This document shows, piece by piece, positions 1 through 64,000 of a stretch of 64,000 nt of DNA (position 1 is the first letter of the stretch; the number at the start of each line of letters is the position of its first letter). This stretch comes from Longicatena caecimuris. GTDB lineage: Bacteria > Bacillota_I > Bacilli_A > Erysipelotrichales > Erysipelotrichaceae. The stretch lies in NCBI RefSeq assembly GCF_004341945.1, contig NZ_SMBP01000002.1, positions 62,001 through 126,000 on the forward strand. The letters are read 5' to 3'. The position numbers were made by a program, and so were the translations under genes. The notes below the pieces were generated by a model that worked only from the letters and a program-made list of their open reading frames with translations, ran no database searches and was not told where the DNA came from.

Positions 1-501
1 TTTAATGATCGAGGTGAACTGATAGGTATTGTTAATGCCAAATCCAGTGGCAACAATATTGAGGGTCTTGGTTTTGCTATTCCGATTGACCGAGCGAAAG
101 ATGTCATTGAAAATCTGATTGAAAATGGGTATGTAAAAGGCCGTGCTTCTTTAGGAGTTACCCTTTCAACCGCAACAAATCCTTATGGTGAAAGCATGTC
201 TGCTGTTTACATCGCTAAAGTGGAAAGTGGTAAAGCCGCAGACAAAGCAGGTTTAGAAGTCGGTGATCAGATTTTAAAGGTAGACGGTAAGAAGGTTAGC
301 GATATTGCGGATGTAAAAACTGCCGTAAATAGTCATAAAGCCGGAGAAACCATGACAATGAATATACTTAGAAATAATGAAACGAAGACCATCAAGGTGA
401 CACTTGGTGAAGCTGACGCATCAACAACCACTTCCAATAATGAAAAATCGCAACAATCCGATCAACAAAATGGGATGGATCCATTTTCCAACTTTAATTA
501 A
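1..501 (+). CDS. HtrA/DegP-family serine protease, C-terminal part (5' end outside window)
   Basis: The frame is open from base 1, so only the last 166 residues are visible. The first 40 residues end the trypsin-like domain (GELIGIVNAKSSG, GLGFAIPID are typical of the last beta strands of HtrA proteases). A PDZ domain follows from about residue 48 (GRASLGV carboxylate loop; SGKAADKAGLEVGDQI). HtrA proteins are usually membrane-anchored and degrade or refold damaged exported proteins. The tail is rich in Ser, Asn and Gln and looks disordered. The catalytic triad lies outside the window. Confidence 0.92.
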   Translation, partial: FNDRGELIGIVNAKSSGNNIEGLGFAIPIDRAKDVIENLIENGYVKGRASLGVTLSTATNPYGESMSAVYIAKVESGKAADKAGLEVGDQILKVDGKKVSDIADVKTAVNSHKAGETMTMNILRNNETKTIKVTLGEADASTTTSNNEKSQQSDQQNGMDPFSNFN

Positions 502-510
502 TCGCTATAT

Positions 511-542
511 AAAAACTGCACATGACGATATGTGCAGTTTTT
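511..542 (+). terminator. Rho-independent terminator after htrA-like gene
   Basis: AAAAACTGCACA pairs with TGTGCAGTTTTT around an 8-nt loop, starting 9 bases after the protease stop. Confidence 0.85.
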
Positions 543-623
543 GATTTTCACTATAAATAAATTACTATATCAGCTTTTTGCTTTGTGTCACAAAACTTAG
601 AATTATAGCATGGGAAGGAATAT

Positions 624-650
624 AAAAAGGCAAACTAATTTGCCTTTTTA
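624..650 (-). terminator. Terminator of the glgP-malQ pair
   Basis: AAAAAGGCAAA and TTTGCCTTTTT flank a short loop. The hairpin is symmetrical, so it can stop transcription from both sides. It lies 65 bases past the malQ stop. Confidence 0.75.
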
Positions 651-714
651 TATATGACGATTCTGAATAAGAAATTTTTCCGTTCCTCATGAAATGATGA
701 TTTAGCATCATTAC

Positions 715-2190
715 TTAATGATCTCTGCCGGTTTCCCTGATCCAATCACCAAGCTTTGGTAACAATTCATAAAAGGTTTTTAAGTTCTTCAGTTTCCATT
801 CCCAATTAGGTGAACCTATTGTCCCCGGTGTATTGATCCTGCCTTCTTTTTTCAATCCCAGAATATCCTGTACTGGTAAGATGACAACTTCTGCTGCACT
901 ATTTAAGCAATAGCGAATAACCAGTTCGTGGAAATTACGGTTTTCATAGCCACAGTTGTGAAAATATCTACGCAGTGCAATTTTACGGTTTTGCGGTAAA
1001 TCTTGATAAAAACCTTCCAGCGTATCATTATCATGAGTGCCAGTATATAAAATCACATGCTCTCTGCGTTTTTTCTTTAATTGCTTTGGAACCAATTCAA
1101 ATTCAGCAACATTCATTCCTAATAAGTGATAATGATCTCGCAGCTTATGCACCTGCTTGCGCAAATCACCCAAATCTTCAGCGACGATTTGAATATCAGG
1201 CATCTGACGATATACTTCATCAAAGAAGTCATAAGCCGGTCCGCTTATCCATTCTCCAACCTGTGCCGTAGGACATTCCACCGGAATCTTCCAATACGTA
1301 TCAAATGCCCGAAAATGATCGATACGGGTGATATCAAAGTTGGCAGCACTCCATGCTAAGCGCTTCATCCAGAAATCATAATGCTGCTTTTTCATCTGTT
1401 TCCAATGATAAATTGGATTTCCCCAACGTTGACCATCCTCACTGAAATAGTCAGGTGGTACTCCGGCGATAAAAGTTGGATAACCATCTGCATCCAATAA
1501 GAATTCTTCTTGACGTTGCCACACATCGGCACTGTCTAAACCGACATAGAATGGCATATCACCCATAATCTTAACACCTTTGGCATTCGCATATTCTTTT
1601 ATGCCTGCCCATTGTTTATAAAAGATAAATTGTAGAAACTCCTCATAACGGATTTCATTTTCAAGGCTTTGTAAAGAGTAGTGGCGATCAATGATCCACT
1701 CCCGTTGCTCCTTAGGCCATTGTTGCCAAGGCTTATCATCATTTTGTTTCTTTAAGGTAATAAAGACCGCATATGGATACAGCCATTCTGATTGTGACGT
1801 AAACAGTTGATACTCTTGTTCAAACTCATGAAAATTTTTTTGAAACGTTTTAAATGCCTTTCTTAAATAAGGCTCTTTGAATTTGCGCACGCCTTCATAA
1901 TCTACACGTTCACTAAATTTATTATAGTTACGAATAGAGCTTTGTTTTAAAAGGCCATAATCAGCTAATGTATCTATACTGATGTATAGCTCATCTCCGG
2001 CAAAGGAAGAATACGGCTGATATGGTGAATTCCCATATCCGACAGGATTCAATGGCAATATCTGCCAAATATGAATATGCTGCTTTGCGATTGCATCAAT
2101 CAAGCGATACGTATGCTTGCCAAAATCACCGATACCCTGATTTGACGGCAGTGAAAAAATCGGTAGTAAGATTCCTGTAGTCCGTTCCAT
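715..2190 (-). CDS. malQ: 4-alpha-glucanotransferase (amylomaltase, GH77)
   Basis: 491 residues, the usual bacterial MalQ length. It transfers alpha-1,4-glucan segments between maltodextrins in the cytoplasm. The GH77 catalytic set is visible: nucleophile Asp291 in RIDHFR, acid/base Glu338 in VAEDLG, and the transition-state Asp in THDNDT (387-389). The N-terminal block ILLPIFSLPSNQGIGDFG is typical. The gene lies 12 bases downstream of glgP on the same strand and is almost certainly co-transcribed. Together they would convert maltodextrin or glycogen to glucose-1-phosphate and glucose. No signal peptide. Confidence 0.96.
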   Translation of the reverse strand: MERTTGILLPIFSLPSNQGIGDFGKHTYRLIDAIAKQHIHIWQILPLNPVGYGNSPYQPYSSFAGDELYISIDTLADYGLLKQSSIRNYNKFSERVDYEGVRKFKEPYLRKAFKTFQKNFHEFEQEYQLFTSQSEWLYPYAVFITLKKQNDDKPWQQWPKEQREWIIDRHYSLQSLENEIRYEEFLQFIFYKQWAGIKEYANAKGVKIMGDMPFYVGLDSADVWQRQEEFLLDADGYPTFIAGVPPDYFSEDGQRWGNPIYHWKQMKKQHYDFWMKRLAWSAANFDITRIDHFRAFDTYWKIPVECPTAQVGEWISGPAYDFFDEVYRQMPDIQIVAEDLGDLRKQVHKLRDHYHLLGMNVAEFELVPKQLKKKRREHVILYTGTHDNDTLEGFYQDLPQNRKIALRRYFHNCGYENRNFHELVIRYCLNSAAEVVILPVQDILGLKKEGRINTPGTIGSPNWEWKLKNLKTFYELLPKLGDWIRETGRDH

Positions 2191-2202
2191 GTGACCCCTC
2201 CT

Positions 2203-4470
2203 CTAAGACAATTTCCAGATATCCCTGTCATACTCTTGAATCGTTCGATCACTAGAGAAGAAACCGCTCATAGCGATATTCATCAGCATTTTTCTGCCCC
2301 AGTCCGTTTGCTTTTCATAATCTTGCAACATCTTTTCTTTACATACTATATACTCTTCTACATCTAACAATGTCATGAACCAGTCCTTATGAATTAATTC
2401 ATGATGCAACCGTGTTAGACTGACCGGATCTCCAACACGTAGCATTTCATCACTGATAAGGAAGTCAACCAACGTTTTTACATGTTCACTTCCTTCATAA
2501 ATATCCTTTGCCACATAATCTTGGTTTGCATAATGAGCGATTACAGTATCGCTATCTTTGCCAAAGGTATAGATATTCTCTTGACCTACCAAGGCCGCTA
2601 TTTCCACATTCGCACCATCATTTGTGCCCAATGTCACAGCGCCATTTAACATGAATTTCATATTACCGGTACCACTGGCTTCTTTCGATGCAAGTGAAAT
2701 CTGTTCAGAAATATCACTGGCTGGGATGATGAATTCAGCTTCACTGACATTATAGTTTTCAATAAAACACAATTGCAGATATGGAGATACCTTTTCATCC
2801 TTTGCGATAAGTTCTTGCAAACATAATAAAGCATGTATGATGTCCTTGGCAATTGTATAGGCGCAGGCTGCTTTCGCTCCGAAAATTATGTTGATCGGAC
2901 GTGGCGGCAGTTCGTTGTCACGAATTTGCAAAAGCTTATGAATAATATATAACGCATTCATTTGCTGACGCTTATATTCATGCAAACGTTTGACCTGTGT
3001 ATCAAAAACAGCATAAGGGTTTAAGGTTATTTGCTGTTTCTTTTTCATATGCGCAATCCATTCCATTTTCTTTTCCTGTTTAATTGCCATAATATCTGCA
3101 ATTACGGTTTCATCATGCGCATACTTTACCAATTCTTTTAATATTTCAGGATGGGAAGATGGATCTTTTTTCAACAAATCACATAAATAATGATGTAGTT
3201 GCGTATTACATCCACTTAGCCAGCGTCGAAAGGTAATACCATTCGTCTTATTGTTAAATTTCGTAGGATATAAGGCATAGAAATCTTTCAATTCGCTTTG
3301 TTTTAATATATCAGTATGAATGGCCGCAACACCATTGACACTTTTACCGATATGAATGTCAATATTGGCCATATGCACATTGCGGTTTGCATCTATAATA
3401 GCAGTACTTGCTTTTTTACTGCGTTCTTTCATCATCACATCCAGTGCTTCTATAATATTCATTAATTGTGGTACAACGTCTTGCAAGTAAGCATAAGGCC
3501 AGGTTTCTAATGCTTCGGCTAAGATCGTGTGATTTGTATATGCACACATACCGGAGACGACTTCAATAGCTTCAGCAAGCAATAGACCTCTCTTTTGCAA
3601 AAGACGAATAAGTTCTAAGATTACCATTGTCGGATGGGTATCATTGATTTGAATGATGACATGTTCATGCAGATGGCGCAGATCCCATTGGTGTTGTAAA
3701 GCTTCTTCTAAAATCATCTGGGCAGCACAGGATACCATAAAGTATTGTTGATAAATCCGTAACTTTCGGCCTGCTTCATCACTGTCATCCGGATATAAGA
3801 ATAACGTTAGATTTTTTTCAATGGCTGTTTTATCAAATTGGATACCATCGTGAACAATTGATTCATCAACACTTTCTACATCAAATAGATGCAAGGTGTT
3901 GCGAGTACCATGCTCACCGATGACTTCCATATCATATAAGATTGGTTTCAGCCAGCCGTTTTTATAGGGAACGCGATAATTGACTTCTTTTTTCGTAAAC
4001 CAGGAAGTTTTACCGATCCAGCGATTTGGTAATTCTACTTGTTTATTGTTTTCAAATTTCTGTTCAAATAATCCAAAATGATAATATAAGCCGATACCGT
4101 CTCCATTGCGCTGTAAGGATGCAATTGAGTCAAGGAAACAAGCAGCCAATCGGCCTAAACCTCCGTTCCCTAAGGATGGTTCCATTTCCTCATCTTGAAT
4201 CTGCGACCATGCAAATCCTTCTTTCTGCACCAATTCTTGCATTTCATCTAATAAACCTAAATTAACTAAATTGCTTGTAAGCATCTTTCCTAACAGAAAT
4301 TCTGCTGAAATATAGTAGAGCTTACGCTCACTTTGGTGTATTGGTGCCGATTGCATCTGCGCTTTTACATAAGCTTGAATCAGCTCATACATTCTGGTTG
4401 CGCTTAAATGGTTATATTTACGTTTTTCCTGTTGGATATGTTGTTGCAGATCCTGCAGTTTCTTTATCAT
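2203..4470 (-). CDS. glgP: Glycogen/maltodextrin phosphorylase (GT35)
   Basis: 755 residues, slightly shorter than the roughly 800 of E. coli MalP/GlgP. The active-site glycine-rich block EPSLGNGGLGRLAACFLDS is near the N-terminus. The pyridoxal-phosphate lysine is Lys605 in GTGNMKFMLNG. It cleaves terminal alpha-1,4 bonds with phosphate to give glucose-1-phosphate. A GGGAGAAG ribosome site lies 6-7 bases before the start. First gene of the glgP-malQ operon. Whether glycogen or imported maltodextrin is the substrate cannot be told, because no synthesis or transport genes are in the window. Confidence 0.95.
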   Translation of the reverse strand: MIKKLQDLQQHIQQEKRKYNHLSATRMYELIQAYVKAQMQSAPIHQSERKLYYISAEFLLGKMLTSNLVNLGLLDEMQELVQKEGFAWSQIQDEEMEPSLGNGGLGRLAACFLDSIASLQRNGDGIGLYYHFGLFEQKFENNKQVELPNRWIGKTSWFTKKEVNYRVPYKNGWLKPILYDMEVIGEHGTRNTLHLFDVESVDESIVHDGIQFDKTAIEKNLTLFLYPDDSDEAGRKLRIYQQYFMVSCAAQMILEEALQHQWDLRHLHEHVIIQINDTHPTMVILELIRLLQKRGLLLAEAIEVVSGMCAYTNHTILAEALETWPYAYLQDVVPQLMNIIEALDVMMKERSKKASTAIIDANRNVHMANIDIHIGKSVNGVAAIHTDILKQSELKDFYALYPTKFNNKTNGITFRRWLSGCNTQLHHYLCDLLKKDPSSHPEILKELVKYAHDETVIADIMAIKQEKKMEWIAHMKKKQQITLNPYAVFDTQVKRLHEYKRQQMNALYIIHKLLQIRDNELPPRPINIIFGAKAACAYTIAKDIIHALLCLQELIAKDEKVSPYLQLCFIENYNVSEAEFIIPASDISEQISLASKEASGTGNMKFMLNGAVTLGTNDGANVEIAALVGQENIYTFGKDSDTVIAHYANQDYVAKDIYEGSEHVKTLVDFLISDEMLRVGDPVSLTRLHHELIHKDWFMTLLDVEEYIVCKEKMLQDYEKQTDWGRKMLMNIAMSGFFSSDRTIQEYDRDIWKLS

Positions 4471-4550
4471 AGCTCTTCTCCCTTCGCATATGTAAGTGTT
4501 ATCATTATTCTTATTTTAACACAAATTTATCTATTTTTGGCTGAGAAATG

Positions 4551-4586
4551 AAAAAAGTACAGATTTTTTCATTCTGTACTTTTTTC
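4551..4586 (-). terminator. Terminator of the ZIP transporter gene
   Basis: AAAAAAGTACAGA pairs with TCTGTACTTTTTT; on the minus strand it ends in a T-run, 14 bases after the gene. Confidence 0.85.
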
Positions 4587-4599
4587 ACCCTATTTATTT

Positions 4600-5400
4600 C
4601 TAACCTAAAGCTACATCCATGACCATCATCAAAAGGAAACCAAACATCACGCCAGCTGTTCCCGCATGGGTATGTTCTCCTAAATGCGCCTGTGGTATTA
4701 GTTCCTCTACTACGACATACAACATGGCACCTGCCGCAAATGATAACAGCCATGGCATGACCAATGTCGCACCCTGCACAATGGCAACGGTCGCAATTCC
4801 TGCTATGGGCTCTACGATACCGCTTAAGGAACCATATAGGAATGCTTTGCCATTTGAACATCCTTCTTTCTTTAAGGGAAGCGAAATAGCCGCGCCTTCC
4901 GGAAAGTTTTGCAGGCCTATGCCAAGAGCTAAGGAAATGGCTGCCGCTAATGTTACCGATGCCCCAGTTTGTAAAGACATGGCAAATGCTAATCCTACTG
5001 CCATGCCCTCTGGTATATTGTGCAATGTTACGGCAAATACCAGCAAGGTTGTTCGCTTTAGTGAAGATGTTGGACCTTCCGGTTTCTCACTGCCTGGATG
5101 CAGATGAGGTAAAGCATGATCTAAGCCAAACAGAAAAATACCACCTAGGATAAAACCTCCAGCTGCCGGAAGCCAAGGAATCATCCCTAATTCTTCTGCT
5201 TGTTCCATAGCAGGGATTAATAAGCTCCAAACACTTGCGGCTATCATGACACCTGCCGCAAACCCAAGAAAAATTGATTGTACATTTGCTTTTATATCTT
5301 TACGAAAGAAAAAAACCATTGCCGCACCCAAAGTTGTCATAAGAAAGGTAAAACCAGTTCCCAGTGCCGCTAACAGATATGGATTTGTAATTTCCATCAT
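4600..5400 (-). CDS. ZIP-family divalent metal transporter (ZupT/GufA-like)
   Basis: 266 residues with about eight hydrophobic segments. The family signatures HNIPEG and QNFPEG, which carry the metal-binding His and Glu in the two central helices, are both intact. A His-rich stretch (HLGEHTHAG) lies near the last helices. ZIP proteins move Zn2+, Fe2+ or Mn2+ into the cytoplasm; the metal cannot be decided here. A GTGAGGTG ribosome site precedes the start and the gene stands alone between two terminators. Confidence 0.93.
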   Translation of the reverse strand: MMEITNPYLLAALGTGFTFLMTTLGAAMVFFFRKDIKANVQSIFLGFAAGVMIAASVWSLLIPAMEQAEELGMIPWLPAAGGFILGGIFLFGLDHALPHLHPGSEKPEGPTSSLKRTTLLVFAVTLHNIPEGMAVGLAFAMSLQTGASVTLAAAISLALGIGLQNFPEGAAISLPLKKEGCSNGKAFLYGSLSGIVEPIAGIATVAIVQGATLVMPWLLSFAAGAMLYVVVEELIPQAHLGEHTHAGTAGVMFGFLLMMVMDVALG

Positions 5401-5527
5401 AACACCTCACTTTATTACATATAGTATAGCGTAAGTAAGCTAAAGATAACATTAAAACGCCCAAAACCTTCCTTTTTCTTACCAAATATGTGTATGTTAT
5501 GATTTTTCATATCTGTTTCCAAGTAAA

Positions 5528-5577
5528 AACCGTAACATCAATAGAAATGATACGGCATTTTCTATACTGTTACGGTT
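5528..5577 (-). terminator. Possible terminator of the PocR-domain gene
   Basis: A perfect 10-base inverted repeat (AACCGTAACA / TGTTACGGTT) with a 30-base loop lies just after the gene stop. There is no clear T-run on the minus strand, so termination is uncertain. Confidence 0.4.
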
Positions 5578-5592
5578 ATATACTTATTTATC

Positions 5593-6099
5593 TTACATTT
5601 CTTTTGCAAATGTGAAATGATAGTTCAAAAGATCCTTTAATAATTGAATAGAGGCATTCATTTCTGACTCATCCATTGTTTTAATAACCTTAAAATTATG
5701 CAACAACATACCTTCATCAAGTTTATATTCACTGCTGAGATAATTTGCCCAGCGATCCGCCTCTTCTTTTTGTTTTTGTGCTAAGATGCCTTCCGATACA
5801 ATCACACAATGATACTCCTTATAATTAACAGGAACCGCCCATTTGATCAAACCAGCATGACAAGAATAAATACATTCTTTATCAATCTGGCGTGCATTTT
5901 CATACGTTTCCTTAGTACATTCTTCACACTTTTCCAATGCCTTGCTTGAAATCTTAAGACATTTACAAAAATAATTTTTCTCTGATGCACTCTGAATCAC
6001 CGTATTATCCTCAACGATATAAGAGCGCAGTCCGGTAATTCTCTGATAATCATCTAGCGCATGTTTTACTATTTGCTTTTCATCCATCATCTTTATCAC
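5593..6099 (-). CDS. Stand-alone PocR-type sensory domain protein
   Basis: 168 residues resembling the PocR ligand-binding/sensor domain, a PAS-like fold normally attached to an output domain. Visible features are a Cys cluster (FCKCLKISSKALEKCEECTKE), YSCHAGLIKWAVPV and a following glycine-containing strand (VSEGILAQ). No HTH, kinase or GGDEF partner is attached. The protein may work as a separate sensory subunit or redox/metal-responsive protein. Start choice is open: the first ATG is kept, but Met4 or Met5 lies at better distance from AAAGGGTG. Confidence 0.75.
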   Translation of the reverse strand: MIKMMDEKQIVKHALDDYQRITGLRSYIVEDNTVIQSASEKNYFCKCLKISSKALEKCEECTKETYENARQIDKECIYSCHAGLIKWAVPVNYKEYHCVIVSEGILAQKQKEEADRWANYLSSEYKLDEGMLLHNFKVIKTMDESEMNASIQLLKDLLNYHFTFAKEM

Positions 6100-6165
6100 C
6101 CTTTATCTTTCCTCTTCGTACTTTCAAATATATCATATTTTCATAAAAATGGCTACCGGATTCCG

Positions 6166-6849
6166 TTATATTGTAAACGTTTCCATATCTTTTCTAATCT
6201 TTTGGATACGCTTTGCATATGCTTTTACTTCATCTCTTTTACATAATTTCTCTACTATATCATATTGATCCCACATATGCATCGGGATGATATGCTTTGC
6301 ATCACTATACTGCATAAAACAGCTGACACCTTTATAAAACCCTTTAATAAGACGTGGATCAACTGGTAAAAATGCCACATCCATCTGGTAACGACTAAGT
6401 TTTTTCATTGCTTTACGATATGCTGTTTCCATTTGTTGAGCCTCTTCTTCACTGTCTTCCTCACCCCAATCCCACCAATTTAAATCTCCAGCATGATAGA
6501 TGATATTTTGTTCACACATCACAAGGAAAGCAACACCTTCATCTGTGGATGCAATCGTTTTTACTTGCAAATCATCCACTTCATATATCTGGTCACAAGC
6601 GCATACCAAAACGTCCTTACGATCCTTACAAGGAACATTATCACTGATCAGATAATGTACATCTGGATGAATTTTGGCTAATGTGAAAATCGCTTCATGG
6701 AAATGATCTTCATGATGATGAGAGACAAAGACATATAGTGGCTTATCTTTCGGTAGTTCACAAAGTGGCGTATTGACCCAATCAAACAATAGCAGATGAT
6801 GTTTTAATTCAATAAGAAAGGCACTGTGATGTAAATACGTAATTTTCAT
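6166..6849 (-). CDS. Metallo-beta-lactamase-fold hydrolase (UlaG-like)
   Basis: 227 residues. The metal-binding motif reads VSHHHEDHFH (HxHxDH), followed by a later His-Asp (YHAGDLNWWDW) and a C-terminal His (IIPMHMWDQ), so a complete dinuclear site is likely. N-terminal YLHHSAFLIEL is typical of the UlaG/YycJ-like branch. The substrate is unknown; the family includes L-ascorbate-6-phosphate lactonase and various phosphodiesterases. Single gene on the minus strand. Confidence 0.85.
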   Translation of the reverse strand: MKITYLHHSAFLIELKHHLLLFDWVNTPLCELPKDKPLYVFVSHHHEDHFHEAIFTLAKIHPDVHYLISDNVPCKDRKDVLVCACDQIYEVDDLQVKTIASTDEGVAFLVMCEQNIIYHAGDLNWWDWGEEDSEEEAQQMETAYRKAMKKLSRYQMDVAFLPVDPRLIKGFYKGVSCFMQYSDAKHIIPMHMWDQYDIVEKLCKRDEVKAYAKRIQKIRKDMETFTI

Positions 6850-6982
6850 GAGTAACTACCTCCGCTTTTCTATATCTTATCTTAAGTTTTAAAAATACAC
6901 AATAAATTCATATTTTCATGCTACTTGCCAAATGCTTTCTGCATAAACTATAATAGCATCATAACAGAAAGGAGTGTTTATT

Positions 6983-7489
6983 ATGAACGCTTTACAAATC
7001 ATAGAGCCAGAAAAACTGCATGGAGATGTCTTTACCATGATTGGCAAAGAGTGGATGCTGGTAACAGCAAAAAAGGATGGACGTGTCAACACCATGACCG
7101 CTTCCTGGGGTGGTATGGGAATTTTATGGAACAAAAAAGTCGCTTATATCTTTATCCGTCCGCAACGCTATACGAAGGAATTTATCGATGGAAGTGAGCG
7201 ATTGACATTATCCTTTTATGATGAAGAATATCGTAAGCAATTAAGTTATTGCGGTACTGTTTCGGGAAAAGATGAAGATAAGATCACAAAAGCCGGTTTC
7301 CATATTGCTCATCATCATGATGTTCCTTACTTTGAAGAAGCGAATACGGTACTGGTATGCCGTAAGCTGTATGCACAAGAATTAAGCGAAGCGTGCTTCT
7401 TGGATAGCTCCTTAATTGAGAAAAACTATCCATTAAAAGACTACCATACGATGTATGTCGTTGAAATTGAAGAAGCCCTAGCACGCTAA
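6983..7489 (+). CDS. Flavin reductase-like (flavoredoxin) domain protein
   Basis: 168 residues from the ATG at 6983, chosen because AAAGGAGTG lies 6-7 bases before it; an in-frame GTG nine bases upstream overlaps the ribosome site. The pattern GRVNTMTASWGGMG with YIFIRPQRYTKEFI is that of small FMN-binding flavin-reductase/flavoredoxin proteins in anaerobes, which pass electrons between flavins or ferredoxin and other acceptors. It stands alone. Confidence 0.85.
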   Translation: MNALQIIEPEKLHGDVFTMIGKEWMLVTAKKDGRVNTMTASWGGMGILWNKKVAYIFIRPQRYTKEFIDGSERLTLSFYDEEYRKQLSYCGTVSGKDEDKITKAGFHIAHHHDVPYFEEANTVLVCRKLYAQELSEACFLDSSLIEKNYPLKDYHTMYVVEIEEALAR

Positions 7490-7504
7490 AAACACAAAAT
7501 AAAA

Positions 7505-7542
7505 GATGGAATGTATTTCTTAAAAAATACACTCCATTTTTT
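7505..7542. terminator. Shared terminator between convergent genes
   Basis: ATGGAATGTATTT and AAATACACTCCAT form a 13-base stem with one imperfect pair, followed by a T-run on the plus strand. It lies between two converging genes. Confidence 0.7.
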
Positions 7543-7775
7543 TACATATGTTCAATAATTTCAACTTCGACTTTCTTCTCACTTGGATAATATTCATAAG
7601 TGATTTTAGCCAGATTGGTATCTCCTAAATTTTTGGTAAGAACACGCGTAATATTATCCGTCAATGTTTTCGTATCATCTTCTGATTCACAGAAATATTC
7701 AATCTTCGTCGTCACAAATTTTCGAGTCGTCACATTTTTAGAGATTTCTTCACTCAAACGAATTGCATTTTTCAT
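7542..7775 (-). CDS. Small conserved-type hypothetical protein (77 aa)
   Basis: 77 soluble residues with no recognised motif; pI appears near neutral, with alternating charged beta-like segments (KKVEVEIIEHM at the end). A strong AAAAGGAG ribosome site lies 9 bases before the ATG, which supports a real gene. No function can be assigned. Confidence 0.7.
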   Translation of the reverse strand: MKNAIRLSEEISKNVTTRKFVTTKIEYFCESEDDTKTLTDNITRVLTKNLGDTNLAKITYEYYPSEKKVEVEIIEHM

Positions 7776-7853
7776 AACATATACTCCTTTTTTTCTATAT
7801 TATATTACCACTAACTTTATGATTTAGGAAGTCCTTTCCCTCGATATTTACGA

Positions 7854-8870
7854 TTATGATGAAACTGTGATGGCCCCGTTATCCTCACTCACATACGTGA
7901 ATGTTTCATCGGAATAATTCATTTTGACATTCTTTAACAGCTTTTTAGGCTCTTTTTCAACATAAAACGAAATTCTTTCTTCATCAGATAACTGTTGATA
8001 TATACCATAACTCAATAAATAATGGCAAATACTTTCTAGTTTGTCATCACTTAAAGCATCATGCACATACAGTTTACTCGTACGAACATTATCTTTCGTA
8101 ATTCGTGTTTCGTATCGATAGGATATTTCCGGTTTATCAATTAGCAGACTGCTTTCCTCTGTTCCATCAAAAGGACATGCCCCCGCTACATCCTGCAGTT
8201 CCATGCCCAATTGTTGTTGCGGAAACACAATCACATGAGTTATCGCCTTATCATTCAAAAAACCGTTGATGACATAATCGCTTGGATTCGTAAGGATGAC
8301 CTTACCTTTTTCAACGCTACAATCAATTTTCGTAACCGGATGATCGTTCACCAATGCATCATTGCTTAATTCTGTATAGGCACTGTCATTATTATAATCT
8401 TCAAACTCATGCGACGATGATGCAAAGACGTTATAAGCAATGAAAGCAATAAGCAATAGGACGAAAATGATGATCCCCATAGCATTTTTCAATATAGTTG
8501 ATGGCCCTTGGCGCTTATCTTCTTTATAAATATGAGCTTGGCGCTGCCGTTTTCCCCTTTCAAACTTCATTCTGGGGTGTTCAAATTTCGGCTTTTCAAA
8601 TTCTGGATGTTTAAATTCTTTATACTCATAGTTTGGATGCTGTGCTTGCCGCTCATAGGAAGCCGCATTTTCAATTGTCTTTTTTTCTTTTTCCTTCTGC
8701 TCATTTCTATATTGACGTTCTTCATTTGATGCTATATCATCCTCTACGATATAAAGGTTCTTTTCATGATAACGTTCACTGATTGGCTTTGTGTGTCTGC
8801 CGCAGATCTCACAAACCGCATCATTTGTCTTTGCTCCGCAGCTTGGACAATAGCGTTGTTTCTTTTCCAT
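7854..8870 (-). CDS. Zinc-ribbon membrane protein with extracytoplasmic domain
   Basis: 338 residues from the ATG at 8870, preceded by AAGGGG at 8 bases; an ATG 24 bases upstream lacks a site. An N-terminal double CxxC zinc ribbon (CPSCGAK ... CEICGRH) is followed by a charged linker with repeated 'HPxFExPKF' elements. A single membrane segment near residue 150 (IIIFVLLLIAFIAYNVF) and a roughly 170-residue outer domain come next. This zinc-ribbon/TM/outer-domain layout recurs in Bacillota proteins of unknown function. Single gene. Confidence 0.8.
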   Translation of the reverse strand: MEKKQRYCPSCGAKTNDAVCEICGRHTKPISERYHEKNLYIVEDDIASNEERQYRNEQKEKEKKTIENAASYERQAQHPNYEYKEFKHPEFEKPKFEHPRMKFERGKRQRQAHIYKEDKRQGPSTILKNAMGIIIFVLLLIAFIAYNVFASSSHEFEDYNNDSAYTELSNDALVNDHPVTKIDCSVEKGKVILTNPSDYVINGFLNDKAITHVIVFPQQQLGMELQDVAGACPFDGTEESSLLIDKPEISYRYETRITKDNVRTSKLYVHDALSDDKLESICHYLLSYGIYQQLSDEERISFYVEKEPKKLLKNVKMNYSDETFTYVSEDNGAITVSS

Positions 8871-8981
8871 ATCATTACCCCTTAAGTACACCACTTACGG
8901 TATATCCCTTTTTATTATTATACTATAATTTCTGATATTTTTTACAATTGATATTGATAGTTTGAAAAAATTTATGAATTA

Positions 8982-9011
8982 GTGAAAAAAAGAACATAAA
9001 AGAGGTATAAT
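8982..9011 (+). promoter_or_regulatory. Probable promoter of the 187-aa gene
   Basis: A perfect TATAAT at 9006-9011 lies 31 bases before the start codon, with a GTGAAA-type -35 about 17 bases upstream. Confidence 0.5.
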
Positions 9012-9041
9012 GGTATAGAGAATAAAACAGGAGGAACTCTT

Positions 9042-9605
9042 ATGAAACAAGTTATGTATGGAATTGAGATCGCTGATGTGAATGATTTTGGCGGATGGGT
9101 AGGTTATGAACCTGTAAAGGAAGAGATGGCAACCGTTTTAAATCATCACATGTATCTGTTTTTCCAAAACGAATATCATATCCGTCAATTTGCGGAAGGA
9201 CGTAAATTTGTCATTAATGTAAAAGACGATTCTTTTGGTAAAGTTGTGGATAATGCGCGTATCATTAAGGCTATTGTAGAATATGGAACACCATTAAGCA
9301 TGAATGGTTATGAAATAAGTGCTCCAGCGTATGCACGCAATATCGTAAAACCATTAAGCCGTGCTACCCACTTCATTCCTGAGAAAGATATTTATAGCTT
9401 TGCGGATGAACATTATAAAACGATGAAGACAGACTTTAACTATATCACTGATTTAATGCGCCGCACTTCTATTGAAGAAGTAGATGTATTGCTAGGCAGT
9501 ATCTCTTTTGTAAATAAGAATTTATTGTATCATTATCCACATTACTTTATTGTTGGTGACAGCCAGATCAAAGTATTAGATGATGATTACCAAATTGCTG
9601 AGTAA
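9042..9605 (+). CDS. Hypothetical protein (187 aa)
   Basis: Soluble protein without signal peptide or membrane segment. I do not recognise the family. It has a good ribosome site (CAGGAGG, 8 bases) and its own promoter and terminator, so it is a real single-gene unit. It is mixed alpha/beta by composition, with several aromatic-rich strands (LNHHMYLFFQNEYHIRQF). Confidence 0.75.
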   Translation: MKQVMYGIEIADVNDFGGWVGYEPVKEEMATVLNHHMYLFFQNEYHIRQFAEGRKFVINVKDDSFGKVVDNARIIKAIVEYGTPLSMNGYEISAPAYARNIVKPLSRATHFIPEKDIYSFADEHYKTMKTDFNYITDLMRRTSIEEVDVLLGSISFVNKNLLYHYPHYFIVGDSQIKVLDDDYQIAE

Positions 9606-9610
9606 ATGAT

Positions 9611-9633
9611 AAAAAGCCGATTACGGCTTTTTT
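9611..9633. terminator. Bidirectional terminator
   Basis: AAAAAGCCG and CGGCTTTTTT around a 4-base loop; usable by the 187-aa gene on the plus strand and by the 25-aa ORF on the minus strand. Confidence 0.85.
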
Positions 9634-9648
9634 CATAATTGTATAGGC

Positions 9649-9726
9649 TTAAAGTCTTTTTTGGTGTTTGTGAAATAATAGCCACGTAACAATCCCCACC
9701 CCTAATACAGCACTTAGTTTTTTCAT
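9649..9726 (-). CDS. Putative 25-aa membrane peptide
   Basis: A 25-codon ORF reads MKKLSAVLGVGIVTWLLF and then a basic tail of seven residues (HKHQKRL). It looks like one short membrane helix flanked by Lys on both sides. GAAAGGAA lies about 9 bases before the ATG, and the bidirectional terminator follows 16 bases after the stop. It is too short to be supported by length alone; ribosome site, helix pattern and terminator together make it credible. Confidence 0.5.
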   Translation of the reverse strand: MKKLSAVLGVGIVTWLLFHKHQKRL

Positions 9727-9884
9727 ATTATCACGTTCCTTTCTTGCTATCAGTATAAAGAAGGAACGATAAAAAGACCATCGAATATGCTTACAATAGT
9801 CTTACAAAATCGTTAGTTGAAAGTAAATCTTGACTTATCTTCCTGTCAATCTTAAAATATACCGTATAAAAGGAGGTTTTATCT

Positions 9885-10172
9885 ATGCAACCAAAAGGAA
9901 AAGCCATCGCATCAATGAGTGTGGGTATTGTAGCAACCTCCATCAGTGTCATAGCAATGATCCTTCCCTTTTTTTGGATGGTAGCAGGGATCTTAACAGG
10001 GGTCATCGCCGTCATTTGTGGTATTATCGCCATTGTATTAAGCAATCGCTCCTTACATAGCGGCAGAGCCGTTGCCGGTTTAGTTACCGGTATTGTGGGC
10101 TGCAGCATCGGCGGCATTGTTGTTATCTTATGCAGCGTGTTAGTTTATTTCTTTTCCTTCTCATTAATGTAG
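9885..10172 (+). CDS. DUF4190-like small membrane protein
   Basis: 95 residues with two long hydrophobic stretches (about 10-55 and 65-95), separated by a polar NRSLHSGRAVAGLVTGIVG loop. This Gly/Ser-rich pattern is typical of DUF4190 proteins of unknown function. An AAAAGGAGG ribosome site lies 8 bases before the ATG. Confidence 0.8.
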   Translation: MQPKGKAIASMSVGIVATSISVIAMILPFFWMVAGILTGVIAVICGIIAIVLSNRSLHSGRAVAGLVTGIVGCSIGGIVVILCSVLVYFFSFSLM

Positions 10173-10199
10173 ATACCGTATGTGGTATCTTTTCTTTTT
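10171..10199 (+). terminator. Terminator after the DUF4190-like gene
   Basis: AGATACC and GGTATCT flank a 6-base loop and are followed by TTTCTTTTT. The stem overlaps the stop codon. Confidence 0.7.
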
Positions 10200-10246
10200 A
10201 TCTGACATCTGTTAAAATGAGAACGCAAAAAGAAAGGAAGATCCTT

Positions 10247-11614
10247 ATGAATACACGAGTAGAACATGACTCCATGGGTGAAATAGAGGTACCTGCTGAT
10301 CGCTATTGGGGTGCGCAGACCCAGCGCAGTTATCAGAATTTCAAGATCAGCGATGAAAAAATGCCATTTGCCGTAATCTCTGCATTTGCCCATTTAAAAA
10401 TGGCAGCCGCAAAAGTTAATTTAAAAAATGGCACTTTAAATGAAGAGAAAGCCGAAATGATCTTACGTGTCTGTGATGAGATCCTAACCGGTAAACTGGA
10501 TGAACACTTTCCTTTATCCGTTTGGCAAACCGGCAGCGGCACCCAGAGCAATATGAATGTGAATGAAGTAATTGCAAATCGTGGGAATCATTTAGCTGGT
10601 AAAAAACTACTGCATCCCAATGATGATGTAAATCAATCACAAAGTTCTAATGACACCTTCCCCAGTGCCATGCATATTGCGGCAGTAACCGTATTACAAA
10701 AAGAGGTGCTTCCAGAAATCAACGAAATGATCCTTTGTATGAAACAACTAGAAAAAGAGTATCATGATATTATAAAAATAGGACGCACCCATTTGCAGGA
10801 TGCTACCCCTTTACGTTTCAGTGATGAAATCAGTGGATGGCGTGGAATGCTGGAAAACAATGTGGATATGTTGCAAAAAGCAATTGACTCCTTAGGTAAG
10901 CTTGCCATCGGAGGTACAGCGGTAGGTACAGGACTAAACGCTCCTGAACATTTCGATGAAGATGTCAGTGCCCAGCTTTCACAGCAGCTGGCAATGTCGT
11001 TTATTGCCGATCCCAATAAATTTCATGCCCTAACGGCAAAAGATGACTTAGTTTTTGCTCATGGTGCTATCAAAGCATTGGCTGCTAATTGTATGAAAAT
11101 AGCCAACGATATCCGTTGGTTGGCAAGTGGACCGCGCTGTGGCTTGGGTGAAATCCGCATTCCTGAAAATGAGCCGGGCTCCAGCATTATGCCGGGAAAA
11201 GTAAATCCTACCCAATGTGAAGCGATGACCATGTGTGCTGTTCAGGTCATGGGCAATGATGCGACGATTGGCTTTGCGGCAAGTCAAGGCAATTTTGAGT
11301 TGAATGTTTTTATGCCGGTCATCATCTATAATTTCTTGCAATCTTGTACACTGCTGTGTGATGCTTTACGTTCCTTCCGTATTCATTGTGTAGCAGGTTT
11401 ACAGCCAAATCAGGAAAAGATGGAAGCGTACCTACAACAATCTTTGATGCTCGTAACTGCCTTAAATCCTTATATCGGCTATGAGAAAGCTGCCAAAACA
11501 GCCCGTTATGCTTATGAAAACGATTTGACCTTAAAAGCAGCCTGCCTGCATTTAGGCTATCTTGATGAAGAGCAGTTTGATCGTTACGTAGACGCTAAAA
11601 AGATGGTGAAGTAG
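10247..11614 (+). CDS. fumC: Fumarate hydratase class II
   Basis: 455 residues from the ATG at 10247 (AGAAAGGAAG ribosome site); a longer open frame upstream runs through the previous terminator and is not used. The fumarase/aspartase superfamily signature GSSIMPGKVNP is present with the catalytic Ser. Other conserved blocks are TGSGTQSNMN, SQSSNDTFPSAMH and GRTHLQDATP. It interconverts fumarate and malate in the cytoplasm. A malic enzyme gene is 1.2 kb away, so both ends of a malate node are encoded here. Confidence 0.96.
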   Translation: MNTRVEHDSMGEIEVPADRYWGAQTQRSYQNFKISDEKMPFAVISAFAHLKMAAAKVNLKNGTLNEEKAEMILRVCDEILTGKLDEHFPLSVWQTGSGTQSNMNVNEVIANRGNHLAGKKLLHPNDDVNQSQSSNDTFPSAMHIAAVTVLQKEVLPEINEMILCMKQLEKEYHDIIKIGRTHLQDATPLRFSDEISGWRGMLENNVDMLQKAIDSLGKLAIGGTAVGTGLNAPEHFDEDVSAQLSQQLAMSFIADPNKFHALTAKDDLVFAHGAIKALAANCMKIANDIRWLASGPRCGLGEIRIPENEPGSSIMPGKVNPTQCEAMTMCAVQVMGNDATIGFAASQGNFELNVFMPVIIYNFLQSCTLLCDALRSFRIHCVAGLQPNQEKMEAYLQQSLMLVTALNPYIGYEKAAKTARYAYENDLTLKAACLHLGYLDEEQFDRYVDAKKMVK

Positions 11615-11647
11615 CTGACTTTGCATCTAGCATGCAATCCTACATTC

Positions 11648-12409
11648 TTATATTTTATATACCTTACAAGCTGTTTCATACAACAGCTTGTTTTTGGTTT
11701 GTTCATCCATAGCAAGAGATAACGCAAATTGTAAATGATCCAATTGATTGCATCCTGCATAATCAGAACCAAACATGATACGATTAGGATGCTTGTATAA
11801 AAATTTTTCTATTTCTTTCTTCATGCTTGGCAAGTAGATCCATTGATCAGCTAAGCTAGACATATCAAAGATCATATTTGTTGTATCTTCATAAGCCGCA
11901 AAACAATCCGCTACATCCGGATAATGGCAATGACAGCAAACAAAGGTGATGTCAGGATGCTGTTTTACTGCCATTTGTGTACTGGCTAAGCAAGCGTAAG
12001 GTGAGGTATGTCCTTCACTGTGATAAAGGATAGGTACTTGATAAGTTCTTGCTAAATCATAAACCGGTAATAATCGTTCATCATACAGATAAAACTGCTC
12101 ATGTCCGCAAAATAATTTTATGCCAACGACACGTTTCTCCTGTAAATATTTTTCTAAGAGTCTTAGTTGTTTTTCATAGGTAAAGAAAGGACTAATGCCT
12201 CCAACAATCGCAATATGTTCATCATGGGCAAACAATTCTACACATTCCTGTAAGGAGCCTATCGTGCTTTCTAAAGAAGAATCGCTGATAACGATACCTT
12301 TCGTAATCTGATTGGTTTGCATTTCTTTTAATAGAGTACTTCTTTTATCCGCAAAAGACTTACAATCATAAGGCAAATGCATATGCGCATCTAAGATGTT
12401 TCGTTTCAT
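11648..12409 (-). CDS. Amidohydrolase-family (TIM-barrel) metal-dependent hydrolase
   Basis: 253 residues. The metal site pattern is visible: DAHMH near the N-terminus, a Lys at GIKLF, His residues in VCCHCHYPDVA and a late Asp in FGSDY. This fits amidohydrolase-2/TatD-like enzymes. The substrate is unknown. The gene converges on fumC, and its last codons contain the fumC terminator. Confidence 0.85.
   Translation of the reverse strand: MKRNILDAHMHLPYDCKSFADKRSTLLKEMQTNQITKGIVISDSSLESTIGSLQECVELFAHDEHIAIVGGISPFFTYEKQLRLLEKYLQEKRVVGIKLFCGHEQFYLYDERLLPVYDLARTYQVPILYHSEGHTSPYACLASTQMAVKQHPDITFVCCHCHYPDVADCFAAYEDTTNMIFDMSSLADQWIYLPSMKKEIEKFLYKHPNRIMFGSDYAGCNQLDHLQFALSLAMDEQTKNKLLYETACKVYKI
11666..11695 (+). 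terminator. fumC terminator inside the opposing gene's coding sequence
   Basis: ACAAGCTGTT pairs with AACAGCTTGT, followed by TTTTT on the plus strand. The element lies 52 bases after the fumC stop and within the last 16 codons of the convergent amidohydrolase gene. Confidence 0.75.
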
Positions 12410-12523
12410 TTTCTATATCACCGATTCCCTTCTTAAAAAACATATTATTTATAAGTATAACACAGTTTTTATCATTGGCCTTTTATCCTTTATCATCATT
12501 TGTATGCAGTTTATCTAATTGTC

Positions 12524-12617
12524 TTTGCGTTATCCTCATATGCAATAGCTATTCTAGAAAAAATGCTAATGTTCGAGGCATGACTGATTTGCGTTATCCT
12601 CATATACAATAGCTATT
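12524..12617. repeat. Two 30-bp direct repeats separated by 34 bp
   Basis: Copies at 12524-12553 and 12588-12617 differ at one base (CATATGCAAT versus CATATACAAT). They start TTTGCGTTATCC and end AATAGCTATT. Homology stops sharply at both edges. The 30/34 spacing is that of a two-repeat CRISPR, but no cas genes with such repeats are present. The rest of the 377-bp gap holds only the malic enzyme terminator and the amidohydrolase promoter region. Confidence 0.7.
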
Positions 12618-12671
12618 AGCACTTTAGCACTCATTTGAAACTGCAATACCATGATAACGCTGCATTATCAA

Positions 12672-12724
12672 AAAACCGGTTTGCTTATCACAGTTACATA
12701 AACTGTGTCTGGCAAATCGGTTTT
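12672..12724 (-). terminator. Nested hairpin terminator of the malic enzyme gene
   Basis: Outer stem AAAACCGGTTTGC / GCAAATCGGTTTT contains an inner stem CACAGTT / AACTGTG. On the minus strand it ends in a T-run. Confidence 0.75.
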
Positions 12725-12786
12725 CTTATGCATCAGCATCCATATTCTATAAATAGCATTTTATGCTTATTTGTGTCACCTATATT

Positions 12787-13953
12787 TTATTTACGGGCTA
12801 CTCCACTTTCGCGAGCTGCCTGCATTACTGCTTCGGCTACAGCATCAGCCACACGTTTATCCAAGGCACTAGGAATGATATACTCCTTATTTAATTCTTC
12901 TTCCTGAATCAGGGAGGCTATGCCATAAGCAGCAGCTATCTTCATCTCTTCATTAATATCACTCGCCTGTACAGCTAAAGCTCCTTTAAAGATTCCTGGG
13001 AATGCCAATACATTGTTGATCTGATTTGGAAAATCACTGCGACCGGTACCTACCACAGCTGCCCCGGCTGCCAAAGCTTCATCAGGCATGATTTCAGGAA
13101 TTGGATTCGCCATAGGGAAAACAACAGCACCTGCTTTCATAGAACGTACCATTTCCTGGGAAACAATATGTGGGGCACTTACCCCAATAAAAACATCGGC
13201 ATCTTTCATAGCATCTGCTAGTGTTCCCTGTCGCTCACACTTGGTGATAGCCAAGATTCTCTGTTGGCCGCTAGTTAATGCACTGTGGATGTTTAAAATA
13301 CCTGCTTTATCTACCAATAACACTTCACCAAAGTGCATATCTAACAATAGTTTCGCAATGGCACAACCGGCACTACCGGCGCCATTGATAACGATACGTA
13401 CACTGCCCATGGGCTTGTTTACGACCTTTAACGCATTTAACAGTGCGCTGGCTACAACAATGGCTGTACCATGCTGATCATCATGAAAGACAGGAATATC
13501 ACACACTTCCTTTAAACGTTTCTCTATTTCAAAACAACGCGGTGCAGCGATATCTTCTAGGTTAATACCGCCAAAGCTACCTGCTAATAAAGCAATTGTA
13601 TTTACAATTTCCTCAGTATCTTTACTGCGGATACACAATGGTATCGCATTTACTCCGCCAAATTCTTTAAACAAGACACACTTACCTTCCATGACCGGCA
13701 TACCGGCTTCCGGACCAATATCACCTAAGCCAAGCACAGCAGTTCCATCGGTAATAACTGCTACTGTATTCCCTCTACCGGTTAAGGTATAGCTTTTCTG
13801 TGGATCCTTTTGAATTTCCAAACAAGGTGCTGCAACACCGGGCGTATAGGTCAGTGACAAATCATCACGATTTGTTATTTGCATTTTCGGCTGAATATCT
13901 AGCTTTCCCTGCCATTGTGCATGCAGGCGTAAAGATTCTTTTGCATAATCCAT
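12787..13953 (-). CDS. NAD(P)-dependent malic enzyme, decarboxylating
   Basis: 388 residues, the length of the short bacterial malic enzymes (YtsJ/MaeB-N type). Conserved blocks are SLTYTPGVAAP, GDIGPEAGMPVMEGK, FHDDQHGTAIV (metal-binding Asp) and the dinucleotide fold INGAGSAGCAIA. It converts malate to pyruvate and CO2. NAD versus NADP preference cannot be judged by eye. With fumC close by, it may run in either direction of the malate-pyruvate node. Confidence 0.94.
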   Translation of the reverse strand: MDYAKESLRLHAQWQGKLDIQPKMQITNRDDLSLTYTPGVAAPCLEIQKDPQKSYTLTGRGNTVAVITDGTAVLGLGDIGPEAGMPVMEGKCVLFKEFGGVNAIPLCIRSKDTEEIVNTIALLAGSFGGINLEDIAAPRCFEIEKRLKEVCDIPVFHDDQHGTAIVVASALLNALKVVNKPMGSVRIVINGAGSAGCAIAKLLLDMHFGEVLLVDKAGILNIHSALTSGQQRILAITKCERQGTLADAMKDADVFIGVSAPHIVSQEMVRSMKAGAVVFPMANPIPEIMPDEALAAGAAVVGTGRSDFPNQINNVLAFPGIFKGALAVQASDINEEMKIAAAYGIASLIQEEELNKEYIIPSALDKRVADAVAEAVMQAARESGVARK

Positions 13954-14164
13954 AAAGTGATCACCTTTCTCTTTCGTTTTCTATTTTAGCATAAAGTATT
14001 ATCATATATATACAATATTTTTTTGTTTTATAATCTTACCAATTTACCTACAAGTTCACAAATAAATTAATTCCTACTTGTAGCGTTCATTTCACCATCT
14101 AATTTTATAAATCATTCATAATCCTCTTGAATACAACCACACTAGGAAAAAAGGAGGATGTCTT

Positions 14165-15010
14165 ATGAAGCAAGCACAAGTTTTGTATCAAAACCGTATA
14201 CAAAATGAATCTAGTTTACTGACGTTTGATGTTTTGGCAGATTTACATATCACTTTACCATGGCGCAACCTTCATTTAGAAACGGCATTGGAAGATATTT
14301 GGCAGCGTGATGTGAAACATGTCGCCATCGTCGGTGATTTTACAAATAACGGTTATGCTTTTCAGTGGAAAAATGTCCTTTCACAGCTACAGGAATTTCC
14401 TTTTCAATATGCGATTGCTTTGGGTAATCATGATATTTACAATATACAACACCGCGGTATTCATATTCATCCTTTATATCGTTCTATGATTCTACGCCAT
14501 CATAAACATGTATATTATGATGAACATTGGAATGGGATTCATATCTATGTTTTAAATCCCCAGCTTGCCACAAAGCAGCATGGCATCTTATTTCAAGATC
14601 AATTAACATGGTTAAGGCAAAAACTAAAACAGGATGACCCAACAAAACCCATTTTACTCTTTTGTCATCATCCTCTTTCAGACCTTTACGTAAACAGTGA
14701 CAGTCAAAAACAAAAAGAAGAGTTAAAAATGATCTTACACAAGTATCCCAACATTTGTTATTTCAGTGGGCATTTGCATAACGATGCAGCATTATGTGAA
14801 AAAACATATGCTCATTGTTTTTTCATTGATGTTCCGGCGTTTCAACATGTTGAAACAGGTGCAAAACAAAAAGGCTGCGGTTATGAAGTGCAGCTTTTCC
14901 ATGACTTCTTATCCATTCGTACCAGAGATTATTTAAACCATGTATGGATGGCATCACAGCATTATATTCTTGCTCTCAACAACCACCGTGTTTATGTGAT
15001 GGACGAATAG
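14165..15010 (+). CDS. Calcineurin-like metallophosphoesterase
   Basis: 281 residues. The five dimetal motifs are present: DxH as DLH (FDVLADLHI), GDFTNNG, GNHD, CHHP and GHLH. No signal peptide. The substrate is unknown; proteins of this type hydrolyse phosphomonoesters or diesters including nucleotides. Strong AAAAGGAGG ribosome site. The 3' end overlaps the convergent 77-aa gene by 35 bases. Confidence 0.88.
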   Translation: MKQAQVLYQNRIQNESSLLTFDVLADLHITLPWRNLHLETALEDIWQRDVKHVAIVGDFTNNGYAFQWKNVLSQLQEFPFQYAIALGNHDIYNIQHRGIHIHPLYRSMILRHHKHVYYDEHWNGIHIYVLNPQLATKQHGILFQDQLTWLRQKLKQDDPTKPILLFCHHPLSDLYVNSDSQKQKEELKMILHKYPNICYFSGHLHNDAALCEKTYAHCFFIDVPAFQHVETGAKQKGCGYEVQLFHDFLSIRTRDYLNHVWMASQHYILALNNHRVYVMDE

Positions 15011-15209
15011 GCTCCTTACTTGCCAATTGTGCAATAAAGATGAGTACGAAGGCAAATAATAAAGAAATAAAACCAAAGATAAATGTTAAAAGAATGAATA
15101 GTAATGGCAATAAAAATAAATAACGTTTGCGTTGCTTCGCCCAAAGATACTGTACATAGGCGCATAGAATGACAATTGCTCCTATACATATCAGGAATAG
15201 ATAGCTCAT
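14976..15209 (-). CDS. Small two-helix membrane protein (77 aa)
   Basis: Two hydrophobic segments (LFLICIGAIVILCAYVQYLW and FLLPLLFILLTFIFGFISLL) flank a basic AKQRKRY turn. AAGGGGGAA lies 8 bases before the ATG. The tail KEPIRPSHKHGGC is polar. Function unknown. It overlaps the end of the phosphoesterase gene tail to tail. Confidence 0.7.
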   Translation of the reverse strand: MSYLFLICIGAIVILCAYVQYLWAKQRKRYLFLLPLLFILLTFIFGFISLLFAFVLIFIAQLASKEPIRPSHKHGGC

Positions 15210-15255
15210 CGTAATTCCCCCTTCTTGCTAGTACAGTATATGAAGAATTCACAAT

Positions 15256-15279
15256 GGAAAACACAAAAAAAGTGTTTCC
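15256..15279 (-). terminator. Weak hairpin after the DUF1836 gene
   Basis: GGAAAACAC and GTGTTTCC with an A-rich loop, 45 bases past the gene stop. There is no clear T-run. Confidence 0.3.
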
Positions 15280-15323
15280 CCATCATCTCTCTTATACAGA
15301 AAGATTGCTCTGGTTATCACACT

Positions 15324-15860
15324 TTATTTATCATCGACAGGATGTTCATTCACTTTTAGTAAACGTTCCTGCAGCGTTTCTCTGACATAAGCCGTATACG
15401 CTATGGATTGTATCGTATTGCGAATCAAATCTACGATAGCACTTCCTTCATCATCACTTGGAATATGCCGCACCTTTTTATGCGAAAAAATACAGGTCAG
15501 ACAGCATTCTAATTCAGCACAAAAATAATCGTATGCTTGATCCTGTGGATATTTTTCAACCTGTACACTGATCAGATTACTGATTTCCTCCATGGAATAC
15601 ACTGTCTTTAAGATACACACAACAAATAAATAAGCTACATGGCGTTTCATATAACGCTTTTTTATTGGTGCATTGACAATGCCATGTTTGACATAGTTAT
15701 TGATCATCGTACTTGTAATGGGTTTCCCTTGATGTGGCTGGGTAAACAGCTGCAAGGAGGAGTTTAAAAGGGTTACAACTTGATCCATATATAAATCCAT
15801 ATCCGGCAGCTCTTGCCATCGCGGACAATGAAAACCTAAAAATCCCTGTTCATCTTTCAT
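15324..15860 (-). CDS. DUF1836 domain protein
   Basis: 178 residues matching the DUF1836 pattern: ITSTMINNYVKHGIV followed by KKRYMKRHVAYLFVVCILK and YSMEEISNLI. The first part looks like a MerR-type winged helix, so DNA binding is plausible. The family has no established function. Single gene with no clear partner. Confidence 0.82.
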   Translation of the reverse strand: MKDEQGFLGFHCPRWQELPDMDLYMDQVVTLLNSSLQLFTQPHQGKPITSTMINNYVKHGIVNAPIKKRYMKRHVAYLFVVCILKTVYSMEEISNLISVQVEKYPQDQAYDYFCAELECCLTCIFSHKKVRHIPSDDEGSAIVDLIRNTIQSIAYTAYVRETLQERLLKVNEHPVDDK

Positions 15861-16075
15861 CTTATCACCATCTCTATATTAACATTGTCAAAATAAATTG
15901 TCAATTGATATAAATAGCTAAAACATCTGTACTTTAAAACTAAATGAAGCCTTTATGAAAGATGCATCATCCCATATATAATAAACACTTACATCCTGAA
16001 TTTCAACAGCTGTTTCTTTCCTATAAAAGCTGCTTTTTCCTTTGCCCTTCTCGCTTTATAGCATCTTTATGTTTT

Positions 16076-16093
16076 CTTAACATCCTTTTTAAG
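16076..16093 (+). promoter_or_regulatory. Inverted repeat upstream of the K+ uptake operon
   Basis: CTTAA and TTAAG form a short dyad about 65 bases before the first trkA start, in a stretch with repeated CATCTTTAT / CATCCTTTT words. It could be an operator for the KdpE-like regulator encoded downstream, but this is only positional. Confidence 0.25.
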
Positions 16094-16157
16094 AACTTCA
16101 TGCCATCTTTATATCCCATCTGCTAAGATGATGGCAAAGAAAGTGAAGGTATTGTAT

Positions 16158-16604
16158 ATGAAATTTATAAAACACCATGGATACACGTCCATTCTGATTG
16201 CCGGCTGTGGCCGTTTAGGCTCTTGTATGGCTTCCAGTTTAAGTCAAGAAGGCTTTGATGTAACCGTGATTGATAAAGATGAAAAAGCATTTCGCCGTTT
16301 AAGAGAAACGTTTAGCGGCTTTCAGGTTATCGGCGATGCGAGTGATCTTGACATGCTGCGAAGCTGTGGCATAGCTAATGCAGATATCGTCGTTGTTGCT
16401 ACTGATAGTGATAATGTCAACTGTATGATTGCTCAAATTGCCAACATGATCTTCCATATCCAACAAGTATATATTCGCTTAAATGATCCGGATAAGGAAG
16501 AATTGTTAAAGGATACAAATATTCAGGCAATTTATCCGGCAAAATTAAGTATGCAGGAATTTATCAGAATCAGTCATATTCAATTAAAGGAGATGTATGC
16601 ATAA
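16158..16604 (+). CDS. TrkA-type K+ channel regulatory protein, N-domain only
   Basis: 148 residues from the ATG at 16158 (GAAGG 8 bases upstream); two ATGs 30 and 27 bases earlier lack a site. A Rossmann RCK-N domain is seen: ILIAGCGRLGSCMAS, an acidic end of strand 2 (VIDKDE) and VIGDASD. The usual C-terminal RCK-C domain is absent. First gene of a five-gene operon with a second TrkA, TrkH and a two-component pair. It should bind NAD(H) or ATP and gate TrkH. Confidence 0.88.
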   Translation: MKFIKHHGYTSILIAGCGRLGSCMASSLSQEGFDVTVIDKDEKAFRRLRETFSGFQVIGDASDLDMLRSCGIANADIVVVATDSDNVNCMIAQIANMIFHIQQVYIRLNDPDKEELLKDTNIQAIYPAKLSMQEFIRISHIQLKEMYA

Positions 16605-17276
16605 ATGAAAATCGTAGTAGCCGGAGGTCGCAATAAAGCAGACTTCCTGATTGGTTCACTTTTAGAAAAGCAAAATGAAGTCATCGTCATCAATGATGAA
16701 GAAAGCTATTGTGCTTATTTATCTGAGAAATATAACATTCCCATCATCACCGGTAATCCTTGTAAACGTTATATCTTAGAGGAAGCAGATATTGAGGATG
16801 CTGATATTTTAATTGCGCTTCGTCCCAGTGATGCAGACAATTTGACCATCTGTCAATATGCCAAAAAAAGTTTCCATGTGAAAAAAGTTGTGGCAACCAT
16901 TGCCAATCCGAAAAATGTAAAGGTATTTCGATCACTTGGTGTCAATACCACGATATCTGCTACCTATACGATATCGAAAATCATCGAACAAGCGAGTACG
17001 ATTGAAAATCTTGTGAATTCGCTTACGCTAGCACATGAAAATATCGTCATGAGTGAATTGTTGCTAACAAAAGACTGTAAGGTTATTCATCATAAGATCA
17101 AAGATCTACACAATATGCCAGCCAATGCCATCATCTGCTGCATCTTACGTAAACTACAGATGATCGTGCCCAATGGAGATACCGAATTATTAGAACAGGA
17201 TAAGCTGCTTATCCTAAGTGATTCCCAAACGCAAGACAGCGTATTATCCATCTTTTCTCAAGGAGTTTCTTTATGA
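16605..17276 (+). CDS. TrkA-type K+ uptake regulator with RCK-N and RCK-C
   Basis: 223 residues that begin directly after the previous stop. Residues 1-130 form the Rossmann RCK-N domain (VVAGGRNKADFLIGSLL; the last Gly of the GxGxxG pattern is unusual), and 140-223 an RCK-C domain (DKLLILSDSQ near the end). The 3' end overlaps trkH by 4 bases (ATGA), implying translational coupling. Two different TrkA polypeptides in one operon suggest a mixed ring under TrkH, as with SapL/TrkA pairs. Confidence 0.88.
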   Translation: MKIVVAGGRNKADFLIGSLLEKQNEVIVINDEESYCAYLSEKYNIPIITGNPCKRYILEEADIEDADILIALRPSDADNLTICQYAKKSFHVKKVVATIANPKNVKVFRSLGVNTTISATYTISKIIEQASTIENLVNSLTLAHENIVMSELLLTKDCKVIHHKIKDLHNMPANAIICCILRKLQMIVPNGDTELLEQDKLLILSDSQTQDSVLSIFSQGVSL

Positions 17277-18772
17277 ATATTACTACGATACAACCACAGC
17301 CTATCCAAGGCTATCGTTTAATTCTAGGTTATTTAGGTATGCTATGCATGTTGATTGGTGGCATTACCCTGTTACCGTTGCTTACGTTATTCTTTTATCC
17401 GCAAGATGGAAAAGAAGCAATCTATTTTCTGTTACCGGGTATGATCGCTATCTTGGTCGGTTTTCTTTTCTATCAACTGATTCGTGGCAAGGAAAAAGGC
17501 AGATTAGCCCGCAATCAGGATGCTGTCATTGTTGTTTCTTGTTGGCTGCTTGCCATTGTAATTACCGCATTCCCTTTCATGTTAAGCGGTCATTATGATT
17601 TTACCAGAGCGGTCTTTGAAACGACCAGCGGCTGGAGCACTACCGGGTTAAGCGTTGTCGATGTAACGCATACCTCACATTTATTTCTCATGCATCGCAG
17701 TACCATCCTTTTCTTTGGTGGTGTAGGGTTGGTAGTAATCATGCTTTCAGTATTAAGTGATACATATGGTATGCGTCTTTATAATGCGGAAGGTCATAGT
17801 GATCGTCTATTGCCGAATGTCATAAAAAGTGCTCGCATCATTCTCATCATCTATTTTTGTTATATCAGTGCCGGTGTGGTATTATACGTTATCTGCGGCA
17901 TGCCAATCTTTGATGCCATCATCCATTCCATTGGTGCTTTATCTACCGGTGGTTTCTCGAATCAAGCCGATAGTATTGCACATTATCACAGCATTTCGAT
18001 TGAGATTATTACGATGGTCTTAATGATTTTAGGAAACATTAATTTTCTTGCCCATTTATTTCTATTACGAGGAAAATTTCGTAATTTCTTTTATTACTGT
18101 GAGATTCGCTTTCAATTTATTCTCATTGCCTTTGCTATTCCAATTATTGCTTTCCTTTTGGTTAATAACTTACAATATCGATTTGGAGATAGCTTCCGTT
18201 TGGCAGCCTTTCAAGTCATCTCTGCTTTGACAACAACCGGCTTTCAAACCATGTCTTCCTTTCAGGGATTGCCTGCCTCTTTCATGCTTATTATGATCAT
18301 CTTACAGCTGATTGGTGGAGGTATCGGTTCTACGGCGGGAGGTATCAAGCAATATCGTGTTTATGTCATGGTAAAACATGTCATATGGCATCTTCGCTCG
18401 CTGTTTCATTCCCAAAAAATGCTTTACACCCATAAGATTTATAAGGTTGAACGTAAAGAAAAAATTGAATCCGCAGAAATCTTATCCTGTTCTACCTATA
18501 TCTTTATGTATCTGGTTATTTTTCTCTTAGGAAGTTTGCTGTTGAGCCTTTTTGGCTTTTCTTTACAAGACGCCATGTTTGAATTTTCCAGTGCCCTTAG
18601 TACGGTCGGCTTATCCACCGGCATCATGAATTATCATGCTGCTGATGCCATCTTATGGATTGGAACCTTTGGGATGTTTGTGGGAAGATTAGAGATTTAT
18701 GTTGTCATCATGGCCCTTTTACGACTGCGTAAAGATGGACATCACTATCTGCATACACTGAAAAAAGCTTAG
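17273..18772 (+). CDS. TrkH/KtrB-type K+ transporter membrane subunit
   Basis: 499 residues with four M1-P-M2 repeats. The four selectivity-filter segments are visible: TSGWSTTGLSV, LSTGGFSNQ, LTTTGFQTM and LSTVGLSTG. A loop with GGGIGSTAGGIK follows the third filter, as in TrkH. It takes up K+ with the two TrkA proteins encoded just upstream. The fourth filter has VGLS where the others have TG/GG, a common variation. Confidence 0.94.
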   Translation: MNITTIQPQPIQGYRLILGYLGMLCMLIGGITLLPLLTLFFYPQDGKEAIYFLLPGMIAILVGFLFYQLIRGKEKGRLARNQDAVIVVSCWLLAIVITAFPFMLSGHYDFTRAVFETTSGWSTTGLSVVDVTHTSHLFLMHRSTILFFGGVGLVVIMLSVLSDTYGMRLYNAEGHSDRLLPNVIKSARIILIIYFCYISAGVVLYVICGMPIFDAIIHSIGALSTGGFSNQADSIAHYHSISIEIITMVLMILGNINFLAHLFLLRGKFRNFFYYCEIRFQFILIAFAIPIIAFLLVNNLQYRFGDSFRLAAFQVISALTTTGFQTMSSFQGLPASFMLIMIILQLIGGGIGSTAGGIKQYRVYVMVKHVIWHLRSLFHSQKMLYTHKIYKVERKEKIESAEILSCSTYIFMYLVIFLLGSLLLSLFGFSLQDAMFEFSSALSTVGLSTGIMNYHAADAILWIGTFGMFVGRLEIYVVIMALLRLRKDGHHYLHTLKKA

Positions 18773-18792
18773 AAATCTGTTATAATGAGGTC

Positions 18793-20292
18793 ATGAAAAT
18801 GAAAAATAAAAATATCACAACGCTTTTGCGTCATTTCTTTATCACCACAGCAATCATTTTTATATGCACACTTGTTTCTTTATTCTTTGTCGAACTGCAT
18901 ATCCGTACTGAAAATATCATCATGATTTATTTGCTGGGTGTCCTTTTTATCGTCATCGAAACAAAGCAGCTGGTATGGGGCATCGCTTCTAGCTTCATCA
19001 GCATCATCACCTTTAATTATTGCTTTACCCAGCCGTTATATTCCCTGCATATCCATGATCCGAATTATATTATCACCATCATCATCTTCCTCATTGTTTC
19101 CATCATCACGAATATTTTAATGGGAAAATTGCAAAAGCATGCGGCGATTGCTCACTATAATGAGCAACAGACATTGGCTTTTTATGAAATATCCAAATCC
19201 TTTTTAAATCTTTCCGGAATCCAAACAATTTTCATGCATACTATACATGCTCTTTATGAATATCAAAATATCATAAGTGTCTTATACTATTATGATGAAA
19301 AAAGTAAACAGCTGCAACGTTATCAGGATGATGCTATGCCTCTGGCATTACATGTTGTTGATGAGCTTGCCACATGGTGCTATAAACATCAAAAAGCTTG
19401 CGGACATGCTACTGCCATAAATGGCAGTGAACAATGGAGCTATCATCCACTATGCCATGGTGAAGAAATACTTGGTGTATATGCGATTTCTCATACCCCA
19501 GAGCTTACTAAAGAAAATGAATTATTCATTCATACGCTAATTGCACAAATGGTTATGGCTTTAGAACGTGAACAATTATATGCACAGCAGGAACAAAGCC
19601 GCATTGCTATTGAAAAAGAGAAACTACGCAATAATTTACTACGTTCATTATCACACGATTTGCGTACACCGTTAACGAATATCGCTGGTTCGAGTGCCGT
19701 ATTGTTAGAAAATGATGATGTTTTTGACTCTGAAATGAAAAAAAAGCTGATGAAAAGCATCAGTAGCGATGCTCAGTGGCTAACTCAATTAGTAGAAAAC
19801 CTGTTAAATATGACGCGTATCCAAGATGGTCGTTTGTTATTGAGCAAGCGTTGTGAAGTTGTAGATGATATTATTTGCGAAGCTTTACAACGCTGTGAAT
19901 CACGTAAAGGAAGTCATACCATTTCTGCTCATCTTCCTGAAACAATACAATTAGTAAATATGGACGGACAGCTCATTATACAAGTGCTGGTTAATTTTAT
20001 TGATAATGCGATCAAACATACTCAACCAACTTCCCATATTGATATTTCATTTACACAAAAGAAAGGAAAAGCCTGTTTTGAAGTGAGTGATGATGGCAAT
20101 GGCATCCCTGATAACATGATCGATACACTTTTTGACAGTTTTGTAACTACGAAAAGTGAACGTTCAGACGCAAAACGCGGTGTTGGTCTAGGCTTATCCA
20201 TTTCCAAAGCGATTATCGAAGCACATGGAGGAACCATTTACGCTCATAATAGAGCAGATGGACATGGTGCAATATTTGGTTTTTACTTGTAA
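18793..20292 (+). CDS. KdpD-like sensor histidine kinase lacking the N-terminal KdpD domain
   Basis: 499 residues. Four clustered membrane helices (about 12-115) match the DUF4118 membrane unit of KdpD. A GAF-like stretch and a coiled segment come next. HisKA has the phospho-acceptor His in SLSHDLRTPLTN, and the HATPase has NFIDNAIKHT, DDGNGIP and GVGLGLSISKAI. The 360-residue KdpD/Usp N-terminal region of E. coli KdpD is absent. It lies 20 bases after trkH and 12 before its response regulator, so it probably controls this Trk system rather than a Kdp pump. Confidence 0.9.
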   Translation: MKMKNKNITTLLRHFFITTAIIFICTLVSLFFVELHIRTENIIMIYLLGVLFIVIETKQLVWGIASSFISIITFNYCFTQPLYSLHIHDPNYIITIIIFLIVSIITNILMGKLQKHAAIAHYNEQQTLAFYEISKSFLNLSGIQTIFMHTIHALYEYQNIISVLYYYDEKSKQLQRYQDDAMPLALHVVDELATWCYKHQKACGHATAINGSEQWSYHPLCHGEEILGVYAISHTPELTKENELFIHTLIAQMVMALEREQLYAQQEQSRIAIEKEKLRNNLLRSLSHDLRTPLTNIAGSSAVLLENDDVFDSEMKKKLMKSISSDAQWLTQLVENLLNMTRIQDGRLLLSKRCEVVDDIICEALQRCESRKGSHTISAHLPETIQLVNMDGQLIIQVLVNFIDNAIKHTQPTSHIDISFTQKKGKACFEVSDDGNGIPDNMIDTLFDSFVTTKSERSDAKRGVGLGLSISKAIIEAHGGTIYAHNRADGHGAIFGFYL

Positions 20293-20304
20293 GGAGGATT
20301 TTCC

Positions 20305-20988
20305 ATGAAGGAAAAAATATTATTGATAGAAGATGATAAAAGTATTCAACGATTTTTACGTATCTCATTAGAAACAAAGGATTATAAAGTTATCAGCGCT
20401 GAAACAGGTATTGAAGGCATTTCCTTATATATGACAGATAACCCTGATTTGATCTTATTGGACCTAGGACTTCCTGATATTGATGGAATGGAGGTACTTT
20501 CTCAGATACGCGCACAGAGTGAGGTTGCTATTTTAGTCGTATCTGCGCGTGGACAGGAACAGGAAAAAGTGGAAGCTTTGGATCATGGAGCGGATGATTA
20601 TATCACAAAACCATTTCATATAAATGAGTTATTAGCACGTGTGCGAGTAGCTTTACGCAAGAAAACAAGTGATGTTATCAAAACAAAAGTATTTACGATG
20701 GATACATTGAAAATTGATTTTGAGAAATATAAAGTATATGTTGAGGATAAAGAAATTCATATGACGCCTATTGAATATAAATTACTCGTATTATTAGTTG
20801 AAAATGCCGGTAAAGTTTTAACACATAGCTTTATTATTCGTAAGATTTGGGGATATAGCACAACTGAGGATTCCCAATCCTTGCGAGTCTTTATGGCAAA
20901 TATTCGTAGGAAAATCGAAAAGGACAGTGCCCATCCTCGCTACATCATCACGGAAGTCGGTGTAGGATATCGTTTTGTTGAATCATAA
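20305..20988 (+). CDS. KdpE-like response regulator (OmpR family)
   Basis: 227 residues. The receiver has acidic pair Glu9-Asp10, phospho-acceptor Asp53 (LILLDLGLP), Ser80 and Lys102 (TKPF). The C-terminal winged helix has the OmpR pattern (TPIEYKLLVLLVENAGKVL ... RRKIEKDS ... GVGYRFV). AAGGAGG precedes the ATG. Partner of the kinase encoded just upstream; the expected target is the promoter of this operon. Confidence 0.93.
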   Translation: MKEKILLIEDDKSIQRFLRISLETKDYKVISAETGIEGISLYMTDNPDLILLDLGLPDIDGMEVLSQIRAQSEVAILVVSARGQEQEKVEALDHGADDYITKPFHINELLARVRVALRKKTSDVIKTKVFTMDTLKIDFEKYKVYVEDKEIHMTPIEYKLLVLLVENAGKVLTHSFIIRKIWGYSTTEDSQSLRVFMANIRRKIEKDSAHPRYIITEVGVGYRFVES

Positions 20989-20993
20989 GCAGA

Positions 20994-21040
20994 AGGGGAA
21001 TATTCAAAAAACTCTTTATCTGCAGCATATTCCTCTTATT
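20994..21040 (+). terminator. Possible terminator of the trk operon
   Basis: AGGGGAATAT and ATATTCCTCT can pair with one G-U, followed by TATTT. The loop is long (about 23 bases). Confidence 0.4.
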
Positions 21041-21152
21041 TCATGTGCGATGGTTTGGTATCGATGACAGATTTCATTATACTATATATGATAGAAATCA
21101 AAGATGCGGCTACGCACACACCTATTACACTACCGATAATTTCTAGCATCAT
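21036..21152 (-). CDS. Putative 38-aa single-helix membrane protein
   Basis: The ORF starts with a double ATG. Residues 5-25 are a continuous hydrophobic segment (IIGSVIGVCVAASLISIIYS), followed by a polar tail with Lys, Asp and His. AAGGAAGG lies 5-8 bases before the start. It lies tail to tail with the kdpE-like gene. By size and layout it recalls KdpF-type peptides, but there is no sequence proof. The rest of the 456-bp gap holds two hairpins. Confidence 0.5.
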   Translation of the reverse strand: MMLEIIGSVIGVCVAASLISIIYSIMKSVIDTKPSHMK

Positions 21153-21311
21153 GATCGCCTTCCTTTTTACACCTTTATCTTAACGAAAAAGTCATCAATG
21201 TGCTGTTAGGATTTGCGAAAGCGTATTAAGGTGAGGTTAAGAAACGATACATCTGAAGTATGATGTATCCTATTAGGCATTTTCATCCTTATATGAAACA
21301 AGTACAGCATA

Positions 21312-21338
21312 AAAAAAGCGATAAATAATACGCTTTTT
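21312..21338 (-). terminator. Terminator of the asparaginase gene
   Basis: AAAAAAGCG and CGCTTTTT around a 10-base loop; on the minus strand it ends in a long T-run. It is 107 bases past the gene. Confidence 0.65.
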
Positions 21339-21444
21339 CCATCTTAGATGATTAAAAAGCCTTTAGCATGATTATCCTTCATTCAACTATGCTTTTTACA
21401 GTATCATTAAAATAAGAAAATTACCATATTATATCGCTTTTTGA

Positions 21445-22440
21445 TTATAACGTGATTTCGTTTACCAAATTGGTTTCAAATAAGGCTTTCACCACTTTTG
21501 GATCTTGACTCTTTCCCAATGCCCACATTAATTTTGTGAGCGCTGCTTCACTTGTCATATCTAAGCCTTGTATCACACCTTTTTGTAATACTTTCTGTCC
21601 CGTTTGATAGATGGAGAAATCGCTATTTTCATAAAGGCATTGACTGCATGCAACTACGCTGATGCCTTTTTCTACCATCATTTCTAGTTTTTGGATCAGA
21701 TCGCGGCGTTTAAAATGCATCCCACCTGCACCAAAAGCCTCAATGACCACGCCTTTATAATTCATCTGTAACAACATATCGAAGATATCAGGATTGATTC
21801 CTGGAGTTAGTTTCAACAAAAATACTTGCTCACATAATGTTTCATTGAGTCTAAATTTACCACGAGGATGTATCAATAATGGTTGTTGTAGCGTCATACC
21901 TCTAGCGCTAACCAAACCAACTGGCGGAACATTTACACTTTCAAATGCATTTAGATGCATTGTTCTTACTTTAACCGCTCTGGTGCCAAGAATCAGCTGA
22001 CGATTAAAACAAACATATACCCCTGTTAAAGCATCCTGCATAGCTGCATGAAACGCACAGCGAATATTGTCAACACCATCACTGAGGGGATGTTGTAAGG
22101 GCAATTGTGAACCTGTCACAATGACCGGGATGGGTAGATTTTCCAACATAAAGGATAAAGCGCTTGCCGTATATGCCATGGTATCTGTACCATGCGTCAA
22201 TACAATACCATCATATTCTGGTACAACTTCGTAAATACGTTTTGCTATTAACAACCATTCTTCCGGTTGCATATTACTGGAATCTAGGCGCAATAAATCT
22301 TCACAGTAAATTTTTGCGTATTGCTGATGATGCCCTAAATATCCAATTAACTCTTCACTTGTTAAAGCAGGTACTAAACCTTCTTCACTTTCACTAGAGG
22401 CAATGGTTCCTCCTGTTGTTAAAAATAATATTTTTTTCAT
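21445..22440 (-). CDS. ansA: L-asparaginase, type I (AnsA-like)
   Basis: 331 residues. Both threonine-containing signatures are present: FLTTGGTIAS at the N-terminus and VLTHGTDTMAYTASAL near residue 80. There is no signal peptide, which fits the cytoplasmic type I enzyme. It hydrolyses asparagine to aspartate and ammonia. Single gene. Confidence 0.93.
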   Translation of the reverse strand: MKKILFLTTGGTIASSESEEGLVPALTSEELIGYLGHHQQYAKIYCEDLLRLDSSNMQPEEWLLIAKRIYEVVPEYDGIVLTHGTDTMAYTASALSFMLENLPIPVIVTGSQLPLQHPLSDGVDNIRCAFHAAMQDALTGVYVCFNRQLILGTRAVKVRTMHLNAFESVNVPPVGLVSARGMTLQQPLLIHPRGKFRLNETLCEQVFLLKLTPGINPDIFDMLLQMNYKGVVIEAFGAGGMHFKRRDLIQKLEMMVEKGISVVACSQCLYENSDFSIYQTGQKVLQKGVIQGLDMTSEAALTKLMWALGKSQDPKVVKALFETNLVNEITL

Positions 22441-22610
22441 ATTGTTTTATCACCTTTTCATCTTTTTAATTATACCTAAAACAAGGGGAAACTTCTATTC
22501 CTTTTCATTCGATATTCGTATTTTATGAATGTCGGTTATCGGCACTTTGAGGCATGGCCGTTTCTGCTTGATTTAATAAAAAGAATTTTTCAAAAAAGTT
22601 GAAAAAAGTA

Positions 22611-22639
22611 TTGCGTTATCATATTCTATATGATATTAT
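22611..22639 (+). promoter_or_regulatory. Probable promoter of the tRNA pair
   Basis: TTGCGT (22611-22616), 17 bases, then TATTAT (22634-22639); TATAAT overlaps at 22637. A GCACTT/AAGTGC hairpin follows at 22646-22660 before the first tRNA. Confidence 0.5.
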
Positions 22640-22674
22640 AATATGGCACTTGCGAAGTGCGATAAATAGATTGT

Positions 22675-22750
22675 GGCGCGTTGGAGAAACGGTTAACTCA
22701 CATGCCTTTCACGCATGCACTCACGGGTTCGAATCCCGTACGCGTCACCA
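22675..22750 (+). tRNA. tRNA-Glu (TTC)
   Basis: 76 nt including an encoded CCA. Acceptor GGCGCGT/ACGCGTC, anticodon stem CATGC/GCATG with loop CTTTCAC (anticodon TTC), T arm ACGGG-TTCGAAT-CCCGT. All arms pair. Confidence 0.95.
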
Positions 22751-22753
22751 TGT

Positions 22754-22829
22754 GCCTTAATAGCTCAGTTGGTAGAGCATCCGGCTGTTAACCGGCAGGT
22801 CACAGGTTCAAGTCCTGTTTAAGGCGCCA
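22754..22829 (+). tRNA. tRNA-Asn (GTT)
   Basis: 76 nt with encoded CCA, 3 bases after tRNA-Glu. Acceptor GCCTTAA/TTAAGGC, D arm GCTCAGTTGGTAGAGC, anticodon loop CTGTTAA (GTT), T arm ACAGG-TTCAAGT-CCTGT. Confidence 0.95.
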
Positions 22830-22840
22830 TATAACAAAGC

Positions 22841-22865
22841 AAGCCTTCTATAGAAGGCTTTTTTT
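22841..22865 (+). terminator. Terminator of the tRNA unit
   Basis: AAGCCTTCTA pairs with TAGAAGGCTT, followed by T5. Confidence 0.85.
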
Positions 22866-22969
22866 GTGCATACAATTTGTACATACCAATGAATGAATCT
22901 GTGACCTTCCTTTGTAAGAGGATGCTCGTATAAGACGCATCAGCACTTCGCAAAGTACTCATAAGTGAT

Positions 22970-23030
22970 CAAGAGATACGATCAAGGTAGCCTTCTTTAT
23001 TTGTAACTCACGTATCTCACAAAGTAATCG
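22970..23030 (-). repeat. Degenerate CRISPR-repeat-like sequence away from the arrays
   Basis: AACTCACGTATCTCACAA at 23005-23022 equals the core of the array-1 repeat except for one base (C to T). The flanking bases also partly match (ATTTG upstream, TCGA downstream). A second fragment CAAGAGATACGA at 22970-22981 resembles the other end of the repeat, and GAGATACG/CGTATCTC can pair across 22973-23018. The handle end is altered, so this looks like a relic. Confidence 0.5.
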
Positions 23031-23035
23031 ATAAG

Positions 23036-23653
23036 TTAAAATAACAATAAAATATCTTTAGGATTGGTAAAGATGTAATCCGCCTCACTGGTTATATTCG
23101 ACTGTTTCCAATTAGCGAAACCACTACGCATACCGGCAGCCTTTGCACAGCGTATATCGGTTAACATATCGCCAATATAAAGACAATTAGCTTTATCGGC
23201 ACCACTTACTTCTAAATATTTATAAAGTGGTTCTGGATCAGGCTTATGTTTTGCGGTATCATCCGCACATAGTATGATTGAGAATCGTTTATCGAACTGG
23301 AAAGGAGTAAAATATCGATCATATTCTTCCTTACTGCGAGAAGTGACAATGCCTAACGTGCATCCTTTTTGTGTCAGTTCCCAAAGCATATCTTCCATAC
23401 CATCAAAGTACTTCATTTCTTTTGCAAATCGTTCATATTGCTTGATCCAATGTTGTTCAAAATCATCCTTTACATCCACTTGCAATTTCGCTAAAGCAGC
23501 TTTGCTGGTAATGCCTAAAACCACACGTAACGCTTCTAATGTAAAATATCTATTCACCTGTGCTTGTAACGTCTGCTGCCACGTTTTTAGCACAGCCTCT
23601 TCGCTATCAATTAACGTACCATCTAAATCAAAAATTACATGTTGCTCCTTCAT
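23036..23653 (-). CDS. HAD-superfamily phosphatase (phosphoglycolate-phosphatase-like)
   Basis: 205 residues. Motif I FDLDGTLIDSEE carries the nucleophile Asp. A helical cap follows. Motif II is GIVTSRS, the motif III Lys lies in AKHKPDPEPL and motif IV is YIGDMLTDIRCAKAAG. It probably removes phosphate from a small metabolite; the substrate is unknown. An AAAAGGGATG-type ribosome site precedes the ATG, with AGGAGG further upstream. Confidence 0.88.
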   Translation of the reverse strand: MKEQHVIFDLDGTLIDSEEAVLKTWQQTLQAQVNRYFTLEALRVVLGITSKAALAKLQVDVKDDFEQHWIKQYERFAKEMKYFDGMEDMLWELTQKGCTLGIVTSRSKEEYDRYFTPFQFDKRFSIILCADDTAKHKPDPEPLYKYLEVSGADKANCLYIGDMLTDIRCAKAAGMRSGFANWKQSNITSEADYIFTNPKDILLLF

Positions 23654-23674
23654 CCCTTTTCCTCCTCATATATG

Positions 23675-23882
23675 TTAAGTATAACACGGTTTTTCTTCTT
23701 TATGATCATTGCAAATTTTTTCTTCACCTTTAAAAGTTTTCGTCATCTTCATCATCTTATAATTATATAACACCAAAGGCTTAACTTCATCTGTAAATAC
23801 CACATGCTTTTCATTTGATTCTAACATAGTTAGCTTTAGCAAGTTTTTCTATTTGCTCTTGGTTGTTCCCTTCTTTTATCAT
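23675..23882 (-). other. Two overlapping short ORFs, possibly one frameshifted small gene
   Basis: A 23-codon ORF (23811-23882; MIKEGNNQEQIEKLAKANYV then RIK) overlaps a 50-codon ORF (23675-23827) in another frame. The 50-aa product is rich in Lys and Glu and ends in KPCYT, 21 bases before the HAD start. Neither has a well-placed ribosome site. The amphipathic, charged composition looks coding, so a single broken gene is possible. The rest of the 504-bp gap up to 24157 shows only the hairpin listed next. Confidence 0.3.
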
Positions 23883-23904
23883 CCCTTTCTTTTAATATAA
23901 GAAA

Positions 23905-23951
23905 ACCCTATAAGCTTAGCACGTTTTTTTATCGTGTCTATCTTATAGGGT
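23905..23951. other. Long perfect hairpin in intergenic region
   Basis: ACCCTATAAG and CTTATAGGGT pair perfectly with a 27-base loop that itself contains CACG/CGTG around a T-run. No T-run follows the outer stem, so it is not a standard terminator on either strand. Confidence 0.5.
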
Positions 23952-24157
23952 ATCACTTAATGATGAGTTCCCTGTAAATTCCTAATAGCCTTACCTTTTC
24001 AATCGCCATAGGATCACTTCCTGCTTCTTACCTATTTATAAGACTTTTGCCTAAACCAATTAGGATATCCATCCTCCTAATCACTTAGCTGTGTCCCACC
24101 TTCATAAGCAAAACTTAATTTTCAGAGAACACACACACCTTCTTCATCTCTATAAAA

Positions 24158-26188
24158 TTAGCATAGCTCTATCAATTTATTCGCAATGCATAACTTCATA
24201 TTCATCTGCTTAAGACCATCCGTAAATTTCACATGCATCATGCCATCCGCAATTTTCATGATTTTTCCTTCACCAAGCTGCACATGACGAATCATCATCC
24301 CTCGTTTAAGAGAAGTCGGTCGCAGTTTTTTAGCAGTAGGTGTTGCAACTGTCGCTGTTTCATTCCTTTTTTCTTCTTCCATCTTTTCATGTAGTTCATA
24401 CAGATAAGGAGATATTTCCAAACGATGTGTCGTACAACGCTTGCTGGCCAAAAACTCCAGTTCATGCTTCGCTCTTGTCATCCCATGATAAAACAACATT
24501 CGCTCTTTCTGACTATCTTCTTTTTGAGGAAGAATCCCACGAATACAATCTAAAATGCATACACGATCGTATTCATAACCTTTTGCATCCGCTAAAGAGC
24601 AAATCGTAATACGACTGATAGGATCTGCCTGATAATCTTTTAATGCACCTAAATGATATAGGAATTCATCCGGATCTTCATATCGCTGTGCCAGTATCTC
24701 AAAAGCTAAAATAACAGGAGCATTCATTGCGATTCCTTCTTTGCGTAAGGTTTCGTTATATCCCATTTTCTCTTTAATAAAGATGACCATATCCAAAGTA
24801 GATTTATTTTCAGCCATGCGAATCCGTTCCATTAAAGAAGCTAATTTCTTCTTACCTGCTTGTTTATAGCTGCTTTCCATAAGTGCCTGATATACATCTA
24901 CCGCTTCATCTGCTTTTAAACGTTCACTGACTTCTAATAAAACACGTTTCGAGATATCCAATCCCATGGCTTCATATACCTCATAAAAAGCTCGCATATC
25001 TCTAGGATCTATTAAAAGTTCAATAAAGTTCCACATATCTCTAACAAACTTATCTTGTAAGAAATGCTTCATATTGCCCTGATAACTGAATGAAATACCT
25101 TTTTCTTTAAATAATTCAATCAAAGGTACTGCCATTGCAAAATCGTGGTATAAGAAAGCCGTTTCCTCTTCGTCTTCTACCTTTTTCAAGGCATAGGCAT
25201 ATAATTTAGATAAATCCGCAAAACCTTTGAACTTTAATTCACATGTTTCCTGTGAGATACTTTGCAGACCTTCTTTATCTTTATAATAAAAACGATTGCA
25301 GGCATCTGTAATTGTCGCATTATTACGATAATTACCATTTCTGGTTAAGATTTCCCCATTGGTATAGGTCTGTGTAAAGGCATCTAAAGCCTGTGGATAA
25401 GCAGCTCTATGCTGGGCAATGGAAACATCCATATCGGCACATAAGAATAACTCATGTGTTGAAGATGAAACCATCTTTAGTAACATATGCGCAAGAAAAC
25501 TCAGTTCCTGAGCATCGTCCACGTGAACAAAGTGACAATGCTTTTTCACATCTTCTAATAGCACCGTATCTTTTACTAAAATCTCCGTAGCAACGGCTAA
25601 AATATCATCATAATCATAAATATCTTTTTTATCCTTGAACTTTGCATATTCTTTGTATAACGCAAGAAAATCAAGGTTCTTCCTATCCGCTATCATGATT
25701 TCTGCTATCTGTTTTTCCGGCATCATCAAATTGCGACATTCACTGATCTTCCCCATTACTTCGCTGCATTGTTCCTTTGTTAAGGTAATGGCAAACATAT
25801 CCTTACATAAACGACGTATCACACTGCTCATATCACGATAAGCCTTAGGTAACAATCTTCCTGTTGCTTCGCAATGACGACGAATCAGCGCATAAGCAAA
25901 ACTATAGATATCCACAAAAGATGGTATTTCACCATCATCCCCAAAATAAAAGCGATACTGTTTCGTCATCTCTTTTGCCATACGTTTATCATAAACAATA
26001 TTCAGCATTTCTTCCTTTTGCGCCATCTCACTCTTCAATAGGTAAGCAATACGGCTCAAGAAAAGGAATGTTTTACCACTCCCTGATTTACCTTTCACAA
26101 GCATTGGATGTTGCTGCAACGTCAATAAAGCTACTTGTTGTTCATCCAGTTTTAGATCATATTCTTCTAAAAATTCTACTTCTGTCAT
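24158..26188 (-). CDS. UvrD/PcrA-like superfamily 1 helicase
   Basis: 676 residues. Walker A is GKSGSGKTF near residue 33. The Walker B position reads HVDDAQELS, so the usual DExQ is DDAQ. Motif IV NYRNN, motif V ADAKGYEYDRV and motif VI GMTRAKHEL are recognisable. The last 50 residues (MIRHVQLGEGKIMKI ... VKFTDG) resemble the Tudor-like tail by which PcrA binds RNA polymerase. The role is probably in DNA repair or conflict resolution. Single gene with its own promoter region. Confidence 0.85.
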   Translation of the reverse strand: MTEVEFLEEYDLKLDEQQVALLTLQQHPMLVKGKSGSGKTFLFLSRIAYLLKSEMAQKEEMLNIVYDKRMAKEMTKQYRFYFGDDGEIPSFVDIYSFAYALIRRHCEATGRLLPKAYRDMSSVIRRLCKDMFAITLTKEQCSEVMGKISECRNLMMPEKQIAEIMIADRKNLDFLALYKEYAKFKDKKDIYDYDDILAVATEILVKDTVLLEDVKKHCHFVHVDDAQELSFLAHMLLKMVSSSTHELFLCADMDVSIAQHRAAYPQALDAFTQTYTNGEILTRNGNYRNNATITDACNRFYYKDKEGLQSISQETCELKFKGFADLSKLYAYALKKVEDEEETAFLYHDFAMAVPLIELFKEKGISFSYQGNMKHFLQDKFVRDMWNFIELLIDPRDMRAFYEVYEAMGLDISKRVLLEVSERLKADEAVDVYQALMESSYKQAGKKKLASLMERIRMAENKSTLDMVIFIKEKMGYNETLRKEGIAMNAPVILAFEILAQRYEDPDEFLYHLGALKDYQADPISRITICSLADAKGYEYDRVCILDCIRGILPQKEDSQKERMLFYHGMTRAKHELEFLASKRCTTHRLEISPYLYELHEKMEEEKRNETATVATPTAKKLRPTSLKRGMMIRHVQLGEGKIMKIADGMMHVKFTDGLKQMNMKLCIANKLIELC

Positions 26189-26671
26189 ACACTCACCTTT
26201 TCAAATTCTTACAGTAAAACATTATAACGTATAATCCCTTAAATATCTAACATTTTCCATCTATTTTTCTGCTTTTTTACTACTTTCCAAGTGTAACCTC
26301 TTACAGTCTTTTCGTTATATCTTCATCTGCATCTTTCCCTGTTTTTTTTCTTCTATACATCTAAATTTACCCTTTAGACGATACCCACCTTGCTGATTAA
26401 CCAAACATTTCTACACTTTTTTCTTACCTATGCAGATGGCTCTATGTTATAGTTGCATATCAAGACTCATGACATAATATAAACGATGTTTTTGGAAACG
26501 ATCCTCATGACAAAGCACTCGGTGTTTTAGAATAGCTGAATTTAACACATGGGGTTCCTAATGGGATGATGGTAAGTTAAAATTCTTCCTTACAAATCAT
26601 ACTAGGCTTCATTTCGCAAGTTACTTTTATATTTATCCTTTAGGTAGCTTTAAATAAGGATGTGGATGATT
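26189..26671. other. Intergenic region without recognised gene
   Basis: 483 bases, AT-rich at both ends. I see no ORF with a ribosome site, no repeat and no convincing hairpin. It holds the promoter region of the helicase gene. Confidence 0.6.
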
Positions 26672-27247
26672 CTATAATTCATATGGTAAATTAAAGTAAT
26701 TCAACAAACCGATATACATGGCAAAGGCAAAACGGAACTGTTCATTTTTAAGTTTCACCGCATCCTGAGGATTGCTAAGGTATGCCAGTTCTACCAAGAT
26801 CGCTGGCATGGCTGTTCTACGCAATACATATAATGAAGGATTTGCTCTTACCAGATTATCCTTTGTGCCAACAAATGCAACAATGGAATCCAATTCTTCA
26901 TGAGCCAATTCAGCTGCTGTAGATTCTAATGAATATACATATACCTCTGTTCCATTGATAGCTGGATTGGGATTAGAATTCACATGGATACTGATAAAAT
27001 AATCTGCCGGCCAATCATTGGCCATATCGACACGCGCACGTAAGGAGGAACTCTGATCGGTTCCTACCACTGTATCTAAGGTACGTCTAGATACACGAAC
27101 ATCAAAATTGGAATCGGCAAATAACAAAGCAGCCAGATAAATCCCGACCCAATAGGTTACCTCAGCTTCCACAACTCCATTTCCACTTGCTCCTGCATTG
27201 ACGTTCCCTATGTTATGTCCTTGATCAATAAAAATTTTAATCGCCAT
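26672..27247 (-). CDS. N-acetylmuramoyl-L-alanine amidase (Amidase_3)
   Basis: 191 residues from the ATG at 27247 (GAGGGAAAATT before it); the longer frame upstream lacks a site. Zinc ligands are visible: FIDQGH, GVVEAEV (Glu), FISIHVNSNPN and the catalytic Glu in ILVELAYLSN. It cleaves the MurNAc-L-Ala bond of peptidoglycan. There is no signal peptide and no cell-wall binding repeat, so it may act after lysis or in mother-cell or phage-type contexts like CwlC. No phage genes adjoin it. Confidence 0.88.
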   Translation of the reverse strand: MAIKIFIDQGHNIGNVNAGASGNGVVEAEVTYWVGIYLAALLFADSNFDVRVSRRTLDTVVGTDQSSSLRARVDMANDWPADYFISIHVNSNPNPAINGTEVYVYSLESTAAELAHEELDSIVAFVGTKDNLVRANPSLYVLRRTAMPAILVELAYLSNPQDAVKLKNEQFRFAFAMYIGLLNYFNLPYEL

Positions 27248-27363
27248 AATTTTCCCTCTTTTCTTTCTTATCGTATGTAAAGTGAGTGAAATGGTCTGGT
27301 ATAGTTGCCTAGACTGCATGTAAGAATGCAGAAAAATACATGTTCTTTTTTCATCAGACTGTT

Positions 27364-27369
27364 ATAATG
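27364..27369 (+). promoter_or_regulatory. -10 box of the aldo/keto reductase transcript
   Basis: A perfect TATAAT in TGTTATAATG, about 67 bases before the short upstream ORF. The -35 region is poor (ATGTTC). Confidence 0.4.
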
Positions 27370-27435
27370 AAAGCACGAGGTAAATAAGGATATAAACACA
27401 TCGAAGTGTTGATTCTTTACCGGAAAGGAGAATAC

Positions 27436-27465
27436 ATGCCACTGTTTAAGAACAGCAGCATGTAA
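27436..27465 (+). CDS. Nine-codon upstream ORF (possible leader peptide)
   Basis: AAAGGAG lies 5-6 bases before ATG, and the ORF reads MPLFKNSSM then TAA. The stop is 10 bases before the reductase start, which itself has only a weak AAGAAAAAAAG site. The arrangement suggests that translation of the main gene depends on ribosomes ending here. Confidence 0.4.
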   Translation: MPLFKNSSM

Positions 27466-27475
27466 GAAAAAAAGA

Positions 27476-28399
27476 ATGAAAGAAGTAACGATTCGCGGAC
27501 AGCGGGTTCCTTCCCTTATGCAAGGTTGTATGCGCATATCCAATCTAAGTGAAACACAGGTGGATGCTTTACTACATTTTGATCTTGAACATGGGATAAA
27601 CTTTTTTGACCATGCTGACATCTATGGTGGAGAAGGTGTTTGTGAAACTATTTTTGGGAATGTGCTGAAAAAACAGCCTGCCTTGCGTGATAAGATGTTT
27701 ATCCAAAGCAAATGTGGTATTCACCGCAGTGAAACCAATCACTATGATTTTTCTAAGGACTATATCATCGAATGTGTGAATAAGAGCTTAGAGCGTCTAC
27801 AGTGTGGATATTTAGATTATTTGTTATTGCATCGTCCTGATGCGTTAATGGAACCTAAAGAAGTTGCTGATGCCTTTGATGCGTTATACAGCAGCGGGAA
27901 AGTACGTCATTTCGGCGTTAGCAATCATAATCCTTATCAAATTGAACTATTAAAAACGGCGCTGCAACAGCCACTTGAAATTAATCAGATGCAGATGAGC
28001 CTTCTGCATACCCCGATGATCGACGCTGGTTTGAATGTAAATACATTTGACTCTCATGGTATTGAACGAGGCGCTATGACCTTGGATTACTGTCGTTTGC
28101 ATGCGATTACCATGCAATGTTGGTCACCTTTCTTATATGGGATGTTTGAAGGCAATTATCTTGATAATCCAAAATTTCCAGAAGTGAATCAGCGGTTACA
28201 GGAATTAGTAGATCATTATCATACAACAAAGGCAGGTATTGCAATTGCCTGGTTACTACGTCATCCTGCGAATATGCAGGTGGTACTTGGTTCATGCAAT
28301 ACCTCACATATCAAAGATATCATCGATGCAAGTGATATCGTATTGACGCGTGAAGAATGGTATTCCCTTTATGTAGCTGCACAAAATCCTTTGCCATAG
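27476..28399 (+). CDS. Aldo/keto reductase (YdhF-like)
   Basis: 307 residues, a (beta/alpha)8 barrel NADPH oxidoreductase. The tetrad is visible: Asp in FFDHADIYGG with Tyr four residues later, Lys in IQSKCGI and His in YLLLHRPD. NADPH-binding pattern VLGSCNTSHIKDIIDA is near the C-terminus. The substrate is unknown. Its start follows a nine-codon ORF that carries the better ribosome site. Confidence 0.92.
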   Translation: MKEVTIRGQRVPSLMQGCMRISNLSETQVDALLHFDLEHGINFFDHADIYGGEGVCETIFGNVLKKQPALRDKMFIQSKCGIHRSETNHYDFSKDYIIECVNKSLERLQCGYLDYLLLHRPDALMEPKEVADAFDALYSSGKVRHFGVSNHNPYQIELLKTALQQPLEINQMQMSLLHTPMIDAGLNVNTFDSHGIERGAMTLDYCRLHAITMQCWSPFLYGMFEGNYLDNPKFPEVNQRLQELVDHYHTTKAGIAIAWLLRHPANMQVVLGSCNTSHIKDIIDASDIVLTREEWYSLYVAAQNPLP

Positions 28400-28446
28400 G
28401 CTTTAGATTTTAAAGCTGAATGGTTGAGAAAATTTATCAAAGAATT

Positions 28447-28476
28447 AGCATATGTACATCACACATATGCTTTTTT
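28447..28476 (+). terminator. Terminator of the aldo/keto reductase gene
   Basis: AGCATATGT and ACATATGCT form a 9-base stem, followed by TTTTTT. Confidence 0.8.
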
Positions 28477-28499
28477 AACAGAAATTTTACATTTAACGA

Positions 28500-28527
28500 T
28501 TGGTTTTTGATGACTTTCCTGTATAAT
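28500..28527 (+). promoter_or_regulatory. Promoter of the DUF368 gene
   Basis: TTGGTT (28500-28505), 16 bases, TATAAT (28522-28527). The predicted transcript start falls at about 28534, which argues against the ATG at 28535 as translation start. Confidence 0.55.
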
Positions 28528-28555
28528 AAAGGTCATGAAAGGCGGTTATAGTAAT

Positions 28556-29437
28556 ATGATTTTAAATTTCATTCGTGGTTTTTGTATGGCATTGGCAGAC
28601 AGTGTTCCTGGCGTATCAGGAGGTACCGTAGCTTTCCTGCTAGGTTTTTATGATAAATTTATTGGTTCTTTAGATGCATTAGTTGCAGGTTCTATGCAAG
28701 AAAAAAAAGAAGCAATCATCTTCTTAATTAAAATTATGGTTGGCTGGGTCGTTGGTTTCTTAATGGCAGTCAGTATTCTTGCGAGTATCTTTGATGCTCA
28801 AATTTATAAAATTAGTTCTCTGTTTATGGGCTTTATCCTTTTTGCCATTCCGATTGTTGTTAAAGAGGAAAGAGCAAATATGAAGTTTAATGCCAGTAGT
28901 ATTATTGCCGGTATTATCGGTATTGCCATTGTCGCATTGATTACATATTTTAATCCGATTGCTGGGCAAGGTAGTACAGTGGATCTAAGCAGTTTAAATA
29001 TATCTTTAATTTTATATGTATTTGTTGCAGCGATGTTTGCTATTTCGGCAATGGTGTTGCCTGGTATTAGTGGTTCTACCTTATTATTGATTTTTGGACT
29101 CTATGTTCCTATTATCAGTGCTGTTAAAGCGGTGATTAGCTTTAACTTAGATTATCTGCCAATCCTGATTGTCTTTGCATTGGGGATCTTAGCGGGAATT
29201 GTTTCAGTAGTGCGGGTTATCAAATGGGCTTTAGATAAACATCGTTCGATTATGATATTTCTAATAATTGGTATGATGATTGGTTCTTTTTATGCCATCA
29301 TCATGGGACCACAAACATTGTCAACACCAAAAGCACCATTGAGTTTTAGTTCCTTTGATATTTTATGGTTTGTAGTTGGTGGACTTATTATCTTTGGTTT
29401 ACAGAAGATGAAGGATGTTACAGAAAAGGCAGAATAA
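28556..29437 (+). CDS. DUF368 (PopT-type) polyprenyl-phosphate transporter
   Basis: 293 residues with about eight membrane helices. The two family repeats are visible: ADSVPGVSGGTVAFLLGFYD near the N-terminus and VLPGISGSTLLLIFGLY in the second half. DUF368 proteins were shown to return undecaprenyl phosphate across the membrane for reuse in wall synthesis. The ATG at 28556 is preferred over 28535 because the promoter -10 box ends 7 bases before the latter and AAAGGCGG lies between the two. Confidence 0.88.
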   Translation: MILNFIRGFCMALADSVPGVSGGTVAFLLGFYDKFIGSLDALVAGSMQEKKEAIIFLIKIMVGWVVGFLMAVSILASIFDAQIYKISSLFMGFILFAIPIVVKEERANMKFNASSIIAGIIGIAIVALITYFNPIAGQGSTVDLSSLNISLILYVFVAAMFAISAMVLPGISGSTLLLIFGLYVPIISAVKAVISFNLDYLPILIVFALGILAGIVSVVRVIKWALDKHRSIMIFLIIGMMIGSFYAIIMGPQTLSTPKAPLSFSSFDILWFVVGGLIIFGLQKMKDVTEKAE

Positions 29438-29450
29438 TACGTTATTATGG

Positions 29451-29483
29451 AAGGTAAATCCAAAGTGGGTTTGCCTTTTTTAT
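29451..29483 (+). terminator. Terminator of the DUF368 gene
   Basis: AAGGTAAATCC and GGGTTTGCCTT pair with small bulges and are followed by TTTTATTTG. It lies just before the trailer end of CRISPR array 1. Confidence 0.7.
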
Positions 29484-29511
29484 TTGTAAATACTTACATA
29501 TAGATATCTGA

Positions 29512-31669
29512 ATTTCTCGTAAGAGGTACGACCGATTATCCTCAACAATTTTTCATCTAAAATCAACAAATTCAACTCACGTACCTAACAAGAGGTACGA
29601 CCAAGACATCACCTCGATGGTGTCCGTCGAAAGAATTTCAACTCACGTACCTCACAAGAGGTACGACCGTCAAAGGTAACAAATAAGTTATCACTTGGAC
29701 ATTTCAACTCACGTACCTCACAAGAGGTACGACTTTGGACTCAATATGCACTTTACATATATGACTGATTTCAACTCACGTACCTCACAAGAGGTACGAC
29801 CATCATCCTGAAAAAATCATCATTTCCACGAACATTTCAACTCACGTACCTCACAAGAGGTACGACGCATACAATGATGTACATCCCATATCATCTCCGA
29901 TTTCAACTCACGTACCTCACAAGAGGTATGACTCCTACACAATTGGTGCTGGTGCCTCTGTAAAAATTTCAACTCACGTACTCACAAGAGGTACGACGGT
30001 GATGTTGTCAAAGAAAAGAAGACATTAACTATTATTTCAACTCACGTACCTCACAAGAGGTACGACCTCTGCTAAACGTTCTATTAGTTGTACTATATCC
30101 ATTTCAACTCACGTACCTCACAAGAGGTACGACGCGAAGTTCACAACTGCAATAAACAAATTTCCTATATTTCAACTCACGTACCTCACAAGAGGTACGA
30201 CAAAGATTAATCATGCTAGCTCAAATATTAAAAAAATTTCAACTCACGTACCTCACAAGAGGTACGACAGAAGCAAAACCGAAAGCGGCCAAAACAGACA
30301 AATTTCAACTCACGTACCTCACAAGAGGTACGACGGAGCATCAGAGGACGATATGAAGCTCCTACTTATATTTCAACTCACGTACCTCACAAGAGGTACG
30401 ACGAGATATTGCCCTTATAAAATGATGGAGGTTGATATTTCAACTCACGTACCTCACAAGAGGTACGACTGCAGCATCATTATCGAAGATGGTTATGTGA
30501 AAATTTCAACTCACGTACCTCACAAGAGGTACGACGTTGCACCTACACCAGCAATAGCATTTGTTTTTTATTTCAACTCACGTACCTCACAAGAGGTACG
30601 ACGGAGAAGTCGATTTCGCTGATGAATTTAAGGATATTTCAACTCACGTACCTCACAAGAGGTACGACCTCTTTTGCAAGATCACAGAGAGCACTCTTGA
30701 ATATTTCAACTCACGTACCTCACAAGAGGTACGACAACATAATCCATTTTAAGAGCATATGAAAATATATTTCAACTCACGTACCTCACAAGAGGTACGA
30801 CCTAGAGTATTCAAAAGTTCCAAAAGCATTAAAAATTTCAACTCACGTACCTCACAAGAGGTACGACAACTCCGCACCAGAAACACTAGATACGTTAGCA
30901 ATTTCAACTCACGTACCTCACAAGAGGTACGACTACAGTTGATCAGAAACTAAAATTCTTTGATAAAATTTCAACTCACGTACCTCACAAGAGGTACGAC
31001 CCAAAGCGGCTGGGGCAAGGGCATCATATATGATTATTTCAACTCACGTACCTCACAAGAGGTACGACATTTCGCCATCCTGAAACCGCACCAGCTAAAT
31101 CAATTTCAACTCACGTACCTCACAAGAGGTACGACAAAGGATCTGATAAATGGTCACATACAAATAAAAATTTCAACTCACGTACCTCACAAGAGGTACG
31201 ACAAACTTTTCATTTATTTCAATTCCTATAAAATTATTTCAACTCACGTACCTCACAAGAGGTACGACTACAGTGTACCAGCTGTTTTAGTAAAAGGGCT
31301 CATTTCAACTCACGTACCTCACAAGAGGTACGACGCGAAGTTCACAACTGCAATAAACAAATTTCCTATATTTCAACTCACGTACCTCACAAGAGGTACG
31401 ACATATTAAATCACTAAAAGAAAAAGAGAAATCACAATTTCAACTCACGTACCTCACAAGAGGTACGACAAAACGATTAAGCAATCATTATCCACCTTTA
31501 TTATTTCAACTCACGTACCTCACAAGAGGTACGACACTTGTACCTGTTACGTTGAATAATTTAGCAATAATTTCAACTCACGTACCTCACAAGAGGTACG
31601 ACCACAAAAATATCATATTCCTTTCATTTTTTGATAATTTCAACTCACGTACCTCACAAGAGGTACGAC
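29512..31669 (-). CRISPR. Type I-C CRISPR array 1: 32 full repeats plus one truncated
   Basis: Repeats are 33 bp, on the plus strand starting ATTTCAACTCAC and ending AAGAGGTACGAC, with GTACCTC/GAGGTAC able to pair; spacers are 32-37 bp and the period is about 67. In the canonical I-C sense (minus strand) the repeat starts GTCG and ends with the handle TGAGTTGAAAT, so transcription runs from the cas2 side. The far end is degenerate: a 21-bp repeat with an internal deletion (29512-29532), then variants at 29569, 29900 (one base) and 29966 (one base lost). The spacers at 30134-30168 and 31335-31369 are identical. Confidence 0.99.
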
Positions 31670-31783
31670 AGCAAATATTGCTTTTAATCTTGACATTAGT
31701 AACAACATTTGCATTAAATTAACATTAAAATTGAATTTCTATCAAATAAAAGCATAAAAACCCAATTAAAATAATCAAAAATA
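31670..31783 (-). promoter_or_regulatory. Leader of CRISPR array 1
   Basis: AT-rich 114 bp between the first repeat and the cas2-side hairpin. On the minus strand the junction reads ATTTGCT directly before GTCG, and TTAATGTTAA lies further upstream. Both words recur in the leader of array 2. Confidence 0.75.
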
Positions 31784-31828
31784 GGTGCGAATGTCCTAAG
31801 AAATTTATGTTAGCTTTACATTCGCACC
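31784..31828 (-). terminator. 45-nt hairpin between cas2 and the array 1 leader
   Basis: GGTGCGAATGT and ACATTCGCACC pair, and the minus strand continues TATTTTTGATT, so it can end the cas transcript. A 45-nt element with the same 9-base ends and the word TAGGA near one arm flanks the leader of array 2 (44954-44998). Confidence 0.7.
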
Positions 31829-31833
31829 AACAT

Positions 31834-32124
31834 TTAAAAAATCAAAGGTTCCGTAACAACGAATGATGGTTTTGCTCCTATATGAATAATCTTATTTTTA
31901 TAATTATTCCCTAAAAGATAGAATCGTAGGCTGTCTTTACTTTCATCGATTTCATTAGATAATATATGCTGCAATTCAACATATTCTTTTTGATTCACAT
32001 TGCATTCAAACACTGAATTCTGTACTCGCAATCCATAATTCAAACAATGCTTAGCTACCTTCCTTAAACGTTTTCTTCCAGCTTTATCCTCTGTATTCAC
32101 ATCATATGTTATTAATACCATCAT
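31834..32124 (-). CDS. cas2: Cas2 endoribonuclease/adaptation subunit
   Basis: 96 residues from MMVLITYDVNT; an ATG at 32130 shares its A with the cas1 stop (TGATG) and is an alternative start. The I-C Cas2 pattern is clear: ITYDVNTEDKAGRKRLRKVA with the conserved Asp, then NYGLRVQNSVFEC. It forms the spacer-integration complex with Cas1. Last gene of the cas operon, just before the array leader. Confidence 0.97.
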   Translation of the reverse strand: MMVLITYDVNTEDKAGRKRLRKVAKHCLNYGLRVQNSVFECNVNQKEYVELQHILSNEIDESKDSLRFYLLGNNYKNKIIHIGAKPSFVVTEPLIF

Positions 32125-32129
32125 AATCA

Positions 32130-33161
32130 TCACTTCCACAAAAATGGTGCATATTCATCTAAATCACCTCTTAAGTACCGAGCTAATAATTGTGCTTGTA
32201 CAAAAGGCACCATACCCCATTCAATTTTTTCTTTTAGATAAGGATGTGTAATCTGTTCGTTTTTCTTGTTTTGCCAAGTTGCCAGAAATATTCGTCTACC
32301 TTCTTTATTTAAAAGAACAGCATTATTTTCTTTCTTTATAAAATGAGCACTTGTTAAAATTTTCTTATTTATAAGTGTTATAACGAATCTGTCTACCATG
32401 ATAGCTCTTAATTCTTCCATAAGATCTAAGGCTAATGAAATTCTGCCAGGTCGATCTTGATGTAAAAAACCAACATAAGCATCTAACCCAACACTTTCAC
32501 ATGCGGAAGCACAATCATGAGATAACAATGTATAACCAAAAGAGAGTAATGCATTTACGTTATCTTCTGGCGGTCTTTTATTTCTGCCATGAAAGAAAAA
32601 TACATCTTTTTGCTGTAATATGAGTTCATCTAATACACCAAAATAGGCAACAGCAGCTTTTCCTTCAAAGCCCAATAACATTTTATGATCATTTGCACTT
32701 TGTAAATCGCACAAACATTCCTGCATGATGGAAGCAGCATTTTTAATAGCATTAACATCCACACGCATCGCGTGATCACGCACTACCCTAGCTAATACCC
32801 ACTTTGCATTATATATCTTTCCTATCAACATATTTTTCGCGATGGCAAGACTTTCCATCTCTGAATCAGATATCCGATATTGTTTTTTTCGCAATACCAC
32901 ATTACCGTATTGCTCACCATTTACTCTAGCTAAAAAGCGTCCATGTGAACTCAAAAAAGTCAATGCAATATTTCTTTGAGCACAAGCGTGCATTAAGCCT
33001 GGGCTTGCCCCTGCATAACCAAAAGTGATAATTCCTTCTAAATTATGAAAAGGTATACGTTTTTCTTTATCATCACCTATTTGTATCTTTACCGTTTCAC
33101 CATCTAGCGATAAATAGGCATCTGGTGACGTAATATATAAAATATTATTTAATTTTTTCAT
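32130..33161 (-). CDS. cas1: Cas1 integrase, type I-C
   Basis: 343 residues from MKKLNNILYI at 33161, chosen because GAGGAA lies about 8 bases upstream; it overlaps cas4 by 17 bases. Conserved metal-site blocks are GFEGKAAVAYF (Glu), YVGFLHQDRPGR (His) and ALDLMEELRAIMVDR (Asp/Glu). It integrates prespacers at the leader end with Cas2. Confidence 0.97.
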   Translation of the reverse strand: MKKLNNILYITSPDAYLSLDGETVKIQIGDDKEKRIPFHNLEGIITFGYAGASPGLMHACAQRNIALTFLSSHGRFLARVNGEQYGNVVLRKKQYRISDSEMESLAIAKNMLIGKIYNAKWVLARVVRDHAMRVDVNAIKNAASIMQECLCDLQSANDHKMLLGFEGKAAVAYFGVLDELILQQKDVFFFHGRNKRPPEDNVNALLSFGYTLLSHDCASACESVGLDAYVGFLHQDRPGRISLALDLMEELRAIMVDRFVITLINKKILTSAHFIKKENNAVLLNKEGRRIFLATWQNKKNEQITHPYLKEKIEWGMVPFVQAQLLARYLRGDLDEYAPFLWK

Positions 33162-33828
33162 CTTCTGCTTCCTCATGCAATTTTCTCTTGATGTAGGTAT
33201 TCACTGATTCTTTATTAGCTATCTCAGGCAGACAAATGTTTTGTAAGGAACATCGTTTGCATTTTGCTGAAGGTTTTACTTTAGGTGTATAAGATTTTTC
33301 ATAATATGCATGCATCTCTTGAAATGCGCTTTCTACTTGTTTCCGTAATGCTTCTGAAAACTCCACTTCTTCTCTCCTAGCAATTTCATGATAAAACAAA
33401 TATCCTTTGTCAATATTGCAATCAAACATTTCTTCTAAAGCGATTGCCTGTGTACATAATTGCAAACGATCCATTTCAGTTGTTTTAGGTTTTCCTTTTT
33501 TATATTCCACAGGATAAGGTTTCCATGTGCCTTCCCTATTGAATAATTTTACCCCTTGCTTATCTTTATGAAATTCCACCACATCACAAAATCCATGTGC
33601 TTTTAATGCATAAGAGTGCACTTCTAAACTTCTTGTGATTAAGATATCTCCTCTTTTTTCAGTAAATGATCCATCGTGGGCATGTTCATGAACTATCGAT
33701 CCTAAAACTGTTAAATCGTTATCTTCCCACTCTTTTTCAATGTGTATTAATGCCCACTGTCTACGACAAAAGGAAAAGTGCTGAATACCTGCTATATCAA
33801 GGAAATCTACATCTTCCCATTTATTCAT
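33145..33828 (-). CDS. cas4: Cas4 RecB-family exonuclease
   Basis: 227 residues. The Fe-S cysteines are present: one in FCRRQWALIHIE near residue 21 and three in CKRCSLQNICLP at about 190-201. Nuclease residues are VHEHAHDG (His), CDVVEFHKD (Asp) and VEYKKGKPK (Glu, Lys). Cas4 trims prespacers and checks the PAM in I-C. It overlaps both neighbours by a few bases. Confidence 0.97.
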   Translation of the reverse strand: MNKWEDVDFLDIAGIQHFSFCRRQWALIHIEKEWEDNDLTVLGSIVHEHAHDGSFTEKRGDILITRSLEVHSYALKAHGFCDVVEFHKDKQGVKLFNREGTWKPYPVEYKKGKPKTTEMDRLQLCTQAIALEEMFDCNIDKGYLFYHEIARREEVEFSEALRKQVESAFQEMHAYYEKSYTPKVKPSAKCKRCSLQNICLPEIANKESVNTYIKRKLHEEAEDEKIK

Positions 33829-34672
33829 AAGTTTCAGGTTTTAAATCAGGATAATCTTCCGTATAAATTTCATAATCATTTATATCAGAAGACATGCTTT
33901 TCTTGACATCTATCTTTAAAGTACGATGAACCTTTGCAGATGAATATTGGCCATTTGCACAATTATGCTTCCACCAAAACATCTTTAGCACTTCCATACT
34001 ACCATCAGGACGTGCAGCAGAACAATCATTTTCAAATAATGTACGCAGTGCCTCCTTAATAACCTCAGCATCTTCTTCGCTAAAGCCTGTCTTTTCTGCT
34101 AATTGACAATTAATACTTCCCTTAAATACATAAATACCAAAATCTACACGATGCTTTGTCCCCATGGTGTCTGAGCTTTTCTTATCACCACTTTCACCAT
34201 TTACGCTCTTTGTAATCTGCAATTCAGATACTTCCGCCGGTTCAATGCTATATGCTGATTGTACAGATACTGGACCTCTAACACTGACACTGACGCCAGC
34301 TGTTGAACCTTTTTCTTTAAAGGCAAATACTTGCCCAAAACTTCGTACATCTAGCCATGATTTACATGCAGCTTCTGCATAAAGTCCTCTATTCTTAGCT
34401 TTCTTTGCAGCTACGACTTGCTCATTATTATCGGCTCTTTCTTTTAAACTATCATATCCATCTGTTGCTCTATCTTCAGATTGTACAAAAATATCGTATC
34501 CCATATCTTGCATACGATTTCTGATTTTTCTTTTAATACAAACATCAGATACTTCTCCATACCCATCTAAGGTCGTTCTTGGACGGTTTCCATTTAATGG
34601 ATCACCATTAGGATTCGCATAGCGAACAGAAAATACTACTGCAAAATCAATCTTGTTTTTTAAGGTACTCAT
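33821..34672 (-). CDS. cas7c: Cas7c (Csd2) Cascade backbone protein
   Basis: 283 residues from MSTLKNKIDFAVVF at 34672 (GCGAGG 9-10 bases upstream, inside the end of cas8c). Csd2 signature FSVRYANPNGDPLNGNRPR is near the N-terminus and VRGPVSVQSAYSIEP in the middle. Several copies coat the crRNA spacer. One base separates it from the cas8c stop. Confidence 0.96.
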   Translation of the reverse strand: MSTLKNKIDFAVVFSVRYANPNGDPLNGNRPRTTLDGYGEVSDVCIKRKIRNRMQDMGYDIFVQSEDRATDGYDSLKERADNNEQVVAAKKAKNRGLYAEAACKSWLDVRSFGQVFAFKEKGSTAGVSVSVRGPVSVQSAYSIEPAEVSELQITKSVNGESGDKKSSDTMGTKHRVDFGIYVFKGSINCQLAEKTGFSEEDAEVIKEALRTLFENDCSAARPDGSMEVLKMFWWKHNCANGQYSSAKVHRTLKIDVKKSMSSDINDYEIYTEDYPDLKPETYE

Positions 34673-34673
34673 A

Positions 34674-36611
34674 TTATTTATCCTCGCTTTCTTCTTGTTT
34701 ATTTGTTTTATATCGCAATTCATCAAGCTGTGCGCAATAGCTTAAAATAAAACATTTGTCTAATGCACCATCCAACTGATATTTCTCTTCATTCAGTAGT
34801 GTGTTAGCCAGTTCATTCATTTCTTTGTTCAAGACTTTAAAACGATAATTTTTATTCTTTCTTAACCTTACCTGGTAAGGTTGTAATCTTAGATAAAGTT
34901 GTTCCCAAGTTTCTAAAGGTCTTAGCTGAAAGCGTCGCATATAGCGTTCCGCATTAGTTTCTCTATCTCTTACGCCCATAGTTTCTAAAGCTTCTTTTTC
35001 TACTTCTTGCGCATAAGCAAGTAAGCGTCCCCATAAATAACTAATATCCTTTTTTTGTTTATCTAGTCCCATGATCCAGGCCTCCTTTTCTGACGCTATA
35101 TCATTCAGATATTTTCTTATAACAGCACAACCGATATGTAAATCAGCATCATATTCTCCACTTGACATAGTATAGGGTTTATATAAGCGTTGGCAAATAT
35201 GATCCACTAATGCATAAGGCAGTTTACGTCCATCCATGATACAGCTTAATAATTCCTTTGTTGTTGCTTTTTCTATTTCTTTTTTAACGCTATTACCATA
35301 TGCGCAATGGATAATACTCTTAATCGAAGGCGTGCCGGTGTAACGTATACGTTGGTAGATTTCTTTCCCTTTTGCATCCATATGTTTTTCAAAACGAATA
35401 ACATTTTGCCATGCACAGGATGCATACCACTTGCCTATACGTTGTAAGAAAGCAGAGCCTTTTAATTCACTGTAATACGAAATTGAAAGTCTTCCTGTAG
35501 TGGCAGAATCTAAAGCCATAATGACAACATCTTCATCTGGATCTTGAAATCTTTTGGTATAGTATCCTGATAATGCTTTATTTAATGCAAACGCATAATC
35601 TTCCTGTATATCTATTTTAATCTCATTTCCATCATCAAAATCAAAGATATTGTCTAGTGGGTTGATAAGCTCAACTTTTCTTAATCCCCATGCAACGATG
35701 GCTAATTCACCAGAACCATATAGCTTTCCTTGACGTTCAATCAGCCATTTCAAGGCATTATGTATTTTCTGGGATGCTTCATAGCCAATACCTGCACATT
35801 GTGCACTATCAGTTAATAGTCCTAAGTAAGTGAAATTGGTTGTATCATTTGATGATATCAATTTCGCTTTATCAGCAACATTGCGTATCTTATTAGGATG
35901 TTTTGTAGATAGTGAGGTATTTTCCCCACTAATATAGCAAAGCCCTTTTTTTTCAATCATCGGTTCATAGTATGCAGAAAAAGACTTTATTAAATCTGCT
36001 TCCATCCATAGTTTATGAAAGTGCTCATCTTCATCCTCTACAATAAAACGAAGTACTGCACTGCTCTGTTCTGTTACTAAATTGAAGATATCAATGCTAT
36101 CTGTGTCAATCATACGTTTTTTGCTAAGTCTTCCATTCTCATCAACAATCAGAATGCCTTGCTCTACAAGATCATGCAACAATGTTCCTTTATCCAAATA
36201 TGTATAAAGCGTTTCTAAAAGTAATGTTCCCGGTTTTCCTTGTGCCGATTGGATCCATGCCTGCAGTTGTTGCATATAAATCGCATGGCTATCATAAAGC
36301 TTTTTTTCATCCGAATATTGTGCAAGATTTTTTGCCATGAAATAAAGCTTATCAAACAGTGGGTGGGGAACCTTGTTGGCATCCTTACCCGAACGACATG
36401 AAGAATCGATGGTACTTGGTATCATTGTTTTCGCATCCGCTTTCTGAATAAGTTCTGCTTGTATACTGCCATCATGAAACAACGTACATTCGATATGTGC
36501 ACTTACGGTTGTATAACCAATTGGTAATAATATCCGATGATTATTATCGGCAATTCCTACCTTATCCAAACAATTATCATAAGTTTCACATAGCTTTACC
36601 GCCCAGCTCAT
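34674..36611 (-). CDS. cas8c: Cas8c (Csd1) large subunit
   Basis: 645 residues, somewhat longer than the usual 580-600. Csd1-like blocks are VADKAKLISSNDTTNFTYLG and SATTGRLSISYYSELKGSAF. In I-C it recognises the PAM, and an internal start gives the small subunit (Cas11c); Met codons in the C-terminal third could serve. The start overlaps the cas5c stop by 4 bases. Confidence 0.95.
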   Translation of the reverse strand: MSWAVKLCETYDNCLDKVGIADNNHRILLPIGYTTVSAHIECTLFHDGSIQAELIQKADAKTMIPSTIDSSCRSGKDANKVPHPLFDKLYFMAKNLAQYSDEKKLYDSHAIYMQQLQAWIQSAQGKPGTLLLETLYTYLDKGTLLHDLVEQGILIVDENGRLSKKRMIDTDSIDIFNLVTEQSSAVLRFIVEDEDEHFHKLWMEADLIKSFSAYYEPMIEKKGLCYISGENTSLSTKHPNKIRNVADKAKLISSNDTTNFTYLGLLTDSAQCAGIGYEASQKIHNALKWLIERQGKLYGSGELAIVAWGLRKVELINPLDNIFDFDDGNEIKIDIQEDYAFALNKALSGYYTKRFQDPDEDVVIMALDSATTGRLSISYYSELKGSAFLQRIGKWYASCAWQNVIRFEKHMDAKGKEIYQRIRYTGTPSIKSIIHCAYGNSVKKEIEKATTKELLSCIMDGRKLPYALVDHICQRLYKPYTMSSGEYDADLHIGCAVIRKYLNDIASEKEAWIMGLDKQKKDISYLWGRLLAYAQEVEKEALETMGVRDRETNAERYMRRFQLRPLETWEQLYLRLQPYQVRLRKNKNYRFKVLNKEMNELANTLLNEEKYQLDGALDKCFILSYCAQLDELRYKTNKQEESEDK

Positions 36612-37333
36612 ACCTCATCACCATCCTTTAAGAAGGAAAAATTCTGACCGGGAATGAACAGCTTTTCTTCTTTCATAACACGCAAATCATTTTGAATAGG
36701 ACAATCCTGTTGTTGCGGGAATTCAATAATGCCATGCTTCATCTGTGGATAGAAGAACAGCGCTCTTAATTTCTCATCCGCACTTTGCTCCGGATATTGA
36801 TAACTATGAAACATTAAGCCAAACGTCATGGCCGCAACATCATCGTAAGCTGAGCTTCCTTCTCCAAATATGCATGGTTTTACTTCTGCAACACATTCTC
36901 TGGTACCAAGAAATACATCACGCTTGCCACCTTTTTCCAGCATACGTTTAGCAATTTGATAATGTTTATCTTCGTTGCGATCTTGTTTCAAATCGGGACG
37001 ATTTTCATTCCATACAAAATGTGCTTCAATCTGATACTCTACATCATACAAATAGGTGTAAAGGGATAGCGAATTCCCTTGCGATTTGCTGATGGCACCA
37101 TCATAAACCAAAGGCCGCATTCCTTTTGCTTCTGTTTGAATTTGTTTCATCACACGACACTTATCGATAATCCATTCGATAGTTGGCTTCCAATATATTG
37201 CTTCTACAATACCTCGTAAAGCACCATAGGTTGGAATTTGATATGACATCTTTTCTCCGCCCATACGTGTGATAGGATCCGTAAATAATGCATATCGTCC
37301 CTGCACTTTAAATTGAATTTTATTTTCTTTCAT
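36608..37333 (-). CDS. cas5c: Cas5c (Cas5d) crRNA-processing subunit
   Basis: 241 residues. The N-terminal RRM-like part has RYALFTDPITRMGGEKMSY and PTYGALRGIVEAIYWKP, typical of Cas5d. In I-C this protein, not Cas6, cuts the repeat at the base of its hairpin and leaves the 11-nt 5' handle. It must recognise the TGAGTTGAAAT handle found in both arrays and in the pseudo-repeat at 40175-40228. Confidence 0.95.
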   Translation of the reverse strand: MKENKIQFKVQGRYALFTDPITRMGGEKMSYQIPTYGALRGIVEAIYWKPTIEWIIDKCRVMKQIQTEAKGMRPLVYDGAISKSQGNSLSLYTYLYDVEYQIEAHFVWNENRPDLKQDRNEDKHYQIAKRMLEKGGKRDVFLGTRECVAEVKPCIFGEGSSAYDDVAAMTFGLMFHSYQYPEQSADEKLRALFFYPQMKHGIIEFPQQQDCPIQNDLRVMKEEKLFIPGQNFSFLKDGDEV

Positions 37334-37351
37334 ATTTCATCACTCCTTTCT

Positions 37352-39811
37352 TCATAGAAAATAACCATCTTTTTGCGCCATCATGTGAAAACCACATGTT
37401 TCATCATAATAACCATCATTCAGTATCATCACCCCCAAGTCTTTTATAGTTATAAAGCAATCTTGATAGTAATTCCCTTGTGTGTATACTTCAATGCTAT
37501 AACGCTGTGCTTGTTTTAATAACATATCAATGCGATTATAATCTTTTATATCCGCACATAATTCTGTGATGATGTCTTCACCTTTACCATATGGTACGAT
37601 TACCGTTGTTGTTGCATTAGGTATTACTTCAAATAAATCACCAGCTTTACGAAAAGCTTGCCGCATAACACATTGTTTTTCCTTATCATTACTAAATTGC
37701 TTTATACTTTGTTCATTTTCTGACAATAAATCATATAGATTGTAAGTCACTTGTCCAACTTTTTTAATATAATCTGTTTCGATGGCTGATTCGCTCTTAT
37801 AAGCAGAAAGGTTTTCATAGTAATATTTATAATAGCAATGCAATGTCTTTTGTGATGCGATATTATTATCATATTGAAGTGGATCATCTCTGAATTTTTT
37901 CAATACTCGAAGGGTCATTGCTTTTGCTCTGGCAATTTCTGATAGTCTTGATAAATTTTCATCAGCATCAGAAAAAATATACGTAATCCCTTCTTCATAT
38001 TCACGATTTCGATTACAGCGTCCAGCTGCTTGAATAATACTGTCTAAACCTGTACAAGCACGCCACACAGTTTCAAAACTTAGATCCACACCTGCCTCAA
38101 TCAAAGATGTGCTGACACAAATGACTTTCGTATCTTTCTGTAAAGCTGCAGTCATCTCTTTAATCATATCTTCTTTATGCTGTGCACACATTGTATTTGC
38201 CAAGAAGAATATTTTATAATCTTTATCTAAAAGAGTTTTAAGTTCTTGGTAAACATCATAAGCTCTTTTCTTTTGGTTTAGGATGATTAGAGCTGATTGG
38301 CGTAATTGTATATCCTCGCTAATGGCCTTCACTAATTCATCTGTGTGCATTATACACTGTGTCTTATCTTCATAGCGGACACGTTGAAAAGCTTCATTAT
38401 ATATTTTTAAATGAGAAAGTATTTCTTCATAAGGAGGAATAGCGTTTAATTTATTTGGAGGAAATGGCTGTGTAGCAGAACACAATAAAACAGTAGACCC
38501 ACAAAATTCTGTTAAATAGTCAATAGCTGTTTGAAACATATTCTTACAAGACAGTGGTAATGATTGAATTTCATCGAATATCAAAATCGCATCTGTCAAT
38601 TGATGCATTCTGCGAATATTTTGTTTTGACCCATGGAAAAGTGCATTTAATACTTGCACATAACTTGTGATGATTACCGCATGATCCCAACGTTCTGTGA
38701 ATAGTTGATGCTGTTCATCATCAATAACAAGACTAGAATAGTGCTCTAAGATGATGGCTTCATCCTTTTCGTCCAATACATCTCTTAGGTTAGCTGCATT
38801 TTGCGTCAATATTGACAAATAAGGTATTACATAGTAAATATGACGAATATGTTTATGTTTTTTTGCATGTGCTAATGCAAATCGTAAACTTGCTAACGTT
38901 TTTCCAGAACCAGTAGGAGCAGCCAGTGTGTAAATTCCTTGCTTTTTTTCTCCGGCCTGATAACATTCTAGAGATATTTGATTTCGTAACTGATTGATTT
39001 CTGTTTGCTTGTTTCCTTGTTGAAGAGTTAAAAGATGTGCATTTAGTTTTTCTTCTAATGTTTCCCAGATATGCAGGCGGTTCTTTTCAAAATAGGGAGG
39101 TTGAAGTACATTATAAGATAAAGTAGGATGATTCATGAATAAATATGTATCATAGCAATCTGCATCTCGTAATGCACTTTGTAATAAGCGCGTTTGCAAT
39201 CCTAATTGAAAATACAAAAGTGTTCCATTTTTCTTTTTACAACCTTGCTCTTCTAAGAATGGTTTTAATTTTATTACATGTTCTTTCATGCGTAAAAAGA
39301 GTGTTTGATATTGTTGTACAGCCTCTTGAATGAGTGTTTGCAAATACCTTTTATCAAATATGCTGAAAAAGGTATTTACGCTTTCTTCATAATCTAATAT
39401 TTCTTTCTTTGTCATTATTTTTGAATGAAAAGGCATTTCTTTATCCGGATTATACATATCATAAAGTTTTGAATGATGGGATAATATGATTAAACTTACG
39501 GATTCTATAAAGCATTTTTGTATAACTTCATTAGTATTCTTCAAATTATAGAAATGATCATATAGATAAATAGCACCTGCAAAAGCATGATTTATTTTTT
39601 CATTTGTGTCTTCATCTTTCATTAAATATGCTTGAAAAGAGGATTTAGCTTTTCCTAAATCATGCAGTATTCCGCTTAAATAGCCAATTTTATCAAGTTC
39701 ACAAGTGGTTAAAAAAACTTGGCATAAAGCTGCTGTATTTTCTTCATGCTGTTTTAGTGTTTGTGAATATTCTGTTTTTTTGATGCGATGTGCTAAGATT
39801 GGATTATTCAT
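37352..39811 (-). CDS. cas3: Cas3 HD nuclease-helicase
   Basis: 819 residues. HD residues are His22, His50-Asp51 (ILHDLGKA), His75 (NHAFAGA), His112/113 and Asp218. The helicase has Walker A APTGSGKT (298-305), FDEIQSLP (Asp413-Glu414) and an arginine-finger motif QAAGRCNRN. It degrades the target strand after Cascade binding. It lies 18 bases before cas5c and 46 bases after a 52-codon ORF. Confidence 0.97.
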   Translation of the reverse strand: MNNPILAHRIKKTEYSQTLKQHEENTAALCQVFLTTCELDKIGYLSGILHDLGKAKSSFQAYLMKDEDTNEKINHAFAGAIYLYDHFYNLKNTNEVIQKCFIESVSLIILSHHSKLYDMYNPDKEMPFHSKIMTKKEILDYEESVNTFFSIFDKRYLQTLIQEAVQQYQTLFLRMKEHVIKLKPFLEEQGCKKKNGTLLYFQLGLQTRLLQSALRDADCYDTYLFMNHPTLSYNVLQPPYFEKNRLHIWETLEEKLNAHLLTLQQGNKQTEINQLRNQISLECYQAGEKKQGIYTLAAPTGSGKTLASLRFALAHAKKHKHIRHIYYVIPYLSILTQNAANLRDVLDEKDEAIILEHYSSLVIDDEQHQLFTERWDHAVIITSYVQVLNALFHGSKQNIRRMHQLTDAILIFDEIQSLPLSCKNMFQTAIDYLTEFCGSTVLLCSATQPFPPNKLNAIPPYEEILSHLKIYNEAFQRVRYEDKTQCIMHTDELVKAISEDIQLRQSALIILNQKKRAYDVYQELKTLLDKDYKIFFLANTMCAQHKEDMIKEMTAALQKDTKVICVSTSLIEAGVDLSFETVWRACTGLDSIIQAAGRCNRNREYEEGITYIFSDADENLSRLSEIARAKAMTLRVLKKFRDDPLQYDNNIASQKTLHCYYKYYYENLSAYKSESAIETDYIKKVGQVTYNLYDLLSENEQSIKQFSNDKEKQCVMRQAFRKAGDLFEVIPNATTTVIVPYGKGEDIITELCADIKDYNRIDMLLKQAQRYSIEVYTQGNYYQDCFITIKDLGVMILNDGYYDETCGFHMMAQKDGYFL

Positions 39812-39857
39812 ATATGCCCCACTTTTAATATGCTTTCATTATACCACAATCACTTCT

Positions 39858-40016
39858 TCAAAATAAATTAGATAATATATGTTTTATCCCACAAAAGATA
39901 ACACTTATAAATTTAGCTATAATATTTTCTTTTGCCATTATTTCGAGCTTAATCTCTTTTTCTTTTTTATGATAACCTGAACAATCTTCTTCTTTTGATT
40001 TATACTCTGCCTTCAT
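39858..40016 (-). CDS. Putative 52-aa protein at the head of the cas operon
   Basis: A 52-codon ORF on the cas strand. AAGGAGAG lies 6 bases before the ATG, the best ribosome site in this operon. Residues 1-30 are highly charged (MKAEYKSKEEDCSGYHKKEK then more Lys/Glu). Residues 31-52 are hydrophobic and amphipathic (NIIAKFISVIFCGIKHILSN). It is the first gene after the cas promoter and 46 bases before cas3. I recognise no family. It could be a regulator, a Cas-associated small protein, or a toxin kept silent by the CRISPR-like RNA upstream. Confidence 0.6.
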   Translation of the reverse strand: MKAEYKSKEEDCSGYHKKEKEIKLEIMAKENIIAKFISVIFCGIKHILSNLF

Positions 40017-40039
40017 AACTCTCTCCTTCTTTTTTATAG

Positions 40040-40060
40040 TTCTTATTTCATATTATTTTA
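40040..40060 (+). promoter_or_regulatory. TTC PAM plus 18-bp target of the CRISPR-like RNA
   Basis: TTC at 40040-40042 is directly followed by TTATTTCATATTATTTTA (40043-40060). The guide-like sequence of the RNA at 40157-40174 reads TTATTTCATATCATTTTA, one mismatch at position 12. The target covers the -10 box and the expected transcript start of the cas operon. Confidence 0.8.
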
Positions 40061-40082
40061 TCACAATTTTTTTTATTGTCAA
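40055..40082 (-). promoter_or_regulatory. Promoter of the cas operon
   Basis: On the minus strand: TTGACA (40082-40077), 16 bases, TGA-TAAAAT with extended -10 (40060-40055). The transcript would start near 40048, about 30 bases before the 52-aa ORF. Confidence 0.8.
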
Positions 40083-40114
40083 ATCTTCTAAACAAGAAAA
40101 TATATCAATACAAA

Positions 40115-40228
40115 GCAAAAGCTCCGATTTTGAATAAATCGGAGCTTTTGCATTACTAAAATGATATGAAATAAATTTCAACTCACAGCTCTTATAATTT
40201 AGTCATATATCTAAATATAAGAACCGAC
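40115..40228 (-). ncRNA. CRISPR-derived guide-like RNA (CreR/CreA-type candidate)
   Basis: On the minus strand a 54-nt pseudo-repeat (40228-40175) starts GTCGG and ends with TGTGAGTTGAAAT. It thus keeps the first four bases and the full 11-nt handle of the true repeats, while the stem is enlarged (GGTTCTTATATTTAG with CTAAATTATAAGAGCT, two G-U and one bulge). An 18-nt guide-like sequence follows (40174-40157) and then a 16-bp perfect hairpin (40151-40115) that can end the RNA. The guide matches the cas promoter next to a TTC PAM. Cas5c processing and Cascade-mediated repression of cas are inferred. Confidence 0.8.
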
Positions 40229-40234
40229 TTTAAT

Positions 40235-40240
40235 AGTATA
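40235..40240 (-). promoter_or_regulatory. -10 box of the guide-like RNA
   Basis: TGT-TATACT (extended -10) on the minus strand; its predicted start (about 40228) coincides with the 5' end of the pseudo-repeat. The -35 is poor. Confidence 0.5.
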
Positions 40241-40340
40241 ACACAGCCTTAAACTCTTTTTATTTACTTTTATAAAAAATCATTGATATTAAATCTTTTT
40301 GTACAATAATAGCTTGAGGTATTATCTTTATAATTGAAAT

Positions 40341-40377
40341 TTGACAATTCTTTCTTTTCTGTTTAAAATATGTAAAC
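40341..40377 (+). promoter_or_regulatory. Promoter and likely operator of the marR operon
   Basis: TTGACA (40341-40346), 17 bases, TAAAAT (40364-40369). The dyad GTTTA-AAATATG-TAAAC (40361-40377) overlaps the -10 box, a usual place for MarR autoregulation. Confidence 0.6.
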
Positions 40378-40406
40378 TACATATAAATTATATAGAAGGT
40401 GAAAAT

Positions 40407-40871
40407 ATGAATATTTCTATGTATACGTATCAGAAACAAATTGAACGAATTTATCGCAAATTAAACCATCGTTCTACTGATTTTCTACGTCCTTACTATG
40501 AAAAATACCAAATAAGTGAACTTCAATACCGTGTTTTATCCCATATTCAAGAACATACCGCTTGTACAATAGGTGCCTGTGCAAAAGCCTTGCAACAAGA
40601 TGCAGGCAATATGTCTGCAACCTGCAAAAAATTAGAAAAATTAGGATATATCTTTCGTAAACGTAGCGTGAGTGATGAACGTGTGGTCTTATTATATCCT
40701 ACAGAATCTGGAAAAGCTTGTATTCATACGATCCATGATGCCATGTATCAGCATTATCAAAAACAATGGAATCATTATAACGATAAAGACAAAGAACTCA
40801 TCGTAAATGGATTACAAAAGTTAGAACAATTTATAGAAATGATAAATGAAAAGGAGGATCCTCATGAATAA
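40407..40871 (+). CDS. MarR-family transcriptional regulator
   Basis: 154 residues from the ATG at 40407 (AGAAGGTG 6 bases upstream). The longer frame that starts inside the -35 box is not used. Winged-helix pattern: LQYRVLSHIQEH, IGACAKALQQDAGNMSATCKKLEKLGYI and the wing RKRSVSDERVVLLYPTESGK. It overlaps the next gene by 8 bases and probably controls this four- or five-gene unit. Confidence 0.9.
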   Translation: MNISMYTYQKQIERIYRKLNHRSTDFLRPYYEKYQISELQYRVLSHIQEHTACTIGACAKALQQDAGNMSATCKKLEKLGYIFRKRSVSDERVVLLYPTESGKACIHTIHDAMYQHYQKQWNHYNDKDKELIVNGLQKLEQFIEMINEKEDPHE

Positions 40872-41499
40872 AAAAGGTGTCTTATTCGATATGGATGGTA
40901 CTCTCATCAATACCTATGAAAATATCAATTTCAAGCAAGCATTAAGTGAATTAAAGACTGTCCAAAAAACATTGATATTAAAAGTTTTAAAATCACGCGT
41001 GCGAAGCTTCTCAGAAATGGAACAAAAGATCCGTGAAGAGGTAGAAAATCCACAAGAAGCTCAAGATTTAATTGATCGTGTTATGGAATTCTTATTAAAC
41101 CATTATGATCATGCGCCTATGAAAAATGAAGCTTTGACCTTCCTGCATTATCTGAAGCAAAAAAATTATAAAATATGTCTATGTACAAACAATGCAACTG
41201 ATGTGGTCAATCACATCTTAAAACACAAACAAATGACTCCCTATTTTGACTATGTTATTACTTCTCAACAAGTAACACGCAGTAAACCAGATCCTCAGAT
41301 GTATCTAGAGGCATTACATAATGTTAATCTTAAAGCAGAAGAATGTGTAATTTTTGAGGATACAGAAAATGGTGTACAAGCTGCAAAAAATGCCGGTATT
41401 GATGTTATTGTTGTGAGTGATAAAGAAAAACGCAAGTTTGCAGATTGTCCGATTATCATACAAGATTATTCTGATAAACGTCTGTATGAATTATTCTAG
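40864..41499 (+). CDS. HAD-superfamily hydrolase (phosphatase or phosphomutase-like)
   Basis: 211 residues from the ATG at 40864, preceded by AAGGAGG; the start lies inside the end of marR. Motif I is LFDMDGTLI, motif II CLCTNNATD, the motif III Lys is in RSKPDPQMY and motif IV is IFEDTENGVQAAKNAG. It resembles beta-phosphoglucomutase/Gph-type enzymes. The substrate is unknown. Confidence 0.88.
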   Translation: MNKKGVLFDMDGTLINTYENINFKQALSELKTVQKTLILKVLKSRVRSFSEMEQKIREEVENPQEAQDLIDRVMEFLLNHYDHAPMKNEALTFLHYLKQKNYKICLCTNNATDVVNHILKHKQMTPYFDYVITSQQVTRSKPDPQMYLEALHNVNLKAEECVIFEDTENGVQAAKNAGIDVIVVSDKEKRKFADCPIIIQDYSDKRLYELF

Positions 41500-41510
41500 G
41501 AGGATATCGT

Positions 41511-42311
41511 ATGTTCTATATCTTATGTTTCTTCGCTTATAGCTTTTTAGGTTGGGTATGTGAGTGTATCTATTGCAGCATTCCTGCCAAGAAATTCATA
41601 AATCGTGGATTTTTAGAAGGACCCTACTGTCCAATTTATGGCTGTGGAGCTATGCTTGTTATTTACCTGCTCACACCTTTTGCCGCTAAGCCACTGCTTC
41701 TATTTGTAGCAGGCATCCTTGTTACAAGTGCACTTGAATACATAACCAGTTGGCTGATGGAAATGTTCTTCCATACAAAGTGGTGGGATTATTCAACATA
41801 TCCTTTTAATATCAATGGACGTATTTGTTTAAAAAACTCTACGCTTTTCGGTATTATGGTCGTATTTGTTTACTATGTATTGCATCCATTTGTAAATGAT
41901 TCAATAAATCTTTTGCCGCATCAGGCACAAGCAATACTCTGTATCTTGTTAATTATCCTTTTCACCTATGATGGTGTATCAACACTTATGGCACTACTAC
42001 GCAAAAACAAGGATTTCCTGGAAGTGGAGAACAGTATGAAAGAATTGGTCAAAGAGTTTAAAACAGCTCAGATTTTTCCACTTGAAGAACCTATAAGTGA
42101 AAGTATTCGCCGCGTTTTAGATAATACTGACGCTGATGAAATTTTATTATCACATATTCAAAAAGTTCATGATATGGTAGATTCCCTGCATCAAAAACGT
42201 AAACACACACATGAGCGTTTAAGCAAAGCTTTCCCTAACAAAAAAGAAGCTTTAACTAGAACAAATATTGAAGCATTATTTAAAACAATACACAATCACT
42301 TACATCATTAA
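41511..42311 (+). CDS. Putative ABC-transporter type IV (CmpB) membrane protein
   Basis: 266 residues. The N-terminal 155 residues form about five helices with the family pattern FAYSFLGWVCECIYCSIPAK and GFLEGPYCPIYGCG. WWDYSTYPFNINGRICLKNS lies between helices. The C-terminal 100 residues are cytoplasmic and helical. The name comes from the Pfam family; transport was not shown to my knowledge. Probably co-transcribed with the HAD gene (11-base gap). Confidence 0.82.
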   Translation: MFYILCFFAYSFLGWVCECIYCSIPAKKFINRGFLEGPYCPIYGCGAMLVIYLLTPFAAKPLLLFVAGILVTSALEYITSWLMEMFFHTKWWDYSTYPFNINGRICLKNSTLFGIMVVFVYYVLHPFVNDSINLLPHQAQAILCILLIILFTYDGVSTLMALLRKNKDFLEVENSMKELVKEFKTAQIFPLEEPISESIRRVLDNTDADEILLSHIQKVHDMVDSLHQKRKHTHERLSKAFPNKKEALTRTNIEALFKTIHNHLHH

Positions 42312-42381
42312 TCTATGTAAACAATGAGCATTAGAAACATTAACCAAAAAGATTGGAAAAGCTTTTCTTCGTGCAAATTCA

Positions 42382-42402
42382 TATAGTATAAGATGTACTA
42401 TA
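42382..42402 (+). promoter_or_regulatory. Perfect dyad upstream of pgsA
   Basis: TATAGTA-TAAGATG-TACTATA, a 21-bp inverted repeat 90 bases before the pgsA start, may be an operator. The regulator is not identified. Confidence 0.4.
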
Positions 42403-42491
42403 GCATCCAATTTTGTTTTGACTATTAAATGGACATATAATTGCGGCTTTTATAAATTTATTGCATTTTCAAAAAACATAAGGAGAATATC

Positions 42492-43046
42492 ATGTATATA
42501 AAAAAATCAGATATTTGTACCATACCAAATTTACTTACTATGCTACGCATAATTCTTGTACCTATTTTCATATATTATTATATGCAGGATGAACAACTGA
42601 TAGCAGCTTTTCTTATCCTCGCATGTGGCTTTACTGATTTCTTAGATGGCTATATTGCAAGGCATACGAATGCAATAAGTGAAATAGGTAAAATGTTAGA
42701 TCCATTTGCAGATAAACTTCTGCAGTTTGCTATTGTATTTGTACTGCTATTCAAGATTCAGCATATGAAATGGGTGTTTCTGTTATTCATGGTCAAAGAA
42801 ACCAGTATGTTCTTATGTTGGCTGTATATGAGAAAAAAAGGCGGTTATATGAACGGTGCGCAGTGGTTTGGTAAGGTATCGACGGCAGTTTTCTATGTTA
42901 CAATGTTTCTGCTGCTCTTGTTGCCAATTAAAAACACGATTTACTCAGATATCCTTTTGCTCATTACAACCATATTCTTACTGATTTCGTTCCTGCTTTA
43001 TATGAAAACCTATTTCGCTATGTTTCATAAAATGAATCATTCATAA
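42492..43046 (+). CDS. pgsA: CDP-alcohol phosphatidyltransferase (PgsA-like)
   Basis: 184 residues, six hydrophobic segments. The full family motif D-G-x2-A-R-x8-G-x3-D-x3-D is present as DGYIARHTNAISEIGKMLDP plus FAD. It makes phosphatidylglycerol phosphate from CDP-diacylglycerol and glycerol-3-phosphate at the membrane. An AAGGAG site precedes the ATG and the permease gene follows after 13 bases. Confidence 0.9.
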   Translation: MYIKKSDICTIPNLLTMLRIILVPIFIYYYMQDEQLIAAFLILACGFTDFLDGYIARHTNAISEIGKMLDPFADKLLQFAIVFVLLFKIQHMKWVFLLFMVKETSMFLCWLYMRKKGGYMNGAQWFGKVSTAVFYVTMFLLLLLPIKNTIYSDILLLITTIFLLISFLLYMKTYFAMFHKMNHS

Positions 43047-43059
43047 AGGAGGGTGCAGA

Positions 43060-44196
43060 ATGGATACAGAAAAACAACGAGCCTTTATCATTCGTTTTCT
43101 GTATTTTTCCATTCTAATGCTCCTTTTTTATGTCTTTTTTCAATATATCATCCCCTACCTTTTGCCATTCATTCTTGGTTTTTTCATCGCCTTTATGTTA
43201 CGTCCCATTATCCGTATTTTTGTAAGACTTACAAAGGGACATGAAAAGTTTTGGAGCATTGTTATCATTTTATTTTTTTATGCATTATTAGGTATTATAT
43301 TAAGTTATTGCGGTATGAAGATATACTTTTGGACGCAAGATGTGCTTATTAAAATACCCGAATGGTATCAAAACACGATGGAACCCTTTCTTCAAGATTC
43401 TTTCTCTCATGTCCAAGTAGTTTGGAAGGATTATGATGGAGCGATATCAAGTGCTATCACGTCCATTTGGGAAGGCCTACAAAATTTTCTTTCAGGATTT
43501 GTTACTGATTTATCGCAAAATATTCTAAGCATATTAAGTAATTTACTATCTTCAGTACCTAAATTCCTTTTAACCTTTTTTATTGCCATATTTTCTAGTT
43601 TCTTTTTTACTTCTGATTACCATAACCTTTCTAATTTCTTTTTCCAACAATTCTCACCAGAAACACAAAAAATCATATTATCTATACGTTATTTTGCCAC
43701 TCATACCTTTTTAAATATGTTTATAGCTACAATCAAATTAATGCTATTAACATTCTTTGAATTAGGCATAGGTCTTTCTATTTTAGATATAAAAAAAGCC
43801 TGGCTGATAGCCTTAGGCATTACGGTTTTTGATGTACTTCCCGTATTAGGTACCGGAGGTATTATGATACCTTGGATTCTGTTTTCTTATGTCCAAGGGC
43901 AACATAAATTAGCCATAGGATTATTAATATTATATTTAATTATTACTTTAATACGTAATATAGTAGAGCCTAAATTAATGGGAAAGCAGTTAGGACTGCA
44001 TCCTTTGTTAATGCTGTTATGTATGTATGCAGGCGGTAAATTATTTGGTGTGTTTGGATTTATGTGCATGCCGATGGTGTTACTAATCCTTAAAAATCTT
44101 AATGAAGAGGAAATTATACATTTGTATAAATGTTATAATTTACATGAATCAAAATGCAACATATCAACTCACGCATCTCACAAGATGCGACAATAG
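43060..44196 (+). CDS. AI-2E family transporter (YtvI/PerM-like)
   Basis: 378 residues with about seven or eight helices; conserved blocks are FFTSDYHNLS, LGIGLSILDIKKAWLIALG, VLPVLGTGGIM and EPKLMGKQLGLHPLLML. The last 11 codons (ISTHASHKMRQ) and the stop are formed by the first repeat and spacer of CRISPR array 2. The original stop has therefore been lost or the array lies directly at the 3' end. Members export signals or ions; the function here is not known. Confidence 0.88.
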   Translation: MDTEKQRAFIIRFLYFSILMLLFYVFFQYIIPYLLPFILGFFIAFMLRPIIRIFVRLTKGHEKFWSIVIILFFYALLGIILSYCGMKIYFWTQDVLIKIPEWYQNTMEPFLQDSFSHVQVVWKDYDGAISSAITSIWEGLQNFLSGFVTDLSQNILSILSNLLSSVPKFLLTFFIAIFSSFFFTSDYHNLSNFFFQQFSPETQKIILSIRYFATHTFLNMFIATIKLMLLTFFELGIGLSILDIKKAWLIALGITVFDVLPVLGTGGIMIPWILFSYVQGQHKLAIGLLILYLIITLIRNIVEPKLMGKQLGLHPLLMLLCMYAGGKLFGVFGFMCMPMVLLILKNLNEEEIIHLYKCYNLHESKCNISTHASHKMRQ

Positions 44197-44850
44197 AAAC
44201 GAATATCACGAATTGGCAACGCCGGCAATTTCAACTCACACATCTCGCGAATACGATCTGTAAAGATGATACTTTTATGAGCTACTTTTTTGTATTTCAA
44301 CTCACACATCTCGCGAATGCGACCGTTCCATAGTGATAGCACTAAGTAAATACTCGGATTTCAACTCACGCTTCTTACAAGATGCGACCTTTTGCAGATT
44401 CCTTTTTCAATGTTTCTTTCAGATTTCAACTCACGCTTCTTACAAAATGCGACTGGTCCACCAGCAGGAGGTAAAACAACATATGTTAAAATTTCAACTC
44501 ACGCTTCTTACAAAATGCGACCGTGCGGAAAGAGCCACTGCAAAAAACCTAAAGATTTCAACTCACGCTTCTTACAAAATGCGACTGTAAAAATATATGT
44601 CCAAGTTCATGTAGTATTAGATTTCAACTCACGCTTCTTACAAAATGCGACGGATGGATGACTCTACTGCGATTAAAGGACATGAATTTCAACTCACGCT
44701 TCTTACAAAATGCGACATCACCAACCGTTATATTGGTACTAATAAGATTTTTATTTCAACTCACGCTTCTTACAAAATGCGACTTAGGTTCCTTACCTGA
44801 TGGTTTGTGTAGAACTGCTATTTCAACTCACGCTTCTTACAAAATGCGAC
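44161..44850 (-). CRISPR. CRISPR array 2 (cas-less): 11 repeats, 10 spacers
   Basis: Repeats are 30-31 bp and share ATTTCAACTCAC with array 1. The eight leader-side repeats (44358 onward) read ACGCTTCTTACAAAATGCGAC in their variable part, except that the one at 44358 has AAGATGC. The oldest (44161) has GCATCTCACAAGATGC with an intact stem. Repeats at 44228 and 44294 differ again (ACACATCTCGCGAAT). The handle TGAGTTGAAAT is identical to array 1, so the same Cas5c/Cascade could use it. The first repeat overlaps the permease gene. Confidence 0.97.
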
Positions 44851-44951
44851 AGCAAATTTTCATTAAAATCATATCATTTAAAGAAGAAACGCTTAACATT
44901 AATATAATTTTAGAAAAATAGCTCTATAAATATCAATATTAATATGACAAA
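44851..44951 (-). promoter_or_regulatory. Leader of CRISPR array 2
   Basis: About 100 AT-rich bases. On the minus strand the junction is ATTTGCT before GTCG, as in array 1, and TTAATGTTAA is also present. Confidence 0.65.
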
Positions 44952-45000
44952 TTGGTGCGAATCTCCTAGCATTCTACTGTACGCTTGTTATTCGCACCAA
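44952..45000 (-). terminator. Hairpin between guaA and the array 2 leader
   Basis: TTGGTGCGAAT pairs with ATTCGCACCAA; it lies 18 bases past guaA. The 45-nt core has the same ends and length as the element beside array 1. Confidence 0.65.
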
Positions 45001-45018
45001 TTTATCTAATATCGATTT

Positions 45019-46326
45019 TTATTCCCACTCAATGGTCGCCGTAGGTTTTGGTGACAGGTCATAACAAACACGATTCACATTCTTAACTTCCTTCAAGATA
45101 CGATCCGTTATCTTCAACAATACCGGCCAGTCAATCTGCTCAATCGTCGCCGTCATAGCATCCACCGTATTCACCGCACGTAAAATCACAGGATATTCAA
45201 AACATCTCGCATTATCACGTACACCTACAGATTTAAAATCAGGCACAACTGTGAAATACTGCCAAACCTTTTTATCCAATCCAGCATTATGGAATTCCTC
45301 ACGCAAGATTGCATCTGCCTCACGCACTGCCTCTAAGCGTTCCTTCGTAATAGCCCCTAAACAACGCACACCCAAGCCTGGGCCAGGGAACGGCTGACGG
45401 AATACCATCTCATCCGGTAATCCCAATTCAAGACCACATGCACGTACCTCATCCTTAAACAGCTGACGCAATGGTTCCACTAACGCAAAACCAAGATCTT
45501 CAGGCAATCCTCCAACATTATGATGAGATTTGACCATTTTTGCTGTTTTTGTACCGCTTTCGACAATATCTGGATAAATCGTACCCTGTGCTAGGTAATC
45601 AATACCCTCTAGCTTTCTTGCCTCTTCTTCAAATACACGAATAAATTCCGTACCGATAATCTTACGTTTCTTTTCAGGATCCGCAACATTTTCTAATTTT
45701 CCTAAGAATCTTTCACTCACATCAACATAAATCAGATTCGCATCCAATTGATTTTTAAACACTTCCACAACACTTTCTGACTCACCTTTGCGCATCAAGC
45801 CATGGTTTACGTGTACACATACTAATTGTTTACCGATTGCTTTAATCAATAAAGCTGCCACAACAGAGCTATCCACACCACCAGATAATGCCAGTAATAC
45901 TTTTTTATCCTTTACCTGTTCACGAATCAACTCTACCTGATCCGCGATAAAGTTTTTCATATTCCAATTTGTTTCACATTTGCAGTCATCAAATACAAAC
46001 TTCTTCAAAACTGCAAGACGCTCTTCCTTATCCTCACTCCATGCATTCAATACATCCTCACATGTTGCCAACGCATGCGCAACTGCCATTACCGGATAAC
46101 CGTGTTCATAAACGTGCGCATCAACATCAATACGTTCCCCATCTACGATATGATTAGGTCCACCATTGATGATAATACCTTTCACATTTGGCAATTTTGC
46201 CAGTTCTTCCTTCGTGATATCATGTGGATAAATTTCACTATACACGCCTAATTCACGAATTTCACGAGCTAATCTAGTGTTTTCACTGCTGCCCAAATCT
46301 AGAATTACAATCATGTCTTGTTTCAT
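45019..46326 (-). CDS. guaA: GMP synthase with degenerate glutaminase domain
   Basis: 435 residues from Met at 46326 (GGAG 9 bases upstream), about 75 shorter than typical GuaA. The ATP-pyrophosphatase part is complete: SGGVDSS (148-154), GTIYPDIVESG, RQPFPGPGLGVRCLG and the dimer C-terminus NRVCYDLSPKPTATIEWE. The N-terminal amidotransferase part is shrunk to about 115 residues. The nucleophile motif GICYG reads AVAHA (Ala83 for Cys), and the region with the catalytic His-Glu is missing. XMP amination with free ammonia or a separate glutaminase is expected. Confidence 0.92.
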   Translation of the reverse strand: MKQDMIVILDLGSSENTRLAREIRELGVYSEIYPHDITKEELAKLPNVKGIIINGGPNHIVDGERIDVDAHVYEHGYPVMAVAHALATCEDVLNAWSEDKEERLAVLKKFVFDDCKCETNWNMKNFIADQVELIREQVKDKKVLLALSGGVDSSVVAALLIKAIGKQLVCVHVNHGLMRKGESESVVEVFKNQLDANLIYVDVSERFLGKLENVADPEKKRKIIGTEFIRVFEEEARKLEGIDYLAQGTIYPDIVESGTKTAKMVKSHHNVGGLPEDLGFALVEPLRQLFKDEVRACGLELGLPDEMVFRQPFPGPGLGVRCLGAITKERLEAVREADAILREEFHNAGLDKKVWQYFTVVPDFKSVGVRDNARCFEYPVILRAVNTVDAMTATIEQIDWPVLLKITDRILKEVKNVNRVCYDLSPKPTATIEWE

Positions 46327-46357
46327 ATTCATTTTCTCCTTCTTTTCTTCATAAACA

Positions 46358-46377
46358 GTTTACCATAATCTGTAAAC
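46358..46377 (-). promoter_or_regulatory. Dyad upstream of guaA
   Basis: GTTTAC-CATAATCT-GTAAAC, an inverted repeat 30 bases before the start; possible operator. Confidence 0.35.
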
Positions 46378-46442
46378 GGTTGCACGATTGGATTGTAATT
46401 TCTATTAGAAAATCTTACATCTTTCCTCATGCATGCCTTTTA

Positions 46443-46490
46443 CGTAAAGAAAAGTGCTGAAATCCTTTGTTTGACCTCAACACTTTTACG
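46443..46490 (-). terminator. Terminator of the 154-aa gene
   Basis: CGTAAAAGTG... and ...CACTTTT form a stem on the minus strand with a TTTTCTTT tail, about 70 bases past the gene. Confidence 0.55.
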
Positions 46491-46557
46491 CAAATTACAC
46501 AACACATATCACAGTATCATTACACAGATATCGTGGTAATCATTTTCCATAGTACCT

Positions 46558-47022
46558 TTAAACACCATCTTCTATCATAATCTTTTTTGCTCGATTTCCT
46601 TTAATCACAAAGGAAAGTTCACAGAATTCTTCAAACGTTTCTTCCATTACCTGCTCAATCATATTTTGTGTATCTTCATGAATCTGTTTTTCCTTGAAGA
46701 ATGCTGTAATCGCCTCTTGATAATTATTTTTATACTTTGTATTCAGCTGTTTCCAATTTACATCCTTAAAATATGATAAGATTTCTTTTCTTATCGCTAC
46801 CTTTCCTTGCATCAACGCGACTGCTATGATTGGATAGCCTGCATAATGCTGCCAAATAGTCGCATTATCATTCGAAGAATAGGTGTTTTCTAAAAAGCGT
46901 ACCGTATACTTTTTCGTATAATCACTGGAAGTTACATACGCTTCATCCTCTTTCATTTCTACTCTGCCATCTGCAACTGCACTATACGCCTCATAAACTT
47001 TTGCTAAAGGTGATGCTATCAT
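46558..47022 (-). CDS. Hypothetical protein (154 aa), MerR-linked
   Basis: 154 residues from the ATG at 47022 (GGAGGAGG 7 bases upstream). Soluble, mixed alpha/beta; no family recognised. It follows the HEAT-like gene by 50 bases on the same strand and so belongs to the merR unit. Confidence 0.7.
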   Translation of the reverse strand: MIASPLAKVYEAYSAVADGRVEMKEDEAYVTSSDYTKKYTVRFLENTYSSNDNATIWQHYAGYPIIAVALMQGKVAIRKEILSYFKDVNWKQLNTKYKNNYQEAITAFFKEKQIHEDTQNMIEQVMEETFEEFCELSFVIKGNRAKKIMIEDGV

Positions 47023-47072
47023 TGAGAAACCTCCTCCTTCATCTGTTGTTATATTGGTTATCACAACATGAA

Positions 47073-47894
47073 TCATTCTTTTATCACTTTTTTATTTAAC
47101 ATTCGCATAACTTGTTTGGCTGCTTTTTGTACCTTATCCTCCTGACACATAGCACATTCATTAATAAAATCTTTCCACTCCTTAGGATAAGCACTTTTAC
47201 AAAACCAATCCTTCAAAAAACCTAATATTTGACGTCTAGCGACCATTTGACATGGTATCGATATTTGTCCATGATGATAAAACACATGATTTTCAATGTT
47301 TTGCGCACATATAAGAAGCTTCTTTTCCTCTTCGGGAAACCATTGCAACAAAGCCGGCATCCCCTTGATTGTATTCCCAAAAGCAGCGATTTCCTGTGTC
47401 ATCAGAGTTTCCATATAGCATTCCCGAAAACAAGCAGCCATTTCCTGATTTCCCACCTGCATCAGCATGGCAATGATGGAAATCATCCCATAACGCAAAA
47501 AAGCATTTTCATGGTGCAATAACCTTTTGCATTGATCATGATATGCAAAGACTTCCAAGGGCTGATGTTTGGCAAATTCCATGACTACTTTTTGCGCTTG
47601 GTATTTTAAAGCAGATGGATCATATTCCATGATGTCGCACAAATCTTTTAACACTATAGGATCATTTTGCAAACACCGATAGGTTGCGACTGCATCTTTT
47701 TTGGCTAATTCTCTTTTTAAATCTTCTACTCTTCTTTCTACTCCATCTTCTAATATGCTTCCCTTTTTATTTTCTGACATTCTTCCCTTGTCATCTTCTG
47801 ATATCCTTTCGCTTCCATCTTCCGACAGTTTCTCATGATCTCCTTTAACCACTTTTACAGTTTCCTTTTCACTTTCCTTTCCTGCTGCCAACAT
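47073..47894 (-). CDS. Helical-repeat protein with Glu/Lys-rich N-terminal repeats (273 aa)
   Basis: Start at 47894, with AAAGGGG 9 bases upstream. Residues 15-50 contain imperfect repeats of the type SEDGSERI, SEDDKGRM, SENKKGSI, probably disordered. The remaining 220 residues look like an all-helical HEAT/DNA-alkylation-repeat fold (FAKHQPLEVFAYHDQCKRLL, LRYGMISIIAMLMQ). No function can be given. Start is 5 bases after the merR stop. Confidence 0.7.
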   Translation of the reverse strand: MLAAGKESEKETVKVVKGDHEKLSEDGSERISEDDKGRMSENKKGSILEDGVERRVEDLKRELAKKDAVATYRCLQNDPIVLKDLCDIMEYDPSALKYQAQKVVMEFAKHQPLEVFAYHDQCKRLLHHENAFLRYGMISIIAMLMQVGNQEMAACFRECYMETLMTQEIAAFGNTIKGMPALLQWFPEEEKKLLICAQNIENHVFYHHGQISIPCQMVARRQILGFLKDWFCKSAYPKEWKDFINECAMCQEDKVQKAAKQVMRMLNKKVIKE

Positions 47895-47898
47895 TCTT

Positions 47899-48705
47899 TC
47901 ATCCCCTTTCATATGGCACAACGATCTTTGTTACATATTTATCCGGATTTCCCTTTAACACGATACCCGGTCCTTTTTCATAATGCTGCCAATATGGCAA
48001 TTGCAGATGCAAATGATGTTCTTGCGCATAATCCAGCAAGGCTTTATAGCCGATGTGTAGTGTTTCATAGCTGCCGATATGATATAAAGAGAGAACTGGC
48101 CGTGCCTGAATCTGCCCGATAAAAAAATCATTAGGAACTGTTTTTATCTCTTTCTTTAAAGCTACACACAGTCTGCTTGCCATCATTTCATCATAAGCCT
48201 CCTCAAAATACATTTGAAAGATAGCACCTTTTGTGTTTCCTTTTAACTCTTTATACAAGCGTTGGACATAAGTTTTGATTTTATCATAGCTACCTTGAAA
48301 AGGAATAGCGGCATACTGAATCTTTTCGCATATTTCTTCCTGAATTTGATACAGGGCATTGGCCTGCTTCGTGAAATCGCGTTCTTTTAGATAGCTTTCC
48401 ATTGCTTTCATACAAGCTTTTTCTTCCAAAATATTTTTCTTGATCAATGCCATCTTTTCTTGAAGATAATAACAGATGTCCTCATCATTCTCACAGTTTT
48501 GTAAAACATCCTTCATTTCCTGGATAGAAAAATGAAATTCTCGCAGCATGATAATTCGTCTGGCTGTTTCATAATCCTTATCGCTATATAAGCGGTGTTG
48601 TTGCTCATTGCGTTGACTTGGTACCAATAGTCCTTCCTCATCATAATAACGTAAAGCTTTTATGCTAAGTTGCGTGATATTAGAAAATTCGCTGATTTTA
48701 TACAT
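47899..48705 (-). CDS. MerR-family regulator with GyrI-like effector domain
   Basis: 268 residues from MYKISEFSNI at 48705 (GGGAGG 7 bases upstream). Winged helix: ITQLSIKALRYYDEEGLLVPS. A dimer coiled coil spans 80-125. A C-terminal GyrI/BmrR-type domain binds small, often lipophilic or antibiotic ligands (GPGIVLKGNPDK near the end). It heads a three-gene unit with two hypothetical genes. Confidence 0.9.
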   Translation of the reverse strand: MYKISEFSNITQLSIKALRYYDEEGLLVPSQRNEQQHRLYSDKDYETARRIIMLREFHFSIQEMKDVLQNCENDEDICYYLQEKMALIKKNILEEKACMKAMESYLKERDFTKQANALYQIQEEICEKIQYAAIPFQGSYDKIKTYVQRLYKELKGNTKGAIFQMYFEEAYDEMMASRLCVALKKEIKTVPNDFFIGQIQARPVLSLYHIGSYETLHIGYKALLDYAQEHHLHLQLPYWQHYEKGPGIVLKGNPDKYVTKIVVPYERG

Positions 48706-48726
48706 GATAGACCTCCCTTCCTCTTT

Positions 48727-48757
48727 ACTGTAACACCTCCCCTGCACAGGAGGGCAA
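48727..48757 (-). promoter_or_regulatory. MerR-type promoter with 19-bp spacer
   Basis: On the minus strand TTGCCC (48757-48752), 19 bases, TACAGT (48732-48727). The spacer holds the dyad CCTCC-TGTGCAGG-GGAGG. The long spacer plus central dyad is the hallmark of MerR-activated promoters. Confidence 0.75.
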
Positions 48758-48833
48758 GCAGTTTTATCCTTTTTATCTGTCGTTTATTTTCTTTTATTGT
48801 ACCATGTATCGCATACAGAAAACAGCTTAGAAA

Positions 48834-48868
48834 AAACAGGAGCGTTATGCCTCCTACACACTCCTGTT
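48834..48868 (-). terminator. Terminator of the flavin reductase-rubredoxin gene
   Basis: AACAGGAG and CTCCTGTT with a T-run on the minus strand, 9 bases after the gene. Confidence 0.75.
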
Positions 48869-48876
48869 TCCCTTGC

Positions 48877-49500
48877 CTAGATTTTTTCAAAGACCGCTGC
48901 CGGTGCTCCACAGATTGGACAAATATAATCCTGTGGCAATACTTCTCCTTCATAAAGATAGCCGCAAATACTACAACGCCAGCCATGTTTTTCTGTTTGT
49001 TCTTGATAACTGGATGCTTTCTTTGGTGTCGTTCCATTTTTTACCTGATGATAATACGCATAGGTCATGACTTCTTCCTCGCTTAAGACCTCCATATCAA
49101 CAACCTCACCAACAAAGATTACATGACTTCCCACATCCAGGTGGGATACGACCTTGCAAGTATAGTAAGCACAGGTATGTTCACTGACATATGGAATCTG
49201 TTGCCTATCTTCCCGATGAGCTATCCCCTCATACTTATCGATATCCTTTCCGGATTGAAAACCAAAACGACGAATCACATCCATGTCAATGTTTTGACTT
49301 ATGACAACCGCATTAAATTTACCGCTTTTTTCGATAAGCTGCTCGGTATAGTTTTCTTTATTTAAGGTAATGCTGAGTTGTACCGGTGATGAAGTCACCT
49401 GTTGTAATGTATTTGCCACACAACCGCTTGTTTTATCTTCATAGCTGCTAGATATGATATACAAACCACAACTTAATTTATATAAACTTTTCTCATTCAT
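48877..49500 (-). CDS. Flavin reductase-rubredoxin fusion protein
   Basis: 207 residues from the ATG at 49500 (TAGGAGG 8 bases upstream). Residues 1-150 are an FMN-binding flavin reductase domain (TSSPVQLSITLNKENYT; SHVIFVGEVVDMEVL). Residues 165-207 are a rubredoxin with two CxxCG knuckles (CSICGYLYEG, CPICGAP). This is the 'high molecular weight rubredoxin' layout of clostridial O2/NO reduction chains, where it feeds electrons to flavodiiron proteins such as the one at 59030. Confidence 0.93.
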   Translation of the reverse strand: MNEKSLYKLSCGLYIISSSYEDKTSGCVANTLQQVTSSPVQLSITLNKENYTEQLIEKSGKFNAVVISQNIDMDVIRRFGFQSGKDIDKYEGIAHREDRQQIPYVSEHTCAYYTCKVVSHLDVGSHVIFVGEVVDMEVLSEEEVMTYAYYHQVKNGTTPKKASSYQEQTEKHGWRCSICGYLYEGEVLPQDYICPICGAPAAVFEKI

Positions 49501-49863
49501 ATGAAATCCTCCTATTTTTATAATGCTAGTATGTATGAAAACTATACATATGTCTAAAGTTTTGCTCATGATATAATAAATGAACCTGTCTTATGCCTGC
49601 AACCGCATGTTGTTTGCTAGCCTTTAAGTAGATATAATCATCTTCATTTATAAAATGTTTAAGAAAAGTTAAGAGAAAATTATAAAAATATATGTCATAA
49701 TAAAGATGTCTTTTCTTACATTTCTATTAAGACAACAACATGCAAAAAAGCTTTTTCATGCCAATATGAATGCAAAAATAGTCAGTCAGAATTTTACCTA
49801 ATTCGACAAATGTCTGATATAATGAAGAAAATATGAAAAACTATAGGGTACAGGAGGATTTAC
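49501..49863. other. Divergent intergenic region
   Basis: It holds the promoters of the flavin reductase-rubredoxin gene (minus) and the deacetylase gene (plus). TATAAT at 49818-49823 lies 41 bases before the latter. No other gene or repeat is seen. Confidence 0.5.
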
Positions 49864-51249
49864 ATGACACAATATAAAAAAAGCAGAAGAAGTCACATAC
49901 GATGGGATCGTTTGGCAATTATTATGGCCGGGATCATCGTTATTGTGGCTGGAATCTTTGTGGGGATCAAGATGTTAGCAGCCAATCCATATGAAAAATA
50001 TGATGCTTATAATGAAAAGACTAAATTATATGGGGAATTGCAACATGATAGTCTGAAGGAAGAAGATGTTTATTATCTATCTGTACATTATCCTGAATAT
50101 CAAGAAAAAGCGATGAATGATCTTGTCGCTAACTATCGAAAAAAACATATAAAAGTAGATAAAAAGCATAGCGGCATGCAATATATTATGGTGGATTATG
50201 ACAGTAAACTGCTATATGACAGTTATATCACATTAACTTTCCATCAAGTTATTAAAGATGAAAATGATAAAGTCTTAAAGAAAGAAGACGTATCTTATAA
50301 TTACGATATTAAGCGTAAAAAATTAATGGATGTAAAAGATGTTTTACGCCGTGATTATATTGTGATGATGAAAAAACTGGCAAAGGAAAATGGTTTTAAA
50401 GAAGATCAGATAAAAATTGCAAATTTGAACAGCTTCATTTTGCAGGATAAGAAAGTCTCCTTCTATTTTGACGCAAATGCATCAAAAACATTAGATGTTG
50501 TTTATGAAGATCATAAACCATACATAGCTTTGACAAATGCTAAAATTCCTTCTTATTATATGAAAGATCCTATCATCCCAGCTGCGCAGCCAGCTGTGAA
50601 AGAAGGAAAGAAATTAATTGCCTTTACCTTTGATGATGGACCGGCTAGTGAAAATACGAAAGCGATTATGGATGAATTTGAAAAATATGGTGGACGAGCA
50701 ACTTTCTTCATGTTAGGACAAAATGCGGATCTGAATCCAGATTTAGTAAAAGAAGTATATAAACGCGGACATGAAGTTGGTAACCATTCTTGGGATCATT
50801 CACAAGGTATCGCTGTAACAAATACGTTAACCAAAAAACAAGTAAGTGAAGAAGTTTATAAACCAAATGATATCATCTTTAAAGCAACCGGCTTTGAGCC
50901 TCGTTATTTCCGTCCGCCTTATGGAGCAATTGGTAATACATTGGATTCCGTATGTGGTTTAGATATGGTTGGTTGGGATATTGATTCCTTGGATTGGCAA
51001 AATCATAATCCGGAAATGATGACAAGTATTATTAAAAAAGGTGCTTCCGTTGGTTATGAAGTTGTCTTAATGCACGATATTCATAAAGAGACTGTAGAAG
51101 GTGTTAAAAAGGTGTTAAAAGAATTGGATGCACAAGGTTTTCAATTTGTGACAATTGATACCTTGATGAAACAAGATCGTAAATATCTAACGGCTTACAA
51201 TAATGAGCGGATGCATAATATTGTGATTACTTCCAATGTAGGAAAGTAA
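49864..51249 (+). CDS. Membrane-anchored polysaccharide deacetylase (PdaC-like)
   Basis: 461 residues. A basic N-terminus and one membrane segment (18-40) are followed by a DUF3298/DUF4163-like region (60-235), and then a NodB domain (245-440). Catalytic motifs are TFDDGP (MT1), HSWDH (MT2), RPPYG (MT3), SLDWQN (MT4) and VLMHDIH (MT5). It should remove acetyl groups from peptidoglycan or another wall glycan outside the cell, often giving lysozyme resistance. CAGGAGG precedes the start. Confidence 0.93.
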   Translation: MTQYKKSRRSHIRWDRLAIIMAGIIVIVAGIFVGIKMLAANPYEKYDAYNEKTKLYGELQHDSLKEEDVYYLSVHYPEYQEKAMNDLVANYRKKHIKVDKKHSGMQYIMVDYDSKLLYDSYITLTFHQVIKDENDKVLKKEDVSYNYDIKRKKLMDVKDVLRRDYIVMMKKLAKENGFKEDQIKIANLNSFILQDKKVSFYFDANASKTLDVVYEDHKPYIALTNAKIPSYYMKDPIIPAAQPAVKEGKKLIAFTFDDGPASENTKAIMDEFEKYGGRATFFMLGQNADLNPDLVKEVYKRGHEVGNHSWDHSQGIAVTNTLTKKQVSEEVYKPNDIIFKATGFEPRYFRPPYGAIGNTLDSVCGLDMVGWDIDSLDWQNHNPEMMTSIIKKGASVGYEVVLMHDIHKETVEGVKKVLKELDAQGFQFVTIDTLMKQDRKYLTAYNNERMHNIVITSNVGK

Positions 51250-51282
51250 TACTCACCTTATTCAATTAATCTTTGATTCTTT

Positions 51283-51313
51283 AAAGAGTTCCAACACAGG
51301 AACTCTTTTTTTC
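51283..51313 (+). terminator. Terminator of the deacetylase gene
   Basis: AAAGAGTTCC and GGAACTCTTT around a 6-base loop, followed by T-run. Confidence 0.9.
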
Positions 51314-51506
51314 ATACATTATGCATATTCAATATCATCATGATGTGAACAAGTAAAGAAACAAAATCTTCCTATGAATTATCATGACAATTGCTTTTTT
51401 AAACATCGCTTTTCTCCTCTATCATACGATACTATCATCAACCATGCATTCGCGATACATGTTCCTCATTTCTGTGCTATACTGATAGAAAAGGAGGCAT
51501 CATGTT

Positions 51507-52007
51507 ATGTTAGAGGAACTATTTAATCGTGTTAGTATTCGCCATTATCAAAATCGTGAAGTGGAACAAGCAAAATTAGAAGAAATGTTAAGAGCTGCCA
51601 TGAATGCACCAACTGCCAGAAACACACAGAGCTGGCGTTTTCTAGTCATCACGAATAGAGAAACATTAAATCATATGACAGAGCTTCAGCCTTATACCGG
51701 GATGATGAAAGAAGCCTATTGTGCGATTCTCGTTATGGGAGATCGCAACGCAAATCCAGTCGATGAATATTTGTATGTAGATGCTGCCGCTGCCATTGAA
51801 AATATGTTGATTGAAGGTGTGCATCAAGGCCTTGGCACTTGTTGGTGTGCCGTTGGTCCTTCAAAAGAGCGCATTAGCAAGTTTAAAGAGTATTTCCATT
51901 TAAAAGATCATCTATTGCCTGTTGCTGTCGTTGCTGTTGGATACAGTGCAGAAGATAAGAAAAGAATTGATCAGTATGATCCTGAAAAGGTTAGCTATTA
52001 TCGATAG
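51507..52007 (+). CDS. Nitroreductase-family FMN protein
   Basis: 166 residues, a compact member. FMN-binding pattern RVSIRHYQNREV near the N-terminus, APTARNTQSWRF, and LGTCWCAVG near residue 110. It uses NAD(P)H to reduce nitro compounds or quinones; the natural substrate is not known. AAAAGGAGG lies 10 bases before the ATG. Confidence 0.9.
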   Translation: MLEELFNRVSIRHYQNREVEQAKLEEMLRAAMNAPTARNTQSWRFLVITNRETLNHMTELQPYTGMMKEAYCAILVMGDRNANPVDEYLYVDAAAAIENMLIEGVHQGLGTCWCAVGPSKERISKFKEYFHLKDHLLPVAVVAVGYSAEDKKRIDQYDPEKVSYYR

Positions 52008-52100
52008 TGTTTATGTAAGCATTTCTTTCAACTGATTTCTAATAAGCCCTTCATGATTGAAAAGATGACAAAAAGAAAAAAAGATATAAAAAAGTGTTTA

Positions 52101-52197
52101 AAAAAACGTAGCACATCATTTCTTTTATAGACAACGTTTTCTTTATTTACGTTGTCTACTTAGAAGTGATCATATCTTTTCATGCTACGTTTTTTCT
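52101..52197 (+). terminator. Large two-level hairpin after the nitroreductase gene
   Basis: Outer stem AAAAAACGTAGCA / TGCTACGTTTTTT encloses an inner stem TAGACAACG / CGTTGTCTA. The plus strand ends in T6. At 97 bases it is much larger than the other terminators here. Confidence 0.65.
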
Positions 52198-52270
52198 TAT
52201 TGCTTATATCATTTCCAATCAGCTTTCAGCATACCTAAAAGCTTTAAATCTGTTTTTTGCGCATGTATAC

Positions 52271-53194
52271 CTAATCTCCGGTATATTGCTTTATCCATGC
52301 GGCATCTGCTTCAAAGTTGTCATGCTTTCCATTTTGATAAGTCGCAACCATTAACTTGATGTCATCTTCTTGAATGACAACATATGGAAATTCTGAAATA
52401 TTTGTGGAAGCGCCACAATTCCCATCCTTATCCATAGCAATCACACTGATCGCATCACAGGTACGATTGGCCATCTGCATGCGTTTTACATGTGCATCTA
52501 ATACTGTATCGACAGCTGCTTGTACAGACATACCTGCTGCCATGGCATCGACTATGCGAATGGATAAGCATCCACGCATGATATCTTCTCCCAATCCAGT
52601 AGCTGCAGCACTTCCATACAGGGCATCACTGTAAAAACCGGAACCGATGATTGGAGAATCTCCTACACGTCCTTCATGTTTCATAAACAATCCGCTGGTA
52701 GATACTCCTGCTGCTAGCTCATCCTGACACTTTCCTAGCACACAAACTGTATCATGTCCTTCATATGCTTTTAATTCCATGTCTTCTTTTTGTTTATCTT
52801 GCCATCGTTTTTTACTTTGAGACGTCATGTGATTTTGAAAAGCAAAACCTTCTTCTTGTGCAAAGGCCTCCGCACCCTTGCCTGACAGTAAACAATTTAC
52901 TTTATAATCACTTAGCTTAGCCGCTACCGCAATTGGACTTTCAACATTTTCAACTTCGATGATACCACCAAAACCAAGCGTATTTCCATTCATATAAGCA
53001 CTATCCAACTGTACGTGTCCCTGCGCATTTGGCAAACCGCCATGTCCAACTGAGATAAATTCTTCTCTAGCTTCTACATCCTGAATAGCAGCTAAGATTG
53101 CCGCCTGTACAGAGCCATCCTGCTGCAATATATCTTTTGCCTTCAGCATTCCATCATACGACATTTTCCATGTCGAAATCATTGCCTTATTCAT
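52271..53194 (-). CDS. N-terminal-nucleophile glycosylasparaginase/isoaspartyl peptidase family
   Basis: 307 residues. The self-cleavage site is GHDTVCVLG, with Thr as the new N-terminus of the beta chain near residue 150. RVGDSPIIGSGFYSD and ATGLGEDIMRG are the substrate-binding blocks. The family cleaves N-linked GlcNAc-Asn or beta-aspartyl peptides. No signal peptide is visible, so it is probably cytoplasmic. Separate from the type I asparaginase at 21445. Confidence 0.9.
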   Translation of the reverse strand: MNKAMISTWKMSYDGMLKAKDILQQDGSVQAAILAAIQDVEAREEFISVGHGGLPNAQGHVQLDSAYMNGNTLGFGGIIEVENVESPIAVAAKLSDYKVNCLLSGKGAEAFAQEEGFAFQNHMTSQSKKRWQDKQKEDMELKAYEGHDTVCVLGKCQDELAAGVSTSGLFMKHEGRVGDSPIIGSGFYSDALYGSAAATGLGEDIMRGCLSIRIVDAMAAGMSVQAAVDTVLDAHVKRMQMANRTCDAISVIAMDKDGNCGASTNISEFPYVVIQEDDIKLMVATYQNGKHDNFEADAAWIKQYTGD

Positions 53195-53548
53195 CTTCGA
53201 TTACCCCTTTTCATACTACTTTATCACGATTGTAAAAGGCCTTACCATTGCTTTTTAACAATAACCTTTTACCATTTTAACGCTGTTATCATAGCATAAA
53301 TCCATACACTTGCAAAGTTACAATTGACATCAGAAACTAGATGAGATGCTTCATCCTTACACAAATTACTCCTATAGAGAAAGTAACACGCCTTCTTATC
53401 CCCCCCTATGCGCTATGCCTTTATGATGGCATGTGTATAGCAATCGATCGTCCTTTTTGCCCTTTTACTAAGAACCTTCACATTCCCATAAAGAAAGAAA
53501 AAGCTCTCCGTTCAAACGCTGCTAACGTTTGCCAAGAGAGCTCATCAA
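53195..53548. other. Intergenic region with ldh terminator
   Basis: 354 bases. Apart from the hairpin at 53504-53542 I see no gene, ribosome site or repeat. Confidence 0.5.
53504..53542 (-). terminator. Terminator of the lactate dehydrogenase gene
   Basis: AGCTCTC / GAGAGCT outside and AAACG / CGTTT inside; the minus strand runs on into TTTTTCTTTC. Confidence 0.75.
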
Positions 53549-54499
53549 TTATAACAATGGGTCAATCGTTCCTGTGTTGATGCTGCGCAATGTTTCACAG
53601 CTGGCATCAAATTTCGCCTGATCAACTTCATTTAATTCTAATTTCACAATTTCACGAATACCATTGCGGTTGATAATAGCAGGAACACCAATATATAAGC
53701 CTTCCTGGCCATATTCACCTTCCTGATATGCAGAAATTGTTAAGATCACATTTTCATCGTCCAAGATAGCATGTACCAAACGATTCAAAGAAAGCCCGAT
53801 TCCATAATACGTAGAACGTTTCCGTTTGATAATTTCATAACCAGCCTGCTGTACCTGTGTATAAATTTCATGCAGATCACTTAAGTCTTTACCTTGTTCA
53901 TCCAGAATATCTAATAAATTCTTACATCCAACATAGGCATTTGTCCAAGGTACAAAACTGGAATCTCCATGTTCTCCCATAATATAGGCATGAATATTGC
54001 TGGAAGATACATCCAGATATTCACTCATCAGATAACGCAATCTGGCAGTATCTAAGATCGTACCAGAACCAATAACTCTTTCTTTTGGTAAACCACTAAC
54101 TTTTTGAGCAACATAGGTCATGCTGTCAACCGGATTGCTGGCAACTACAATTATACCATCAAAGCCTGATTTCATGATATTTTCGGTCACGCTTTTTAAG
54201 ATCATCGTGTCTTTGACCGCAATATCCAGACGACTTTCGCCTTCCTTCATCGTAACACCGGCTGTAATCACAACGATGCTTGCATCTTTACATTCTTCAT
54301 AACCACCAGCTTTGATCGTCATTTTTCCACGTGCATAAGGAAGTCCATGCTGTAAGTCCATCGCTTCTCCTACAGCTTTATCATGATTAACATCAATCAA
54401 AACCAATTCATCAATACCGCCAGTGTTTAAGAAGCTGTATGCCATACTCATACCGACAAAGCCGGTACCTACCAATACTAATTTTCTTTTCTCATTCAT
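53549..54499 (-). CDS. L-lactate dehydrogenase family (L-2-hydroxyacid dehydrogenase)
   Basis: 316 residues from MNEKRKLVLVG at 54499 (AAGGAGG 8 bases upstream); the longer frame lacks a site. NAD fold VGTGFVGMSMA, catalytic His in MGEHGDSSF, Arg in GESRLD and Asp in SGTILDTARLRY. The specificity loop reads AGVTMKEGESR. Met stands where typical LDH has Gln and MDH has Arg, so lactate may not be the only product. Single gene with its own terminator. Confidence 0.9.
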   Translation of the reverse strand: MNEKRKLVLVGTGFVGMSMAYSFLNTGGIDELVLIDVNHDKAVGEAMDLQHGLPYARGKMTIKAGGYEECKDASIVVITAGVTMKEGESRLDIAVKDTMILKSVTENIMKSGFDGIIVVASNPVDSMTYVAQKVSGLPKERVIGSGTILDTARLRYLMSEYLDVSSSNIHAYIMGEHGDSSFVPWTNAYVGCKNLLDILDEQGKDLSDLHEIYTQVQQAGYEIIKRKRSTYYGIGLSLNRLVHAILDDENVILTISAYQEGEYGQEGLYIGVPAIINRNGIREIVKLELNEVDQAKFDASCETLRSINTGTIDPLL

Positions 54500-54679
54500 T
54501 TTCAAGTCCTCCTTTTTTACTATGTCCATGATTTTTAAAACCATACACAGTGTCTTTATGATGTTATCTTTAACTAACACAAGTATAGCATGTTTCTTAC
54601 GGAAAGAACATATTAATGATTTCCCTTTTTCATGCAGAAAATGACCTATTCTTCCTTTTTATGCCATATTTTTTATATA

Positions 54680-55996
54680 TTACTTATGCTTCTTGCGCCA
54701 TTCCTCAATCTGCTTCATACGTGCAGTGACCTTACTCTCAGAACCTTGCATGGTGGGTTCATAATAAATCGTTCCCTGTAAAGTAGGTGGCAAACATTGC
54801 ATGGTTGTCAGCTTATCCTCATAATCATGCGCATACTGGTATCCTTCCCCATAATGAAGTTCCTTCATTAATTTAGTCGGCGCATTGCGAATTTGTAGTG
54901 GTACTGGTTCACTAATCATCTTTAAAGCATCTTCTTTCGCATGTTCATAAGCCATATATAAAGCATTGCTTTTAGGTGCTAAGGATAAATAAGTAACAGC
55001 ATGTGTCAGATGTACACTGCATTCAGGCATCCCGATAAAATGACATGCCTGATATGCCGCCACACAGATTTCTAATGCCCGACTATCTGCCATACCAACA
55101 TCCTCACTGGCGAAGCGTACCAATCTTCTTGCTACATACAATGGATCTTCTCCAGCCTCTAACATACGTGCAAGCCAGTAGATAGCTGCCTGCACATCAC
55201 TGTTGCGCATGGATTTATGCAAAGCGCTGATCAGATTATAATGTTCTTCCCCTTTTTTATCATACAATAAGGATTTTTGATGGATGCACTGCTCCAGCGT
55301 TTCTTTTGTGACAAGATACCCTTCATCTGTTTTTTCCGCATTCAATACGACCATTTCCAAGGTATTCAAGGCAACTCTGGCATCTCCATTGGCAAACTGG
55401 GCAATCATATCCAACATGCTATCTTCCATCTGCACATTTAAAGTTCCAAAGCCTTTTTCATCCTGTAACGCATGTTGTAATAATTCCACCAAATCACTGG
55501 TTTCCAAACCTTTTAAAACAAATACTTTACATCGCGATAAGAGGGCAGAATTAATCTCAAAGGAAGGGTTTTCCGTTGTCGCTCCAATTAAGATGATGCT
55601 GCCTTTTTCCACATAAGGTAAAAAAGCATCCTGTTGTGCCTTGTTAAAACGATGAATCTCATCTACGAATAAAATAGTTCGTTTCCCAAACGCTCTGGCA
55701 TCACTTGCTTCTTTCATGACTTGTTTGATTTCTCGTATGCCACTTGTGACAGCACTAAAATCAATGAAGCGAGATTGTGTCTTATGAGCGATGATCCTAG
55801 CCAAAGTTGTCTTACCAACACCGGGTGGACCCCAGAAAATCATACTGGTTACCTGATCTTTTTCAATCAGATTCCATAGGACCTTTCCTTTACCAATCAG
55901 ATGTTTTTGCCCTACATAATCTTCTAAGCTCTGTGGTCGTAATCGACTTGCCAAAGGATCTTGTAAATCCTGATAAAACAAGGATTCTTGTTCCAT
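54680..55996 (-). CDS. rarA: Replication-associated recombination protein A (RarA/MgsA)
   Basis: 438 residues from MEQESLFYQ at 55996 (AAGGAAG about 8 bases upstream). AAA+ clamp-loader-like ATPase: Walker A GPPGVGKTT, Walker B LFVDEIHRF, sensor 1 GATTENPSFE and the arginine finger SRC. The C-terminal tetramer domain (ALHKSMRNSDVQAAIYWLAR) is intact. It acts at stalled replication forks. Confidence 0.95.
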   Translation of the reverse strand: MEQESLFYQDLQDPLASRLRPQSLEDYVGQKHLIGKGKVLWNLIEKDQVTSMIFWGPPGVGKTTLARIIAHKTQSRFIDFSAVTSGIREIKQVMKEASDARAFGKRTILFVDEIHRFNKAQQDAFLPYVEKGSIILIGATTENPSFEINSALLSRCKVFVLKGLETSDLVELLQHALQDEKGFGTLNVQMEDSMLDMIAQFANGDARVALNTLEMVVLNAEKTDEGYLVTKETLEQCIHQKSLLYDKKGEEHYNLISALHKSMRNSDVQAAIYWLARMLEAGEDPLYVARRLVRFASEDVGMADSRALEICVAAYQACHFIGMPECSVHLTHAVTYLSLAPKSNALYMAYEHAKEDALKMISEPVPLQIRNAPTKLMKELHYGEGYQYAHDYEDKLTTMQCLPPTLQGTIYYEPTMQGSESKVTARMKQIEEWRKKHK

Positions 55997-56103
55997 GCAC
56001 ATCACTTCCTTAACTGCTTTCATTATAGCACATTTTAGCGAAAGCTTACGTGCCAGCTAAACTCATGTCACAATTCTTTCACATCCTAGATTAGTTAAAT
56101 TGC

Positions 56104-56149
56104 TTTCTTACGACCAAAAACCTTTTTCTTACGATCAGAAATCTTTTTT
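56104..56149 (-). repeat. 22-bp tandem duplication upstream of rarA
   Basis: TTCTTACGACCAAAAACCTT is followed at once by TTCTTACGATCAGAAATCTT (three differences). It lies in the 346-bp gap between the 79-aa gene and rarA and could be part of a short Lys-rich ORF on the minus strand. Confidence 0.4.
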
Positions 56150-56182
56150 ACGCTATCGCTCATTTTATCTCATGCAAGTTTC

Positions 56183-56296
56183 TCATACCGTTTTCTTCCT
56201 TTTGCCTAAGCTACCGTTTCCTCCCTGCATAACAACAAATTCTTTATTTTCATCTTCATCTTTTCGTTCATCTTTTAGGACTTTTTCTTTTCCCAT
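56183..56296 (-). CDS. Possible 37-aa charged peptide
   Basis: The ORF starts MGKEKVLKDERKDEDENKEF and ends in a Gly/Lys-rich segment. GAAGGG is about 11 bases before the ATG, which is weak. It lies 45 bases after the 79-aa gene on the same strand. Composition is coding-like but low in complexity. Confidence 0.25.
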   Translation of the reverse strand: MGKEKVLKDERKDEDENKEFVVMQGGNGSLGKRKKTV

Positions 56297-56341
56297 CTAC
56301 TTATCAACCCTTCTACTTTTCATTCACCTTCATCATCTTCC

Positions 56342-56581
56342 TCATCCACAACAACAGGTAGGCAAACTATGACCAGTTCCATAATGTTGTTGCGCTTCTA
56401 CTTCCGTAAAAAACACACTCTTGCCAATTTCTTCCTCAGCAATCCAATTATCCTCATCACATTGGACATATGTATCAATCAGAAAAAAAAGCTCTCCCTT
56501 CTCTATTTTGATATCGCTCACTTTACCGCATTGAATATGTGAGCCAAGAATATAATATACTACACCGTTTTTTTCTAACAT
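56342..56581 (-). CDS. Small hypothetical protein with C-terminal CCCG (79 aa)
   Basis: 79 residues; beta-rich in the first part, with Cys at 18 and 41 and three Cys at the end (SLPTCCCG). CAGGAGG lies 7 bases before the ATG, so translation is likely. The Cys cluster may bind metal. No family recognised. Confidence 0.65.
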   Translation of the reverse strand: MLEKNGVVYYILGSHIQCGKVSDIKIEKGELFFLIDTYVQCDEDNWIAEEEIGKSVFFTEVEAQQHYGTGHSLPTCCCG

Positions 56582-56713
56582 AGGAATCCTCCTGTTTCAA
56601 CGGTTATAGAATACGAAACTAACTGTTCTCTGTCAATTGTTCTGCCTGTTAACTCACTGTTGCATTCGCTTGAACAAAAAAGAAACGATGCTTTTAAAAA
56701 TGGTCAACTGGTG

Positions 56714-56837
56714 CCTGTAATGGTAATTGTTCTCATACTTTCATATGGTTAGCTCCTGTTGGATAATTGCTCTCCTACTTTCATAGGGAATCGGTTATCG
56801 TTCCTGTGTGGTTAATTGCTCTTAAACTTTCATTCAA
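56714..56837 (+). repeat. Three imperfect repeats upstream of the acyl-CoA dehydrogenase operon
   Basis: Units at about 56714-56745, 56755-56785 and 56803-56834 share CCTGT, a short variable part, TAATTG, TTCT or CTCT, and ACTTTCAT. The longest common block is 25 bp with a few changes; periods are 40 and 48 bp. They could bind a regulator. The rest of the 532-bp gap holds the dyad listed next. Confidence 0.55.
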
Positions 56838-57002
56838 GTAGTTAAACGATCTATAGTTATAAAATGAACACTGTCTTACCTAATAAGAATTTAATAGCAG
56901 CATTCTAATACCACCAAATCTTCATACTTTGTCATAAGAAAAATTCGCTGGTGCATATCGCTATACAAAGCGCTTACATTCTGATATTGTATAACCAGAA
57001 AG

Positions 57003-57052
57003 TGAGAATACATTTCATTTTAATTCTTAATTTTAATTGAATGTAATTCTCA
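57003..57052 (+). promoter_or_regulatory. Large dyad just upstream of the acyl-CoA dehydrogenase fusion
   Basis: TGAGAATACATT and AATGTAATTCTCA are inverted with one extra base and enclose an AT-rich core with TTTTAATT words. It lies 60 bases before the start codon. The outer words look like Fur/PerR-type half sites; the identity is not certain. Confidence 0.45.
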
Positions 57053-57113
57053 ACCTATGGTTGCTCATGAAACTCTTCATGACTGGCATTGTGTAAATAA
57101 GGAGGAAATGTAC

Positions 57114-59015
57114 ATGCTTTTTCAAACAACCAAGAAACAAGAAGACCTACGGAAAAAAGTACGCGAATTTGCGGAAAGCGAAGTAAAGCCAATTGCCTTT
57201 TTGCTAGATAAGGAAAATGAATTCCCTAGCGAAGCAATTGCCAAATTTGCCGACATGGGAATGATGGGTTTGCCTTATCCCAAAGAATATGGCGGTGCAG
57301 GAGCAGATGTCTTAAGCTATGCGATTGCAGTAGAAGAATTATCCAGAGTTGATGGAGGAACCGGTGTCATCTTATCAGCACATGTATCTTTAGGAAGCTA
57401 TCCAATTTTTGCGTTTGGTAATGAAGAACAAAAACAGAAATATTTAACACCTTTAGCAAAGGGTGAAAAACTTGGTGCTTTTGGGTTAACAGAACCAAAT
57501 GCCGGTAGTGATGCAGGTGGAACAGAAACAACGGCAGTATTAGAGGGTGATCATTATATCTTAAACGGTGGTAAAATCTTTATTACCAATGCGCCGGTAG
57601 CTGATACGTATGTTGTCTTTGCCTCAACAAATCCGGATGCCGGAACACATGGTATCTCTGCTTTCATCGTTGAAAAAGGATGGGAAGGCTTCACCTTTGG
57701 AGATCATTACGATAAGATGGGCATTCGCTCTTCTTCCACTGCGGAATTAATCTTTAATAATGTAAAAGTACCAAAAGAAAACCTGTTAGGTAAAGAAGGA
57801 CAAGGCTTTAAGATTGCAATGGCTACGCTTGATGGCGGTCGTATCGGAATTGCTGCACAGGCATTAGGTATTGCTCAGGGTGCTTATGAACATGCTTTAG
57901 AATATGCTAAAGAGCGTATTCAGTTTGGCAAACCAATTGCCCAACAACAGGCAATTTCCTTTAAACTAGCTGATATGGCAACCAAATTACGCTGTGCTAG
58001 ATTCCTTGTTTACAGTGCTGCTGAATTAAAAGAAGCCCATGAACCTTATGGCATGGAGAGTGCTATGGCTAAACAATATACCTCAGACATCTGCTTAGAG
58101 GTTGTCAATGATGCTTTACAGATCTTTGGCGGCAGCGGCTATTTAAAGGGTATGGAAGTCGAACGTGCTTATCGTGATGCGAAAATCTGTACAATCTATG
58201 AAGGTACCAATGAAATTCAGCGTGTTGTTATTGCGTCCCATATCATCGGTAAGATGAAAAAGGATGGTAAGGCAAAACGGAAAAAAACATCGATTACCGG
58301 TGAGCGTAAGAAAATGATCTTCCGTGATGGTACACCAAAAGAACAAGTCGCAAAACTAGTTGAAGCATTGAAGAAAGATGGTTATGATTTCAGTGTAGGC
58401 ATTGCGATGGATACTCCAATCGTCGATGCAGAACGTGTGATCAGTGCCGGTAAAGGTATTGGCGCAAAAGAAAACATGAAATTAATTGAAGAAGCTGCGA
58501 AAGCACTAGGTGCTGCGATTGGTTCATCTCGTCCGGTTGCGGAAACTTTGAAATATGTGCCATTAAATCGCTATGTTGGTATGAGTGGACAGAAGTTTAG
58601 CGGCAATCTATATGTGGCTTGTGGTATCAGCGGTGCCGGTCAGCATTTAAAAGGTATTAAGGATGCGACAACCATCGTTGCCATCAACAACAATCCAAAC
58701 GCTCCAATCTTTAAGAATGCCGATTATGGTATTGTAGGTGATTTGATGGAAATCTTACCTTTGTTAGCGGAAGCTTTGGATACGGGTGTAAAACAGCCGG
58801 CTCCACCAATGAAGAAGATGAAACGTCCATTTATCAAGAAAGAAGGACCTTCTTATAAACGCTATATCTGCAGTGGCTGCGGCTATGAATATGATATGGA
58901 AATCGGCGATCCGGCAAGTGATGTACCTGCAGGAACAACCTTTGATAAACTACCAGAAGAATGGATTTGTCCAGAATGCGGTGAAGAAAAAGAAAACTTC
59001 ATCGAGATTGAATAG
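57114..59015 (+). CDS. Acyl-CoA dehydrogenase-ETF alpha domain-rubredoxin fusion
   Basis: 633 residues from the ATG at 57114 (AAGGAGG with 8 bases; the ATG at 57108 is too close). Residues 1-380 are a full acyl-CoA dehydrogenase (GAFGLTEPNAGSDA; catalytic Glu region IYEGTNEIQR). Residues about 395-570 match the C-terminal FAD domain of ETF alpha (RPVAETLKYVPLNRYVGMSG, ACGISGAGQHLKGI, IFKNADYGIVGDL). Residues 580-633 are a rubredoxin with Cys at 586, 589, 619 and 622. Electrons could pass acyl-CoA, FAD, ETF-FAD, rubredoxin in one chain and then to the flavodiiron protein encoded 14 bases downstream. Confidence 0.95.
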   Translation: MLFQTTKKQEDLRKKVREFAESEVKPIAFLLDKENEFPSEAIAKFADMGMMGLPYPKEYGGAGADVLSYAIAVEELSRVDGGTGVILSAHVSLGSYPIFAFGNEEQKQKYLTPLAKGEKLGAFGLTEPNAGSDAGGTETTAVLEGDHYILNGGKIFITNAPVADTYVVFASTNPDAGTHGISAFIVEKGWEGFTFGDHYDKMGIRSSSTAELIFNNVKVPKENLLGKEGQGFKIAMATLDGGRIGIAAQALGIAQGAYEHALEYAKERIQFGKPIAQQQAISFKLADMATKLRCARFLVYSAAELKEAHEPYGMESAMAKQYTSDICLEVVNDALQIFGGSGYLKGMEVERAYRDAKICTIYEGTNEIQRVVIASHIIGKMKKDGKAKRKKTSITGERKKMIFRDGTPKEQVAKLVEALKKDGYDFSVGIAMDTPIVDAERVISAGKGIGAKENMKLIEEAAKALGAAIGSSRPVAETLKYVPLNRYVGMSGQKFSGNLYVACGISGAGQHLKGIKDATTIVAINNNPNAPIFKNADYGIVGDLMEILPLLAEALDTGVKQPAPPMKKMKRPFIKKEGPSYKRYICSGCGYEYDMEIGDPASDVPAGTTFDKLPEEWICPECGEEKENFIEIE

Positions 59016-59029
59016 GAGGAAAAAGACGT

Positions 59030-60238
59030 ATGTATTGTGTAAGAAAAGTTGTAGATGATCTGTATTGGGTAGGCGGTAATGACCATCGCTTAGCACTATT
59101 TGAAAATATTCATCCGATTCCTCGCGGCGTATCCTATAACTCCTATTTGCTGCTGGATGAAAAAACCGTTCTCTTTGATACCGTAGATTGGTCCATCTGC
59201 CGTCAGTTCTTAGAAAATGTGGAACATGTGTTAGATGGCCGTGACTTAGATTATTTGGTAATCAATCATATGGAACCTGATCATGGTGCCAGCATTGAAG
59301 AAATCTTGTTGCGTTATCCAAATGTTACCATCATTTCCACAGAGAAAAGTATCATGTTGATGCATCAATTTGGCTTTGATGTTGATGATAAGACCATGAC
59401 GGTAAAGGAAGGCGATTCCTTTCGCTTCGGTAAACATAACATCGTCTTCGTGGAAGCTCCTATGGTCCATTGGCCAGAAGCAATGGTTAGCTTTGATACA
59501 ACTGATGGCATTCTCTTCTCTGCCGATGCCTTTGGCTCCTTTGGTGCCTTAGATGGCAAACTGTTTAATGATGAAGTGAACTTTGACCGTGATTGGATCG
59601 ATGATGCTCGTCGCTATTATACCAACATCGTTGGTAAATACGGTCCACATGTACAAGCCTTGTTAAAGAAAGCCTCCACCTTGGATATCCACTATATCTG
59701 TCCGCTACATGGACCGGTATGGCGCAATGACTTTGGCTATCTATTGGATAAATATGATAAATGGAGTCGTTATGAACCAGAAACATGCGGTGTGATGATT
59801 GCTTATGCATCTATGTATGGAAATACTGAAAGTGCTGTACAGGTATTAGCTGCGAAATTGGCAGAAAAAGGCATGACCAATATTGCCTTATATGATGTAT
59901 CAAATACCCATGTATCCTACCTCATCAGTGAAACCTTTAAATATAGTCATATCGTTTTAGCAAGTGTTACCTATAATCTAGGTATTTATCCGGTAATGCA
60001 TGATTATCTGATGCATATGAAGGCATTAAACCTACAGAAACGTACCGTAGGTATCATTGAAAATGGTTCTTGGGCACCAAAATCCGGTTCTTTGATGAAA
60101 GAATTCTTGGATGAAGAGATGAAACAGATGAGCATTCTTAACAGTGAAGTCAATATGATTTCTGCCTTAAATGACAACAATGCAAATGAAGTTGATAATT
60201 TAGTAGAAAGCATCCTTGATTCCATGAAAGAAGCATAG
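59030..60238 (+). CDS. Flavodiiron protein (FprA-type O2/NO reductase)
   Basis: 402 residues, class A layout. The beta-lactamase-like part has diiron ligands His80, Glu82, Asp84, His85 (NHMEPDHGAS), His147 (VHWPEAM), Asp166 (SADAFG) and His227 (PLHGPVW). The flavodoxin part (from about 253) begins GVMIAYASMYGNTESAV. It reduces O2 to water or NO to N2O with electrons from rubredoxin, in the cytoplasm. Co-transcribed with the fusion protein that carries such a rubredoxin. Confidence 0.95.
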   Translation: MYCVRKVVDDLYWVGGNDHRLALFENIHPIPRGVSYNSYLLLDEKTVLFDTVDWSICRQFLENVEHVLDGRDLDYLVINHMEPDHGASIEEILLRYPNVTIISTEKSIMLMHQFGFDVDDKTMTVKEGDSFRFGKHNIVFVEAPMVHWPEAMVSFDTTDGILFSADAFGSFGALDGKLFNDEVNFDRDWIDDARRYYTNIVGKYGPHVQALLKKASTLDIHYICPLHGPVWRNDFGYLLDKYDKWSRYEPETCGVMIAYASMYGNTESAVQVLAAKLAEKGMTNIALYDVSNTHVSYLISETFKYSHIVLASVTYNLGIYPVMHDYLMHMKALNLQKRTVGIIENGSWAPKSGSLMKEFLDEEMKQMSILNSEVNMISALNDNNANEVDNLVESILDSMKEA

Positions 60239-60323
60239 ATCTTCCACATGCAGGTGGGATAGTATCGATAAAGAAACGATCAATACTGTTACAAAACACA
60301 TAGGGAAGAAAGATAATAAAAAT

Positions 60324-60358
60324 AGAAGGAAATGGTATATCTGTTTCCTTCTTTTCTT
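60324..60358 (+). terminator. Terminator of the flavodiiron operon
   Basis: AGAAGGAAA and TTTCCTTCT with a T-rich tail (TTTTCTTAT). Confidence 0.75.
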
Positions 60359-60486
60359 ATATGTTAAGGCATATCCTAAATTGTCTTTACATCTTGATGT
60401 TATCCTGTTTTATTTGAAGACGCTAAGAAGTACGAGTAAACATATGAGAGGACCTAATATTAAAACTCTCATCTTATAAATCCTCT

Positions 60487-61245
60487 TTATTTTTTCCTGG
60501 GAAATGCTCTGGTAAAAATAAATTCTTCACTACTGGATAAGGTTTCTTGAAAACGATAGCCAAGGCCTTGAAACTGCTTGATATCCTCGATATCGGTAAT
60601 CTGGTGTTCTGCCATATAACGCACCATTTCGCCTCTTGCCATTTTGACATAAACACCTTTTTCTTTTAAAGTATCCTTCGTTTCTTCCATGAAGCGACAT
60701 TTCACATACCGTATGGCATCACGTTTATAGCGTGTGATGCAACGGCTATATTGCGCACTTGCCAAATCAACGATGACAGAGGATTCTTGGGTAAGTTCAC
60801 GATAGAGCTTGTCTTGCCAAAAGGCATAAAGATTACAAAAGGTGTCTGTACGTAAAAGACTGTTAATTTCCAGACGATAAGGCACTACACCATCCAGTGG
60901 TTTTAAGACACCATAAAAACCAGATAAGATACGCAAATGCTTTTGCACATAGGCAAATTGTTCATCACTGAAGATATCCGGTGCCATATACGTGTATTGA
61001 ATGCCATCATAGGCTAACAGGGCCGGTACAACATTTTGTGTTAACTGCATAGTTTGAAATATCTGATATGCTTCTTGGGCGATACGTTCACTACAGGAAA
61101 GAATATGACGTAAAGCACTAACATCCTGCTGTTGCATAATCTTCGCCAATTGCTTGGTTTCCTTTAGCAACTTAGGTGTTCCCTGGGCGTCTAAATAAGC
61201 GATATCCTTGCGCATGCGTTTCGCCGGTGCAATGCAAATCATCAT
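60487..61245 (-). CDS. yaaA: YaaA family peroxide-stress protein
   Basis: 252 residues starting MMICIAPAKRM (GGAGG 9 bases upstream). YaaA-type blocks are SPAK-like IAPAKRMR, AYDGIQYTYM, RILSGFYGVLKPLDGV, YRLEI and the end GLGYRF. In E. coli YaaA limits free iron and DNA damage during H2O2 stress. Its place beside the flavodiiron operon fits an oxygen-defence region. Confidence 0.88.
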   Translation of the reverse strand: MMICIAPAKRMRKDIAYLDAQGTPKLLKETKQLAKIMQQQDVSALRHILSCSERIAQEAYQIFQTMQLTQNVVPALLAYDGIQYTYMAPDIFSDEQFAYVQKHLRILSGFYGVLKPLDGVVPYRLEINSLLRTDTFCNLYAFWQDKLYRELTQESSVIVDLASAQYSRCITRYKRDAIRYVKCRFMEETKDTLKEKGVYVKMARGEMVRYMAEHQITDIEDIKQFQGLGYRFQETLSSSEEFIFTRAFPRKK

Positions 61246-61349
61246 CTGCATATCCCTCCTTACGTGCCTATTAGCAAATGGAATCATGGCTTAATTATTC
61301 TTTACACATAAAATTATTTAAATGAGGTGTTACTCAAGAACTTAAATGA

Positions 61350-61378
61350 AAAAACTGATGAGTCTCCATCAGTTTTTT
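61350..61378 (-). terminator. Terminator of the resolvase-like gene
   Basis: AAAAACTGATG and CATCAGTTTTTT around a 6-base loop; the stem overlaps the stop codon. Confidence 0.85.
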
Positions 61379-61883
61379 AATCGTCATCTTCATCATCATC
61401 CTGATATTTGCTAAGAATTATTTTGGCATATTTATAGAATGTTGATTTTTTCATTCCCGTAGCTTTCCGATAAGCCTCTAACGGACGATGCTCACGTTTT
61501 AAAGTTATGATTTTTTCTTCAAAGTCTTTTGGAAGCTCTGCAATCGGACGACCATATGCGCCTTTTCCTTCTTCTTTTAAGCGCAATGCATCTTTAATTC
61601 CGCGCAATTGTTTTTCCCGATGATCTTCATTCTTCAATGATAAGGTGAAGTAAAACATCGCTAATTCCCGTTCACTGTTCAATGTCAATCCATAAGATTC
61701 ATCATACAGTGAAATGTTGTTCTCTTTACAGAATGTAAGCTTATCCTGTAAGTCTAAAAGTCCAAATCCGAAACGTTCAATTTTTTTAAAACTAATTTCA
61801 TCCCCAGGTTTTAACTGCTTTTTAAAATCTTCCCAATACTGCTTTTTGTCTTTTACGTTCTTACATGAAAATTGATATCTCAT
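61377..61883 (-). CDS. Serine-recombinase-like protein without catalytic residues
   Basis: 168 residues. LKPGDEISFKKIERFGFGLL, then LQDKLTFCKENNISLYDESY, aligns with the middle of resolvase/invertase domains. The C-terminus (GRPIAELPKDFEEKI ... GMKKSTFYKYAK) matches the resolvase HTH. The N-terminal strand with the nucleophile Ser (YxRVS) is absent, and the RLGR motif reads ERFGFG. It ends in an acidic tail (DDDEDDD). It is more likely a DNA-binding regulator than a recombinase. Single gene, no mobile-element neighbours. Confidence 0.75.
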   Translation of the reverse strand: MRYQFSCKNVKDKKQYWEDFKKQLKPGDEISFKKIERFGFGLLDLQDKLTFCKENNISLYDESYGLTLNSERELAMFYFTLSLKNEDHREKQLRGIKDALRLKEEGKGAYGRPIAELPKDFEEKIITLKREHRPLEAYRKATGMKKSTFYKYAKIILSKYQDDDEDDD

Positions 61884-62104
61884 AGTCCTGCTCCTTGCAC
61901 AAATTGCTTTCTCATTTGTATTTCTAAATCCTCTATAATTCTATCATAAAATTCTAAATAATGTTCTATTTTCTGCTAATAATTTTAAAAGTTTTCGTAT
62001 TTTTTTGCATATTTTCTTCTTTATGTAAACTTTAAGATATTTATGTCATTTTTATAGATAATTTTTTTACAAATATTTCCAGAAATTATGTGTAAGGGTA
62101 TACA

Positions 62105-64000
62105 TTACTTATCTTTTTTCACATCTTTTTGTTCCCTTAAAGCCGTCAATGCTTGATGACGGAAAACGGGTTGTTGCTTATATTCTTGTGAAGAAATTCG
62201 ATGATGTTCCTCGACCTCTTTTTGAAATTCTCTGGCAGAAATTCTTTGTGCTCCCTGACCGATAACAATTAGCTGTTCCAAACCATCACTTGTTGCGACA
62301 CGGACACGATACTCCTTTGCCAACTTATGTGTAGCCATCTCGATGTAGTTATCTGCTGTCTGTGAAGTTTTCGTATACACAACATGTATATTTCCGTGCT
62401 TTCTGATTGTCTGTGCTGATTGCTTCACGCGATACGCATCAAAGACAAGGATTACCTCACATTTGCGATATCCCTGATAATTATTCAATTTATCAATCAA
62501 GCGATCTCTTGCCGCATCCATCTGATCTTTTGCTAATGCACGCAATTCGTCCCAGTCATAAATAATATTATAACCATCGACCAATAGACATTCTGGTAAG
62601 ATTTTCAGAGTCTTGATTTCCGTAGCAGGTATTTCTTTCCCTGGTTTCCTTTTCGGTTGTTTTTTATCCTTTGGCTTTCCATAAATACTTTCAAAAACAC
62701 GCTGTAATTCTTTCTCATCAACCTTTGTATTTTCATGTTTGAAACTTGTTTCAGAAGGAGATTGCCTACGTAATGGTAAATGCATATAGTCTTCTACTTT
62801 ATCCCATGATACCTGATAGCCACTGCCATGCATACAGAATATGGAAGAGGATGGATTATCCAAATCACGTTGTGCATCATAACCAATTTGTGAAATCACA
62901 TCAGCGGCCTGTTGACATGGACGATAGCCATCCAGAAAACAGCTTAATTTCCCTTTTCCGCCAGTATACGATCGCAATTCAAGTTGGTAAGATTGCATAC
63001 ATGCAACAGGAGCTTCCCCTTCTAAAATACATAGATCCTCATCTTGTGACAAAATAGAAAAATGCGCCTTCATGGACTCTAGATCATAGATGAGACGGCT
63101 GAGATGCATCGCTGCCACTTCAGCATGAAAGCGATAATATGGTTCTAAAAGAACGCTTTTTGCTTTCATTAGTCCTTGACGTATCGCACGATATGTCGCC
63201 TGCCGGAAATCACCGCCTTCCGTATGTTTCAGATGTGCTTTTCCACATAATAAAGTGATTTTCATATCCGTTATTGGTGATCCACTCAATACTCCGAGAT
63301 GTTCTTTTTCTTGTATATGATTTAAAATAAGTCGCTGCCAGTGCCGATCCAATTTATCTAATGGAGCAATACTATCTACTTGGATACCACTGCCTGGCGC
63401 AAGTGGTTCCAATAGTAAATGAACTTCCGCGTAATGACGCAATGGTTCATAATGACCGACTCCTTCAACTTCCTGTTCTATCGTTTCCTTATAATTCACC
63501 ATGCCTTCATCAAACGTTACAGAAAGACCCAAACGCTGTGCAATCGTGTATTTCAGTATTTCCATCTGCACTTCACCCATTAGCTGTACACGTATTTCTT
63601 TTTTCATCTCTGAATAAGTAATATGTAACTGTGGATCTTCTTCCATTAAGGGAATTAATTTACGCATCGTCGCAAAAGCATCCGTATTCGCAGGTAAAAC
63701 CATTCGATAATTCATTGCGGCTACACTTTCCACTTCTGTATGATGTTCCTCAAAGCCCAAACCATCTCCTGCCTGCAGCTGACGTATCCCTTTGATAACA
63801 CAGATTTCACCAGGCAATGCTTCCTGAATCACCTCAAAGCGATTGCCACTATACCGCCGTAATTGATCTACTTTTTCTGTATCACTGATCTTCATTTTCG
63901 CTTTCAGGACACCACCACTTACTTTTACATGGGCAAGCCGATTTCCTTGTTCATCATGACTGATTTTATAAATGCGGGCTCCAAACGTATCGCCATATTG
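62105..64000 (-). CDS. Tet(M)/EF-G-like GTPase fused to a NYN (Rae1/YacP-type) nuclease, 5' end outside window
   Basis: The frame stays open to the window edge; 631 residues are visible and the G domain is missing. The first 35 (FGARIYKIS, LAHVKVSGGVL) continue into domain II. The part up to about residue 370 matches domains III-V of ribosomal-protection GTPases (VQLMGEVQMEILKYTIAQRL; LLEPYYRFHAEV). A Lys-rich linker follows. Then comes a YacP-type NYN nuclease: LLVDGYNIIYDW, LVFDAYRV, TADNYIEMATHKLA and ATSDGLEQ, all acidic residues present. Rae1 cuts mRNA in the ribosomal A site, so the fusion may bind stalled ribosomes and cut their mRNA. Confidence 0.9.
   Translation of the reverse strand, partial: QYGDTFGARIYKISHDEQGNRLAHVKVSGGVLKAKMKISDTEKVDQLRRYSGNRFEVIQEALPGEICVIKGIRQLQAGDGLGFEEHHTEVESVAAMNYRMVLPANTDAFATMRKLIPLMEEDPQLHITYSEMKKEIRVQLMGEVQMEILKYTIAQRLGLSVTFDEGMVNYKETIEQEVEGVGHYEPLRHYAEVHLLLEPLAPGSGIQVDSIAPLDKLDRHWQRLILNHIQEKEHLGVLSGSPITDMKITLLCGKAHLKHTEGGDFRQATYRAIRQGLMKAKSVLLEPYYRFHAEVAAMHLSRLIYDLESMKAHFSILSQDEDLCILEGEAPVACMQSYQLELRSYTGGKGKLSCFLDGYRPCQQAADVISQIGYDAQRDLDNPSSSIFCMHGSGYQVSWDKVEDYMHLPLRRQSPSETSFKHENTKVDEKELQRVFESIYGKPKDKKQPKRKPGKEIPATEIKTLKILPECLLVDGYNIIYDWDELRALAKDQMDAARDRLIDKLNNYQGYRKCEVILVFDAYRVKQSAQTIRKHGNIHVVYTKTSQTADNYIEMATHKLAKEYRVRVATSDGLEQLIVIGQGAQRISAREFQKEVEEHHRISSQEYKQQPVFRHQALTALREQKDVKKDK

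Follow-up and report, generated by a model that had tools for sequence, protein, structure and literature searches.

A predicted CreR-type autorepressor RNA encoded upstream of a type I-C cas operon

Introduction

Does a type I-C CRISPR-Cas locus encode an RNA that directs its own Cascade to the promoter of its own cas genes? The question is raised by a short intergenic region of Longicatena caecimuris, contained in the 64,000-nucleotide stretch of DNA analyzed here (the window), for which a sequence-only reading had proposed a guide, placed behind a crRNA-type handle, that targets the promoter of the neighboring cas operon. CreR autorepression has been described for types I-B, I-E, and V-A and is relieved by competing crRNAs and by anti-CRISPRs (PMC13131331, PMC12737573). 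Type I-C is absent among the CreR subtypes named in those two papers (PMC12737573, PMC13131331); the survey of Shmakov et al. 2023 (doi 10.1093/nar/gkad495, cited in PMC10651486) may list predictions for it. We conclude that the region very probably encodes a CreR-type autorepressor RNA of type I-C cas genes, predicted from sequence to combine a single degenerate repeat with a guide of 17 nt and with a hairpin or terminator that takes the place of a second repeat.

Results and discussion

The type I-C operon and its arrays

The operon runs from 39811 to 31834 on the minus strand, and its products (Cas3, Cas5c, Cas8c, Cas7c, Cas4, Cas1c, and Cas2) fit type I-C family models, in agreement with the subtype assigned by the sequence-only reading. 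The two CRISPR arrays that flank the region have unlike repeat stems and a common handle (Table 1). The stem of array 2 reads GTCGCATTTTGTAAGAAGC..., as opposed to that of array 1, and its units at the 44147-44322 end are diverged. A GuaA-like GMP synthase of 437 aa is encoded at 45019-46332 on the minus strand; judged by eye, its amidotransferase half looks degenerate, with AVAHALA at the place expected for the catalytic Cys motif.

Table 1 Positions of the cas genes, arrays, predicted guide RNA gene, and target site in the window.
Feature	Positions	Strand	Support
cas3, first operon gene	37352..39811	-	TIGR01587, TIGR01596 above cut-offs
cas5c, cas8c, cas7c, cas4, cas1c, cas2	31834..37333	-	TIGR01876, TIGR01863, TIGR02589, TIGR00372, TIGR03640, TIGR01573 above cut-offs
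CRISPR array 1, repeat GTCGTACCTCTTGTGAGGTACGTGAGTTGAAAT	30034..31672 (may begin before 30034)	-	Repeat search, repeat consensus
CRISPR array 2, other repeat stem, same handle	44147..44853	-	Repeat search, handle search
Orphan ORF of 52 aa (ribosome site AAGGAGA) in the interval from targeted promoter to cas3	39858..40016	-	Dinucleotide shuffles
PAM TTC (40040-40042) and 18-nt protospacer TTATTTCATATTATTTTA (40043-40060)	40040..40060	+	Unique in genome
Targeted promoter: TTGACA (40082-40077), 16-nt spacer, TAAAAT (40060-40055)	40055..40082	-	Consensus match only
Terminator-like 16-pair hairpin with T-rich tail, in place of a second repeat	40115..40151	-	Terminator scan
Guide TTATTTCATATCATTTTA, 18 nt	40157..40174	-	15/15 against target at positions 1-17 minus 6 and 12
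crRNA handle GTGAGTTGAAAT	40175..40186	-	Same in both arrays of the genome
Degenerate repeat, hairpin of about 15 pairs adjoining the handle	40186..40226	-	Folding
Extended -10 promoter TGTTATACT, predicted for the guide RNA gene	40235..40243	-	Consensus match only, no usable -35 seen, absent from the promoter scan's list

A solitary repeat unit with a short guide

The predicted guide RNA gene lies directly upstream of the cas operon, outside the arrays, and carries the handle of the same system. When the 2.95-Mb genome was searched with this 12-nt handle, exact matches were confined to the two CRISPR arrays and to 40175-40186. Re-reading the region left the coordinates of the handle, guide, TTC, and protospacer as first given. 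The crRNA-type handle itself stands, and there is more to it than a handle, as the hairpin at 40226-40186 adjoins it. Transcription is predicted from the sequence to start at about 40228. The terminator scan returned one terminator against 0.1 expected, and the entire guide RNA folds with a z-score of -9.84. A match to the ohsC RNA in Rfam (40112-40182, minus strand) scored 48.6 bits, whereas the gathering score is 50; it was carried mainly by the terminator hairpin, had a weaker counterpart on the opposite strand, and was discarded.

The target lies on the -10 box of a promoter upstream of cas3

The guide is identical to the protospacer at 17 of 18 positions, with the sole mismatch at position 12, as the sequence-only reading had it, and pairing ends after position 18. 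The protospacer overlies the -10 box of a promoter upstream of cas3 that has 11 of 12 consensus bases and a TG ahead of the -10, so that the earlier placement of the target on the -10 of a TTGACA/TAAAAT promoter is borne out. Target and PAM together occur once genome-wide, and the chance expectation of such a PAM-flanked match in the region is about 5e-6 (analytic). In the window, guide and target lie on opposite strands.

At the sequence level the element is not conserved: a DNA search of the region returned no counterpart in 60 relatives (no second species of the genus among them), in plasmids, or in phages. One explanation to be weighed is that the solitary repeat unit was left by a mobile element and is an RNA anti-CRISPR (Racr), and prophage solitary repeat units that act on type I-C are known (PMC10651486). 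The element, however, sits directly upstream of the cas operon with a guide that matches the promoter; guide and target were found in none of the viral contigs, and the region is unlike any phage or plasmid record searched. We give the Racr explanation almost no weight.

Guide and target co-vary in ten unrelated type I-C loci

Searches for Cas5c and Cas7c at the level of family, order, phylum, and class supplied type I-C loci, and additional loci came from a Cas7c scan over 84,980 species genomes. A Cas3 query of genome contigs gave no relative, and the Cas7c alignment was used as the query. The phylum sample contributed no new locus above the Cas5c cut-off and the class sample three, one of them positive (L155). 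The collection held 88 loci with cas3, two Holdemania loci being counted twice; upstream sequence was present in 84, and the search space was the 600 nt upstream of cas3. The search was given its form once the window had been inspected, so the window serves as the hypothesis and the other nine positive loci as its test.

Solitary canonical handles were found upstream of cas3 in 12 of the 84 loci. Two were set aside: that of L138, apparently the last unit of an array that lies 66 nt away, and that of L105, which lacks a repeat-like context. Every one of the ten remaining solitary repeat-like handles is followed by a guide that matches the upstream region of its own cas3. These are the window locus, a locus from the same family (L062), one from the same class (L155), a Roseburia MAG (L070), two Lachnospiraceae MAGs (L122, L144), Treponema socranskii (L130), and MAGs of Ruminiclostridium (L118), Clostridia (L114), and Clostridiales (L115). 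The ten bacteria are distantly related and have the arrangement in common, with wholly different sequence letters; guide and target co-vary between unrelated genomes. The sequence-only reading had set co-variation of guide and promoter against independent divergence and expected the TTC to be kept. Across the 84 type I-C loci examined, guide and target co-vary in the ten unrelated loci, with TTC in nine and TTT in one (L114).

L136 is a possible eleventh case, having a solitary handle at most 240 nt upstream of cas3 and a guide that matches at 13 of 15 positions with TTC; given this score and a target close to the contig edge, it was excluded from the ten.

Three five-base blocks are kept

Type I effectors flip out bases, as is established from the structure of Cascade. 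We scored each guide over the 15 positions 1-5, 7-11, and 13-17. Over the ten guide-target pairs, only 4 of these 150 positions are mismatched, as against eight pairs mismatched at position 6, eight at position 12, and six at position 18; at each of positions 19-24, six to nine of the ten pairs are mismatched. This distribution indicates that selection keeps three five-base blocks and ignores the flipped bases. It also agrees with the earlier argument that every sixth base is left unpaired and that the mismatch at position 12 costs nothing; positions 6 and 12 are the sole freely varying ones inside the match, as expected from Cascade pairing. The three-block rule across ten scattered loci is apparently without an earlier statement in the literature cited here.

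Six loci score 15/15 and four score 14/15. Under the same scoring, 1,856 array spacers reached a maximum of 13, below the 15/15 of the window guide, and 830 cross-genome trials, in which the positive guides were set against the cas3 upstream regions of other genomes, reached a maximum of 12. These controls bear on the explanation that the element is a decayed, functionless array remnant with a spacer that fits the promoter either accidentally or through self-targeting. The repeat is indeed solitary and degenerate, with arrays on both sides, but array spacers never score as high as the guides, and mismatches fall at flipped positions only in a 15/15 match that belongs to a set of ten unrelated loci. 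The match moreover ends at 17-18 nt, versus about 34 nt for a self-acquired spacer, and co-variation already disfavors this explanation, which we regard as very improbable.

Proposed mechanism

The anatomy of the gene, the identity of the handle, the PAM, the pairing rule, and the co-variation over ten loci can all be read from sequence, and the last three support the CreR/CreA-type autorepressor proposed in the sequence-only reading. As we envisage it, an RNA of about 110 nt would start near 40228 and end at the hairpin at 40115. Cas5c would cut this RNA at the base of the repeat-like hairpin and leave it with a normal handle and a short guide, and the loaded Cascade would bind the TTC-flanked -10 site through blocks 1-5, 7-11, and 13-17 and so block RNA polymerase. 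So short a match probably does not license cutting by Cas3. The promoter would be released once Cascade became scarce, was occupied by array crRNAs, or was blocked by an anti-CRISPR.

On this evidence, type I-C joins the subtypes for which RNA-guided control of the system's own cas genes is strongly supported, and its ten loci are spread across the I-C tree. The common rule, in which the blocks are kept, positions 6, 12, and 18 onward are free, and a hairpin follows soon after, resembles a natural design rule for binding without cutting. It makes testable both the shortest match needed for repression by type I-C Cascade and the induction of cas by anti-CRISPRs in these bacteria.

Comparison with known systems

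The window locus has the sequence marks of CreR: a repeat outside the arrays with the system's own handle, a partial, PAM-flanked match to the cas promoter, and co-variation. As in CreR, a crRNA-like RNA encoded outside the arrays is predicted to guide the host's own effector to its own cas promoter through partial pairing. The differences are the subtype, the combination of one repeat with a terminator-like hairpin, the fixed 17-nt three-block match, and the orphan 52-aa ORF between the target and cas3.

The CreA of CreTA, in its one-repeat form, is similar in anatomy. The creA of H. hispanica has one repeat and a terminator and pairs partially with its promoter, at positions 1-5 and 7-11 (PMC8501985). 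The pseudo-repeat, guide, terminator, TTC PAM, and free position 6 are shared with the window element, but CreA represses an RNA toxin in type I-B and two blocks suffice there (PMC8501985), whereas three are kept here. No CreTA-type small RNA toxin was recognized under the controlled promoter at the window locus, and a peptide ORF is present instead.

With Cas9, a scaRNA represses a promoter without cutting by means of a short match (PMC9458426), and, as cited in PMC10651486, a natural single-guide RNA turns Cas9 into a repressor of the Cas9 operon itself (Workman 2021). These share with the window element a CRISPR-derived RNA and a short promoter match, with repression predicted in our case, and differ in having a type II effector and RNA architecture. 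Racr elements, of which RacrIC1 is a type I-C example, likewise consist of one repeat outside arrays (PMC10651486). Racrs, however, are viral and inhibit by mimicry (PMC10651486), whereas the present element belongs to the cas locus of the host and its guide matches the cas promoter; we found no instance of it in the viral, phage, and plasmid collections.

An orphan ORF between the targeted promoter and cas3

The sequence-only reading missed both the 52-aa ORF and a possible second promoter beside cas3. A closed ORF of this length occurs in 0.4% of dinucleotide-shuffled leaders, a share that falls to 0.03% when such a ribosome site is required as well; the C-terminal part of the product is a predicted amphipathic helix with a hydrophobic moment of 0.55. 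Just before cas3, at about 39840-39850 on the minus strand, is an extended -10, TGGTATAAT, which may be a second promoter that supplies cas transcripts outside the control of the guide. Given the ORF and this extended -10, what the guide controls may be the peptide together with no more than a share of cas expression.

In CrePA, Cascade and a crRNA-like RNA repress a promoter ahead of a protein gene, with CreP typically a KilA-N protein (PMC12737573). The window locus is similar in that a Cascade-targeted promoter, here predicted to be repressed, fronts a protein gene, and by analogy with CrePA a toxin role for the peptide is possible. The 52-aa peptide, on the other hand, is without a known domain, whereas CreP typically has KilA-N (PMC12737573); searches of Pfam and NCBIfam assigned to the ORF neither KilA-N nor any other domain.

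An alternative to autorepression is that the guide mainly controls a membrane-active toxin peptide in the manner of CreTA or CrePA, with cas expressed mostly from its own proximal promoter; loss or inhibition of Cascade would then release the peptide and harm the cell. The position of the ORF directly after the targeted promoter, its strong ribosome site, its rarity among the shuffles, the amphipathic C-terminus, TGGTATAAT immediately ahead of cas3, and the precedent of CrePA all speak for this alternative. Against it, we found no relatives of the peptide, and no toxin family, in 273 family genomes, NCBIfam, Pfam, plasmids, and viral contigs. When the leaders of the other nine loci were read by eye, none held a comparable peptide, and in four of the nine the target is within 60 nt of cas3. 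In the window itself, the terminator scan found no terminator between the ORF and cas3. We consider control of mainly a toxin unlikely. Likewise doubtful is a fused CreR and CreP-like module, in which cas and a new, membrane-active peptide of 52 aa would share the Cascade-targeted promoter; in that case, a block of Cascade would let one RNA switch raise cas expression and free a peptide toxin.

In the leader of the Treponema socranskii locus, a 60-aa ORF contains HDIGKENPSRQKYLQ, which is similar to the HD motif of the neighboring Cas3; this ORF, which follows the targeted promoter, is apparently a fragment of cas3.

Variation among the ten loci

Around the pairing rule that underlies the proposed autorepression, the ten loci vary in several respects. 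The handle follows that of each genome's own arrays, being GTGAGTTGAAAT in the window, GTGAATTGAAAC in Treponema socranskii, and GTGGATTGAAAT in most others; in the Ruminiclostridium MAG it is GGGGATTGAAAT, compared with GTGGATTGAAAT in the array, and the contig of the Clostridiales MAG is without an array. Decay of the repeat ranges from slight, in the Ruminiclostridium MAG, to almost complete in others. A promoter-like site with at least 10 of 12 consensus bases lies across or just before the protospacer in seven loci.

Guide and target share a strand in seven of the loci, whereas in the other three they lie on opposite strands. The opposite strands in the window would suit an inverted repeat, either bound by a transcription factor or folding into a hairpin within a read-through transcript. 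The mixed orientations speak decisively against this explanation, which also accounts for neither the handle nor the PAM nor the six-base period and which we hold to be exceedingly improbable. In a Cas5-Cas7-Cas1 tree, the nine positives that have all three genes require nine changes, compared with a shuffled mean of 8.6; the positives are thus unclustered, which points to repeated origin or quick turnover.

A stable hairpin follows the guide in all ten loci, mostly starting at positions 23-27. In one of the Lachnospiraceae MAGs (L122), this hairpin (GTCGCATTGGTG...CATCAGTGCGAC) is like a repeat stem minus its handle, and may be a second repeat in transition to an ordinary hairpin. In the locus from the same class (L155, genome G731), the target is farther from cas3 than the guide gene, which is placed some 100 nt ahead of cas3 and so inside the would-be cas leader transcript.

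Follow-up and report, generated by a model that had tools for sequence, protein, structure and literature searches.

An intact translational GTPase and an intact NYN_YacP nuclease are joined in one chain in Longicatena caecimuris, and the pair is conserved across two phyla, where it represents the only NYN_YacP of most genomes that carry it. On balance, we favor the view that this GTPase, of the EF-G/Tet group of translation factors, carries a Rae1-type endoribonuclease to the ribosome; by analogy with Rae1, the likeliest reading of its activity is the cutting of mRNA in stalled ribosomes. The fusion, often labeled tetracycline resistance, may instead clear blocked ribosomes. The architecture itself is already published: Atkinson 2015 (PMC4342817) describes, for ten species of Clostridiales, the same joining of a Tet-like translational GTPase and a NYN domain of the YacP kind, treats the products as Tet resistance proteins, and offers as a guess either RNase-assisted resistance or an rRNA RNase ability. 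That work is earlier than the description of Rae1 as an A-site nuclease in 2017. According to PMC6613710, Rae1 is an endoribonuclease of the ribosomal A site, and its access may increase when ribosomes stall. New beyond Atkinson 2015 are the occurrence of the fusion in the phylum of L. caecimuris, a separate GTPase clade with another tip loop, a single apparent fusion event, the fusion taking the place of free Rae1, and variants that lack domains IV-V. Among the records listed in searches of open-licence PubMed Central, only Atkinson 2015 concerned this architecture, and no later work on it appeared.

Gene and domain organization

The window, that is, the whole stretch of DNA analyzed (G000:C2:62001-126000 of L. 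caecimuris, contig NZ_SMBP01000002.1; 64,000 nt), holds 631 codons of the gene on its minus strand, in a frame still open at the window end. The whole gene spans G000:C2:124105-126699 (minus), or window positions 62105 to 64699, and encodes 864 aa from an ATG preceded by a plausible ribosome-binding site (Table 1). A preliminary description, drawn from the window, had read Tet(M)-like domains II-V as running in frame into a complete YacP/Rae1-type NYN domain; this was confirmed, with all four acidic residues present. It had also advised reading the upstream 5' part, and had named loss of the GTPase active site as the outcome that would tell against it. That part, taken from the genome beyond the window, encodes an intact G domain with all of its motifs (P-loop HVDAGKTT, DTPGH and NKMD). 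The EF-G-like domains G, II, III, IV and V are thus all found with whole GTPase motifs (EFG_III falling just below its cut-off), and the NYN_YacP match scores 165.6 bits against a curated Pfam cut-off of 24.6.

Table 1. Features of the GTPase-NYN fusion gene and protein, in window coordinates
Feature	Position	Strand	Basis or remark
3' part of GTPase-NYN fusion gene (codons 234-864 + stop)	62105..64000	-	gene start at 64699, outside window
GTP_EFTU (G domain), residues 11-231	outside window (5' part)	-	Pfam
Domain II (EF-G_D2), residues 241-314	63758..63979	-	Pfam
Domain III (EFG_III), residues 348-396	63512..63658	-	Pfam, 26.3 bits vs cut-off 27, slightly under
Domain IV (EFG_IV), residues 400-514; enters A site in EF-G and Tet(M)	63158..63502	-	Pfam
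Domain IV tip loop HLKHTEGGDFR, residues 489-499	63203..63235	-	Leu-Lys-His where Tet(M) has Ser508-Pro509-Val510
Domain V (EFG_C), residues 516-598	62906..63154	-	Pfam
Linker, GTPase body to nuclease, residues 641-704	62588..62779	-	mostly low model confidence, <50 at 648-660 and 676-697
Conserved helix within linker, residues 662-673	62681..62716	-	model and sequence conservation
YacP/Rae1-type NYN nuclease domain, residues 705-849; D708, D754, D783, D805	62153..62587	-	Pfam, alignment

The gene stands alone, with a PurF-like gene and then a terminator-like hairpin upstream, and a small ORF and yaaA downstream; a promoter and terminator scan around it gave results near chance level. The genome also contains smpB and further EF-G-like genes. 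Its one NYN_YacP match is the fusion itself, and no second Rae1 was found in it.

An AlphaFold2 model built from 66 aligned loci (mean pLDDT 89.1, pTM 0.70) is confident in the GTPase body and the NYN domain and low in the linker, except for the helix. In the best alignment, residues 5-608 match ribosome-bound EF-G over 602 residues (Z 40.5, rmsd 11.8 A). EF-G dominates the Foldseek and VIA matches listed for the body, where Tet(M) (3j25) stands at rank 48 (Z 31.4, rmsd 10.8 A, 584 residues). This fold comparison concerns the GTPase body; the NYN assignment rests on sequence, by a profile match to the B. subtilis YacP/Rae1 structures 5mq8 and 5mq9 (E 5e-42). With Rae1 the fusion shares the NYN_YacP domain and its four conserved Asp, although Rae1 is free-standing (solved chain 181 residues) whereas here it forms the C-terminal domain of a translational GTPase. 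With EF-G it shares domain order and fold, and H489 lies in the column of the EF-G domain IV tip His, but identity is about 26% in the best structure alignments.

Conservation of the two active sites

We aligned 96 fused proteins: that of the window, 37 from its own phylum, 57 of the 78 loci from a clostridial scan, and that of Monoglobus, Holdemania being represented twice. The remaining 21 clostridial loci were left out for a missing 5' end or an unmatched P-loop motif. In the NYN domain D708, G709, Y710, N711, D754, D783 and D805 are invariant (96/96); D708, D754, D783 and D805 align with Rae1 D7, D53, D81 and D104, which we take to be its catalytic residues. In the G domain D21, K24, T25, I62, T63, D82, T83, P84, G85, K137 and D139 are kept in all 96, a count that is partly selected at the P-loop because the clostridial rows were picked by that motif. 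H86 is His in 95, and at position N136 there is Asn in 84 proteins and Thr in 11. Both active sites thus appear conserved in nearly all of the fused proteins, and their residues predict two enzymes whose joining has been maintained across two phyla.

Distribution of the fusion

The fusion occurs widely, both among Clostridia and within the phylum of L. caecimuris. A NYN_YacP match was found in 87 of 145 genomes of its own family, of which Holdemania massiliensis (G077, L156) is a member carrying a match; 77 of the 90 matches listed sit in open frames longer than 800 aa, one such match (G028) being partial and in a frame without the GTPase. At the level of the phylum, 38 of 392 genomes have a NYN_YacP over the cut-off, in a frame exceeding 800 aa in 36; the two exceptions lack domains IV-V (G002) or have a split gene (G074). 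The class of Anaerostipes (L107, G586) yielded matches over the cut-off in 217 of 341 genomes. Among the 150 clostridial matches listed, 85 are in frames of more than 800 aa, 57 are free-standing (220 aa or less) and 8 lie between; in these matches, G932 alone among 148 clostridial genomes has both the fused and the free form.

When public genomes were scanned with the profile of domains IV-V, at least 593 relatives were returned. Eighty loci were kept: 78 fused in one reading frame (including L121 and L148, where frame breaks were seen), one running off its contig (L153), and one unfused, in Bifidobacterium (L100). A chance joining or an assembly joint is ruled out by these 78 of 80 loci, in which domain IV-V and NYN share a frame. 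For 20 genomes of named loci, the fusion is the only NYN_YacP over the cut-off in 19, and Bifidobacterium has none; a separate Rae1 is usually absent from fused genomes.

The fusion is a scattered chromosomal gene without common neighbors, and no conserved neighbor gene pointing to rescue was found. A plasmid search with the whole protein (72,556 records) gave two with a place covering at least 80%, one of them Monoglobus (95%); an Agathobacter plasmid homologue, a gene of 933 aa, matched over 74%. The Monoglobus and Agathobacter records are large (250-518 kb). A mobile resistance gene was rejected on the strength of the unshared neighbors, the two plasmid records, and a search that found no Rfam leader RNA upstream of the fusion gene. 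An anti-phage system was likewise rejected, there being no PADLOC match.

Phylogeny, unfused relatives and natural variants

Two quick trees without bootstrap were built. The NYN tree comprised 95 domains (every second clostridial fused one, and 25 free-standing), rooted on B. subtilis Rae1; all fused NYNs fall in one clade (SH-aLRT 97), with two free-standing domains inside it (G074, G845). The GTPase tree comprised 78 GTPases rooted on EF-G, the domain IV-less L085 being left out, and, with four Tet references only, provisionally places the fusion GTPase beside the Tet clade and not within it: Tet(M/O/W)/TetB(P) form a clade (100) whose sister is the subfamily of the fusion (100). Within this subfamily, 12 unfused members make up one clade (93) and all 57 fused members lie in the other (98). 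Bifidobacterium and Ligilactobacillus lie within the latter and seem, from their position, to have lost the nuclease; L257, also inside, merely ends near its contig end. Both trees are most simply read as a single joining of Rae1 to an existing Tet-sister GTPase, probably followed by a few losses and splits.

Of 24 sampled genomes in which NYN_YacP is free-standing, 7 also have an unfused member of the subfamily and the other 17 have no such GTPase; among 123 clostridial genomes lacking any NYN_YacP match, 9 have an unfused member, two of the nine in incomplete frames. The co-occurrence of unfused GTPase and free nuclease (7/24 vs 9/123, Fisher p 0.006) is suggestive only, since the 24 are top-scoring free forms and p ignores kinship. 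Because unfused members exist in both samples, in Bifidobacterium and on Ligilactobacillus plasmids, the GTPase can serve without the nuclease, and its strict dependence on the latter is rejected by the nine genomes without NYN_YacP. The genome G845 carries a free-standing NYN of the fused clade (L238:6787-7359 (-)) and an unfused subfamily GTPase elsewhere (G845:C2:817186-817926). As a separate observation, a nuclease-less member on Ligilactobacillus salivarius megaplasmids (L215:5980-7914 (+)) adjoins rpsN, and its annotation is that of a resistance gene of the TetM family; matches at E 1e-80 or better were obtained in 33 plasmid records of Ligilactobacillus.

Several natural variants are informative. 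Domains IV-V are missing in L085:4843-6627 (-) (G002) and L231:4752-6563 (-) (G091), which retain the G domain, domains II and III, the helix of the linker and NYN; these are two of five examined members of one genus, the others (L232, L233, L089) having all domains. In L077 two separate ORFs (5027-7081 and 7078-7518 (+)), overlapping by GTGA, encode the GTPase and the NYN domain; the linker helix stays on the GTPase ORF, and the tip His is Leu. These forms and the split gene fit a GTPase that would carry the nuclease.

A proposed mechanism and its alternatives

We envision that the GTPase body would bind the factor site of ribosomes with an empty A site, whether drug-blocked, starved or otherwise paused, and that the tethered NYN would cut the A-site mRNA after domain IV withdraws. 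Such a two-step model is needed because domain IV and NYN hardly fit one A site at once; in forms without domains IV-V, the NYN could cut from the position otherwise taken by domain IV. Hydrolysis of GTP would then release the protein, and the truncated message might be handled by tmRNA/SmpB. Binding and GTP-timed release would thus give the nuclease an access and a timing step that free-standing Rae1 does not have. Linkage of the two parts is suggested by the single clades of fused NYNs and of fused GTPases and by the 19 of 20 genomes with the fusion only. The strongest fact contrary to a carrier role is the unfused sister clade, in 7 of 24 and 9 of 123 genomes; G845, with its nuclease of the fused clade apart from a GTPase elsewhere, and the lack of a conserved neighbor pointing to rescue also speak against it. 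So does the KHT-type tip of domain IV, which did not evolve to suit the nuclease, since the unfused sister clade already has it. A bolder formulation, which we advance tentatively as possible rather than probable, sees in the fusion a new kind of ribosome rescue factor in gut Firmicutes: the GTPase would deliver a nuclease to the A site of blocked ribosomes, its hydrolysis of GTP would time or proofread the cleavage of mRNA there, and in L085 and L231 the nuclease would take the place of domain IV itself. Where the nuclease so stands in for domain IV, a translation factor would put a nuclease where EF-G puts its tip.

The unfused relatives lend themselves to another explanation, namely that two ribosome factors were joined for convenience: a Tet/EF-G-like GTPase with a job of its own (e.g. 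freeing A sites) and Rae1, made together and kept near ribosomes with no mechanical coupling. The co-occurrence of unfused GTPase and free nuclease in 7 of 24 genomes, the free nuclease without this GTPase in the other 17, and the apparent nuclease losses in Bifidobacterium and Ligilactobacillus are what it would predict, as is a linker that is long and variable (61-172 residues in 95 proteins). Yet that linker holds a helix conserved in sequence (residues 662-673), the fusion replaces free Rae1 near-exclusively, and GTPase and nuclease stay together even in forms without domains IV-V, such that we regard this explanation as unlikely.

Somewhat less credible still is tetracycline resistance, possibly RNase-assisted, as proposed in Atkinson 2015 (PMC4342817) and as implied by database names. 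NCBI labels some relatives Tet proteins and others translation factor GTPase family, and annotation assigns homologues in Agathobacter and Ligilactobacillus to the TetM/TetW/TetO/TetS family. In favor of this reading, Tet(M) is the nearest characterized structure by sequence, Tet(M)/Tet(O)/Tet(W)/TetB(P) share the EF-G-like five-domain GTPase at about 29-32% identity, and their clade is sister to the subfamily, with both nodes at SH-aLRT 100. Against this stand the tip loop and the profile scores. Pro509 of Tet(M) overlaps bound drug, according to PMC7456112 and PMC8161019; its column holds Lys491 in the window protein, Lys in 93 of the 96 fused proteins, and Pro in none (0/96). Tet proteins have SPVSTPADF or SPASTPADF where the fusion has LKHTEGGDF, with the tip His H492 present in 95 of 96 and missing only from L085, where domain IV is absent altogether. 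The tet_protect model (NF012153) gives the window protein 414 bits against a cut-off of 775 (Tet(M) control, 876), and the four members scored (414, 397, 389 and 378 bits) all fall below it; moreover, forms without domain IV exist and the gene is scattered and chromosomal with unshared neighbors. The claim in the preliminary description of an activity other than tetracycline resistance thereby gains support that is indirect, from a tip without the Pro509 type in all 96 proteins, the missed cut-off and the two species lacking domain IV. Its further proposal, that stalled ribosomes are cleared through mRNA cleavage, would follow reasonably from what Rae1 does.

PIN/NYN nucleases cut diverse RNAs. 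The NYN might act on rRNA or tRNA rather than mRNA, making the protein a ribosome-maturation or ribosome-damage factor, in keeping with the rRNA RNase ability raised in Atkinson 2015 (PMC4342817); we consider this very improbable, given that the best-matching characterized relative, Rae1, is reported in PMC6613710 as an A-site mRNA endonuclease.

Were delivery of the nuclease by the GTPase correct, hundreds of gut bacteria would possess a single-chain factor able both to enter the ribosome in the manner of a translocase and to cut the message inside it, a step met for no translational GTPase in the literature surveyed, and some gut-genome genes now labeled tetracycline resistance would have a housekeeping role in ribosome rescue. 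The split form and the forms without domain IV already provide natural material for testing what the GTPase contributes to the nuclease.

Other loci

Elsewhere in the window, positions 57057-60238 (+) include a gene for a 652-aa protein combining acyl-CoA dehydrogenase, an EtfA FAD-binding domain and rubredoxin (Pfam), followed after 15 bases by that of a flavodiiron-like protein (ODP beta-lactamase fold and flavodoxin); judging from their domains, the two could possibly form an oxygen-reducing unit fed by acyl-CoA. Outside the window, L002:13860-18898 (-) contains two sortase-like genes adjoining adhesin/pilin-like ORFs, as read by eye.
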